This document shows positions 1-38,849 of a stretch of 38,849 nucleotides of DNA, in pieces; positions within the stretch are counted from its first letter, which is position 1, and the number at the start of each line of letters is the position of its first letter. The position numbers and the translations under genes were made by a program. The notes below the pieces were generated by a model. That model was not told the origin of the DNA and made no database searches. It was given only the letters and a program-made list of their open reading frames with translations. Origin of the DNA: Bryobacterales bacterium (GTDB lineage Bacteria; Acidobacteriota; Terriglobia; Bryobacterales; Bryobacteraceae); contig JAOAPR010000239.1 in the NCBI GenBank assembly GCA_025463005.1, positions 1-38,849 on the forward strand, in the 5' to 3' direction.

Positions 1-999
1 CGTTATACGTTGAGCCATCTGGCGCATGACGTAAAGAATCAGACCGGCCTCGGCGTCCCTGCCCGCGACTGGTTCCCGATTTCTTTCATGTCGACTTTCA
101 GCGACTGGAGCGACCTGGTTCATGGGCCGCAGGCCGGCTGGGGCCAGTTGAGCTGCGGCTGCCACCCGAACTGCGGCGTGGGCATGGCCGTCATGGTGGA
201 CAAGGAAACCAAGGAAAAAGTGCCGGTGACCGCGTTTTTGAAGGCGGATCAATTGGCCAAGGACGTGGCTCGCGTCAACGATGCCGCGCGCGGCAAGTGG
301 CTGTCGATCGCCGGCATGGCGCTGGCGGTGGCTCGCAACTACGATTCGTTCCAGTCGCCCACGCACTTCAAACTCAGCGACATGATGAAGAAGTTCGATA
401 AGACGTTCGGGGCCACCGGCAAGAGCTACGGCAAAGTCGGTAAGGACCGCACGATGGACGATATCGAACAGCGCCGCCGCGACCGGTGGAACTTCCTGTT
501 CATCGCGGGTATGTGGTTCCAGGATCTGTTCAATTACGATTTCCGCCGCACCGAGCAGTGCATCATTCCCTACGCGACGCAGGAAGGCGAGATCAGCTTC
601 TGCGCGTATAACACCGGCGTGGGCTGGCGTAACATCGTCGAGAAAATGCACATGACCGCGACGCTCACCAAGTGGTACGAAGAGCATGGACGGCATGAAA
701 TCATCGCCGGCGGCAAGGCCGTTAACCTCCCGAGCAAGGACCACACTCTGGTGTTGCGCGCGGAGGACGTCAATCACGGGTTGCAGCACGATCTGGACAA
801 GCTCGGCATCGCCAAGACCGCGCGCGAAGAGAAGAAGCGAGCTCGCGACCAAAAGGCCAAGGACGCCGAGATGATGAAGATGTATCGCGAAGTGGTGCTC
901 GGCGAAAAACCGCAGACCGATGTGGTGCCGCTTACCGCGATCGCCCCGGCGCCGAAGCCGGCTGTGGCTCAGGAAGAAGTCGGGTCGTTCGGCGATTAG
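1..999 (+). CDS. Radical SAM protein of the tetraether/membrane-spanning lipid synthase type, C-terminal part
   Basis: The reading frame is open at the left window edge, so this is the C-terminal ~330 residues of a longer protein; the first possible internal start is a TTG at 10. What is visible matches the C-terminal half of Tes/MJ0619-like radical SAM enzymes: a cysteine-rich stretch (LSCGCHPNCG, cysteines near 49, 51, 55 counted from the TTG), then a segment with FNYD, a Cys in QCIIPYAT near 184 and the motif FCAYN with Cys near 198. Such cysteines may bind an auxiliary Fe-S cluster. The radical SAM CxxxCxxC motif itself would lie upstream, outside the window. Enzymes of this family join lipid tails to make membrane-spanning lipids, and Acidobacteria make iso-diabolic acid of that kind, so that role is possible but inferred. 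The last ~80 residues are charged and low-complexity. A strong terminator follows. Family recognition is from memory of motif order, not from a search. Confidence 0.55.
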   Translation, partial: RYTLSHLAHDVKNQTGLGVPARDWFPISFMSTFSDWSDLVHGPQAGWGQLSCGCHPNCGVGMAVMVDKETKEKVPVTAFLKADQLAKDVARVNDAARGKWLSIAGMALAVARNYDSFQSPTHFKLSDMMKKFDKTFGATGKSYGKVGKDRTMDDIEQRRRDRWNFLFIAGMWFQDLFNYDFRRTEQCIIPYATQEGEISFCAYNTGVGWRNIVEKMHMTATLTKWYEEHGRHEIIAGGKAVNLPSKDHTLVLRAEDVNHGLQHDLDKLGIAKTAREEKKRARDQKAKDAEMMKMYREVVLGEKPQTDVVPLTAIAPAPKPAVAQEEVGSFGD

Positions 1000-1041
1000 A
1001 TCGGCGGCGACTGAACCGTATCTCATTAGTCTCGCTTAACG

Positions 1042-1073
1042 AAAAGGGCCGGGCATCACGCTCCGGCCCTTTT
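1042..1073 (+). terminator. Rho-independent terminator of the radical SAM gene
   Basis: A perfect 11-bp stem (AAAAGGGCCGG at 1042-1052 pairing with CCGGCCCTTTT at 1063-1073) closes a 10-nt loop, 43 bp after the stop codon. The stem's own T run and the following T-rich bases serve as the U-tract. The A/T flanks make it work in either direction. Confidence 0.85.
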
Positions 1074-1498
1074 ACTTTCTGGGGGTCCCCCATGCCGCTG
1101 GTTTTACTCCCCACGGCGGGAGTCCGGTCTCTGTGCCGGCAACATCCACTGATACGCAGGCCCTCCACAGCAGAATCTAGAATGCTGTTTCCTGGCCGGT
1201 TCGGCTCTCCAGCGGACGAGCGCGCGAACTCCTTGATTTGAAGTTAAGGGGTGGGTGCTTCGTGATGCGGCGAGGTTTAGCGCGAAGTTGTGAAGATGAG
1301 GGGGAATATTAGTGGCAGCGGGAGTGTGACGCGGGGATCACTTCCGATAAGGGAGGATGGGTCCGAAGAACGTCCGTACTCGACCTAGTGTCGTCTGACA
1401 CCATTTAGCCCCATTCAGTCTCTAGTCGACCAGTTCCACTACGTGCTGCCCGCGACACACCTTCATCATCAGATCCAACGGTGAGAGATGGCAAACCT

Positions 1499-1580
1499 GG
1501 GACAGCCCGCGAATTTCCGTGCTCAACGGGGTCAGGGTTTGTTCGAAGTTTCCGGTCGCGGAAATTCGGAGGCAGTCCCC
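1499..1580. repeat. REPIN-like palindromic repeat, copy 1
   Basis: The unit begins GGGACAGCCCGCGAATTTCCG (1499-1519, with its first 20 bases conserved) and ends with GAAATTCGGAGGCAGTCCCC (1561-1580). The two ends are imperfect inverted repeats, so the ~82-bp unit can fold into a long cruciform. The same two ends in the same order recur at 28058-28137, and a degenerate right end occurs at 35112-35134. This structure of two inverted REP-type ends around a variable centre is what REPINs mobilised by RAYT transposases look like; no RAYT gene is in the window. Confidence 0.75.
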
Positions 1581-1604
1581 GTTTGCCCGGTTTGCCCCGA
1601 GCTC

Positions 1605-1970
1605 TTAAGCCTGAGGCTTCGTCTGCCAGAGGCCGAGCATTGCGCCGGTCGGGTCGACGATGATGCTTAGCCAGCCCATGCCCATGACTTCGGTGACGTC
1701 CTTCATGATCTTCGCACCTAAGGCCTGAGCATTCTTGGTGGCCGACTTAATCTCCTGGACTTCCACGTACGGAAGCCAGGCCGAACCAGCGCCAGGGATG
1801 AGCTGTTTCATGATCCCACCGCCGGTTCCTTTTCCGACTTTGATCAGCGTATAGGCGAGATCCCCCATCGGGACATCTTCGAGGGTCCAATCGAAAAGTT
1901 TTCCGTAGAAAGCTTTGGCCTTATCCACGTCCGTGGTGTTCAGTTCGACGTGTACAAAGGGGTTTGCCAT
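1605..1970 (-). CDS. VOC (glyoxalase/bleomycin-resistance fold) family protein
   Basis: A 121-aa single-module VOC protein. The N-terminus FVHVELNTTDVDKAKAFYGKLF is the usual first beta-alpha-beta unit, and the second half (PYVEVQEIKSATKNAQALGA, then DPTGAMLGLWQ) is the matching second unit, ending at the common Gly-Leu-Trp-Gln signature. VOC proteins bind a divalent metal and range from lyases to isomerases, dioxygenases and resistance proteins; nothing here fixes the substrate. It lies directly behind a 44-aa basic ORF whose stop overlaps this ATG as TGATG, so the two are probably translationally coupled. A REPIN-like repeat sits just past its stop. Confidence 0.85.
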   Translation of the reverse strand: MANPFVHVELNTTDVDKAKAFYGKLFDWTLEDVPMGDLAYTLIKVGKGTGGGIMKQLIPGAGSAWLPYVEVQEIKSATKNAQALGAKIMKDVTEVMGMGWLSIIVDPTGAMLGLWQTKPQA

Positions 1971-2104
1971 CAGGATTTGCGGGCGCCGCGCTGCGGACTC
2001 TTCAAGTTGGTTTGCCGGCGCTTGCGCGCCTTGCGCTTGGGCTTGGTGATCAGAAACGTCCCGCTGCCCATTGATACGGCTTTATAGAGCTTATCGTCTG
2101 CCAT
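1970..2104 (-). CDS. Small basic hypothetical protein (44 aa)
   Basis: A complete small frame starting ATG (2102-2104) and reading MADDKLYKAVSMGSGTFLIT, followed by a strongly basic tail rich in Lys/Arg (KPKRKARKRRQ) and ending RGARKS. Its TGA overlaps the ATG of the VOC gene (TGATG), a classic coupling arrangement, which supports it being translated. The basic tail suggests nucleic acid or ribosome binding, but that is inference and I recognise no family. It is divergent from the peptidase gene that starts ~25 bp away on the other strand. Confidence 0.5.
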   Translation of the reverse strand: MADDKLYKAVSMGSGTFLITKPKRKARKRRQTNLKSPQRGARKS

Positions 2105-2128
2105 AGTGAGATTCCATTGTACCCTGTC

Positions 2129-3367
2129 ATGTTACGCTCACTTCAGATGTTCGTCCGCTTCCTCCTGTCCCTGGCCTTCGCCGGTGTCACTTTCGCGCAA
2201 CCCTCCACCTCGCTCTTCTCGCAGGTCGACGAGGTGCTGCGGACCCTTTCGGATATCACCGGCTGGAAGGTCCAGCGAACCGTCCCGGCCGAAATCCTCT
2301 CCAGGGACAACTTTCGCAAGATGGTGGAAGAAGGAGTTAAAGACGCCGAGACCAACAAGGAGACCCGCGCGGCCGAAATCGCGCTGAAGATGTTCGGCCT
2401 GGTTCCCCAGGATTTCAACCTGGCCAGGGAGTCAGGGGATCTACTCGCCGAACAAGCCGCCGCGTTCTACGATTACAAGAAGAAACGGCTGTTCGTCCTC
2501 GATTCCACCCGGACCGATAATGAACAGCTCATCGCGCTAGCCCATGAACTGGCTCATGCGCTGGCCGATCAGCAGCACCCGCTGCGAAAATTCATCAAAG
2601 ACGCCGATAGCGACGAACCCGCCACAGCGCGGCAGTCGGTCATCGAAGGCCAAGCCACCTGGCTGAGCTGGGCCTATCTTTCTAAGAAATCCGGCGGGCG
2701 CGGTGAGGTCCCAAAGGCGCTGGTCGATAAGCTGGCCGAGGGCGCGGGCGCTTCAGGAGAGGACTTTCCTGTCTTTTCCCAAGCTCCCTTGTATATTCGC
2801 GAGTCCCTCACCTTTCCCTACACCGAAGGCATGCGCTTTCAGGACGCTGTGTATCGTGAGCTGGGCCCGGCTGCCTTCGAGCGCATCTTTCGCGATCCCC
2901 CGCGCAGCACGCAGCACATTTTGCATCCCCAGACTTACCTGGCGTCCCGCATTCCGACAATGCCTGCCCCGCCCCGCCTGGAAGACGCCCGGAGTTTTCG
3001 AATGTTGGCGGACGGGGATGTGGGTGAGTTCGATTACTCGGTGCTGCTGCGGCAGTTCATCGGCGAAACGGAAGGGCGAGAAGCCGCGGCGCATTGGCGC
3101 GGCGGGGTGTATCGTCTCTACGAGCACAAACACGCGAAGTATCCGGTCCTGACCCACTCCTCCGAGTGGGACTCGCCCGAGGCCGCGCGCACCTTCTTCG
3201 AACTCTACCAGCGGGTCCTGCGAGCGAAATGGAAGAAGCTGGACATCGCCTCTTCTTCGCCCACACAAGTCAGCGGCTCGGGTGATAATGGGCGGTTTTC
3301 ATTACATTTGGACGGCGTCACCGTCCAGAGTATCGAGGGGATTCAATCTCCGGAAAGGGTGCGGTAG
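2129..3367 (+). CDS. Secreted HExxH metallopeptidase-like protein
   Basis: About 412 aa. An ATG at 2129 (or 2147, MFVRFLLSLAFAG) fits the signal peptide better than the upstream TTG at 2117; the hydrophobic stretch ends at a plausible cleavage site after TFAQ. The zinc motif LAHELAHALADQQ lies near residues 137-149 (His, Glu, His), and the downstream IEGQATWLSW, ~35 residues later, supplies a Glu of the gluzincin type. The rest (FPYTEGMRFQDAVYRE, then a long C-terminal region) resembles secreted hypothetical peptidases seen in Acidobacteria. Substrate unknown. It is followed 10 bp later by two TlpA-like genes on the same strand, so they may share a transcript. Zinc-peptidase activity is inferred from the motif. 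Confidence 0.75.
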   Translation: MLRSLQMFVRFLLSLAFAGVTFAQPSTSLFSQVDEVLRTLSDITGWKVQRTVPAEILSRDNFRKMVEEGVKDAETNKETRAAEIALKMFGLVPQDFNLARESGDLLAEQAAAFYDYKKKRLFVLDSTRTDNEQLIALAHELAHALADQQHPLRKFIKDADSDEPATARQSVIEGQATWLSWAYLSKKSGGRGEVPKALVDKLAEGAGASGEDFPVFSQAPLYIRESLTFPYTEGMRFQDAVYRELGPAAFERIFRDPPRSTQHILHPQTYLASRIPTMPAPPRLEDARSFRMLADGDVGEFDYSVLLRQFIGETEGREAAAHWRGGVYRLYEHKHAKYPVLTHSSEWDSPEAARTFFELYQRVLRAKWKKLDIASSSPTQVSGSGDNGRFSLHLDGVTVQSIEGIQSPERVR

Positions 3368-3377
3368 ACTGTCTCTT

Positions 3378-3983
3378 ATGCGTCATGCCATGTCGGCTAA
3401 CATTCTAGCGTTGGGGCTCGCTGTGGGGCTTTCGGTTCAGGCCGCTTCACCCGTGCCCCGTCCTTCCAAGGAATTCACCGTCACCACGCCGCAGGGTCAA
3501 CAGATTCTGCTTTCCAGCCTGAAAGGCAAGGTCACGGTAGTCCAGTTTCTATTTACCTGGTGCCCGCATTGCCAGGCTTTCTCCAAAGTGCTGACGCAGC
3601 TCAACGCCGAATACGGCCCTCGCGGATTCCAGGCGTTGGGCGTAGCCTTTGACGATGATGATCCGAAGATGCCGTTGAAGGACAAGGCCGTGGCTTACGC
3701 TCAGCAATACGCGGGATTCCCGGTCGGTATCTCATCGCGCGGACCGGTGTTGAGTTACCTGGGAATTTCGGAGCTCGAGCGCATCGGTGTCCCCCAGATC
3801 GTCGTAATCGACCGCAAGGGCCAGATCCGCGAACAGAGCACCCCGCAGGGAGGCGGACCGCTGGGTGACGTGGGACACCTTCGGCCGCTGATCGAGACCC
3901 TGCTCGCCGAAGGCGGGGCACCGAAGGCTCCCGCCAAGAGCGGGACTGCGAAGAAAACAGCCGAGAAGAAAGCCAGCGAATAA
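3378..3983 (+). CDS. TlpA-like periplasmic thioredoxin, paralog 1
   Basis: A 201-aa secreted thioredoxin-fold protein. The ATG at 3378 (MRHAMSAN...) gives a signal peptide ending near VQAAS; frames further upstream only overlap the previous gene. The redox motif is FTWCPHCQAF (CxxC with Trp before it), and the cis-proline loop is GVPQIVVID. The C-terminus is an Ala/Lys/Pro-rich tail (APAKSGTAKKTAEKK) that is not part of the fold. TlpA/ResA-type proteins reduce disulfides of exported proteins, often apocytochromes c. The next gene, 14 bp on, is a clear paralog of the same length, so this is a tandem duplication. The client protein cannot be read from the context. Confidence 0.85.
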   Translation: MRHAMSANILALGLAVGLSVQAASPVPRPSKEFTVTTPQGQQILLSSLKGKVTVVQFLFTWCPHCQAFSKVLTQLNAEYGPRGFQALGVAFDDDDPKMPLKDKAVAYAQQYAGFPVGISSRGPVLSYLGISELERIGVPQIVVIDRKGQIREQSTPQGGGPLGDVGHLRPLIETLLAEGGAPKAPAKSGTAKKTAEKKASE

Positions 3984-3997
3984 GGAAAACACGAACC

Positions 3998-4603
3998 ATG
4001 CGCATCGCCACTGTTTCCGTGCTGCTCGCGTCTACTTTGGCGCTCCAGGCAGCCGCGCCCGTTCCACGGCAGAGCAAGGAATTTACGATTACTCTGCCGT
4101 CCGGGAAGCAAAGCCTGCTTTCGAGCTATCGCGGCAAGGTGGTGCTGATGGCGTGCATGTTCACTACCTGCCCTCATTGCCAGGCTCTCTCAAAGATCAT
4201 CACCAAGCTGCAGAACGAACTAGGGCCGCGCGGATTCCAGGCGGTGGGTGTGGCCTTCAATGACGAAGTGAACACGCCGAGCACCGCCACCAACTCGCAG
4301 GTGACCGCCAGCTTTGTGAACCAGTTCGAGGTCGGTTTCCCGGTCGGATACGCGCCTCGCTACAGCATGATGAGTTATCTGGGGCTTTCCGATGTGGAGC
4401 GCTGGGTAGTTCCGCAAATCGTGGTCATCGACCGCAAGGGAATGGTCCGGGCGCAAAGCAACGCGCAAGGGAGCGCGGACCTGCAGACTGAAGGTTACTT
4501 GCGGAAATACCTGGGAGAACTGCTGGATGAGGGCGCTCCGGCTAAGTCGTCCGCGCCATCCAAAGCTCCTGCTAAGAAGGCGGTCGACAAGAAGACCAGC
4601 TAG
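3998..4603 (+). CDS. TlpA-like periplasmic thioredoxin, paralog 2
   Basis: 201 aa, closely similar to its upstream neighbour along its length (signal peptide, SKEFTITLPSGKQ, LLSSYRGKV, GLSDVERWVVPQIVVIDRKG). The CxxC motif is MFTTCPHCQAL: Thr replaces the Trp found before CPHC in paralog 1, which could shift the redox potential. A GGAAAA-type ribosome site lies a dozen bases before the ATG. The tail is again Lys/Ala-rich (KAPAKKAVDKK). Two adjacent paralogs with the same tail suggest recent duplication with partial divergence, perhaps for different partners. Transcription probably ends at the double hairpin just after the stop. Confidence 0.85.
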   Translation: MRIATVSVLLASTLALQAAAPVPRQSKEFTITLPSGKQSLLSSYRGKVVLMACMFTTCPHCQALSKIITKLQNELGPRGFQAVGVAFNDEVNTPSTATNSQVTASFVNQFEVGFPVGYAPRYSMMSYLGLSDVERWVVPQIVVIDRKGMVRAQSNAQGSADLQTEGYLRKYLGELLDEGAPAKSSAPSKAPAKKAVDKKTS

Positions 4604-4611
4604 TCTATGTG

Positions 4612-4647
4612 GGCGGGCTAAAGCCCGCCGCAGGTCTGGAGACCTGC
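4612..4647. repeat. Double perfect hairpin between convergent genes
   Basis: Two adjoining perfect 8-bp stems with 2-nt loops: GGCGGGCT-AA-AGCCCGCC (4612-4629) and GCAGGTCT-GG-AGACCTGC (4630-4647). They fill the gap between the second TlpA-like gene and the convergent ypdA-like gene, ending 1 bp before the latter's stop. They could block transcription in both directions, though neither has a T tract. The form is that of a mobile intergenic palindrome rather than a plain terminator. Confidence 0.75.
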
Positions 4648-4648
4648 C

Positions 4649-5626
4649 CTACAGCGCGGCTGCGATTGCTTCCGCGATCTTGCGCCCGTGAAACCGGCCG
4701 TTTTCGATAAAAATCTCGTTGGTGTGCATTCCCGCCACGAGCACGCCCGCCAGATACATTCCCTTGCGATCACTCTCGAGAGTTTCCGGATGCGTGTTCG
4801 GCCGCCCGCTCTCGGCATCGAAACGAATTCCGTGTTTTTCCAGAAACTCCAGGTCGGGCCGATAGCCGGTCATCGCGAACACGAAATCGTTGTTGAGCAG
4901 CTTTTCACCTTCGGGAGTCTGGATGCGCACGAACGTTTCGCCGATCTCGAGCACGATGGAGCGGAAGTAGGCAGGGATCTCTCCGTTCTTGATGCGATTC
5001 TCGATGTTCGGTTTGATCCAGTACTTGACGTTGTCGTGGATCCCCGGGCCGCGATGCACCAGGGTTACGCGCGCTCCGGTCCACCACAGCTCCAGCGCTG
5101 AGATGGCCGCGGAGTTTTTCGCGCCGACCACCAGGACGTCGTGATTGTAATAGGGATGCGCCTCTTTGTAATAGTGGATCACCTTGGGCAGATCCTCGCC
5201 CGGCACGTTCAGCCGATTGGGCACGTCGTAATAACCCATCGACAGGATCACTTTTTTCGATTCGTACTGGCGCGGGCAGCCGTGCGCGTCCACGGCGTGG
5301 GTAACGAACGCGCCGTCCTCGCCGGTGATTCCCTCCACGCGTTCATACTGGCGGATATCGAGCTTGTAGTGATCGGCGACTCGGCGGTAATACTTGAGTG
5401 CTTCGGTCCGCACCGGCTTCTCATTCAGCGAAGTCATCGGAATATCGCCGATTTCGAGCAGCTCGGGCGTGGTGAAAAACACCATGTTGGTGGGGTAATT
5501 GTAGAGCGAGTTGACTACGCAGCCCTTGTCGATCAGCACAGCACGCACGTCGCGCCGCTTCAGCTCGATGCCGCACGCCAGGCCGGTGGGCCCAGCGCCC
5601 ACGATCACGACGTCGAAACTTTCCAC
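4649..5626 (-). CDS. ypdA: YpdA/Bdr-like FAD-dependent (bacillithiol) disulfide reductase
   Basis: 325 aa, the normal family length, from a GTG at 5626 that overlaps the alaS TAG by one base (TAGTG). A longer open frame upstream is only alaS read in another frame. The N-terminal FAD motif is VVIVGAGPTGLACGIE, the NADPH motif is VLVVGAKNSAAISALELW, and a late FAD segment is GMYLAGVLVAG. YpdA-type enzymes reduce bacillithiol disulfide with NADPH, and some Acidobacteria carry bacillithiol genes. Oddity: the redox Cys proposed for Firmicutes YpdA (GGGPCGL, Cys14) is Thr here, with a Cys four residues later (Cys18). It is the last gene of the vapBC-alaS-ypdA string and could be cotranscribed with alaS. 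Confidence 0.85.
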   Translation of the reverse strand: MESFDVVIVGAGPTGLACGIELKRRDVRAVLIDKGCVVNSLYNYPTNMVFFTTPELLEIGDIPMTSLNEKPVRTEALKYYRRVADHYKLDIRQYERVEGITGEDGAFVTHAVDAHGCPRQYESKKVILSMGYYDVPNRLNVPGEDLPKVIHYYKEAHPYYNHDVLVVGAKNSAAISALELWWTGARVTLVHRGPGIHDNVKYWIKPNIENRIKNGEIPAYFRSIVLEIGETFVRIQTPEGEKLLNNDFVFAMTGYRPDLEFLEKHGIRFDAESGRPNTHPETLESDRKGMYLAGVLVAGMHTNEIFIENGRFHGRKIAEAIAAAL

Positions 5627-8172
5627 TACAACATCCCTTCGACGCTGGTATACACGTCGGCCAGCGCCTTCGCCAGCGCCGACGGATCCTTCCCGCCCGC
5701 CTCCGCCATATCGGGACGCCCGCCGCCTTTTCCGCCGACAGCCTGCGCGATCGCACCTACGAGCTTGCCGGCGTGGACCTTGCCCGTCAGGTCTTTCGTG
5801 ACGCCGATGACAATCGATACGTCCGAGCCCTCGGTGCTCGCGAGCGCCACCACAGCAGTCTTCCACTTGTTACGGAGGGAGTCCACGAGCGTGCGAAGCT
5901 GCGGGCGGTCGAATCCGTTCACTTGCGCGGAGAGTACTCTTACGCCCTTCAGGTCGCGAGCCTGCGATTCGAGGTCGCCGGCCTGGCTCTGTGCGAATTT
6001 GGTCTTGAGCTGCTGAAGCTCGTGCTCGAGCGCTTTCTCGCGGGCCACCAGCTTTTCCAGGTCGACGCCTGCGTACTTCGCGAGTTGCGCCTGAGTCTCC
6101 TGGAATCGCTTGAGCGCACCTTCGCCGGTAATCGCTTCGATGCGGCGCACCCCGGCGGAAATCGAGCCTTCGTAAACGATTTTGCAGATGCCGATATCGC
6201 CTGTGCGAGTGACGTGCGTGCCGCCGCAAAGCTCTCTGCTGAAACTATCTATATGCACTACTCGCACGCGATCGCCGTATTTTTCGCCGAACAGGGCCAT
6301 CGCACCTGTCTGTAGAGCCTGATCGAGATCCATCACGTCGGTTTGAACTTCGCGGTTCGCCAGGATCTGCTCATTCATCAGCCGCTCGACTTCGGCCAGC
6401 TCATCCTGGTCCATTGCGGTGTAGTGGGTGAAGTCGAATCGCAATCGCGATGGGTCGACGACGCTGCCTGCCTGCTTGACGTGTGTGCCGAGCACCGTAC
6501 GCAGAGCGGCATGAAGGAGATGAGTCGCGGTATGGTTGCGCTTAGTGGCTTCGCGCAGACCGCGGTCCACAATAGCGATTACCGTGTCACCTGGTTTCAG
6601 AGGGCCGGAGCCCTGCACCCGGTGAACAATCTTTCCAGGGGCCGGTGAAACGGCGGTATCCACGATTACGAGGGATCCAGCGGGCTTCAGCGTCAGCATT
6701 CCTTTATCGCCAACCTGGCCGCCGGCCTCTGCATAAAACGGCGTGCGATCGAGGACCACTTCGTCGCCTTGTACCGCCACTACAGTCGCCTCAGTTTCCA
6801 GAAGCTCGCGCCCGACAAACTCGGTCTTCGGGAGAGCCTGGTAGACGGGATTGACCTGGGCTTTCTCCGCTCCCTTCCAGCTCGCACGAGCGCGGGCGCG
6901 CTGCTTTTCCATCTCCGCTGCGAAGCCTTCCGCATCGATCGAGATGCCCAGCTCGCGCGCCATGTCCTCCTGCTCTTCAAGAGCGAGGCCGTATGTATCG
7001 TACAGCTTGAAGCTGGCAGCTCCCGAGATTGCGCCGGTCGTTGCTCCACGTTGGGCTTCGTCCTGGAAGAATTTCTCGGCCACCTGGAACGTGGTGGCGT
7101 AGCGATGTTCCTCGTCCTTCACGACGCGGGCGACCCGTTGCACGCTTTCCATCATTTCGGGATACGCGTCGCGCATGAGCTCCGCGACGAAGCCTGTCAG
7201 TTGGTACAGGTAGGGATCGGAAACACCCAACATGCGGGCGTTGCGCATCGCGCGCCGCATGATCTTGCGCAGCACGTATCCGCGGCCTTCGTTCGACGGC
7301 AGCACCCCGTCGTTGATCAGAAACGCCGTTGCGCGGGCGTGATCCGCATTAATCCGGAGGACCGTATCCGAACGCTCGTCTTCACCGTAGGATTTTCTAA
7401 ACAGCTCGCCGGCCCGGTCGATGATAGGCCGCAGCAGGTCAGTATCGTAGTTCGACAGCTTCCCCTGGAGCACCGCGGCGATGCGCTCGAGCCCCATCCC
7501 TGTATCGATCGAAGGGCGCGGCAGCGGAGCCATCTTGCCGCTGGCGTCCCGATCGTACTGCATGAAAACCAGGTTCCAGATCTCGACGAATCTGTCTCCG
7601 GGGTTGTCAGGGAAGGGGCCGGGACCCGCCTCGGGACCGAAATCGTAGTAAATCTCCGAGCACGGGCCGCACGGACCGGTCTCGCCCATCTGCCAGAAGT
7701 TGTCTTTTTCGTCCAGCCGGAAGATGCGGTCTTTCGGAACGCCCGCGACCTCCTGCCACAGTCTTTCAGCGTCGTCGTCCTCGCGAAACACCGAGATGTA
7801 GAGGCGGTCCTTAGGGAGGCCGTACTCCTTGGTAATCAGTTCCCAGGCGTAGGCGATAGCGTCGCGCTTGAAATAGTCGCCGAAGGAAAAATTCCCCAGC
7901 ATTTCGAAAAACGTGTGATGCCGACGAGTGTAGCCGACATTATCCAGATCGTTATGCTTGCCGCCGGCGCGGACGCACTTCTGCGAGGACGCGGCGCGCG
8001 TGTAATCGCGCTTTTCCTGGCCCAGGAACACGTCCTTGAACTGGTTCATCCCGGCATTGGTAAACAGCAGCGTCGGATCGTTGCCGGGCACCAGCGACGA
8101 GCTGCGGACGACGCGGTGCTCGCGGGCGGCGAAATAATCGAGAAACTTCTGGCGGATCTGCGATCCTGTCAT
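5626..8172 (-). CDS. alaS: Alanyl-tRNA synthetase
   Basis: 848 aa, slightly short of the ~875 typical, with all domains in order. The class II catalytic core has SSQKCVRAGGKHNDLDNVG and HHTFFEMLGNFSFGDYFK near the N-terminus. The editing domain zinc ligands are HTATHLLH (~550) and SRELCGGTH (~650). The C-Ala oligomerisation/tRNA-binding domain ends with GGKGGGRPDMAEAGG. It charges tRNA-Ala with alanine in the cytoplasm. The ATG at 8172 follows the vapC stop by only 8 bp, and I see no Shine-Dalgarno in that gap, so expression may depend on reading through from vapBC or on an unseen internal promoter. Confidence 0.98.
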   Translation of the reverse strand: MTGSQIRQKFLDYFAAREHRVVRSSSLVPGNDPTLLFTNAGMNQFKDVFLGQEKRDYTRAASSQKCVRAGGKHNDLDNVGYTRRHHTFFEMLGNFSFGDYFKRDAIAYAWELITKEYGLPKDRLYISVFREDDDAERLWQEVAGVPKDRIFRLDEKDNFWQMGETGPCGPCSEIYYDFGPEAGPGPFPDNPGDRFVEIWNLVFMQYDRDASGKMAPLPRPSIDTGMGLERIAAVLQGKLSNYDTDLLRPIIDRAGELFRKSYGEDERSDTVLRINADHARATAFLINDGVLPSNEGRGYVLRKIMRRAMRNARMLGVSDPYLYQLTGFVAELMRDAYPEMMESVQRVARVVKDEEHRYATTFQVAEKFFQDEAQRGATTGAISGAASFKLYDTYGLALEEQEDMARELGISIDAEGFAAEMEKQRARARASWKGAEKAQVNPVYQALPKTEFVGRELLETEATVVAVQGDEVVLDRTPFYAEAGGQVGDKGMLTLKPAGSLVIVDTAVSPAPGKIVHRVQGSGPLKPGDTVIAIVDRGLREATKRNHTATHLLHAALRTVLGTHVKQAGSVVDPSRLRFDFTHYTAMDQDELAEVERLMNEQILANREVQTDVMDLDQALQTGAMALFGEKYGDRVRVVHIDSFSRELCGGTHVTRTGDIGICKIVYEGSISAGVRRIEAITGEGALKRFQETQAQLAKYAGVDLEKLVAREKALEHELQQLKTKFAQSQAGDLESQARDLKGVRVLSAQVNGFDRPQLRTLVDSLRNKWKTAVVALASTEGSDVSIVIGVTKDLTGKVHAGKLVGAIAQAVGGKGGGRPDMAEAGGKDPSALAKALADVYTSVEGML

Positions 8173-8180
8173 TGGTAGTT

Positions 8181-8576
8181 TTATTGTGCCACGAGGACGG
8201 AGTAGCCTTTGCCGTTCAAGAGGTTGTTATCCGCGGTGACCAGCGTAAGATCGTAGACTTTCGCAGTAGCGGCCAGGAAGGTATCCGCTGGATCCCGGTG
8301 AGGGAGCACAACTGCATCCGAGGCCAGGGCGACTTCATGCGTGAGTGTCGCCTCACGGAAAGGCATCCGGCTTAATGCGGCAGAAAACCATGACGCAGGT
8401 CCGTCCTTCAGCTTCAAACGCCCTTTGCGGTTAAGGAATAGAATCTCCCAGGTGGTGACCGGGGAAATCCACAGTTCATTGCGCGAATCCCCGATGACCT
8501 TGGCAGCTCTACGAGAGAGTCGCGATGGGTTCGCAATGGTCCAGACAAAAATGTGCGTGTCGAGCAGAAGCTTCAT
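8181..8576 (-). CDS. vapC: PIN-domain toxin, VapC family
   Basis: 131 aa. The PIN acidic residues are all present: Asp6 in LLLDTH, Glu44 in TTWEILF, Asp95/Asp98 in HRDPADTFLAATA, and Asp116 in LVTADNNLL. VapC toxins are Mg-dependent RNases that cut tRNA or rRNA. Its ATG overlaps the stop of the antitoxin gene by 4 bases (ATGA), the typical TA arrangement. Its own stop lies 8 bp before alaS, an unusual position for a TA module. Target RNA cannot be predicted from sequence alone. Confidence 0.93.
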   Translation of the reverse strand: MKLLLDTHIFVWTIANPSRLSRRAAKVIGDSRNELWISPVTTWEILFLNRKGRLKLKDGPASWFSAALSRMPFREATLTHEVALASDAVVLPHRDPADTFLAATAKVYDLTLVTADNNLLNGKGYSVLVAQ

Positions 8577-8815
8577 TTTCGAAGTGGGGCCCAGTCCTCT
8601 TCAGTGGAGATCGGGCCCACGATATCACCCAGAATTTCCACCGTACCTGCCATCGATCCCATCCAGTTGGCCGGGCGAGGCGGGGGCGAGGGAGGGACGA
8701 CCTCGGCAATGGGCTTGCCGAAGCGCGTGACCAGGATCGGTTTGCGGGTTTTACGGACCCGCTCCATGACTGACAGACAGGTAGCCTTGAACTTGGAGAT
8801 CGCGATTTCTTCCAC
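8573..8815 (-). CDS. vapB: Antitoxin of the Phd/YefM type
   Basis: 80 aa from a GTG at 8815. The N-terminal EEIAISKFKATCLSVMERVRKTRKPILVTRFGKPIAEVVP is the Phd/YefM DNA-binding and dimerisation fold. The C-terminal part is Pro-rich then acidic (TEEDWAPL), the part that usually wraps the toxin. It neutralises the PIN toxin and should repress its own operon. A 21-bp symmetric site at 8827-8847, just upstream of the start, is a good operator candidate. Confidence 0.9.
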   Translation of the reverse strand: MEEIAISKFKATCLSVMERVRKTRKPILVTRFGKPIAEVVPPSPPPRPANWMGSMAGTVEILGDIVGPISTEEDWAPLRK

Positions 8816-8826
8816 AAATCAAATGT

Positions 8827-8847
8827 ACCATGGTCATGGACCATGGT
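8827..8847. promoter_or_regulatory. Candidate vapBC operator
   Basis: Two copies of the self-complementary octamer ACCATGGT (8827-8834 and 8840-8847) are separated by 5 bp, 11 bp upstream of the antitoxin start. Phd-type antitoxins bind palindromes at this position. It also lies 25 bp upstream of the divergent metallo-beta-lactamase gene, so it could affect both. Confidence 0.6.
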
Positions 8848-8871
8848 CAGTTCACACGTTACACTTTAAGG

Positions 8872-9600
8872 ATGATTACGAACCAACAATCCGGAACCAG
8901 AATCGATGAGGTCGGGGCCGGGATCTATCGCATCAGCACGCCGGTCGAGATTCCCGCGTTGCCGGGCGGTTTCAGCTTCAATCAGTACTTGTTGGTGGAC
9001 GACGAGCCGCTGCTGTTTCATTCCGGGCTTCGGAGGATGTTTCCGCTGGTTCGCGAGGCGATCTCGGCGGTGCTTCCCGCAGAAAAGCTGCGCCATGTCG
9101 GGTTTTCGCACTTCGAGGCCGATGAATCCGGCGCATTGAATGACTTTCTGGCGATCGCACCACAAGCCGCGCCGTTTTCGAGCGATATCGGGGCCATGGT
9201 TTCGGTGAATGACGTCGCCGACCGTCCGGGCCGCGGCCTGGCTGATGGCGAGCAGTTCTCGACCGGATCGCATCGGCTGGAGTGGATCTATACGCCCCAT
9301 GTGCCACACGGGTGGGACTGCGGCGTATTGTTCGACCACACCACCAAAACACTGTTCTGCGGGGACTTGTTTACGCAGGGCGGATCGAAGTGCCCGCCGG
9401 TCACGGAAGACGATATCTGCGATCCCAGCGAGTTGTTTCGGGGACCGCTGGACTACTTTGCCCACGCCAAGGGGACCGGCGCGATTCTGGAACGCCTGGC
9501 TTCGCTCAACCCCGAGGTGCTCGCCTGCATGCACGGAAGCGCCTTCCGGGGTAATGGCGCAGCAATGCTGCGTAAACTTAGCAGTGCTATGAGCGCCTAG
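8872..9600 (+). CDS. Metallo-beta-lactamase fold protein of the oxygen-binding diiron (ODP) type
   Basis: 242 aa from the ATG at 8872; the in-frame extension to 8830 runs through the operator and is unlikely. The metal ligands follow the flavodiiron order: HFEADESG (His80, Glu82, Asp84), YTPHVPHGWDCG (His143 or His146), FCGDLFTQGG (Asp165) and CMHGSAF (His221). The H-x-E-x-D form, rather than HxHxDH, points to a diiron site as in flavodiiron NO/O2 reductases. The flavodoxin domain of those enzymes is absent, so an outside electron donor or a sensor role is likely. The stop is 2 bp from the stop of the convergent peptidase. Function beyond the fold is inference. Confidence 0.8.
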   Translation: MITNQQSGTRIDEVGAGIYRISTPVEIPALPGGFSFNQYLLVDDEPLLFHSGLRRMFPLVREAISAVLPAEKLRHVGFSHFEADESGALNDFLAIAPQAAPFSSDIGAMVSVNDVADRPGRGLADGEQFSTGSHRLEWIYTPHVPHGWDCGVLFDHTTKTLFCGDLFTQGGSKCPPVTEDDICDPSELFRGPLDYFAHAKGTGAILERLASLNPEVLACMHGSAFRGNGAAMLRKLSSAMSA

Positions 9601-9602
9601 CG

Positions 9603-11435
9603 CTACCAGCCGACCGGCTTGCCTTTGTTCTGCTCGTCGAGCCATTTTTGGAGCGGAGCGAAGTAATCGCGGATGGCTGTTGCGTCCATCTCCCGCTTGC
9701 CCGTGATTTCCTGAAGCGCGTCCTGCCAAGGCTTGCTCAATCCCATGGCGAGCATCCTGTTCAGCTTGGTGCCGGCTTCCTTGCTCTCGTAAATCGAGCA
9801 GCGATGCAGCGGGGTGCTGCTCTGGCCAGGGCAACCGGCCGCTTCCGCCAAAGCCCGGTGGAACTGGAACTGAAGAATATCGGCGAGGAAGTAGCGCGTG
9901 TAGGGCACGTTCGCGGGCACGTGGTATTTCGCGCCGGGATCGAAAAATTCATCCGACCGCGGCTCCGGCGGAGCGATGCCCTGGTATTTCAGCCGTAACT
10001 GCCACCAGGCTTCGTTGTACTTATCGGGCGGAATCTCACCCGAAAAAACGCGCCAGCGCCACTGGTCGATCATCAAGCCGAACGGCAGAAATGCGATCTT
10101 CTCCAGGGCCTTTTTCAGGAGCAGGCCCATATCCTTCGAGGCGTCGGGAGCCTTGGGCAGGAATCCCAGCTTCACCAGATACTCCGGCGTGACCGAGAGG
10201 GCGATGGTATCGCCGATAGCTTCGTGGAAGCCGTCGTTGGCGCTGTCGCGGAACAGGATGGGCTGGGTATTGTACGCGCGCTGATAAAAATTGTGACCCA
10301 GCTCGTGGTGAATCGTAGTGAAATCTTCTTCCGTGATGTCGATGCACATCTTTATGCGGAGATCGTTGACGTTATCCACGTCCCACGCACTGGCGTGGCA
10401 CACCACTTCGCGATCGCGCGGCTTTACGAACAGGCTGCGCTTCCAAAAAGTCTCGGGCAGAGGATCGAACCCCAGCGACTTGAAGAATCCTTCGCCATAC
10501 TTGACCATCTGGATCGGATCCGTCTTGCGCGATTTGAGAATCTGCGTCAGATCGTAGCCGGGATCGGCGTCCGCGGGCGCCACCAGCTTATAGACGTTCG
10601 ACCAGTCCTGCGCCCAGATGTTCCCCATCAAGTGCGCCGGCAGGGGGCCGTTTTCGGGGACCAGATTGCCATATTTCTGATGCAGCCGGGCGCGCACGTA
10701 GGCGTGCAGCGAGACATACAGCGGCCGAACCTGTTCCCACAGCCGGTCGAGCTCCTTGGAGAAGTCGTCGGCGGACATGTCGTATTTGGATCGCCACATC
10801 GCGCCGGTGTCTTTGAAGCCCAGCTCCGCGGCGCCCTTGTTCGAGAGCTCGACGAAGCGGGTGAAATCCTTGCGCATGGGCAATGAAATGGTGTGCCAGC
10901 CCTTCCAGACATCCAGCAGCTCGGCCGGATTGGTGCTGTTGGCCATTATCTTGGTGATGTCGTTGATATCGAGGCAGGTCGCCGGGGCGCTCCCCTGGCC
11001 ATCCTTGCAGTATTTGCCTTTGCCGTAGGTGGCGTCGAGCGAAGCCGCGAGTTTGCTCACTTCGGCGCTTTCCTTCGGGTCAGACGGTGGGGCGAGCGTG
11101 AATCCGATTTTCAGAAGGTTCAACTTGCGGGCGTCGTCGGCGGAAACCTGAACGCCATCGAACTGCTTGGCCTGCTTGGCAAGGCGAACGGCTTCATCGC
11201 CGGCGCGCTGGCCGGAGGCGGCGGAAAGGGCCTCAGTGTCGTCGGTGATGAAGTTTTCCTGGACCCAGGAAGCTCGGCCGGACTCAACCCCGAGACTATT
11301 CAGCTTCTGCTCCGCGTCTTCGAGAAACTTCTTGGCGTCCCCGGCGCCGGGCTTGGATTGACCGCAGCCGGCCAGGACCAGCAGAGCCGCCAGGAGACTT
11401 ACGCGGAAAAGCACGCATGAGATCAGCGTTCGCAT
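9603..11435 (-). CDS. Lipoprotein peptidyl-dipeptidase, ACE-like (peptidase family M2)
   Basis: 610 aa. The N-terminus MRTLISCVLFRVSLLAALLVLAGC is a lipoprotein signal with lipobox LAGC, so the enzyme is probably membrane-anchored facing the periplasm. The zinc site is HHELGHNFYQRAYNTQP (around 377-392), followed by the third-ligand segment FHEAIGDTIALS, which matches angiotensin-converting-enzyme family proteins, as does SANDGFHEAIGD. Family members remove C-terminal dipeptides from peptides. Its start is only 38 bp from the left end of the transposon, which has cut off the original upstream region; present transcription may begin inside the element. Confidence 0.92.
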   Translation of the reverse strand: MRTLISCVLFRVSLLAALLVLAGCGQSKPGAGDAKKFLEDAEQKLNSLGVESGRASWVQENFITDDTEALSAASGQRAGDEAVRLAKQAKQFDGVQVSADDARKLNLLKIGFTLAPPSDPKESAEVSKLAASLDATYGKGKYCKDGQGSAPATCLDINDITKIMANSTNPAELLDVWKGWHTISLPMRKDFTRFVELSNKGAAELGFKDTGAMWRSKYDMSADDFSKELDRLWEQVRPLYVSLHAYVRARLHQKYGNLVPENGPLPAHLMGNIWAQDWSNVYKLVAPADADPGYDLTQILKSRKTDPIQMVKYGEGFFKSLGFDPLPETFWKRSLFVKPRDREVVCHASAWDVDNVNDLRIKMCIDITEEDFTTIHHELGHNFYQRAYNTQPILFRDSANDGFHEAIGDTIALSVTPEYLVKLGFLPKAPDASKDMGLLLKKALEKIAFLPFGLMIDQWRWRVFSGEIPPDKYNEAWWQLRLKYQGIAPPEPRSDEFFDPGAKYHVPANVPYTRYFLADILQFQFHRALAEAAGCPGQSSTPLHRCSIYESKEAGTKLNRMLAMGLSKPWQDALQEITGKREMDATAIRDYFAPLQKWLDEQNKGKPVGW

Positions 11436-11465
11436 AAAGGAATGATAACCCGCTTGCGCGGGACC

Positions 11466-11473
11466 CGATATCC
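11466..11473. repeat. Target-site duplication, left copy
   Basis: CGATATCC directly abuts the left terminal inverted repeat and is repeated exactly at 14678-14685 beyond the right end. A perfect 8-bp duplication is the footprint of transposition and suggests the insertion is fairly recent. Confidence 0.9.
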
Positions 11474-11499
11474 GGTAGTGTCCTATAGTGCGGTGCTAG
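11474..11499 (+). repeat. Transposon terminal inverted repeat, left
   Basis: 26 bp starting GGTAGTGTCCTATAGTG and ending GGTGCTAG. It pairs with 14651-14677 with a single 1-nt gap. Confidence 0.92.
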
Positions 11500-11532
11500 G
11501 CGATTGGGCAGGGAAAACACATCTCAACCCTT

Positions 11533-12312
11533 TTACTCCCCGCGCGTTTCTTCCCATCCCATCTTGACCAGTTCAAGATACTGGCGCAGGCGTTCAAGGT
11601 GAGTGGTAGACAAATCTGCCTCGGGTCCGATCAAAAAGCGAACTTCGGCGGTTACACCCTTTGATAAGGGCCAAGAAAAAAGGTGGGTCTGTGATAACTT
11701 CGATCCTGCCCCTGCTTTCCCTGAGGATGATCCGCCAAGATTCACAATATTGGCCTTAGTCGGCTGATGATCTGTTTCAGGCACGTTGGGATCGGCCTCC
11801 TCTTCCGATTCTAACGCACCTTCTTCTGATAAACCAGCTATAACTACACTGTCCTTAAAATCCCTCACAAAGCCTTCTACAGCCCTAGGGTTGAAGTTCT
11901 TATAGGTCACTAACTCGCTAGCGAGAACGTCGTCAGCGGGCCAGCCGGTATCCTTATGCTGTTCAATAAGTTCTCGATAGAGGGCAGGCTCCAGAACTGC
12001 GTCCCGAAGGGCTTTTTGGCAGCGCGGATCAGTCGGAGGTAAGTTAAGTATCTCAATCGCACGTTGCGTGGGTGCGATCCTACCGTTGGACTCAGCCACC
12101 AGTCCGAATCTCTTTAGGGCGGCCAACACACTCATTGCTTGGCCGTGCGGCTTGCCAAATCCAATATGAACCGCCGCGATCTCGGCGGGAGCACCGGCCT
12201 TGCCGTCTTTGTTGTAAAGGTTCCGCACCCGGTCAATCGCCTCTTTTAGTCCGACCGTGGGGTAGTTCGGGCTTCTGTGCCTCTTAACCGGCGGCCCTGC
12301 CTGCTTTGTCAT
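11533..12312 (-). CDS. Transposon cargo A: hypothetical protein with probable winged helix
   Basis: 259 aa, family of unknown function. Visible architecture: a basic N-terminus (to ~15); a helical region ~18-90 (GLKEAIDRVRNLYNKDG, then PHGQAMSVLAALKRFGLV and GRIAPTQRAIEIL) that reads like a winged helix with a final beta hairpin; a second helical part to ~155; an acidic linker (EGALESEEEADPN, ~165-176); and a C-terminal beta-strand/helix module (FSWPLSKGVTAEVRFLIG, then HLERLRQYLELVK). Similar layouts occur in widespread uncharacterised bacterial proteins. SD sequence GGGAGG sits 7 nt before the ATG, and a good promoter with repeated TACTG motifs lies just upstream, so DNA binding and self-regulation are plausible but inferred. 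The stop lies 33 bp inside the left repeat. Confidence 0.8.
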   Translation of the reverse strand: MTKQAGPPVKRHRSPNYPTVGLKEAIDRVRNLYNKDGKAGAPAEIAAVHIGFGKPHGQAMSVLAALKRFGLVAESNGRIAPTQRAIEILNLPPTDPRCQKALRDAVLEPALYRELIEQHKDTGWPADDVLASELVTYKNFNPRAVEGFVRDFKDSVVIAGLSEEGALESEEEADPNVPETDHQPTKANIVNLGGSSSGKAGAGSKLSQTHLFSWPLSKGVTAEVRFLIGPEADLSTTHLERLRQYLELVKMGWEETRGE

Positions 12313-12654
12313 CCGCGCACCTCCCTACTGCCATATTCTACTGTGTATCGAAAGGTGGAGTCAAGCAGTAGTTTACTGTTGCTTACTGTTCTGTGCCGTG
12401 ATAACGTTGGGACGTGGCGATTGAGAACAGCCTGCCCCAAAAGCAGAAGGCCCAAGGCGCTGAACCCACCAAGGGCCTTATCTCAATTCAGGAGGTGACC
12501 GCCTTATGCGACCGCCACCAATATAGCCATGTAGTTAGCGCCCCGGCAGAGACGCCAATCCCTGCCGGGGCTAAAATCCGCACGGTGGTAGCCGTACAGA
12601 CCTTCCACTCCCATTATCGGCTTTCCATCGTGCGATCTCAAGGGAGATTCCACG
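12313..12654. other. Intergenic region of the transposon with promoter and two hairpins
   Basis: About 340 bp between divergent cargo A and the transposase. Besides the cargo A promoter it has two inverted repeats: AAGGCCC...GGGCCTT (12447-12453 / 12473-12479) and a strong 10-bp stem GCCCCGGCAG...CTGCCGGGGC (12540-12549 / 12562-12571). Neither has a T tract. Placed before the transposase, they could block translation of read-through transcripts, as in many IS elements, but this is inference. An 86-aa open frame here (12414-12674) has no ribosome site and is not called. Confidence 0.5.
12335..12388 (-). promoter_or_regulatory. Cargo A promoter with repeated TACTG motif
   Basis: On the minus strand a -35 TTGACT (12359-12364) and a -10 TAGAAT (12335-12340) are separated by 18 bp. 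TACTG occurs at 12326, 12339 (overlapping the -10), 12374 and 12384 on the plus strand, with an inverted CAGTA at 12366, so CAGTA-gtt-TACTG (12366-12378) is a perfect 13-bp palindrome just upstream of the -35. The clustering suggests an operator. The binding protein is unknown; cargo A is the obvious candidate. Confidence 0.55.
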
Positions 12655-13777
12655 GTGACCTGCCACAACTGTAAGACCGAATGTAAGCGCTCCGGAAAGC
12701 ACAGGAACGGCCTCCATCGGTTCAAATGCTCCCAGTGCTCGAAGACCTTTACGGAGGCCCACGAGCGGCCCTTGGACGAAATGCGGCTGCCCCTAGCGAA
12801 AGCCGAGATGATTCTGAAGATGCTCTGTGAAGGCGTAAGCGTCCGCAGAGCGACTAACTGACGTTCACCGCGATACAATACTTCGGTTGCTCGTGTTGGC
12901 AGGCCAACGCTGCGAGAAGCTCCTGGGCGACAAGATCCGCAACGTTCCGGTCCAGGATGTAGAACTGGATGAGCTGTGGGGTTACTGCGGTAAGAAACAG
13001 CGTGCGCTCCGGCCTGGCGACGATCCGACTTTCGGGGATTGCTGGACGTTCGTTGCAATCGAGCGACACACCAAGTTGGTTTTAAACTTCAGCCTTGGCC
13101 AGCGCGATCAGACCACCACAAACGCATTCATCGAAGGCTTACGAATTGCGACGGCGGCGAAACCGTTTCAGTTGACCGCCGATGGTCTCGGAACTTATCC
13201 GTCTGCCATCGACGCCACCCTCAGTGACCGCTGCGATTTTGCCCAACTCATCAAGGTTTACCGGGCATCACAAGAGGGTGAAGCCCGCTACAGCCCCGCC
13301 GAAGTAACCTCGACGGAGCGTATCACAGTCATCGGTAACCCCGATCCCAAAAGAATTTGCACGTCGATTGTCGAACGCCAGAACCTTACTATGCGTATGC
13401 AGATCCGCAGGCTTACACGGTTAACGAACGGCTTCAGCAAGAAGCTGGACAACCTCTGGGCTGCGTTGTGCCTGCACTTCGCTTGGTATAATTTCTGCCG
13501 GGTCCACAAATCTCTGCGGGTGACTCCGGCCATGCAAGCCGGAATCACAGACCGTGTGTGGACGGTTCAGGAACTGTTGGCGTCACCCCCGAAGGCGTGT
13601 CAGCGCTATAGGGAATCTCTCACGGCCTGCTCGAAGGTTACCACGAGGAGGCACGGGGATGGACTGTCTTTCTACGGAAATAGTCGCCTACAAGCAGGCA
13701 GACGAGATGGCAGACCACAGAATAAGCGAGTTGGCGCGACTCGTCAAAAACCAAGCCAAGGAAATTACTGCGATTAA
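12655..13777 (+). pseudogene. IS1-like transposase, frameshifted
   Basis: Starts at GTG 12655 with SD AGGGAG 8 nt upstream. The first frame encodes a zinc ribbon (CHNCKTECKRSGKHRNGLHRF and CSQCSKTF) and the start of an HTH (KAEMILKMLCEGVSVR), then stops at 12861. The continuation is one base over: RLTDVHRDTILRLLVLAGQRC, leading into the DDE domain with VELDELW, LTADGLGTY and IVERQNLTMRM. The frames do not join without a net change of 1-2 nt (or 5), between about 12846 and 12862. No A6C-type slippery run is present, so an inactivating deletion is more likely than programmed frameshifting. The frame also runs ~65 residues past the normal end (TVQELLA), overlapping cargo B by ~119 nt. The element is probably immobile unless helped in trans. 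Confidence 0.8.
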
Positions 13778-14654
13778 AGGTAAGCTCTCGGGCGATAATC
13801 CGCTACCAGCCGTTTCATCCACGCCTTCGGCTGGAATCGGATTCTGGCAATGGGTGGTACGAATCTCAGCTCCTGCCGCGCTTGTGATAGCCGTTGTCGC
13901 CTGGGTTCAACCTCAATGGAGTACCCACTCAGCAAAGGACCTTGAGACTACTATCGATGGCAGAATTGATACCAAGCTAAAATCCCCTACCAAAACCTTG
14001 GAGGATCTTAGGGTTGACGTGGCGCGGATCAGCACAAGGCTGGACGATTTCTTTCTGCTCGTTAAACCGGCTGCCAGACGCACATTAAAAGATGCTGCGG
14101 CACTCCCGGCCAAAGCATTCGCCGCCGAATTGCCTGAACTAAAAGCGGCTATCGATGTGGCAAAAACCACTAAGATTCCGTCGGCTGATTATGCGTCCGG
14201 GTTGCGGGAACGCCTTAGGGCCATTTCTACCGATGCTCCATCCTACTGGCAAACAGTGGCCTCCTTTGTGAGTTACCGGGCATCCGATGGATCTACGGTT
14301 TCTCAATTCCTGCCCCCTTGCGAATTGGTAGACGTGTTCGTAGAGCCGGGAAAGACGAAAATCAAGGATGGAAAAACCGGCAAGGTTACCACCCCGCCCC
14401 TGTTGGGTCCGATGCTTCATGCAGACTGCACAGTCGGACTGGATGGAAGAAAGATAATAGGCCACAGGTTCGTTAATTCAGTCGTTATCTATCGGGGTGG
14501 CAAGCTAGATCTTGAAAACGTGTCCTTCCAGAACTGCCTGTGGGATATCCAGATACCGCAACAAACCACCCCGGAGAAGGACGCTCGCGACATTCTTACT
14601 AGACTCCTTGAATTAGATCCAAAGAACTTGGTGCTATCGACAAAGCCCGGCTAG
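13659..14654 (+). CDS. Transposon cargo B: membrane-anchored hypothetical protein
   Basis: 331 aa from the ATG at 13659, which has SD GAGGAG 8 nt upstream; the open frame further 5' overlaps the transposase. Visible: a short helical/coiled-coil segment (HRISELARLVKNQAKEITAIKGK, ~20-42), one transmembrane helix (~63-84, WVVRISAPAALVIAVVAWV), a second helical stretch with alternating charged residues (VARISTRLDDFF), and a C-terminal beta-rich part (IIGHRFVNSVVIYRGG, LENVSFQNCLWDI) that resembles single turns of a right-handed beta helix. No catalytic motif recognised. Its TAG lies inside the right terminal repeat, so the gene and the transposon end have evolved together. With cargo A it may form a two-gene unit; function unknown. 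Confidence 0.75.
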   Translation: MDCLSTEIVAYKQADEMADHRISELARLVKNQAKEITAIKGKLSGDNPLPAVSSTPSAGIGFWQWVVRISAPAALVIAVVAWVQPQWSTHSAKDLETTIDGRIDTKLKSPTKTLEDLRVDVARISTRLDDFFLLVKPAARRTLKDAAALPAKAFAAELPELKAAIDVAKTTKIPSADYASGLRERLRAISTDAPSYWQTVASFVSYRASDGSTVSQFLPPCELVDVFVEPGKTKIKDGKTGKVTTPPLLGPMLHADCTVGLDGRKIIGHRFVNSVVIYRGGKLDLENVSFQNCLWDIQIPQQTTPEKDARDILTRLLELDPKNLVLSTKPG

Positions 14655-14677
14655 CACCGCACTATTAGGACACTACC
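14651..14677 (-). repeat. Transposon terminal inverted repeat, right
   Basis: 27 bp, beginning CTAGCACCGCACTATTAGG and ending CACTACC. It is the reverse complement of the left repeat apart from one extra A, and includes the last bases of cargo B. Confidence 0.92.
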
Positions 14678-14685
14678 CGATATCC
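14678..14685. repeat. Target-site duplication, right copy
   Basis: CGATATCC, identical to 11466-11473. Removing the element and one copy restores a 44-bp divergent spacer between the ACE-like and metallophosphoesterase genes. Confidence 0.9.
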
Positions 14686-14691
14686 TGTAAG

Positions 14692-15552
14692 TTGGGGTGC
14701 GCCAAAACCTGGATCAGAATCACCGCGATCGCGTTCCTATTGGCGCCCCTGCTGATCTGCTTGTGGGCTTTTGAAATCGAGCCCGCCAGGTTAGTCGTCC
14801 GCCATCAGCGCATCGAGCTTCCGGGGTGGCGATCCGACCTGCGAATCGCGGTTATGAGCGATCTGCACGTGGGCGCGCCGCACGTTGGGCTAGATCAGCT
14901 CCGGCGCATTGTGCAGCGCACCAACGCGGAAAACCCTGCGGTAATCGTCCTTCTGGGCGATTTTGTGATCGGCGGTCCGGGAGGCCATGGAGGCGTCGGC
15001 AACTTCGTGGAGCCGGAACAGATTGCCGACGAACTGAAGAAGCTGCGCGCGCCTTTCGGCGTGTTCGCGGTGCTGGGCAATCACGATTGGTGGGTTGACG
15101 GCGAACATGTCAGGCGAGCGCTCACCAGCGCCGGCATTCGCGTGCTCGAAAATCAAGCAGTCCGGATGGGTGGCGATGCTCACGGCCCGGCGTTCTGGCT
15201 GGGCGGTATCGGAGACCTGTGGACGCGCCATGCGGACATCCCCGGAACGCTCCGGCAAGTGGATGGCGACGATCCGGTGGTATTGATCACGCACAATCCG
15301 GACCTCTTTCCCGAAGTCCCGCCGCGCGTGAGCCTGACGCTCGCCGGGCATACGCACGGGGGCCAGGTCAACCTGCCTTTGTTCGGCCGGGTCGTGACCG
15401 TGTCGGAACGCGGCTATGGAGCCGGTGAAATCGTAGAACAGGGTCGTCATTTGTTCGTGACCACGGGCATCGGAACAAGCATCATCCCGGTGCGTTTCGG
15501 CGTGCCGCCGGAGATTGTGATTCTCACGGTGAGTCAAGCAAAATCGAGATAA
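14692..15552 (+). CDS. Membrane-anchored metallophosphoesterase (YaeI-like)
   Basis: 286 aa. An N-terminal helix (~9-27, ITAIAFLLAPLLICLWAF) anchors a calcineurin-type phosphoesterase with all metal-site motifs: MSDLHVG (Asp57, His59), LLGDFV (Asp90), LGNHDWW (Asn130, His131), THNPD (His201) and AGHTHGGQ (His220, His222). The order and the HNPD/GHTHGGQ pair resemble the YkuE/YaeI group, some of which act on lipid A or UDP-diacylglucosamine precursors; the substrate here is not established. The start is uncertain: TTG at 14692 is the best in-frame choice. The transposon ends only 14 bp upstream, so its original promoter has been separated from it. Confidence 0.88.
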   Translation: MGCAKTWIRITAIAFLLAPLLICLWAFEIEPARLVVRHQRIELPGWRSDLRIAVMSDLHVGAPHVGLDQLRRIVQRTNAENPAVIVLLGDFVIGGPGGHGGVGNFVEPEQIADELKKLRAPFGVFAVLGNHDWWVDGEHVRRALTSAGIRVLENQAVRMGGDAHGPAFWLGGIGDLWTRHADIPGTLRQVDGDDPVVLITHNPDLFPEVPPRVSLTLAGHTHGGQVNLPLFGRVVTVSERGYGAGEIVEQGRHLFVTTGIGTSIIPVRFGVPPEIVILTVSQAKSR

Positions 15553-15578
15553 TCCCCCGCGGATCTGCACTGTAGTTC

Positions 15579-16670
15579 TTGATTCAGGCGAACGATTTCC
15601 GCCGCCAGTGGCAGGATCTTCGAGAAGACGCATTGGCTGCTTTCGAAGCGGTGGGGTCCTGCGGCCGGTACGTCCTCGGCGAGGAGGTGCGGACCTTTGA
15701 AGAAGCACTGGGGGCGCTCTGGGGGTTTACCCATGTAGCCGGAGTCGCCAGCGGGCTGGATGCGATCGAGATCTCGCTGCGAGCTCTAGGCTGTGGGCCC
15801 GGGGACCGTGTGCTCACCACGCCGCTTTCGGCCTTTGCGACCACGCTGGCGATCGTCAAGACCGGAGCGACGCCGGTGTTCGTCGATACCGACGGGATGG
15901 GGCTCATTGATCTACAGCGATGCCACGAACTATTGAAACAGAGAGGTGATATTCGGTTCTTCGTCCCGGTTCATCTCTACGGATTCGCGCTGGCTCCAAA
16001 CGCGCTGCGGCAGCTCCGCGATGAGCATGGGCTGATGGTGGTAGAGGACTGCGCACAGTCGATCGGCGCGCGCTTTCGCGGAGAACCAACAGGGGCGGTA
16101 GGACAGCTCGCGGCAACCAGCTTCTATCCGACCAAGAATCTCGGTGCGATGGGCGATGGCGGGGCGATACTCTTGCGAGACGCCGCGCTGGACGCACGCG
16201 TTCGCGCGCTACGCGACTACGGCCAGACTGCCAAGTATCGACATGACATCATCGGGTGCAACAGCCGGCTGGATGAACTGCAGGCGGCATTCCTCCGGCG
16301 GGCCTGCCTGCCGCGGCTGGAACATTGGATCTCGCGCCGCCGGGAAATCGCAGCGGCTTATCTACAGGGGATCCGGAACCCCGCCGTGCGCTTGCCGACG
16401 CCTCCCGATGGCTCAGACCCGTCCTGGCATTTGTTTCCAGTGTGGATTGAGCCCGAATCACGTGAGGCTTTCATGCGGCACCTCAACATGGGGATCCATT
16501 ACCCGGTCGCGATTCCCGACCAAAAGGCGCTAAGCGAGGCGCCGTTTGAAGAGCCCCACGCGTGCGAAAACGCGAGACGCCTGTGCGCCAGCGAGGTCAG
16601 CCTGCCGATACATCCGTACCTCAACGACGAAGAGGTCGCGGGGGTCATCGCCGCCGTGAACTCGTTTTAG
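15579..16670 (+). CDS. DegT/DnrJ/EryC1/StrS family sugar aminotransferase
   Basis: 363 aa, full family length, probably from a TTG at 15579. PLP residues: Asp157 in VVEDCAQSIGA and the Schiff-base Lys186 in TSFYPTKNLGAMGDGG. GLDAIEISLRALGCGPGDRV is the usual phosphate-binding region. These enzymes transaminate nucleotide-linked keto sugars, giving amino sugars for O-antigen, capsule or glycoconjugates. No other sugar-nucleotide gene is near, so the substrate is open. It overlaps the convergent gene by 4 bp at its stop. Confidence 0.92.
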   Translation: MIQANDFRRQWQDLREDALAAFEAVGSCGRYVLGEEVRTFEEALGALWGFTHVAGVASGLDAIEISLRALGCGPGDRVLTTPLSAFATTLAIVKTGATPVFVDTDGMGLIDLQRCHELLKQRGDIRFFVPVHLYGFALAPNALRQLRDEHGLMVVEDCAQSIGARFRGEPTGAVGQLAATSFYPTKNLGAMGDGGAILLRDAALDARVRALRDYGQTAKYRHDIIGCNSRLDELQAAFLRRACLPRLEHWISRRREIAAAYLQGIRNPAVRLPTPPDGSDPSWHLFPVWIEPESREAFMRHLNMGIHYPVAIPDQKALSEAPFEEPHACENARRLCASEVSLPIHPYLNDEEVAGVIAAVNSF

Positions 16671-17422
16671 GGCTTATCGACTTCCTTTGCGACGCGCTCG
16701 GCCATAGCGATCTGGTCGGCGGTCCCGCGCAGGGCCACGGCTTTCGGAGTGTTATAGGTAAACACGCGTTTGATTTGCGTCGCGGTGCGGAGCTGGGTAG
16801 CGGCCTTCTGGAAGCTCTGGATGTCGCCAGTGTGGGTGAGATACAGGACTCGCACCACATCGTCATTGCCGCCCGGCATGCGGTATTCGCGGCTGGCAGG
16901 AGTGGTCGCCGGCTCAAGTTGCTTCACCAGGAATTCGGCCAGGCCGATCTGCGCCGCCGTTCCGCGAACTGCAAACGCCCGGAGCTCATTATTGGTAAAC
17001 GCCCGTCTAAAATCGGCAATGGTTCGCACCAGTGTGGCGACCTCCTGAAAATCCTGAACAGTGGCGGTATGGGTGAGATAAAACAGCCGGACCACGTCGT
17101 CGTTGCTGCCCGGGACGCGGTACTCGTGCAGGACGGAAGTCTGGACGGCCGGATTATCCAGCTCATTGAACAGCCACTCCGCCATAGCGATCTGACCGGC
17201 CGCGGCGTGCACCGTAACGCTCTTTTGATCGTTGTCCGTTGAGACCTGGCGGATATCCGTCATCGTGCGGATCACGGTCGCGACCTCTAGAAACTGCTGG
17301 ACCGTGGGCGTGTGGGTGAGGAAAAAGACCCGATCCCGCTGGTCGCTTTTGTCGGGGCTCTGCCCCGAGCCCCGGCAAACCAACAAGGCGGTGACGGAGA
17401 GTGCAATCGTGAGGGTGCGCAT
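16667..17422 (-). CDS. Secreted protein with three secretin-N-like repeats
   Basis: 251 aa. Signal peptide MRTLTIALSVTALLVCRGSGQS. The mature part is three ~75-residue repeats, each with a pattern of LTHT..(V/I)Q.F.(E/K)(V/A)AT..RT...I/F.R.(F/S)T.N......V.G.A.QI..AE: LTHTPTVQQFLEVATVIRT, LTHTATVQDFQEVATLVRT and LTHTGDIQSFQKAATQLRT. The strand-helix-strand layout ending in AEWLF/AEFLV/AERVA resembles the N1-type (NolW/secretin_N) domains of secretins. The secretin pore domain itself is missing. It may be a stand-alone adaptor for a secretin or an unrelated repeat protein; the resemblance is inference. Confidence 0.7.
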   Translation of the reverse strand: MRTLTIALSVTALLVCRGSGQSPDKSDQRDRVFFLTHTPTVQQFLEVATVIRTMTDIRQVSTDNDQKSVTVHAAAGQIAMAEWLFNELDNPAVQTSVLHEYRVPGSNDDVVRLFYLTHTATVQDFQEVATLVRTIADFRRAFTNNELRAFAVRGTAAQIGLAEFLVKQLEPATTPASREYRMPGGNDDVVRVLYLTHTGDIQSFQKAATQLRTATQIKRVFTYNTPKAVALRGTADQIAMAERVAKEVDKP

Positions 17423-17518
17423 GGCGTTCCTTTCAGAACGCTAGACGGCACCCCGAGTTAAAACGTGGAGACACACTTCCGGCTATCTGCGTTTCGAGCA
17501 GGGAGCGTCGCGCCAGTA

Positions 17519-17926
17519 TTACTTAATTTGGAATGATCCGTCGCCGCCTTTGGCGCGATGGCTCATGTGGCAGCCCCCGCAGGCGCCCCCCAGAGACATC
17601 ATCGCGGTATTGGCAGCATCGAAATCGCCAGCCGAAGCGGCTTTGGCGACATCGGCGGACGCGGTCCGGGCTTGCTTTGCAAAGCCGACGGCATCAGACG
17701 CGCCTTTCTTGGTCCAATAGTCCTCGATCTGCTTGAATGAGGATTCCATCGCCTTGGCCTCCGCCGCGGTGCCTGGACCATCCTTGGCCGCGATTCCCTT
17801 CGCCACCTTGCCCTTGCTTGCTACGGCCGCCTTCATCCAACCTTGATAGTCGGCATCGGTCTGTGCCAGAAGCACAAAGAACACAACGGTAGCGAGTAAC
17901 GCCACCAGGATTTTAATCACGCGCAT
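17519..17926 (-). CDS. Cytochrome c'-like (class II c-type) haem protein
   Basis: 135 aa from the ATG at 17926, which has SD GGAGG 6 nt upstream; the frame extends to 17947 without a ribosome site. An N-terminal hydrophobic helix (3-21) is a signal or anchor ending near LLAQT. The helical body ends with a single C-terminal haem motif CGGCHMSHR (Cys116, Cys119, His120), as in the four-helix cytochromes c' and c-556. Such proteins bind NO or carry electrons in the periplasm. The closeness of the motif to the C-terminus is typical. Partner unknown. Confidence 0.8.
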   Translation of the reverse strand: MRVIKILVALLATVVFFVLLAQTDADYQGWMKAAVASKGKVAKGIAAKDGPGTAAEAKAMESSFKQIEDYWTKKGASDAVGFAKQARTASADVAKAASAGDFDAANTAMMSLGGACGGCHMSHRAKGGDGSFQIK

Positions 17927-17998
17927 CAGAAACCTCCAAGGCTTCACATCATAGCGTGTTGAGGACGGGTAAGTCGAGGGGGGTGCAATCGGGCGGTT

Positions 17999-18550
17999 AT
18001 GGCGCAGGTGGCCAACCTCAGTCGAATGCTATTGTCGAAATGGAGGTGCGAGTTGCCCGCATCGGACCAAAGCAAGTCGGAAGGAAACCTCCACATTTTG
18101 GAGGAAGACTTAGAGTTGTACGCCTTCGGACGGCTGCACCCGTCAAAGACGCCCGACCTGAAATCGCACTTGGAGGCGTGCGATTATTGCCGGGAGAGGC
18201 TTCGGGAAGTGAGCTCCTTCACTGAGCAAATCGGCGAACTTGCGCGTCGCCAGCAAGCGTTGACTGAGGAACGCCGGCGCGAGGTCCGGATGCCGGCCAA
18301 TGATCAGGCATTCGTACGGATCCTGCGTCCGGAAGTCGGCCCTCGCGGAGAAGCCCGTATTCTCGAGACTTCGAAGAGTGGGTTACTCCTGGAAATGGCT
18401 GTCCCGGTGGAACCCGGCGTAGAACTTCAAGTGCAGCTCACGGACACCATGGCTTTTGCGGAGGTTCGCCACTGCCGCCCCGCCGACGAGAAGTTTCATG
18501 TAGGAGTGAGATTGATCGACGTGATTCCGTTCGGGAATCCGCAGACGTAA
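17999..18550 (+). CDS. Anti-sigma-type zinc finger (zf-HC2) fused to PilZ domain
   Basis: 183 aa. The N-terminal part has the ZAS motif HLEACDYC (His57, Cys61, Cys64), as in anti-sigma factors. After a short helix comes a PilZ domain: the RxxxR arm in RRREVR (Arg93...Arg97), the second motif ETSKSG (123-128) in place of the usual D/N-x-S-x-x-G, then beta strands to FHVGVRLIDV. PilZ binds c-di-GMP; Glu for Asp/Asn in the second motif leaves binding uncertain. There is no transmembrane helix, so this is a cytoplasmic protein. A link between c-di-GMP and a sigma factor is the obvious hypothesis, but no sigma gene is adjacent. Confidence 0.82.
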   Translation: MAQVANLSRMLLSKWRCELPASDQSKSEGNLHILEEDLELYAFGRLHPSKTPDLKSHLEACDYCRERLREVSSFTEQIGELARRQQALTEERRREVRMPANDQAFVRILRPEVGPRGEARILETSKSGLLLEMAVPVEPGVELQVQLTDTMAFAEVRHCRPADEKFHVGVRLIDVIPFGNPQT

Positions 18551-18553
18551 TCA

Positions 18554-18579
18554 CTGGAGGCGAACACGGCCGCCTCCAG
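18554..18579. terminator. Bidirectional terminator between PilZ-fusion gene and lon
   Basis: A perfect 9-bp stem CTGGAGGCG (18554-18562) / CGCCTCCAG (18571-18579) with an 8-nt loop, followed by CTTTCTAAC. It fills the 40-bp gap between two convergent stop codons. Confidence 0.75.
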
Positions 18580-18590
18580 CTTTCTAACTA

Positions 18591-20975
18591 TTACGCCGCT
18601 TTGGCGGGCGCTTCCGGCTTGGCGGGCGTTGCCGGCACCACCTGCGGGAGCATATCGGCCAGCACGTCGCGGACGCGGTCGGCAAAGATGAACTCCATCT
18701 CGCCGCGGACATCATCCGGCAGATCACGCAGGTCTTTCTGATTCCCGCGCGGGAGGATCACGCGCCGGAGACCGGCACGACGAGCCGCCAGCACCTTCTC
18801 CTTCACGCCGCCGATCGGCAACACCAGGCCGGTCAGCGTGACCTCGCCGGTCATGGCGGTGTCATTGCGAGCCGGCTGGCCGGAGTAGAGCGAAGCCAAG
18901 GCCGTGGTCATCGTCACGCCCGCCGATGGTCCATCTTTGGGGATGGCGCCGGCCGGGACGTGGATGTGGAGACCGCTCTTGAGGAACAAGCTCGGATCCA
19001 GGCCGTATTCGGCCGCATGGCTCCACAGATAACTGCGAGCGGTTTTGGCCGATTCCTGCATCACTTCACCCAGTTGACCCGTGATTGTGACCTCCTTGCC
19101 ATCGGGCAGGAGGGCGGCTTCGATGTAGAGCACGTCGCCGCCGGTTTCGGTCCAGGCCAGCCCCGTGGCGACGCCAGCCGGGAGCTCCTTGCGGGCTTGA
19201 TCCGGCAGGATCGCTTCAGGACCCAGCAGCTCGGGAACATCGTCGGCGTTCACAACGACCGGGCCCGTTTCGCCTTCTGCGAATCGGACAGCGACCTTGC
19301 GGATCACGCGCCCGAGCATCTGCTCGAGACGACGCACGCCGGCTTCCCGCGTGTACGATGTGATGATCTTCTGAAGCGCTTCCTCAGTGATCACGCACTG
19401 CTCGGCGGTCAGGCCGGTATGCTGCAACTGCTTGGGCAGCAGGTAGCGCTTGGCGATCTGAGTTTTCTCCTCCTCGCTGTAGCCGGAGAGACGCAGGATT
19501 TCCATGCGGTCCAGCAGCGGCGCGGGGATCGTATCCAGAGTGTTCGCCGTGGTAATGAATAGCACCTTCGACAGGTCGAAGGGCAGGTCCAGGTAGTTGT
19601 CCCGGAATGTTTTGTTCTGCTCCGGATCCAGGATTTCGAGCAACGCCGCCGCGGGATCGCCGCGGAAGTCGCGCCCGAGCTTGTCCACTTCGTCCAGCAT
19701 CAGCACGGGATTCATGAATCCCGCGCGTCGCATGGCTTGAATCAAGCGGCCCGGCAGCGCCCCGATGTAAGTCCGGCGGTGGCCACGCAGCTCGGCTTCG
19801 TCGTGGAGGCCACCCAGGCTCATACGCTCGTACATGCGTCCCAGCTCGCGGGCAATGGATTGACCCAGCGACGTTTTGCCGACGCCCGGCGCGCCCACAA
19901 AGCACAGAATCGGAGCTTTCGCTTCCGGATTCAGCTTGAGCACGGCGAGCTGCTCGACAATGCGCTCTTTCACTTTCGCGATTCCGTAGTGGTCCTCATC
20001 GAGAACCTCGCGGGCCCGCTTGAGATCCAGATTGTCTTCGCTCCGCTTCTTCCATGGCAACTCGATCACGTATTCGAGCCAGGTGCGGATCACGTTGTGC
20101 TCGGGCGAAGCTGAGTTGATTTTTTCCAGGCGTTCCAGCTCGCGGTCGGCTTCCTTGCGGACATCCTCGGGGAGATCGGCTTTAGCCAGACGCTCGCGCA
20201 GGTTTTCCGCCTCGGCCTCGTCGGTTCTCCCTTCGCCGAGTTCCTGCTCAATGGCCTTTTTCTGCTGGCGCAGCACGTAATCGCGCTGCTCCTTCGACAT
20301 TTCGGATTTAGCTTTTTCGGTGACTTTGGCGCGCAGCTCGGCCACTTCGACTTCGTGCGACAGCCAGCCCAGCACCATGCGCAGGGCTTCGATCCGGGAC
20401 GAGGTCTCGAGCAGCGATTGCTCTTTCTCCACGTCCAGGTTCATCACCGACCCGACCAGGAACGCAAGTTGCAGTGGATCGTTTTGGGCGGCGAACGCCT
20501 GGGCGATCTCCTGCGCAGGCTGGCCCTGCATCAGGTTGACGTACTTCGACGCCATCTCGATAACCGAGAGGGATAATGCCTCCAGCTCGCGGCTCGAATC
20601 GTCGGGCAGCGGCAGTGGCCGGACACGCGCTTTCAGGTAGCCGTTTTCCTCCACTTTGACGATGACCACGCGCTCGAGACCCTGAACAAACAGGTCGATG
20701 TGGCCGGGGCGCGGGCGGCCGGACTTACGGATCACCGCGCGAGTGCCAATGGTATACAAATCTGCCGCGCCGGGCGTATCCACTGAGGGGTCCTTTTGCG
20801 CGACGACAATTACTTCCTTGTCTTCCGTCGCCAGCGCCGCTTCGACAGCGGCCAGGGACGCAGGGCGGCCCACACTGAGCGGCATCAGAAGTCCGGGAAA
20901 CAACACGGAGTTCTTCAGTGCCAACAGGGGCAAGGTTCGGATTCTTTCTTCGTCTGCCATATTTGTGTCTTTCAT
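18591..20975 (-). CDS. lon: ATP-dependent Lon protease
   Basis: 794 aa, normal LonA length. Domains in order: N-terminal substrate-binding LAN domain (RTLPLLALKNSVLFPGLLMPL), coiled-coil, AAA+ module with Walker A GAPGVGKTSLGQS (~355-367), and the C-terminal protease with the catalytic Ser in KDGPSAGVTM (~680) and Lys in GGVKEKVLAARRAG (~720). It degrades misfolded and regulatory proteins in the cytoplasm. The ATG at 20975 follows the clpB stop by 2 nt; an internal ATG (MADEER) at 20960 is an alternative start. It forms an operon with clpB, so both are presumably induced together. Confidence 0.97.
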   Translation of the reverse strand: MKDTNMADEERIRTLPLLALKNSVLFPGLLMPLSVGRPASLAAVEAALATEDKEVIVVAQKDPSVDTPGAADLYTIGTRAVIRKSGRPRPGHIDLFVQGLERVVIVKVEENGYLKARVRPLPLPDDSSRELEALSLSVIEMASKYVNLMQGQPAQEIAQAFAAQNDPLQLAFLVGSVMNLDVEKEQSLLETSSRIEALRMVLGWLSHEVEVAELRAKVTEKAKSEMSKEQRDYVLRQQKKAIEQELGEGRTDEAEAENLRERLAKADLPEDVRKEADRELERLEKINSASPEHNVIRTWLEYVIELPWKKRSEDNLDLKRAREVLDEDHYGIAKVKERIVEQLAVLKLNPEAKAPILCFVGAPGVGKTSLGQSIARELGRMYERMSLGGLHDEAELRGHRRTYIGALPGRLIQAMRRAGFMNPVLMLDEVDKLGRDFRGDPAAALLEILDPEQNKTFRDNYLDLPFDLSKVLFITTANTLDTIPAPLLDRMEILRLSGYSEEEKTQIAKRYLLPKQLQHTGLTAEQCVITEEALQKIITSYTREAGVRRLEQMLGRVIRKVAVRFAEGETGPVVVNADDVPELLGPEAILPDQARKELPAGVATGLAWTETGGDVLYIEAALLPDGKEVTITGQLGEVMQESAKTARSYLWSHAAEYGLDPSLFLKSGLHIHVPAGAIPKDGPSAGVTMTTALASLYSGQPARNDTAMTGEVTLTGLVLPIGGVKEKVLAARRAGLRRVILPRGNQKDLRDLPDDVRGEMEFIFADRVRDVLADMLPQVVPATPAKPEAPAKAA

Positions 20976-20977
20976 GT

Positions 20978-23500
20978 TTATGATGCTTGGACCGCCTCCA
21001 ACGACTCGACTTCAAATACCAGTCCATCGTTTCTGAAATCCAAGAGTACTTTCTTTCCGTCGCGAACTTCGCCGGCCACTAACATACGGGCCAGCGGCGT
21101 CTCGACTTCCTTCTGAATAGCTCGCTTGAGCGGTCGCGCGCCGTAGGTAGGATCGTACCCCACGCGAACCAGATGTTCGCGGGCGGCGCCGGTAAGCTGG
21201 AGGTCGATGTGGCGCTCAGCCAGGCGCGCCCGCAACGTCTCCAGTTGGATATCGACTATCTGCTTGAGTTCGGCTTCCGTCAACCGGTGGAAAGTGATGA
21301 TTTCGTCGACGCGGTTGAGGAACTCGGGCCGGAACAGTCTGGTGAGCTCGTCCCTCTGAGCGTTCGAGGTCATGATCACGATGGTGTTCTTGAAGTCAAC
21401 CGTGCGTCCCTGGCCGTCGGTCAGCCGGCCGTCATCGAGGACCTGTAGCAGGACGTGGAAAACGTCGCTGTGGGCTTTCTCGATTTCGTCCAGCAAAATT
21501 ACGGAATACGGGCGGCGGCGGACGGCTTCGGTCAACTGGCCGCCTTCTTCGTAGCCGATGTACCCGGGAGGCGCTCCCACTAAGCGGGACACCGTGTGCT
21601 TTTCCTGGTACTCGGACATATCGATACGGATCATGGAGTGTTCGTCGTCGAACAAATAAGCCGCGAGTGCACGGGCCAGCTCGGTTTTGCCAACGCCGGT
21701 GGGTCCCAGGAAGATGAAGCTGCCGATGGGCCGCTTGGGATCTTTCAACCCGCCGCGCGCCCGCATTACCGCGTCCGCCACCGCGGCGACGGCTTCGTCC
21801 TGGCCTATCACGCGCTTGTGGAGCTCTTCAGGAAGGTGCAAAAGTTTTTGAACCTCGCCTTCCAGGAGCTTCGAAAGGGGAATTCCGGTCCAGCGGCTGA
21901 CCACCTGCGCAATGTCTTCTTCGTCGACTTCCTCTTTGAGCAGGCTAGGCGCATGTGCAGCTTCTTGCAGTTGTTTCTCGAGCGCGGTCAGCTTGCCGTA
22001 CTTAAGCTCGGCGGCTTTGTTGAGGTCGTAGGCGCGTTCCGCCTGTTCGATCTCGGTTTTTACCTGATCGATCTGAGCGCGGATTTCGCGCTGCTTCTTA
22101 AGAGCTTCCTGATCGGCCTGCCACTGGGCTCGCAAGGTCGCAGTGGCGGTCTTCAGCTCGGCCAGTTCTTTTTCGATTTTGGCGAGGCGCTCGCGCGAGG
22201 CCGGATCGGATTCTTTCTTAAGCGCTTCTCGCTCGATTTCAAGCTGCATCTGGCGGCGCGTGGCTTCATCGAGCTCGGCAGGCATCGAGTCGATCTCGGT
22301 GCGCAGCTTGGCTGCGGCCTCGTCCACCAGGTCGATCGCCTTGTCCGGCAGGAACCGGTCGGAAATGTAGCGGTTGCTGAGCACTGCCGCAGCTACCAGG
22401 CTCGAATCCTTGATGCGGACGCCGTGATGGATTTCGTAGCGCTCGCGGAGGCCGCGCAGAATGGAAATGGTGTCTTCAACCGAAGGCTGATCCACTATGA
22501 CGGTTTGGAAGCGACGCTCCAGAGCCGCGTCCTTTTCGATGTTCTTGCGATATTCGTCCAGCGTGGTTGCGCCAATGCAATGCAGCTCGCCGCGGGCCAG
22601 CATGGGCTTGAGCAGGTTGCCGGCGTCCATGGCGCCTTCGGCTTTACCAGCGCCGACGACGGTGTGCAGCTCGTCGATGAAAAGGATAATCCTGCCTTCG
22701 GAAGACTGGACCTCCTTGAGGACCGCTTTGAGGCGCTCCTCGAATTCGCCGCGGAACTTCGCGCCGGCGATCAGGGCGCCCATGTCGAGCGAGACAACTT
22801 TCTTGTCCTTCAATCCTTCGGGCACGTCGCCGCGCACAATGCGCTGCGCCAAGCCTTCGACGATGGCGGTCTTGCCGACGCCGGGCTCGCCGATCAGCAC
22901 GGGATTGTTCTTGGTGCGCCGCGAAAGAACCTGGATGACGCGCCGGATTTCTTCATCGCGGCCGATGACCGGGTCAAGCTTGTTTTGCGCGGCCAACTGG
23001 GTAAGATCGCGCCCGTACTTCTCGAGAGCTTCGTAAGTGGCTTCGGGATTCTGGGTGGTGACGCGCTGCGTCCCGCGAACTTCCTGGAGCACGCGCATCA
23101 GGCGGTCGCGAGTGATGCCCATCTCCCTGAAAACTTTTTCATCGGTGGCGGCCAGCATCACGTGCTCGATCGAGATGTACTCGTCTTTGAGGCGCTTGGC
23201 TTCTTCCTCGGCCGCGGTCATCAGCTTCTGCAGCCGGGCAGTAACGTAGATCTGGTCCATGCCGGCGCCAGCGCCGGAAACCTTAGGGAGTTTGTCGATC
23301 TCCTGGATAAGGCGGCGATGAACGCCTTCGAGCGGCACATTGGCGCGGGCGAGAATCGACTGGGCGAGGCCCCCTTGTTGCTCTAGAAGGGCGACCAGCA
23401 GATGCTCGACGTCGATTTGTTGATTCCCGCGGGCTGCAGCGAGGGACTGCGCGGCGCGGAAAGCTTCCTGGAGTTTTTCCGTAAAGCGGTTAAAATCCAT
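20978..23500 (-). CDS. clpB: ClpB disaggregase (AAA+ chaperone)
   Basis: 840 aa, slightly short. N-terminal Clp-N domain ([18 protein letters not shown]), first AAA+ with Walker [14 protein letters not shown], the middle coiled coil (~395-525), second AAA+ with Walker [15 protein letters not shown], and the C-terminal D2-small domain. ClpB works with DnaK to rescue aggregated proteins. Oddity: in D2, between IVIMTSN and [12 protein letters not shown] there are only about 10 residues (AQRDELTRL), where ClpBs usually have roughly 25-35, so a helical segment is shortened in frame. It is the first gene of the clpB-lon operon. Confidence 0.97.
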
Positions 23501-23522
23501 AACGTGCTGACCTCTTGAAGAA

Positions 23523-23552
23523 ACTATAGCATGTTAGCATATCGCTATGCAA
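23523..23552 (-). promoter_or_regulatory. Candidate clpB promoter
   Basis: On the minus strand TTGCAT (-35, 23547-23552) and TATAGT (-10, 23523-23528) are separated by 18 bp, ending ~22 bp before the clpB ATG. The spacer contains the inverted repeat GCATA-gcga-TATGC and overlapping ATGCTA motifs, which may be a repressor site. I see no CIRCE or HAIR element. Confidence 0.45.
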
Positions 23553-23596
23553 TAATCTTAGTGTCTTGTTGTTAGATTGTAGAAGGAGCCATTAGG

Positions 23597-24919
23597 ATGC
23601 TGCCAAAAATCGTGACAACGTCCCTGCCCGGGCCTAAAGCCAAGGCTATTATCGAGCGCGACAAGCAAGTCCTATCTCCTTCCTATACAAGGTCTTACCC
23701 GCTGGTAGCGGAGCGGGGCCAGGGAGCCATTGTGGAGGACCCGGACGGAAACCGGTTCCTGGACTTCGCCGCAGGCATTGCCGTAGTGGCGACTGGGCAC
23801 TGCCATCCCAGCGTCGTAAAGGCGATCCAGGAGCAGGCCGCCAAGCTGATCCATATGTCGGGTACGGACTTCTACTACGAAAACATGGTGGCGCTAGCTG
23901 AGAAGCTGGCGTCGCTGGTTCCCGGAGATGTTCCACGACGGGTTTACTTTGGCAATTCAGGGACCGAAGCCGTGGAGGCGGCGATCAAGCTGGCGCGGTA
24001 TCACACGGGTCGGGGTCAGTTCGTGGCGTTCTTGGGTGCATTCCATGGGAGGACCATGGGATCGCTAGCCATGACTGCCAGCAAAAGCGTACAGAAGAAA
24101 GGGTTCTTTCCGATGATGCCGGGCGTGCATCACGTTCCCTACGCGTATTGCTATCGCTGCCCTTATGGGAAGTCTCCCGACACCTGCGCGGTCGAGTGCG
24201 TGAAGGCGATCGAGAGCGAATTGTTCCGCACCAGTGTGCCGCCGGAAGATGTTGCCGCGGTTTTCGTGGAACCGGTACAGGGGGAAGGCGGTTATGTGGT
24301 GCCGCCCCAAAAGTTTTTCGACGAGCTGCGCCGTCTGGTAGACAGGCACGGGATTCTTCTGGTTGCCGACGAGGTTCAAAGCGGCATGGGCCGGACCGGA
24401 AAAATGTTCGCGAGCGAGCATTTTGGTCTGGAGCCCGACGTAATGGCGCTGGCTAAGGGGATCGCCAGCGGAATGCCGCTGGGGGCGATGGTGGCTAGGG
24501 CCGAGCTGATGGATTGGAAGCCGGGCGCGCACGCGTCGACGTTCGGGGGAAATCCGGTGGCGGTGGCGGCGTCGCTGGCGACCATCGAACTGCTGGAACA
24601 GGAACTGGTGGCGAACGCTGCGCGGCTTGGAGAATATCTGATGGATAAACTGCGGGATTTGCCGCAGCGGTTTCCGATCGTGGGCGATGTTCGCGGGCTG
24701 GGACTGATGATCGGCATCGAGCTGGTACGGGATCAGGCCACCAAGGAGCGCGCGCCGGATCTGCGCGACCGGCTGGTCCAGATGTGCTTCGAGCGCGGGC
24801 TGCTGCTACTGGGGGCGGGGCCGAACGCCATCCGGATATGCCCGCCGCTGGTAATCACCAGAGATCAGGCAGATTTCGCGGCGCAAACTATTGAAGATTG
24901 TTTGCGACTATTGATTTAG
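23597..24919 (+). CDS. Class III PLP-dependent aminotransferase (acetylornithine/GABA type)
   Basis: 440 aa, with SD AAGGAG before the ATG at 23597. PLP-site residues: GNSGTEAVEAAIKLAR, AFHGRTMGSL, Asp258 in LLVADEVQSGMGRTG, and Lys287 in MALAKGIASGMPLG. This is the acetylornithine/4-aminobutyrate/omega-amino acid group; a few relatives act as amino acid racemases. A cysteine cluster CYRCPY...TCAVEC (Cys185, 188, 197, 201) is inserted in the large domain and recalls a metal site in some archaeal-type members. No arginine or GABA gene is adjacent, so the substrate is open. Confidence 0.9.
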   Translation: MLPKIVTTSLPGPKAKAIIERDKQVLSPSYTRSYPLVAERGQGAIVEDPDGNRFLDFAAGIAVVATGHCHPSVVKAIQEQAAKLIHMSGTDFYYENMVALAEKLASLVPGDVPRRVYFGNSGTEAVEAAIKLARYHTGRGQFVAFLGAFHGRTMGSLAMTASKSVQKKGFFPMMPGVHHVPYAYCYRCPYGKSPDTCAVECVKAIESELFRTSVPPEDVAAVFVEPVQGEGGYVVPPQKFFDELRRLVDRHGILLVADEVQSGMGRTGKMFASEHFGLEPDVMALAKGIASGMPLGAMVARAELMDWKPGAHASTFGGNPVAVAASLATIELLEQELVANAARLGEYLMDKLRDLPQRFPIVGDVRGLGLMIGIELVRDQATKERAPDLRDRLVQMCFERGLLLLGAGPNAIRICPPLVITRDQADFAAQTIEDCLRLLI

Positions 24920-24973
24920 CCGCAAATGAACGCGAATGAAGATTATGGGTGTCCGGCTTAGTAGAATCTACAG

Positions 24974-25486
24974 ATGGATGTCACGGTACGTCCGGCCACA
25001 ATGGAAGACTTGCCGAGCATCACCGAGATCCACAATCACTACGTAATCCATACCCCGGTCACCTTCGACGTCCAGCCTTACCGACCCGGGCAGCGGGTCT
25101 CGTGGTTCCACGAGCATTCGGACGGCAGACGATACAGGTTGCTGGTGGCCTGTGATTCCGAGAGCGGTGTACTCGGCTACACATGCACCGGGCGCTTTAG
25201 AAGCAAGGCTGCCTACGAAACCACCGTTGAAACGAGTGTTGCCTGCCGGCCAGACAGGATAGGGCAAGGTCTCGGAACGCTGCTCTACCGAGCGCTGTTT
25301 GACGCGATCGCGGATCAGGACATCCATCGCATTGTGGCCGGTATCGCCCAGCCGAATGCTGCCTCGAACGCCTTGCATGAGCGCTTCGGGTTCATGAGCA
25401 TTGGACTTTTCACCGAGGTGGGACGAAAGTTCGACAGATATTGGGACGTGATGTGGATGGAACGTCCCCTAGTGCGAGCCGTATGA
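24974..25486 (+). CDS. GNAT N-acetyltransferase (phosphinothricin-acetyltransferase-like)
   Basis: 170 aa. Opening VRPATMEDLPSITEIHNHYVIHTPVTFD and the acetyl-CoA loop in RIGQGLGTLLYRALFD, followed by AGIAQPNAASNALHERFGF, match the Pat/Bar-like GNATs that acetylate small amines, including phosphinothricin and methionine derivatives. The start at 24974 gives the full fold. Its TGA overlaps the ATG of the dehydratase gene (ATGA), so the two are coupled. A physiological substrate related to the dehydratase pathway is possible but unproven. Confidence 0.88.
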   Translation: MDVTVRPATMEDLPSITEIHNHYVIHTPVTFDVQPYRPGQRVSWFHEHSDGRRYRLLVACDSESGVLGYTCTGRFRSKAAYETTVETSVACRPDRIGQGLGTLLYRALFDAIADQDIHRIVAGIAQPNAASNALHERFGFMSIGLFTEVGRKFDRYWDVMWMERPLVRAV

Positions 25487-27174
25487 AAAACAAGCGCAGC
25501 AGTCAGTGGTTTCAGACGCCGGGATATCACGGGATGGCACGGCGGGCGTGGTTGCGGTCGGAAGGGTATCCGGCGGATGTGTTCGATGGGAAACCCATCG
25601 TCGGGATCTGCAACTCCTGGAGCGAGCTCAACAACTGCAACGCTCATCTGCGCGAGGTGGCGACGGCGGTGAAGCGCGGGGTTCTGGCGGCCGGCGGGAT
25701 ACCGCTCGAATTCCCGACCATCTCGCTGGGCGAGATGTTCATGCTCCCGACCACGATGATGTTCCGGAACCTGATGGCGATGGACGTCGAGGAATCGATT
25801 CGCGCGAATCCTCTGGATGCAGTCGTTCTGTTGTGTGGATGCGATAAGACTACGCCCGCGCAATTGATGGGGGCGGCCAGCGCGGATATTCCGGCGATTG
25901 TGGTACCGGGCGGGCCCATGCTGGCGGGCCAGTTTCAAGGACAGCGGCTGGGATCGGGCACAGATGGTCGCAAACTGTTCGATCTGTATCGCACAGGGCG
26001 GCTCACGGATGAAGAGTGGAGCGAAGTGGAAGGCTGTATCGCGCGTACGTCGGGGCACTGCACGGTGATGGGCACCGCCTCCACCATGACCAGCCTGGCG
26101 GAAGCGCTAGGGATGACGCTGCCGGGATCGGCGAGCATTCCTGCGCCGGATTCGCGGCGCATGGCCATCGCGGAGCTGAGCGGGCGCGCGGTGGTGGAAT
26201 TGATCGAAAAAGGACTGACGCCGTCACGGGTATTGACGCGCGAGGCGTTCGAAAACGCGATCACGGTGCTGATGGCGCTGGGTGGATCGACCAACGCGGT
26301 GGTGCATTTGATCGCGATCGCGGGACGCGTGGGGATCCGGCTCACGCTGGATGATTTCGATCGCATTGCACGGAAGACGCCCTGCGTCGTGAATGTGAAA
26401 CCTTCGGGCGAGTACCTGATGGAGGATCTTTTCCATGCGGGCGGCGTCCCGGCGGTGATGAACCGGATCGCGGGGCTCCTGCATGGCGGCTGCGCCACCG
26501 TCAACGGGAAAACGATTGGCGAGAATATTGCGACGACGCACTCCGCCAATGACGACGTGATCCGGCCGCGAGATAGAGCGCTATCCGCGGAGGGAGGGAT
26601 CGCGGTGCTCTGCGGCAACCTGGCTCCCGACGGGGCTGTGATTAAGGTGACGGCCGCATCGGCGGAACTGCTTCAGCATCGTGGGCCCGCGTACGTCTTC
26701 GAGACGCGCGACCAAATGATGGCGGAGATCGATCGCGATGATCTTCCGGTGGATCGGAACACGGTTCTGGTGATGCGGAATTGCGGGCCCAAGGGCGCTC
26801 CAGGATTTCCGGAATGGGGGCACATCCCGATGCCGCGCAAGTTGCTCCAGCAAGGGGTGACGGACATGGTACGCATTTCCGATGCACGGATGAGCGGCAC
26901 TTCGTTTGGCACGGTGATTCTGCACGTCGCGCCCGAATCGGCGGTGGGCGGTCCTCTGGCGGTGGTCAAGACCGGCGACGAGATCGTGCTGGATGTGGGG
27001 GCGCGCAAGCTGGAACTGGCGGTGGCGCAAGACGAGATCGAGGGGCGTCTTGCGAGCTTTCAAGTACCCCCGAGGCATTACGAACGGGGCTACGGTAGGC
27101 TGTTTCTGGATCACGTGACGCAGGCCAACCTGGGATGCGATTTCGATTTTCTGATGCCGGAGGTTAACAGATGA
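25483..27174 (+). CDS. IlvD/Edd family dehydratase, probably sugar-acid dehydratase
   Basis: 563 aa from the ATG at 25483. The [2Fe-2S] and Mg site residues are present: Cys43 in GICNSWSELNNCN, Cys120-Asp121-Lys122 in LLCGCDKTTPAQLMGA (Lys is the carbamylated Mg ligand) and Cys193 in TSGHCTVMGTASTM. DARMSGTSFGT holds the catalytic Ser. The N-terminal SQWFQTPGYHGMARRAWLRSEG is typical of the sugar-acid (L-arabinonate/xylonate-type) branch rather than true IlvD. It removes water from an aldonate to give a 2-keto-3-deoxy acid. It overlaps the genes on both sides by 4 bases, making a tight three-gene operon. Confidence 0.88.
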   Translation: MKNKRSSQWFQTPGYHGMARRAWLRSEGYPADVFDGKPIVGICNSWSELNNCNAHLREVATAVKRGVLAAGGIPLEFPTISLGEMFMLPTTMMFRNLMAMDVEESIRANPLDAVVLLCGCDKTTPAQLMGAASADIPAIVVPGGPMLAGQFQGQRLGSGTDGRKLFDLYRTGRLTDEEWSEVEGCIARTSGHCTVMGTASTMTSLAEALGMTLPGSASIPAPDSRRMAIAELSGRAVVELIEKGLTPSRVLTREAFENAITVLMALGGSTNAVVHLIAIAGRVGIRLTLDDFDRIARKTPCVVNVKPSGEYLMEDLFHAGGVPAVMNRIAGLLHGGCATVNGKTIGENIATTHSANDDVIRPRDRALSAEGGIAVLCGNLAPDGAVIKVTAASAELLQHRGPAYVFETRDQMMAEIDRDDLPVDRNTVLVMRNCGPKGAPGFPEWGHIPMPRKLLQQGVTDMVRISDARMSGTSFGTVILHVAPESAVGGPLAVVKTGDEIVLDVGARKLELAVAQDEIEGRLASFQVPPRHYERGYGRLFLDHVTQANLGCDFDFLMPEVNR

Positions 27175-28025
27175 GGCTTTCCTGGTTTCTACTATTAGCC
27201 GCATGCGCGTATGCGCAATCGCTGAACGGCGTGATCGATATTCACGCGCATAGCGATCCGGACAGCACGGCGCGCTCGATCGACGCGATCGACCTGGCGA
27301 AGCTCGCCAAAATGCGCGGGATGCGGGGGCTGGTGCTGAAGAACCACTACGAGTCGACTGCTGCGCTCGCCTACATCGTGCGAAAAGAAGTGCCCGGGAT
27401 CGAGGTATTCGGCGGGATCGATCTGAACCTTACGGTGGGCGGCATCAATCCGGCGGCCGTGGAGCGCATGACGATGATGAAGGGCGGATGGGGACGGGTG
27501 GTGTGGATGCCGACGTTCGACGCCGAGAATCAGGTGCGCGATTCCAAAGAGAATCGGCCGTTTGTGCCGGTGGCGAGGAACGGCGAGCTTCTGCCGGAAG
27601 TGAAGCAGGTGATCACACTGGTGAAGCGGCACAGCCTTTTGCTCGAAACCGGACACTCCTCGCCGGAGGAAGGACTGATGATCGTACGCGAAGCCCGGCG
27701 GCAGGGTGTGGAACACGTCGTCGTAACGCACGCGACGCGTCCGCCGGTTCGGATGTCAGTGGCGCAGATGCAGGAGGCGGCGAAGCTGGGAGCCATGATC
27801 GAATTTGTCTTTGATCGCGCGAATATGGCCGCGAACGCGAAGGCGATCCGCGAAGTAGGCCCGGCTTACTGCATTCTGTCGAGCGATTTGGGGCAGCCGA
27901 ATAATCCGCTGCATCCGGACGGGCTGGCGGAGTACTTCGCGGCGCTCAAGAAGGAAGGCTTCACGGACGCGCAAATCGATCTGATGTCGAAAACGAATCC
28001 GGCGAGGGCGCTGGGATTGCCCTAA
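27171..28025 (+). CDS. Secreted amidohydrolase-like protein (DUF6282-type)
   Basis: 284 aa. Signal peptide MRLSWFLLLAACAYAQS. The mature start VIDIHAHSDPD gives the metal-binding HxH (His25, His27) of amidohydrolase/PHP-like TIM barrels, and later His residues in LETGHSS and VVVTHATR, plus Asp in ILSSDLGQPNNP, complete a plausible binuclear site. The ending KTNPARALGLP is the usual amidohydrolase C-terminal pattern. Its ATG overlaps the dehydratase stop. A secreted hydrolase behind an intracellular sugar-acid dehydratase suggests it supplies a substrate, but that is inference. Confidence 0.8.
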   Translation: MRLSWFLLLAACAYAQSLNGVIDIHAHSDPDSTARSIDAIDLAKLAKMRGMRGLVLKNHYESTAALAYIVRKEVPGIEVFGGIDLNLTVGGINPAAVERMTMMKGGWGRVVWMPTFDAENQVRDSKENRPFVPVARNGELLPEVKQVITLVKRHSLLLETGHSSPEEGLMIVREARRQGVEHVVVTHATRPPVRMSVAQMQEAAKLGAMIEFVFDRANMAANAKAIREVGPAYCILSSDLGQPNNPLHPDGLAEYFAALKKEGFTDAQIDLMSKTNPARALGLP

Positions 28026-28057
28026 CAGCCTGAGCGAAATGGACTGAGCTGTCAACT

Positions 28058-28137
28058 GGGGACAGCCCGCGAAATTCCGCGCCCGACGCAGTCAGATTTA
28101 CGCAGCTGACACTCGCGAAAATTCGGAGGCAGTCCCC
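28058..28137. repeat. REPIN-like palindromic repeat, copy 2
   Basis: An 80-bp unit with the same ends as 1499-1580: GGGGACAGCCCGCGAAATTCC on the left (its first 20 bases conserved) and AATTCGGAGGCAGTCCCC on the right, with a variable centre that shares GTCAG. It lies between convergent genes 32 bp after a stop codon. Confidence 0.8.
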
Positions 28138-28151
28138 AAAAATCAGGTGGC

Positions 28152-28934
28152 CTAGCCGCGGCCGACGAAGGGCATCTTGGTCGCCATGATGGTCATGAAC
28201 TGAACGTTTGCGTCGAGTGGAAGATTCGCCATGAACACGATGGCGTCGGCGACGTGCTTCAGATCCATGCGGGGCTCGACCATAGTCGAACCGTTGGCTT
28301 GAACGATGCCGGCGGCCATGCGCTCGGTGAGCTCGGTGGCAGCGTTGCCGATATCGATCTGGACGCAGGCGATATCGAAATCGCGGCCGTCGAGCGAGAT
28401 CGATTTCGTCAACCCGGTGATGGCGTGCTTGGTGGCGGTGTACGGCGCGGAATGCGGGCGAGGTACGTGGGCGGAGATCGATCCGTTGTTGATGATGCGC
28501 CCGCCGCGCGGATGCTGCGCCTTCATCATGCGGATGGCCTCCTGGGCGCAGAGAAATGCGCCGGTCAGGTTCACCTGCACCACGGAGTTCCACTGTTCGT
28601 ACGTGAGCTCCTCCATGGGCACGGCGGGCGCGCCCATGCCCGCGTTATTAAAGAGCACGTCCAGCCGTCCGAAGATTTCTTTGGTTTTGGCGAAAAGCGC
28701 GCGGACCGAATCGGGCTTGCTGACATCAGTGGGCACCGCGAGCATATGAGCCGTGGACGAAGCAGCCGAGGACGGAGCCAGGGATTCGGCACCCAGGATA
28801 CAGGTTTGCTCCAAGAGTTCGGCACGCCGTCCGGCCAGCACGACGTAGTATCCGGCCGAATGCAACGCGAGGCTCGCGGCGCGGCCGATCCCGCTGCCGG
28901 CGCCGGTGACGACAGCGACCTTAGCGGTTTCCAT
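28152..28934 (-). CDS. SDR-family oxidoreductase
   Basis: 260 aa classical short-chain dehydrogenase. Cofactor motif [11 protein letters not shown] (10-20), NNAG (96-99), catalytic Ser152 in NGSISAHV, Tyr165 and Lys169 in YTATK. The GRR at the end of beta-2 favours NADP. Substrate unknown. Its start lies within the last 14 nt of the STAS gene, so translation is coupled to a signalling gene, an unusual partner for an SDR. Confidence 0.92.
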
Positions 28935-29289
28935 GGGCGCTGGCGGTGCCGCGCAGCGCGGCCATTCCGGAGGCGATATCGCCAGCCATCGGCAGGATGG
29001 TGCTGAGGCGCGTGAGATCGAGCACCTCGCGCACGCGCGGCTGCGCGCCTACCAGCACGAATCGGCCATCCGGCATCTTGGTCACGGAGGAATATACGGC
29101 GACGATAAATCCGATCGCAGTGGAACCGATGGAGATTACTTCGCGGAAATCGACCAGCACTTTCCCGCAACTAAGCTGCTTAAGCTCATCCGACTTGCCG
29201 CGCAGGTACTCGGGATCAGAGCCGGTGGTGAAGCGGCCCTCAAAGCGGAGCACGCAAACGTCGTCAATTTGATTGAGCTCGATCGTCAT
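28921..29289 (-). CDS. STAS-domain anti-sigma factor antagonist
   Basis: 122 aa single STAS domain, as in SpoIIAA/RsbV. The phosphorylation loop [16 protein letters not shown] aligns with the usual D-x-S-x-V-x-x-x-D-S-S-G; the phosphoacceptor would be Ser56 or Thr57, while the Asp before it is Gly55. Antagonists bind the HATPase anti-sigma kinase and free a sigma factor when unphosphorylated. The divergent gene 57 bp away encodes a receiver-HATPase protein, the natural partner. The extended C-terminal [12 protein letters not shown] is the part overlapping the SDR start. Confidence 0.88.
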
Positions 29290-29310
29290 ACTGATAATCG
29301 CGGAGATGGT

Positions 29311-29330
29311 CCAGAGCCTGTGGACTCTGG
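29311..29330. promoter_or_regulatory. Palindrome in the divergent STAS / receiver-HATPase promoter
   Basis: CCAGAG (29311-29316) and CTCTGG (29325-29330) form an inverted repeat with 8-bp spacing in the 57-bp gap between the two divergent starts. Its position suits an operator controlling both; the regulator is unknown. Confidence 0.35.
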
Positions 29331-29346
29331 TATCGTACTACATTAC

Positions 29347-30201
29347 ATGGCGGTCCCCAAGCGCATCCTGATTGTGGATGACGATCCGGATGTACACGGC
29401 TCGCTGCGTGCGGCGCTGGACGCGCCCGATCGCAAGATCGAAAGCGCCTACGACGGTCACACCGGTTTACGGCTTATAAGAAACGCCGCCTACGACCTGG
29501 TGCTGACCGATCTGAACATGCTGGAACTGAATGGAATGACGCTGCTGGAACGCATTCGCGAAGTGCGGCCGGCTACGCGGGTGGTGGTGATGACGGCCGC
29601 GAACACGCCCGAAAATGTCGTGCGCGCGATCCGGGAGCGGGCCTTCAGTTATTTCAGCAAGCCGTTTACGGTGAATGCAGTGATCGAGATGGTAGATCGG
29701 GCGCTCAGCGGATCGGATGCGGAGGATGATATCCAGGTGCTGTCCGCACGCCCCAACTGGCTGGGGCTGCGTCTGCGCTGCAAGGTGGAAACCGCGGGCC
29801 GCATCGTGCAGTTCATACGGGAGTTGGGGATGGATTTGCCGGCTGTCGAGCAGGACCAAGTGACCACTGCGTTTCGCGAAATTCTGTTGAACGCGATCGA
29901 GCACGGCGCGGGAGGAGATCCCGATAAGAGAGTCTTTATCACCTACGTTCGAACCAAACGCGCCGCGCTGTACTACGTACGCGATCCAGGCAAGGGATTC
30001 TCCTTCGACCGGCTGGCGCACGCGGCGGTTTCAAATCCTGAGGATTCGCCGGTGGAGCACGCCGAGGTGCGGGAGAGGCTCGGAATGCGGCCGGGCGGAT
30101 TCGGGATCCTGATGACTCGCGAGCTGGTGGACGAGCTGATTTACAGCGAGCACGGAAACGAAGTGCTGCTGATCAAGTACCTGGACGTTAACCGAAGCTG
30201 A
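29347..30201 (+). CDS. Response regulator receiver fused to RsbW-like HATPase domain
   Basis: 284 aa from the ATG at 29347; the open frame before it is antisense to the STAS and SDR genes. Receiver domain 1-120: Asp12/Asp13, phospho-Asp55 in LVLTDLNM, Thr83, Lys105 in FSKPF. From ~135 comes a GHKL ATPase of the anti-sigma kinase (HATPase_c_2) type: FREILLNAIEHGAGG (Glu178, Asn182), YYVRDPGKGF (Asp213, Gly215, Gly217) and GGFGILMTRELVDEL. Phosphorylation of the receiver could control kinase activity on the divergent STAS antagonist. No histidine kinase or sigma gene is in the window. Followed 4 bp later by a methyltransferase gene. Confidence 0.88.
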   Translation: MAVPKRILIVDDDPDVHGSLRAALDAPDRKIESAYDGHTGLRLIRNAAYDLVLTDLNMLELNGMTLLERIREVRPATRVVVMTAANTPENVVRAIRERAFSYFSKPFTVNAVIEMVDRALSGSDAEDDIQVLSARPNWLGLRLRCKVETAGRIVQFIRELGMDLPAVEQDQVTTAFREILLNAIEHGAGGDPDKRVFITYVRTKRAALYYVRDPGKGFSFDRLAHAAVSNPEDSPVEHAEVRERLGMRPGGFGILMTRELVDELIYSEHGNEVLLIKYLDVNRS

Positions 30202-30205
30202 CCCC

Positions 30206-30736
30206 ATGCGAGTGCTGGATGTGGGTTGCGGGATCAACAAAAAAGCGGGGGCGGTGGGCGTCGACCGGAACCCGGCGTCGCGGGCGGACGTGATCGCGGA
30301 CCTGGACCGTTTTCCCTACCCGTTTCGCGATTCAGCGTTTGACGCACTTCAAGCGGTGCACGTGATCGAGCATCTTTCGGACGTGATCCGCAGTATGGAG
30401 GAATTTCATCGCCTGGTCCGCGGCGGCGGTGAGGTGTATATCGTGACGCCGCATTACACCGATTTCAGCTCCTTTTGCGATCCTACTCACCGCTGGCATC
30501 TGAATAGTTTCTCGATGCGATATTTCGGCCAGGATCACGGCGGATTCGGATATTACTCTACGGTGCGATTTGGGGAGAATTCCGTACGCGTGAAGCTACT
30601 AGCTTTGTGGAAGTGGCTGGGGTTCGAATGGCTGGTGAATACGTTCCCGCGTTTTCGGAAGTTCTGGGAGCATTATTTATGCTACGTGGTCCGCGGCAAG
30701 GTGATCGAATGGCGGCTGCGCGTGATTAAGACATGA
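30206..30736 (+). CDS. Class I SAM-dependent methyltransferase
   Basis: 176 aa. The SAM-binding motif is VLDVGCGINKKAGAVGVDRN, followed by ADVIADLDRFPYPF, AVHVIEHLSDVIRSM and GGGEVYIVTPHYTD, the Methyltransf_11 pattern. This is slightly short for the fold and has an extended aromatic region (FWEHYLCYVV). Methyl acceptor unknown. The TGA overlaps the yraN ATG (ATGA). Confidence 0.85.
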   Translation: MRVLDVGCGINKKAGAVGVDRNPASRADVIADLDRFPYPFRDSAFDALQAVHVIEHLSDVIRSMEEFHRLVRGGGEVYIVTPHYTDFSSFCDPTHRWHLNSFSMRYFGQDHGGFGYYSTVRFGENSVRVKLLALWKWLGFEWLVNTFPRFRKFWEHYLCYVVRGKVIEWRLRVIKT

Positions 30737-31143
30737 TTGGGACTGTACTCGACTGGATGCGTCACGCCCGCAGGCGGCGGGTGTGGGATCGCGATCTCGC
30801 ATCAGGGCGGCGCGGCGAGGATCTGGCGCATCGATTTTTACGCCGGCAGGGGTTCACGATCGTGGCGCGGAATTATCGCTTGGCGTCAGGCGAGGCGGAG
30901 GCGGACCTGATTGCGCGCGAGGGCGAGGATCTGGTCATCGTGGAAGTGAAGACGCGACAAAGCGCGGAATATGGTCCTCCGGAAGGGGCGGTGAACCCGG
31001 AAAAACAGCGCCATCTGATCCGGGTAGCGCGCGAGTATGCGCGGAAGACCGACACGCCTTGGGAACACGTACGCTTCGATGTGGTGAGCATCGTGATGGG
31101 CGAGCCCACCGAAATCATTCTGTTGCGAGGGGCATTCCGCTAG
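30733..31143 (+). CDS. yraN: YraN/UPF0102 family nuclease-fold protein
   Basis: 136 aa. GRRGEDLAHRFLRRQGFTIVARNYR followed by GEAEADLIAREGEDLVIVEVKTR is the UPF0102 signature, and Asp58, Glu71 and Lys73 form a PD-(D/E)xK-type site (DLI...EVK). The family is widespread and probably acts on DNA (Holliday-junction-resolvase-like fold); its role is not settled. Placed between a methyltransferase and a glucosidase, with a 4-base overlap upstream and 12 bp downstream. Confidence 0.92.
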   Translation: MIGTVLDWMRHARRRRVWDRDLASGRRGEDLAHRFLRRQGFTIVARNYRLASGEAEADLIAREGEDLVIVEVKTRQSAEYGPPEGAVNPEKQRHLIRVAREYARKTDTPWEHVRFDVVSIVMGEPTEIILLRGAFR

Positions 31144-31155
31144 AATCAAGGTTCC

Positions 31156-33801
31156 ATGGAAGCCGAGAGACGGCGCCTGCACGAAGCCTGGCGGCGGGAT
31201 GAGCACTGGCGGCGCTGGGGTCCTTATTTAGCCGAGCGCGAGTGGGGAACGGTTCGCGAGGATTATAGCGAGTACGGAACAGCCTGGGAGTATTTTCCGT
31301 TCGAGCACTCGCACCTGCGGGCGTATCGGTGGGGCGAGGATGGAATCGCCGGAATCTGCGATAACCACCAGCGGCTGTGCTTCGCGCTGGCGTTCTGGAA
31401 CGGCCGCGATCCGATTCTGAAAGAGCGGCTCTTCGGGCTGGGCGGCCACCAGGGAAATCACGGCGAGGACGTAAAAGAGTACTACTACTACCTCGACTCC
31501 ACGCCGACGCATTCCTACATGAAGTGCCTGTACAAGTATCCGCAGGCTGAATTTCCTTACAGACAGCTCCTCGAGGAAAATCGGCGCCGGACACGCCAGG
31601 ATCCCGAATATGAACTCCTGGACACGGGCATCCTCGATCAGGACCGCTACTTCGACATCTTCGCCGAGTACGCGAAGGTCGACGCCAACGATATGCTCAT
31701 CCGGATCAGCGTGGCCAATCGCGGACCCGAGGCCGCCATGCTGCACCTGCTGCCGACGCTATGGTTCCGCAATACATGGACGTGGGATCCGAAGGTAAAA
31801 AAGCCCGTCCTGCGCCGCGCCGAAGACCTGAACGGACAACGGGGAATCGACGTGCAGCAGGAAGACCTGGGCTCCTACCGGCTTTCACTGGATGGAACTC
31901 CGCCGCTGCTATTTACCGAAAATGAGACGAACGCCGAGGCGCTCTGGGGGTTGAAAAATGCGCGCCCATACGTCAAGGATTCATTCCACCAGCGCATCAT
32001 CCACGGACGGCAGGAGTCGGTGAATCCGGAGCAAACCGGCACCAAGGCCTGCGCCTGGTACACCTTGGATCTCGCGCCGGGGCAAACCACAATCGTGCGT
32101 CTACGGCTGACGCGGATGATCGAACCGTCGCGGCTGGTGCCATACGTACTGACGGACTATGAGGGACTGTTCGCGGAGCGAATCGCCGAAGCCGACGAAT
32201 TTTACTCCTTTTGTCCGGGAACGCTCTCGGAAGATGCCAAACGAGTCCAGCGCCAGGCCTTTGCGGGGCTGTTGTGGACCAAGCAGTTTTATCATTACGT
32301 GGTCGAGACGTGGCTCAAAGGGGATCCGGGCCAGCCGCCGCCGCCGGCGACAAGGCTGAAATGGCGGAACGCGCAGTGGGTCCACTTGTACAACGAAGAC
32401 GTGATCTCAATGCCGGACAAGTGGGAATACCCTTGGTACGCGGCCTGGGATCTGGCGTTTCACACGATTCCGATAGCGATGGTGGATCCCGAATTCGCCA
32501 TGGGGCAATTGCGGCTGTTTCTGCGCGAGTGGTACATGCATCCGAATGGACAGATCCCGGCGTATGAATGGGCGTTGGGCGATGTGAATCCTCCGGTGCA
32601 TGCCTGGGCGTGCTGGCGGGTGTACCAGATTCATCGCAAACTCACGGGTCGTCCGGATCACGCGTTTCTGGAAAGCGTGTTTCACAAGCTACTGCTGAAT
32701 TTCACCTGGTGGGTGAATCGCAAAGACTCCACCGGCAACAACATCTTCGAAGGCGGATTCCTGGGGCTGGACAACATCGGCCTGTTCGACCGGTCCAAAC
32801 CGTTGCCGGGGGGCGGCCATCTGGAACAATCCGACGGCACGAGCTGGATGGCGATGTTCTGCCTGAACATGCTGAAGATTGCGCTGGAGCTGGCCACCAA
32901 GGTCGACCAGATTTACGAGGATGTAGCCAGCAAGTTCTTCGAGCATTTTCTGTACATCGCCGCGGCCATCAACGGGCTCGGCGACGGTGGACTGTGGGAT
33001 GAGACGGACGGATTCTTCTACGATCGCCTGCGGCTGCCAAACGGGCAATTGATTCCCATGAAAGTGCGATCGATGGTGGGATTGATCCCGCTATTTGCGG
33101 TGGATACGATCGAGCCGCAGGTGATCGACCAGTTGCCCGGATTCCGGCGGCGCATGGAATGGTTCATGAAAAACCGGCCCGACCTGTGCTGCAACATCCA
33201 TTCACTTACTCACGAAGGAATGGAATCACGGCGCCTGCTTAGCCTGCTGGAGCGGCCGCGGCTGATCCGTGTGCTGGAACGGATGTTAAGCGAAGCCGAG
33301 TTTCTCTCGCCGCACGGCATCCGGGCTCTGTCTAAATATCACCAGGAGCATCCGTTTATTTTGCGGGTGGACGGCGAAGAATATCGCGTGGATTACGAGC
33401 CGGCGGATTCGACCACCGCGCTGTTCGGCGGCAACTCCAACTGGCGCGGACCGGTGTGGTTCCCGGTGAACTTCCTGCTGATTGAATCGCTGCAAAAGTT
33501 CAACCACTACTTCGGCGACGACGTTAAAGTGGAATTTCCGACCGGCTCGGGCGAGCAGAAAACTCTCGGCGAGGTCGCCGGTGAACTGTCACGGCGGCTT
33601 TCGCGGCTGTTTCTGCGCGATGCCCAGGGGCGCCGGCCGGTGTTCGGAGCCGCGGAGAAGTTCCAGACCGATCCGCATTTTCGCGATCATTTATTGTTTT
33701 ACGAATACTTCCATGGCGATAATGGCGCGGGCCTGGGCGCGAGCCACCAGACGGGGTGGACGGCGCTGGTAGCGAAGCTGCTGCAACAGAGCGGAGAATA
33801 G
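31156..33801 (+). CDS. GH63-family glucosidase-like protein
   Basis: 881 aa, long form. An N-terminal beta domain ([19 protein letters not shown]... with [15 protein letters not shown]) is followed by an (alpha/alpha)6 barrel ([16 protein letters not shown] with a probable catalytic Asp, [28 protein letters not shown] and [13 protein letters not shown]). This order matches bacterial and cyanobacterial GH63 glucosidases, related to mannosylglycerate hydrolases. It lacks a signal peptide, so it acts in the cytoplasm, perhaps on compatible solutes or glycogen-derived sugars. It ends the receiver-HATPase, methyltransferase, yraN gene string. Confidence 0.85.
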
Positions 33802-33838
33802 AGCGCCGTTAGCCCCGCTGTTATGATGGGGTCTTAAG

Positions 33839-34309
33839 ATGTCAACATCGGCCCGAAAACCGCCAAATATATGGGTTTTGGCGAGCGTGACGTACGGAGC
33901 CGTGATCGCCGTAACGATTCTTTCGATCCTGGCTTACTACTACGTCGCGCCCAAACGGCCAGAAGCGCAGTCGACCGATACAGCCCGGTCGCTGGCAGTG
34001 GGATCCGTATGGATTCCGGTTTATCCCAACGCCACGGTGGAGGGCACGGTATCGGAAAAAAGGGGAAGCGGGACTGAGAGCACCCTGAACTTCGAAACCA
34101 GGGATCAGGCGGATAGAGTGCTGTCGTTCTACCAGTCGGCGCTCAAGAAGGGCGTGTTCAGGTTCGATACGGTCACGAAGCATGCCGACGGCGGCACGAT
34201 TCGAAGCGTTCTTCACGGGGGAAAGACTACTGTGGTGGTGACGATCCGGGCCACAGGCGATAGTACCCGGGGAGAGATCCTGACCATCGATAAAGATATT
34301 CGGAATTAA
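33839..34309 (+). CDS. Membrane-anchored hypothetical protein
   Basis: 156 aa. One N-terminal transmembrane helix (~10-31, IWVLASVTYGAVIAVTILSILAYYYV), then a soluble outer domain that begins VGSVWIPVYPNATVEGT and has mixed beta/alpha character (SFYQSALKKGVFRFDTVTK, TTVVVTIRATG). Similar one-helix proteins with an IPVYPxA motif occur in Acidobacteria; no function known. It has no strong ribosome site. Confidence 0.7.
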   Translation: MSTSARKPPNIWVLASVTYGAVIAVTILSILAYYYVAPKRPEAQSTDTARSLAVGSVWIPVYPNATVEGTVSEKRGSGTESTLNFETRDQADRVLSFYQSALKKGVFRFDTVTKHADGGTIRSVLHGGKTTVVVTIRATGDSTRGEILTIDKDIRN

Positions 34310-34348
34310 TTCGATAGAAAAGCATACCTTCGGGTATCCTGGAGTTTC

Positions 34349-34735
34349 GTGTCCACTACTGACGCGCATCAGCGCCGCTCCTTTCTTCTGGTTGTCTGCT
34401 GCACGATTATTGGCGCCGCCGCTCAGGTGCTGATTAAGAAAGGCGCGGGCGCGCTGGGGCCGAATCCGACTATGGTGCAGACCGCGCTCGCCATGCTGCT
34501 CACACCCGCGCTGTTTGCCGGTTATTCGATGTACGGGGTCAGCACGGTTCTGCTGGTGCTGGCGCTGCGTCATGGGCAACTATCGCTGCTCTACCCGGTG
34601 TTCGCGATGACGTACGTGTGGGTGACCATACTTTCCGTGCTGGTGTTCCACGAATCGATGAACGGATTCAAGCTGGCGGGCATCACGACGATTGTCGCAG
34701 GCATCGCCGTGCTGGGACGAGGGCAATCGACGTGA
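34349..34735 (+). CDS. Half-size DMT/SMR-type transporter subunit 1
   Basis: 128 aa from a GTG at 34349 with GGAG 4-8 nt upstream. Four transmembrane helices are predicted by eye, with AAAQVLIKKGAG in helix 1 and LYPVFAMTYVWVTILSVLVFHE near helix 3-4. Proteins of this size form dimers; pairs such as ArnE/ArnF flip undecaprenyl-linked sugars, others export drugs. Its TGA overlaps the GTG of the next, similar-sized gene (GTGA), so the two probably form a heterodimer. Confidence 0.8.
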   Translation: MSTTDAHQRRSFLLVVCCTIIGAAAQVLIKKGAGALGPNPTMVQTALAMLLTPALFAGYSMYGVSTVLLVLALRHGQLSLLYPVFAMTYVWVTILSVLVFHESMNGFKLAGITTIVAGIAVLGRGQST

Positions 34736-35088
34736 ACAACACTCCGTTCTCATCCATCGCCTGGGTGCTGGGAGCGTCGTTTTTCGGAAGCTTCGGGGCG
34801 TTATTTCTGAAAATCGGCGCGGGGAAGCTGCAGCGGAGTTTGCTTTCGGTGGTCACGAACTGGCGGCTGCTGCTGGGAATCGCTTTCTACTTGTTCTCGT
34901 CGGTGCTGTTTGTGCTGGGCGTCCGCAAAGGAGAGCTCAGCGTCCTTTACCCGATGATCTCGCTGGGATCGGTATGGACGCTGTTCTGGTCGAGGCTGAT
35001 TTTGGGCGAGCCGCTCACGCGGGCGAAGTTCGTGGCGTTGGGGATGATCCTGTGCGGGATCGCCCTGCTGGGGCTCGGCACGCGGTAA
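34732..35088 (+). CDS. Half-size DMT/SMR-type transporter subunit 2
   Basis: 118 aa from the GTG at 34732; longer frames upstream only overlap subunit 1. Four membrane helices (AWVLGASFFGSFGALFLKIGAG, LLLGIAFYLFSSVLFVLGV, LSVLYPMISLGSVWTLFWS and ALGMILCGIALLGLG). The LSVLYP motif parallels LSLLYP in subunit 1, and the two share helix pattern, consistent with ancient duplication into a paired SMR-like transporter. Substrate unknown. Confidence 0.8.
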   Translation: MNNTPFSSIAWVLGASFFGSFGALFLKIGAGKLQRSLLSVVTNWRLLLGIAFYLFSSVLFVLGVRKGELSVLYPMISLGSVWTLFWSRLILGEPLTRAKFVALGMILCGIALLGLGTR

Positions 35089-35111
35089 GTTGAGCGCCGA
35101 ACAGCATTCCG

Positions 35112-35134
35112 GCGGAAACAGGTAGGCAGTCCCC
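35112..35134. repeat. Solo degenerate REP end
   Basis: GCGGAAACAGGTAGGCAGTC followed by CCC matches the right end of the REPIN-like copies (GCGGAAATTCGGAGGCAGTC then CCC) at 19 of 23 positions, without a left partner. It lies in the short gap between convergent genes. Confidence 0.55.
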
Positions 35135-35137
35135 TCC

Positions 35138-35845
35138 TCACTTGATGTGGCCTTCCGTGAAGTCGCGATTGTTCTCTTCGCAGGAATACTCGATCAGCTC
35201 TTCGCCGGGCTGCATGCGCGTGAAGACCCGCTGATTCTTCCACGGCTTGGTGTAAGTCACCGGATCATCGATCGTTACTTCGTAAGCCAGATGATCGGGG
35301 TCAGTGTATTGGAACCGCTGGATCACGTGCATCTTATCGGAATGCGGATGACCGATGGTGTCGAGCCGCGTTTTGCCGTTGAAGCCCACCGTGTCCACCA
35401 CCAGCGTGTCGCCTTCGAACTTCCCGATGGAGTGGCCGAACCAGGTGGGGTCGAGATTGGCCGGATGGCCGCGTCCGTCCATATAGACCACGTGGAACCA
35501 CGTGTTTTGCTCGAATAGAAACGCCAGATATTTGGAGTTCTGCATGATCTGGATGGGGTAGCCGCCGACGTTCACCGAACGCAGCAGACCGAAGGGGAGG
35601 CAGTGGCCGGTGTAATCGAATTTAGAGACGTCGTAGTTTTTGAAATTAGCTGCTCCCGAGGCGGAAAACGGCAGTTCGCCCGCGCCCTTCTGATCCTGCC
35701 GATCCTGGCTCATATCGGGAACGTAGGGATGTTGCCACACGCCTTGAAAATCGGGTTTCTCATCCGGCATGCGCGGGATTTTTGGCTTCTGACCCCAAAC
35801 CATCGGGATCGTAAGCAAAACTGCGAACGCTGCGAGCGGTTTCAT
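35138..35845 (-). CDS. Secreted hypothetical protein of an acidobacterial family
   Basis: About 235 aa from the ATG at 35845 (MKPLAAFAVLLTIPMVWGQ), chosen because AGGGGGGC lies 8 nt upstream; the ATG at 35851 is too close to it. The signal peptide cleaves near VWGQ. The mature protein begins with PDFQGVWQHPYVPD and has IQIMQNSKYLAFLFEQNTWFHVVYMDGR, WFGHSIGKFEGDTLVVDTVGFNGKTRLD and YEVTIDDPVTYTKPW, a conserved order in many paralogous secreted proteins of Acidobacteria (Solibacter in particular). I know of no assigned function; the WF.HSIG/GDTLVVDT motifs look like beta-barrel strands. Confidence 0.78.
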   Translation of the reverse strand: MKPLAAFAVLLTIPMVWGQKPKIPRMPDEKPDFQGVWQHPYVPDMSQDRQDQKGAGELPFSASGAANFKNYDVSKFDYTGHCLPFGLLRSVNVGGYPIQIMQNSKYLAFLFEQNTWFHVVYMDGRGHPANLDPTWFGHSIGKFEGDTLVVDTVGFNGKTRLDTIGHPHSDKMHVIQRFQYTDPDHLAYEVTIDDPVTYTKPWKNQRVFTRMQPGEELIEYSCEENNRDFTEGHIK

Positions 35846-35915
35846 GTGCATTGCCCCCCTGTCGATTCTGAAACAAACGCGATCGGTCCGCAAGCGTCCC
35901 CTGGAATGGGACGGT

Positions 35916-36746
35916 TTACGTCTTCTGGTTGCGGCGCAGCCGGTAAAGCTCGGGAGTGATCGACCTGTCCTTCAGCTTCTTCCAGTCATCTGCGACGTGG
36001 ATCATGCGGCCGGTCACGTGGTTGGATTGGGGAGACGCCAGGAACAGAGCCAGCTCGATCTGCTTTTCCGCGGGAACGCCCCCGGTCATCCGAACCTGTT
36101 GCGCGGTTTCGATCTCACGCCAGCCCGCGCGCTCGCCGGCAGCCAGGACCTGATCGGTCATATGAGTGTAGGTTTCGCCGGGAGACAGGCAGTTCACCTG
36201 AACGTTATGCTCGGCGACCTCCTCCGCCAGGCTTTCGACAAACCGGACGACGGCGGTCTTGGTCGCGCTGTGGACGGCGAAGTTCGGCCGGGAGGGAAGA
36301 ACTCCTCCCACTCCGGCGACCACGATGATCTTGCCGCTGCGCCGCTCGAGCATTTGGGGCAGCACCGCGCGGCAGGCATTCATGACGCCGATCAGGTTGG
36401 TCTGGACGATCTCGTGCCACGACTTGGGCGATGTTTCGACAAATGGCCCGATGGGACCGAGCATCGCGGCGGCGCAAACCAGCACCTGCACAGGACTGCC
36501 GAACTGGACCCGCATTCGTTCGAGTGCTGCGGATACCTGCTCGTAATCGCAGACGTCAGCGCGAATGCGCAGCGCGGCCCCGCCGCCGTGCTCGATCTCC
36601 AGGTGGCACAGGTCAAGCTCGGCCTTACTTCGCGCGAGCAACCCCACGCGGGCGCCTTTTCCGGCAAAGCCGATGGCCAGGCGTTTGCCGATTCCCCGCC
36701 CCGCGCCCGTGACTAACACGGGGACTGCCTTAAAAGAGTGCACCAC
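35916..36746 (-). CDS. SDR-family protein with altered catalytic residues
   Basis: 276 aa from tandem GTG codons at 36746/36743. The cofactor motif LVTGAGRGIGKRLA is intact, with GLLARS at the end of beta-2. But where SDRs have YxxxK there is HSATK (His159...Lys163), and the usual Ser segment reads VVAGVGGVL without Ser; the NNAG motif is CAAA. It therefore lacks two of three catalytic residues while keeping nucleotide binding and the PG loop (SPGETYTHMT). It may be a cofactor-binding or regulatory protein, or an SDR with changed chemistry. Followed by a secreted-protein gene on the same strand. Confidence 0.82.
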   Translation of the reverse strand: MVHSFKAVPVLVTGAGRGIGKRLAIGFAGKGARVGLLARSKAELDLCHLEIEHGGGAALRIRADVCDYEQVSAALERMRVQFGSPVQVLVCAAAMLGPIGPFVETSPKSWHEIVQTNLIGVMNACRAVLPQMLERRSGKIIVVAGVGGVLPSRPNFAVHSATKTAVVRFVESLAEEVAEHNVQVNCLSPGETYTHMTDQVLAAGERAGWREIETAQQVRMTGGVPAEKQIELALFLASPQSNHVTGRMIHVADDWKKLKDRSITPELYRLRRNQKT

Positions 36747-36806
36747 AAGACAAGGTAGTACAAATCGCTGGCGTCGATATGATGCCTTGCCCCGACGTTG
36801 GTCCAG

Positions 36807-37133
36807 CTAGCTGGTCGCGTGGACCTCGGAAGTGGCTTGTACAGGAGGTACGCCGTGATCGACCGGCATAATAATCCACGCCGCAATGTAGGCGATTATG
36901 ACGAGGCCGCCCGTCATGATGGCCGCGGTGATCGCCAGAATCCGGACCAGCGTCACATCCACGTCAAGATACTTGGCGATCCCGGCGCAGACACCGGCGA
37001 TCTTCTTGTCATACGCCAGCCGGTACAGGCGTCGCGGAGCCTGCTGTGCTCGGACCCGGGGCGTTTCACGTCCGCAGTGGCAGCAGAAATTGTCGATTTC
37101 CTTATTCTCGGTGCCGCAGTGCGTGCAGTACAT
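36807..37133 (-). CDS. Zinc-ribbon PspC-domain membrane protein
   Basis: 108 aa from the ATG at 37133, preceded by AGAGAGG. N-terminal zinc ribbon MYCTHCG...FCCHCG (Cys3, Cys6, Cys17, Cys20), then a PspC domain: RLYRLAYDKKIAGVCAGIAKYLDVDVTLVRILAITAAIMTGGLVIIAYIAAWIIMP in order, with one or two membrane helices. PspC-type proteins sense envelope stress. No other psp gene is adjacent. Confidence 0.88.
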   Translation of the reverse strand: MYCTHCGTENKEIDNFCCHCGRETPRVRAQQAPRRLYRLAYDKKIAGVCAGIAKYLDVDVTLVRILAITAAIMTGGLVIIAYIAAWIIMPVDHGVPPVQATSEVHATS

Positions 37134-37178
37134 AACCACCTCTCTTTCAGGGTACGTCCGCGGCGGCGGGAAAGTTCC

Positions 37179-38849
37179 CTAATCCGGCAAGCCGAACGAC
37201 ACGATATCCTGGCCCACAGCTATCGCGACGTACTGCTTGTTATCGAACATGTACGTCATGGGCGACGCCTTCCAAACCTGGTTGGTCGGAAACTGCCAGA
37301 GGATCTTGCCGTTGGCGGCGTCGACCGCCATGAACGATCCGCTATTTTCTCCGTAGAACACCAAGCCCGAGGCGGTGGACATGACGCCCGCCGAAGCCGT
37401 CTGCGGCGTGGTGACCTGCGGGACGTCGAAAGCCACTTCGCCGGTCCGGATGTTGACCGCGCGCAGGAATTTTTCGAACGTCTCGCCCGGCACGGGACGC
37501 GCTGCCCCGCCCATGTAACCCCGGCCCGCCTGCCATTCGCCATGCTTCGCGGAAAAGTTGTTGCAGCGCTCCAGCGCATTGAAATAGTAGAAGCCCGTGG
37601 CTGGATTGAATGAAGTGGAGAACCAGTTGGTTCCGCCCTGGAATCCGGGACACACGTACGTGTCGCCGTTCGCGTCCCTCGGTAGATTCCTGAGGATCGG
37701 GCGGCCGTCCTTGCCGATCCCGTCAGCCCAGTTCAGCGTTCTCAAGAACTGTTTGGCGAGCAGTAACTGCCCATTCGTCCGATCAAGCACATAGAAAAAT
37801 CCGTTACGATTGGCCTGCAGCAGCAGTTTGCGCGGCTGCCCTTGCCAATTGGTATCGACCAGGACAGGCGGCTCCTGCGCATCCCAATCGTGGACGTCGT
37901 GCGGCGTGAACTGATAGTGCCACTTGAGCTTGCCCGTCTTGGCATCGAGCGCCAGGATCGAATCGGTGTAGAGATTGTCACCCTCGCGCTCACTTCCGTC
38001 GAAATCGGGGCCGGGATTGCCGACCGGCCAGAACACGGTATCGAGTTGCGGGTCGTAAGTGCCGGTCATCCAAGTGGCGCCGGAGCGATGTTCGAGATCT
38101 TTTCCTTTCCAGGTCTCGGAGCCAGGCTCGCCCGGCAAAGGCACGGTCCAGAATCGCCAGACTTCCTTGCCGGAGGCTTGGTCGAAGGCCGCGACGAAGC
38201 CTCGCACGCCCTCATCGCCACCAGCAGTTCCCGAAATAACCAGATTCCCGACGGTGAGCGGCGCGGATGTTCCGTTGTAGTTCTGGTGCGAGTCGGCCAT
38301 CTCTGTTTCCCACATCAACTCGCCATCGGAGCGGCCGAGCGAGATCATGTGGGCGTTGTCGGTGAGCATGAAGACGCGATCGCCGGCCACGGCGACGCCG
38401 CGATTGAATCCGCCCGCCGCGTTGCCCGAGATGCCGCGGGTCCGTTCGCGCCGGTAGCGCCAGATGACGCGGCCGGTGCCTGCGTCGAGCGCCCAGCATT
38501 CGTTGGCGGCCGAGACGTACATCACGCCTTCCGCGACTACTGGCGTGTTTTCGATGGTCGTGGCGTTGGGCATGGGGAAAATCCATCGAGGCGACAGACG
38601 CGCGACGTTCGACTTATCGATCTGCGTGAGCTTACTGTAGCGATTGCCGCTGGGATCGCCGTGATAGGTCGGCCAATCGGTTTGCGACGTGACTACGCGA
38701 TAGCGATTGCCGTCCGCCTTGCGCAAGAGGCGAATTCTTTTGTCGTCAGCGCGAAGCTGCAGGTCGGACATACCTTCTGAGAGGACCTGCCCCTGGAGCG
38801 TTTGCCCATCGGTGGTTTGGATGGTCCGGCGGCTAACGGGAATCACTTG
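37179..38849 (-). CDS. PQQ-dependent alcohol/sugar dehydrogenase, N-terminus outside window
   Basis: At least 556 residues; the frame is still open at the right window edge, so the N-terminus (possibly a cytochrome c domain, as in related acidobacterial proteins) is missing. The quinoprotein beta-propeller begins at DWPTYHGDPSGNRYS and has typical W-motifs (WALDAGTGRVIWRY, AAFDQASGKEVWRF, LALDAKTGKLKWHY). The PQQ region includes NPGPDFDGSEREGDNLYTDS and the catalytic segment TPHDVHDWDAQEPP; GFQGGTNWFSTSFNP is the tryptophan-docking motif near the cofactor. Oxidises an alcohol or sugar in the periplasm. An Asp two residues after the catalytic Asp is of interest (see findings). Confidence 0.9.
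   Translation of the reverse strand, partial: QVIPVSRRTIQTTDGQTLQGQVLSEGMSDLQLRADDKRIRLLRKADGNRYRVVTSQTDWPTYHGDPSGNRYSKLTQIDKSNVARLSPRWIFPMPNATTIENTPVVAEGVMYVSAANECWALDAGTGRVIWRYRRERTRGISGNAAGGFNRGVAVAGDRVFMLTDNAHMISLGRSDGELMWETEMADSHQNYNGTSAPLTVGNLVISGTAGGDEGVRGFVAAFDQASGKEVWRFWTVPLPGEPGSETWKGKDLEHRSGATWMTGTYDPQLDTVFWPVGNPGPDFDGSEREGDNLYTDSILALDAKTGKLKWHYQFTPHDVHDWDAQEPPVLVDTNWQGQPRKLLLQANRNGFFYVLDRTNGQLLLAKQFLRTLNWADGIGKDGRPILRNLPRDANGDTYVCPGFQGGTNWFSTSFNPATGFYYFNALERCNNFSAKHGEWQAGRGYMGGAARPVPGETFEKFLRAVNIRTGEVAFDVPQVTTPQTASAGVMSTASGLVFYGENSGSFMAVDAANGKILWQFPTNQVWKASPMTYMFDNKQYVAIAVGQDIVSFGLPD

Follow-up and report, generated by a model that had tools for sequence, protein, structure and literature searches.

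A Bryobacterales Insertion That Is Very Probably a Transporter-Type IS of a Populous, Cargo-Carrying IS1-Related Transposon Group

Introduction

IS1 is the textbook minimal element. Elements of the IS1 family are typically 0.7–1.2 kb long, encode a transposase only, and are bounded by short inverted repeats starting GGT..TG and a duplication of 8–9 bp; their transposase is encoded in two overlapping frames joined via programmed −1 frameshifting on an A-run. In ISfinder, IS1 elements of the ISMhu11 subgroup are as long as about 4.6 kb, and a literature search under the name ISMhu11 found no paper. The transporter-type IS (tIS) is defined in passages of PMC9330008, and the concept is tied to the IS1595 family by Siguier et al. 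2009, a paper cited in PMC3129680 whose title relates that family to IS1. In other families, the excerpts used here name one tIS member in IS6 (PMC7986276) and three in IS1202 (PMC10132070). Tn3-family transposons, according to the sections of Lima-Mendez et al. 2020 (PMC7157771) drawn on here, carry toxin–antitoxin (TA) passengers, including Gp49/HTH_37 pairs, that are recruited by and exchanged between transposons.

Here, we describe an insertion in contig JAOAPR010000239.1 of a Bryobacterales bacterium (GCA_025463005.1), from which the whole stretch of 38,849 nucleotides that was analyzed is called the window. The window element is, with high probability, a transporter-type IS that belongs to a populous group of IS1-related transposons in which cargo is the rule. 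As in a tIS, its own repeats enclose genes unrelated to transposition. In contrast to the few tIS members named for IS6 and IS1202, cargo is the rule in our sample, and it differs from that of tIS in being scattered over the transposase lineages of the group. Unlike the IS1595 family, the group has a transposase of IS1 type (PF03400); the ISXO2-like DDE domain (PF12762), a mark of IS1595, gave no match up to E 1 in the window transposase and up to E 0.1 in L042 and L057. The TA modules beside transposition genes and their exchange recall Tn3-family transposons, whereas the latter have a TnpA of about 1,000 aa and repeats of 38–40 bp in the consulted parts of PMC7157771, against a transposase of about 310 aa and repeats of 26/27 nt here; an element of the window group is far smaller, and no resolvase was noticed in passing.

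With IS1, the group shares the zinc ribbon, helix-turn-helix (HTH) and DDE core of the transposase, short repeats beginning GGT, and 8-bp duplications. It differs from IS1 in length (3,204 bp for the window element and 1,966–7,450 bp for the group, versus 0.7–1.2 kb) and in having a transposase encoded by a single open reading frame (ORF) in 66 of 69 elements.

Structure of the Window Element

The features of the window element are as follows, with the basis of each in parentheses.

11466..11473, no strand: left copy of the target duplication, CGATATCC (sequence)
11474..11499, + strand: left terminal inverted repeat, 26 nt, GGTAGTG type (end comparison)
11533..12312, − strand: left cargo gene, 259 aa, recurrent cargo family (ORF, structure prediction, group comparison)
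12655..12861, + strand: N-terminal part of the transposase, zinc ribbon and start of the HTH, with a stop after the frame change (profile matches)
12839..13777, + strand: catalytic part of the transposase, DDE, IS1 type, in another frame (PF03400 match)
13659..14654, + strand: right cargo gene, 331 aa, one predicted membrane helix at about residues 62–83 (ORF, prediction)
14651..14677, − strand: right terminal inverted repeat, 27 nt (end comparison)
14678..14685, no strand: right copy of the target duplication, CGATATCC (sequence)

The insertion spans 3,204 bp (11474–14677). Its inverted repeats pair at 26/27 nt with one single-base gap between the left and right ends, and the 8-bp duplication is exact on both sides; repeats and duplication fit the IS1 end definition. 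A matrix was built from the ends of the 68 remaining elements; on it the left end scores 17.8 and the right end 19.3. A sham control with a similar bounding rule, in which halves of different loci were joined and a terminal repeat score of at least 11 and an exact duplication of at least 8 bp were demanded, gave hits in 0 of 400 cases. The discrete insertion claimed in a sequence-only reading of this DNA is thus borne out to the base, and its genes lie where that reading had placed them: left gene at 11533–12312 (−), transposase at about 12655–13590 (+), and right gene at 13659–14654 (+).

A search of the same genome found no second copy of the window element. It holds three bounded elements, namely the window element, L042 and L059, and the cargo differs among all three.

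Two empty sites were found for a relative carried by a plasmid of Mesorhizobium loti, so that transposase and cargo moved there as one unit. No clean empty site turned up for the window insertion; in the sole same-genus genome found to keep both neighbors, a protein-kinase gene lies between them. The condition set against the earlier reading, a lack of any empty site, thus fails for the group through this relative: the structure of a transporter-type IS is present in the window, and movement as a unit is seen through the empty sites of the relative.

The Transposase

The sequence-only reading assigned to the window an IS1-like transposase with zinc ribbon, HTH and DDE core. This plan is found, in two parts that lie in different frames rather than in a single open one. 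The catalytic part scores 37.6 bits against PF03400, over the cut-off of 24.1, and thus contains an IS1-type DDE domain; two relatives are also matched (29.3 and 31.8 bits). Its similarity to single-ORF relatives extends to about 13585. The N-terminal part matches NF033558 (E 2.1e-7, 31.0 bits) and IS1_IS1595_Zn (E 9.8e-6, 26 bits, under the cut-off of 28). Against the NF033558 cut-off of 100 bits the two window pieces reach 31.0 and 41.3, and the scores of five relatives are 91.3, 86.1, 63.3, 48.9 and 109.6, so that only the last (L085) passes.

In the closest relatives the transposase has about 310 aa. There is no A-run at the frame change in the window, and the step differs from the programmed −1 frameshifting of IS1. 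Because the transposase is split by this frame change, the window copy is probably a relic whose present movement, if any, depends on help in trans. Its present mobility is doubtful in view of the split transposase, the single copy in the genome, and the absence from the element of both small proteins that track the transposase (see below).

A Group of Bounded Elements

Bounded elements were selected by paired ends plus a duplication. In a sample from one phylum, 28 of 44 fetched transposase loci were bounded, to which the window was added; among named loci, 43 of 80 were bounded after two spurious calls had been dropped. Removal of three duplicates left 69 distinct elements, including that of the window, which share this type of end and an 8-bp duplication. 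The remaining loci (16/44 and 37/80) were unbounded, because their contigs stop short, they have decayed, or their ends lie beyond the searched stretch. The elements have a median length of 3,302 bp (n = 69), and their ends read GGTAGT in 132 of 138 cases and GGTAGTG in 124. Annotated loci of named plasmids show a like pattern (two of five bounded). The proposal of a discrete IS1-like insertion with passenger genes, a transporter-type IS, is supported, but worded too small for the group; ends of this kind, which might have been unique, recur throughout it.

In each of the 69 elements, at least 1,082 bp lies outside the transposase, and at least one ORF besides the transposase reaches 80 aa or more. 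Bare complete forms are absent from the sample examined: among 131 transposase matches 600 bp or longer, none had both ends within 400 bp of the transposase, in a test whose end-score threshold of 9 is missed by 4 of 138 known ends, with some loci counted twice and shorter matches excluded.

One locus (L071, 9831–10859), with a match below 600 bp and hence outside this test, shows paired inner ends around the 3′ part of the transposase alone, about 1 kb in all, and is read as a deletion remnant.

Cargo Genes and Their Distribution

Cargo ORFs were compared with length-matched flank ORFs (140 each, mechanically called and judged by family names). Relative to these flanks, the cargo of the group is rich in Xre/HigBA/ImmA-type and other defense-like families. 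Pfam HTH_3 occurs in 14 cargo ORFs and at most one flank ORF, and 203 PADLOC models matched cargo against 31 for flanks, with many models per protein (34, for example, match one methylase).

Scatter was measured as the number of changes on the transposase tree versus shuffled labels (1000 shuffles). Two families of small proteins track the transposase. The KGG-like protein, lysine-rich with the motif GGLKGGKARA and mostly near the left end, occurs in 28 elements with nine changes against 22.1 in shuffles, and the HGHP protein of about 100 aa occurs in eight with four against 7.7; none of the 1000 shuffles was as low in either case. The KGG2 variant family (five elements, four changes) is not separable from shuffles, of which 98 in 1000 were as low. 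A lysine-rich GGxxGG or HGHP small protein is present in 39 of the 69 elements. Other cargo is placed like shuffled labels: Xre-ImmA (eight elements, eight changes; shuffled mean 7.7), HigA (four and four; 3.9), and the family of the left window gene (eight and eight; 7.7).

The left protein is predicted to consist of a winged-helix domain followed by a disordered linker and a C-terminal helix, with a confident model at about residues 20–160. A profile–profile comparison with three DUF5343-like cargo proteins gave a colinear alignment of 136 columns at a probability of 8.6%, and a Pfam search gave no match to DUF5343 (PF17278). It had been stated that nothing in the element resembles known cargo. 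This stands insofar as Pfam, NCBIfam and PADLOC give the left gene no named family, and fails in that the gene belongs to a recurrent cargo family of the group. Neither window cargo gene matched a toxin, antitoxin or defense family in Pfam, NCBIfam or PADLOC, in contrast to much of the cargo in the group.

Alternative Explanations and Proposed Mechanism

The window might be an ordinary IS1-like element that accidentally caught two chromosomal neighbors, one of its ends being genuine and the other a remnant or a product of chance; the cargo would have no lasting tie to it. The differing cargo of the three elements in this genome would suit such a capture, as would the weak relatives of the right gene in 13 of 398 other genomes of the class (E up to 0.01), since the 13 loci fetched around them contain no transposase match. 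We consider it very unlikely, given the absence of bare elements among the 131 transposase matches and the recurrence of the left gene as cargo in distant hosts (8 of 69 elements, four fetched via that gene and four found without using it); moreover, a relative of the right gene (L206, 5160–6144) sits between degenerate ends of the group type (scores 8.7 and 16.9), without transposase or target duplication. Less probable still is that both genes encode accessory proteins of the transposition machinery rather than cargo. Both do sit close to the ends, the stop codon of the right gene (14652–14654) lies inside the right repeat, and some small proteins of the group do track the transposase; yet the left-gene family shows no more order on the transposase tree than shuffled labels do, 61 of 69 elements gave no detected member of it, and no cargo ORF from the 68 other elements matches the right gene. 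That the two genes form one toxin–antitoxin or abortive-infection pair, a DNA-binding winged-helix repressor or antitoxin with a membrane effector, is unlikely, if the least so of the three.

For a transporter-type IS of an IS1-related group, we propose that the transposase, with its zinc ribbon or HTH N-terminus and DDE core, binds the GGTAGTG inverted repeats and would insert the entire unit with an 8-bp stagger. The extra genes of the group form two layers, small proteins inherited with the transposase and exchangeable modules. The GGLKGGKARA and HGHP proteins would be accessories of the transposition module, and the exchangeable modules, often Xre/HigBA/ImmA-type and defense-like, may favor retention of the element or protect the host. 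The window copy carries one exchangeable module, of the predicted winged-helix family, plus a predicted membrane protein.

We give an even chance to a broader reading, taken as a whole, in which the group serves as a vehicle dedicated to cargo, with a permanent slot, and not as an IS that occasionally picks up genes. The slot would circulate interchangeable addiction and anti-phage modules across phyla, and these modules would pay for the retention of the element. The minimal unit would be transposase plus ends, joined in those 39 elements by a GGxxGG or HGHP accessory; the modules would be Xre-ImmA, HigBA-DUF3467, TIR, Panacea, DNA methylase-Mrr, Fic, P63C and the winged-helix family of the window; and the hosts would span Acidobacteriota, Planctomycetota, Verrucomicrobiota, Deltaproteobacteria-type lineages, and Alpha-, Beta- and Gammaproteobacteria.

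Significance

Plasmid records often label such loci just "IS1 family transposase" beside "hypothetical protein"; the former label is carried by four of five plasmid matches covering at least 80% of the query. If the proposal is true, a large IS1-related branch with cargo as its apparent rule would be a compact vehicle that spreads immunity genes, and TA and defense-like modules would be common to distant transposase lineages across phyla. A search rule would follow, in which such a transposase, flanked by GGTAGTG-type ends and an 8-bp duplication, points to candidate defense or addiction genes, and by this rule the two genes of the window would be such candidates.

The insertion and its genome

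The window element is a 3,204-bp insertion (11474-14677). It is bounded by GGTAGTG-type inverted repeats, one 26 nt and the other 27 nt long, with one extra base as their sole difference, and the 8-bp CGATATCC flanks it on either side.

Genes of the window element and its two neighbours (neighbours named from sequence)
9603-11435, minus strand: M2-type peptidase gene, left neighbour
11533-12312, minus strand: left cargo gene, 259 aa, inside the element
Inside the element, plus strand: IS1-like transposase
13659-14654, plus strand: right cargo gene, 331 aa, inside the element, its stop codon within the right repeat
14692-15552, plus strand: metallophosphoesterase gene, right neighbour

G+C is 54.2% in the insertion against 59.7% in the window, and third-position G+C is 0.54 in each cargo gene against 0.79 and 0.72 in the two neighbours; the low values are as expected for foreign DNA. 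No second copy of the element was found in its own genome. Two more members of the group are present there, bounded by paired GGTAGTG-type ends and a target duplication around a transposase locus, and their cargo is not that of the window element.

Bounded relatives in the genome of the window
L042, contig C125, 2391-5618: a HigA-like Xre protein and a DUF3467-cluster protein; adjoins an ORF that we call RelE/Gp49-like
L059, contig C163, 6890-9069: a single protein, predicted to contain a membrane helix

In the same-genus genome G308 (locus L192, 3296-6058), a serine/threonine protein kinase-like gene lies between orthologues of the genes flanking the element; it is absent from the corresponding place in the window.

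Size, ends, and hosts of the group

The transposase was found in 55 of 297 genomes of the phylum in a search that included the window's own genome. Stretches fetched from the phylum sample held 44 loci with a transposase match, 28 of which (plus the window) have paired ends and a duplication and 16 of which are unbounded. A wider scan of 84,980 species genomes yielded at least 575 confirmed relatives, and the best 80 of these were kept: 43 are bounded, with locus L123 counted by its second transposase copy, and 37 are not. After removal of three duplicates, the bounded set comprises 69 distinct elements of 1,966-7,450 bp (median 3,302). The target duplication is 8 or 9 bp and exact in 67 of the 69, with one mismatch in the other two, and 132 of 138 ends start with GGTAGT. 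A similar rule for ends and duplication returned no bounded element among 400 sham joins. By record title, the hosts of bounded elements are Acidobacteria, Planctomycetes, Verrucomicrobia, and Deltaproteobacteria/Thermodesulfobacteriota, together with Alpha-, Beta-, and Gammaproteobacteria; because most records are metagenome-assembled, the host given for any individual element could be mistaken.

Cargo as the rule

Cargo is the rule among the 69 bounded elements: none lacks a non-transposase ORF of 80 aa or longer, and in each the DNA outside the transposase amounts to 1,082 bp or more. Bare elements were sought by scanning a matrix of the ends around transposase matches of at least 600 bp, and in none of 131 such matches did both ends lie within 400 bp; the sample includes some loci fetched twice and some at contig ends, and the end score used misses 4 of the 138 known ends. 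One stretch of about 1 kb in the same-genus genome G289 (L071, 9831-10859) has paired inner ends of the GGATAAATGTTGG type around a transposase of which just the 3' part is present. Its match is shorter than 600 bp, a fuller relative is present at the same locus, and it looks like a remnant, a deletion derivative. Elsewhere, a relative of the right gene stands alone between degenerate GGTAGTG-type ends, with no transposase and no target duplication (L206, 5160-6144), and is possibly a cargo-only cassette.

Content of the cargo

Of the 263 cargo ORFs that reach 80 aa, the longest 140 were set against an equal number of ORFs matched in length and drawn from 520 in the flanks of the same elements. 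Cargo matched 203 PADLOC models against 31 for the flanks, counts inflated by multi-model proteins (one methylase accounts for 34), and 50 Pfam families against 136. Among the 140 cargo ORFs, the families include HTH_3 (14 ORFs), Peptidase_M78 (6), P63C (5), ClpP-like protease (3), TIR (2), SocA_Panacea (2), and Schlafen AlbA (2), with single ORFs for a DNA methylase plus Mrr domain, Fic, GmrSD, and an AbiEii-type AAA protein. Labels such as TIR, Fic, and HTH_3 are family names and do not test function. Three Xre-ImmA cargo proteins are hit by the PADLOC model PD-Lambda-2_B with E-values no higher than 1e-40, and the one HigBA pair tested (locus L057) matched no PADLOC model. The 25 commonest flank families occur in at most two ORFs each and are mostly housekeeping; the flanks also have a few PADLOC matches, including one that is TIR-like.

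Small proteins and exchangeable cargo

When 327 mechanically called cargo ORFs were clustered and the changes per family counted on a midpoint-rooted transposase tree (the window included by its catalytic part only) against 1000 shuffles, the extra genes fell into two layers, one following the transposase and the other scattered. The KGG-like family, present in 28 elements, changes 9 times on the tree where shuffles average 22.1, and the HGHP family, present in 8, changes 4 times where they average 7.7, with none of 1000 shuffles as low in either case; both follow the transposase. The KGG2 variant, with 4 changes over 5 elements, is not distinct from shuffles, 98 of 1000 being as low. The KGG cluster chains in some longer ORFs; a motif count places the small protein or its variant in 24 elements. 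The scattered families behave like shuffled labels: the left-gene family of the window (8 elements, 8 changes; four of these elements were fetched via the left gene itself and four via the transposase), Xre-ImmA (8 and 8), HigA (4 and 4), and DUF5343 (3 and 3). On Tistrella mobilis plasmid pTM3 (L050, 5893-10370), a left-gene relative is followed about 0.7 kb downstream by an MmeI-type restriction-modification gene in the same orientation.

The window element contains no KGG-like, KGG2, or HGHP protein. At the left ends of many elements lies a small lysine-rich protein of the form GGLKGGKARA...AKKAAKARW.

Examples of the lysine-rich protein
L085, 3447-3740
L057, 8488-8733
L072, 8848-9138 (variant)

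For the three such proteins tested, NCBIfam gave no match and Pfam none that passed its cut-off. One plasmid record annotates such a gene as 'histone H1'.

Movement

Two of five examined plasmid loci with annotated transposase relatives are bounded. The 3,370-bp bounded element on plasmid p_1 of Mesorhizobium loti 582 encodes a small protein annotated 'histone H1', a hypothetical protein, and an HTH protein, which match the cargo of other, mostly acidobacterial, elements (KGG-like at 49-54%, ImmA-partner at 33%, Xre-ImmA at 31-38%). Empty sites occur on plasmids of M. huakuii 583 and Mesorhizobium sp. AR07, where the flanks are directly joined, gapless, at 97.3% and 96.4% identity, respectively, over 112 bases, and the target is present once, differing by one base. 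The left flank alone is matched at about 98% in two more plasmids. Since the flanks are joined at two empty sites, the transposase and cargo of the p_1 element entered together.

The transposase

The catalytic part of the window transposase matches Pfam DDE_Tnp_IS1 above cut-off, and its N-terminal part matches the NCBIfam IS1 and IS1/IS1595 zinc-ribbon models, each below cut-off. The two parts are in separate frames, while the closest relatives have one continuous ORF; a single ORF of at least 265 aa is found in 66 of the 69 bounded elements, the window being among the three exceptions. There is no A-run at the frame step, which also differs from the programmed shift of IS1. We take the step as damage or assembly error, with recoding as a possible alternative.

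In a large branch of the group (transposases of L045, L046, L052, L057, and others) the called ORF starts at the HTH, without the N-terminal zinc ribbon. One of the 140 compared cargo ORFs matches the IS1595-type transposase domain (PF12762), and thus a second transposase lies inside one bounded element.

Place among known elements

The window element is a transporter IS, as the sequence-only reading had suggested. Passenger genes in insertion sequences are already described in earlier papers (PMC9330008, PMC3129680, PMC7986276, PMC10132070), as are toxin-antitoxin genes in Tn3 transposons in another (PMC7157771). The literature accessible outside ISfinder and most subscription papers yielded no IS1-related group in which cargo is the rule and transposase lineages have modules in common; the variant is therefore regarded as new, and its kind, the transporter IS, as known.
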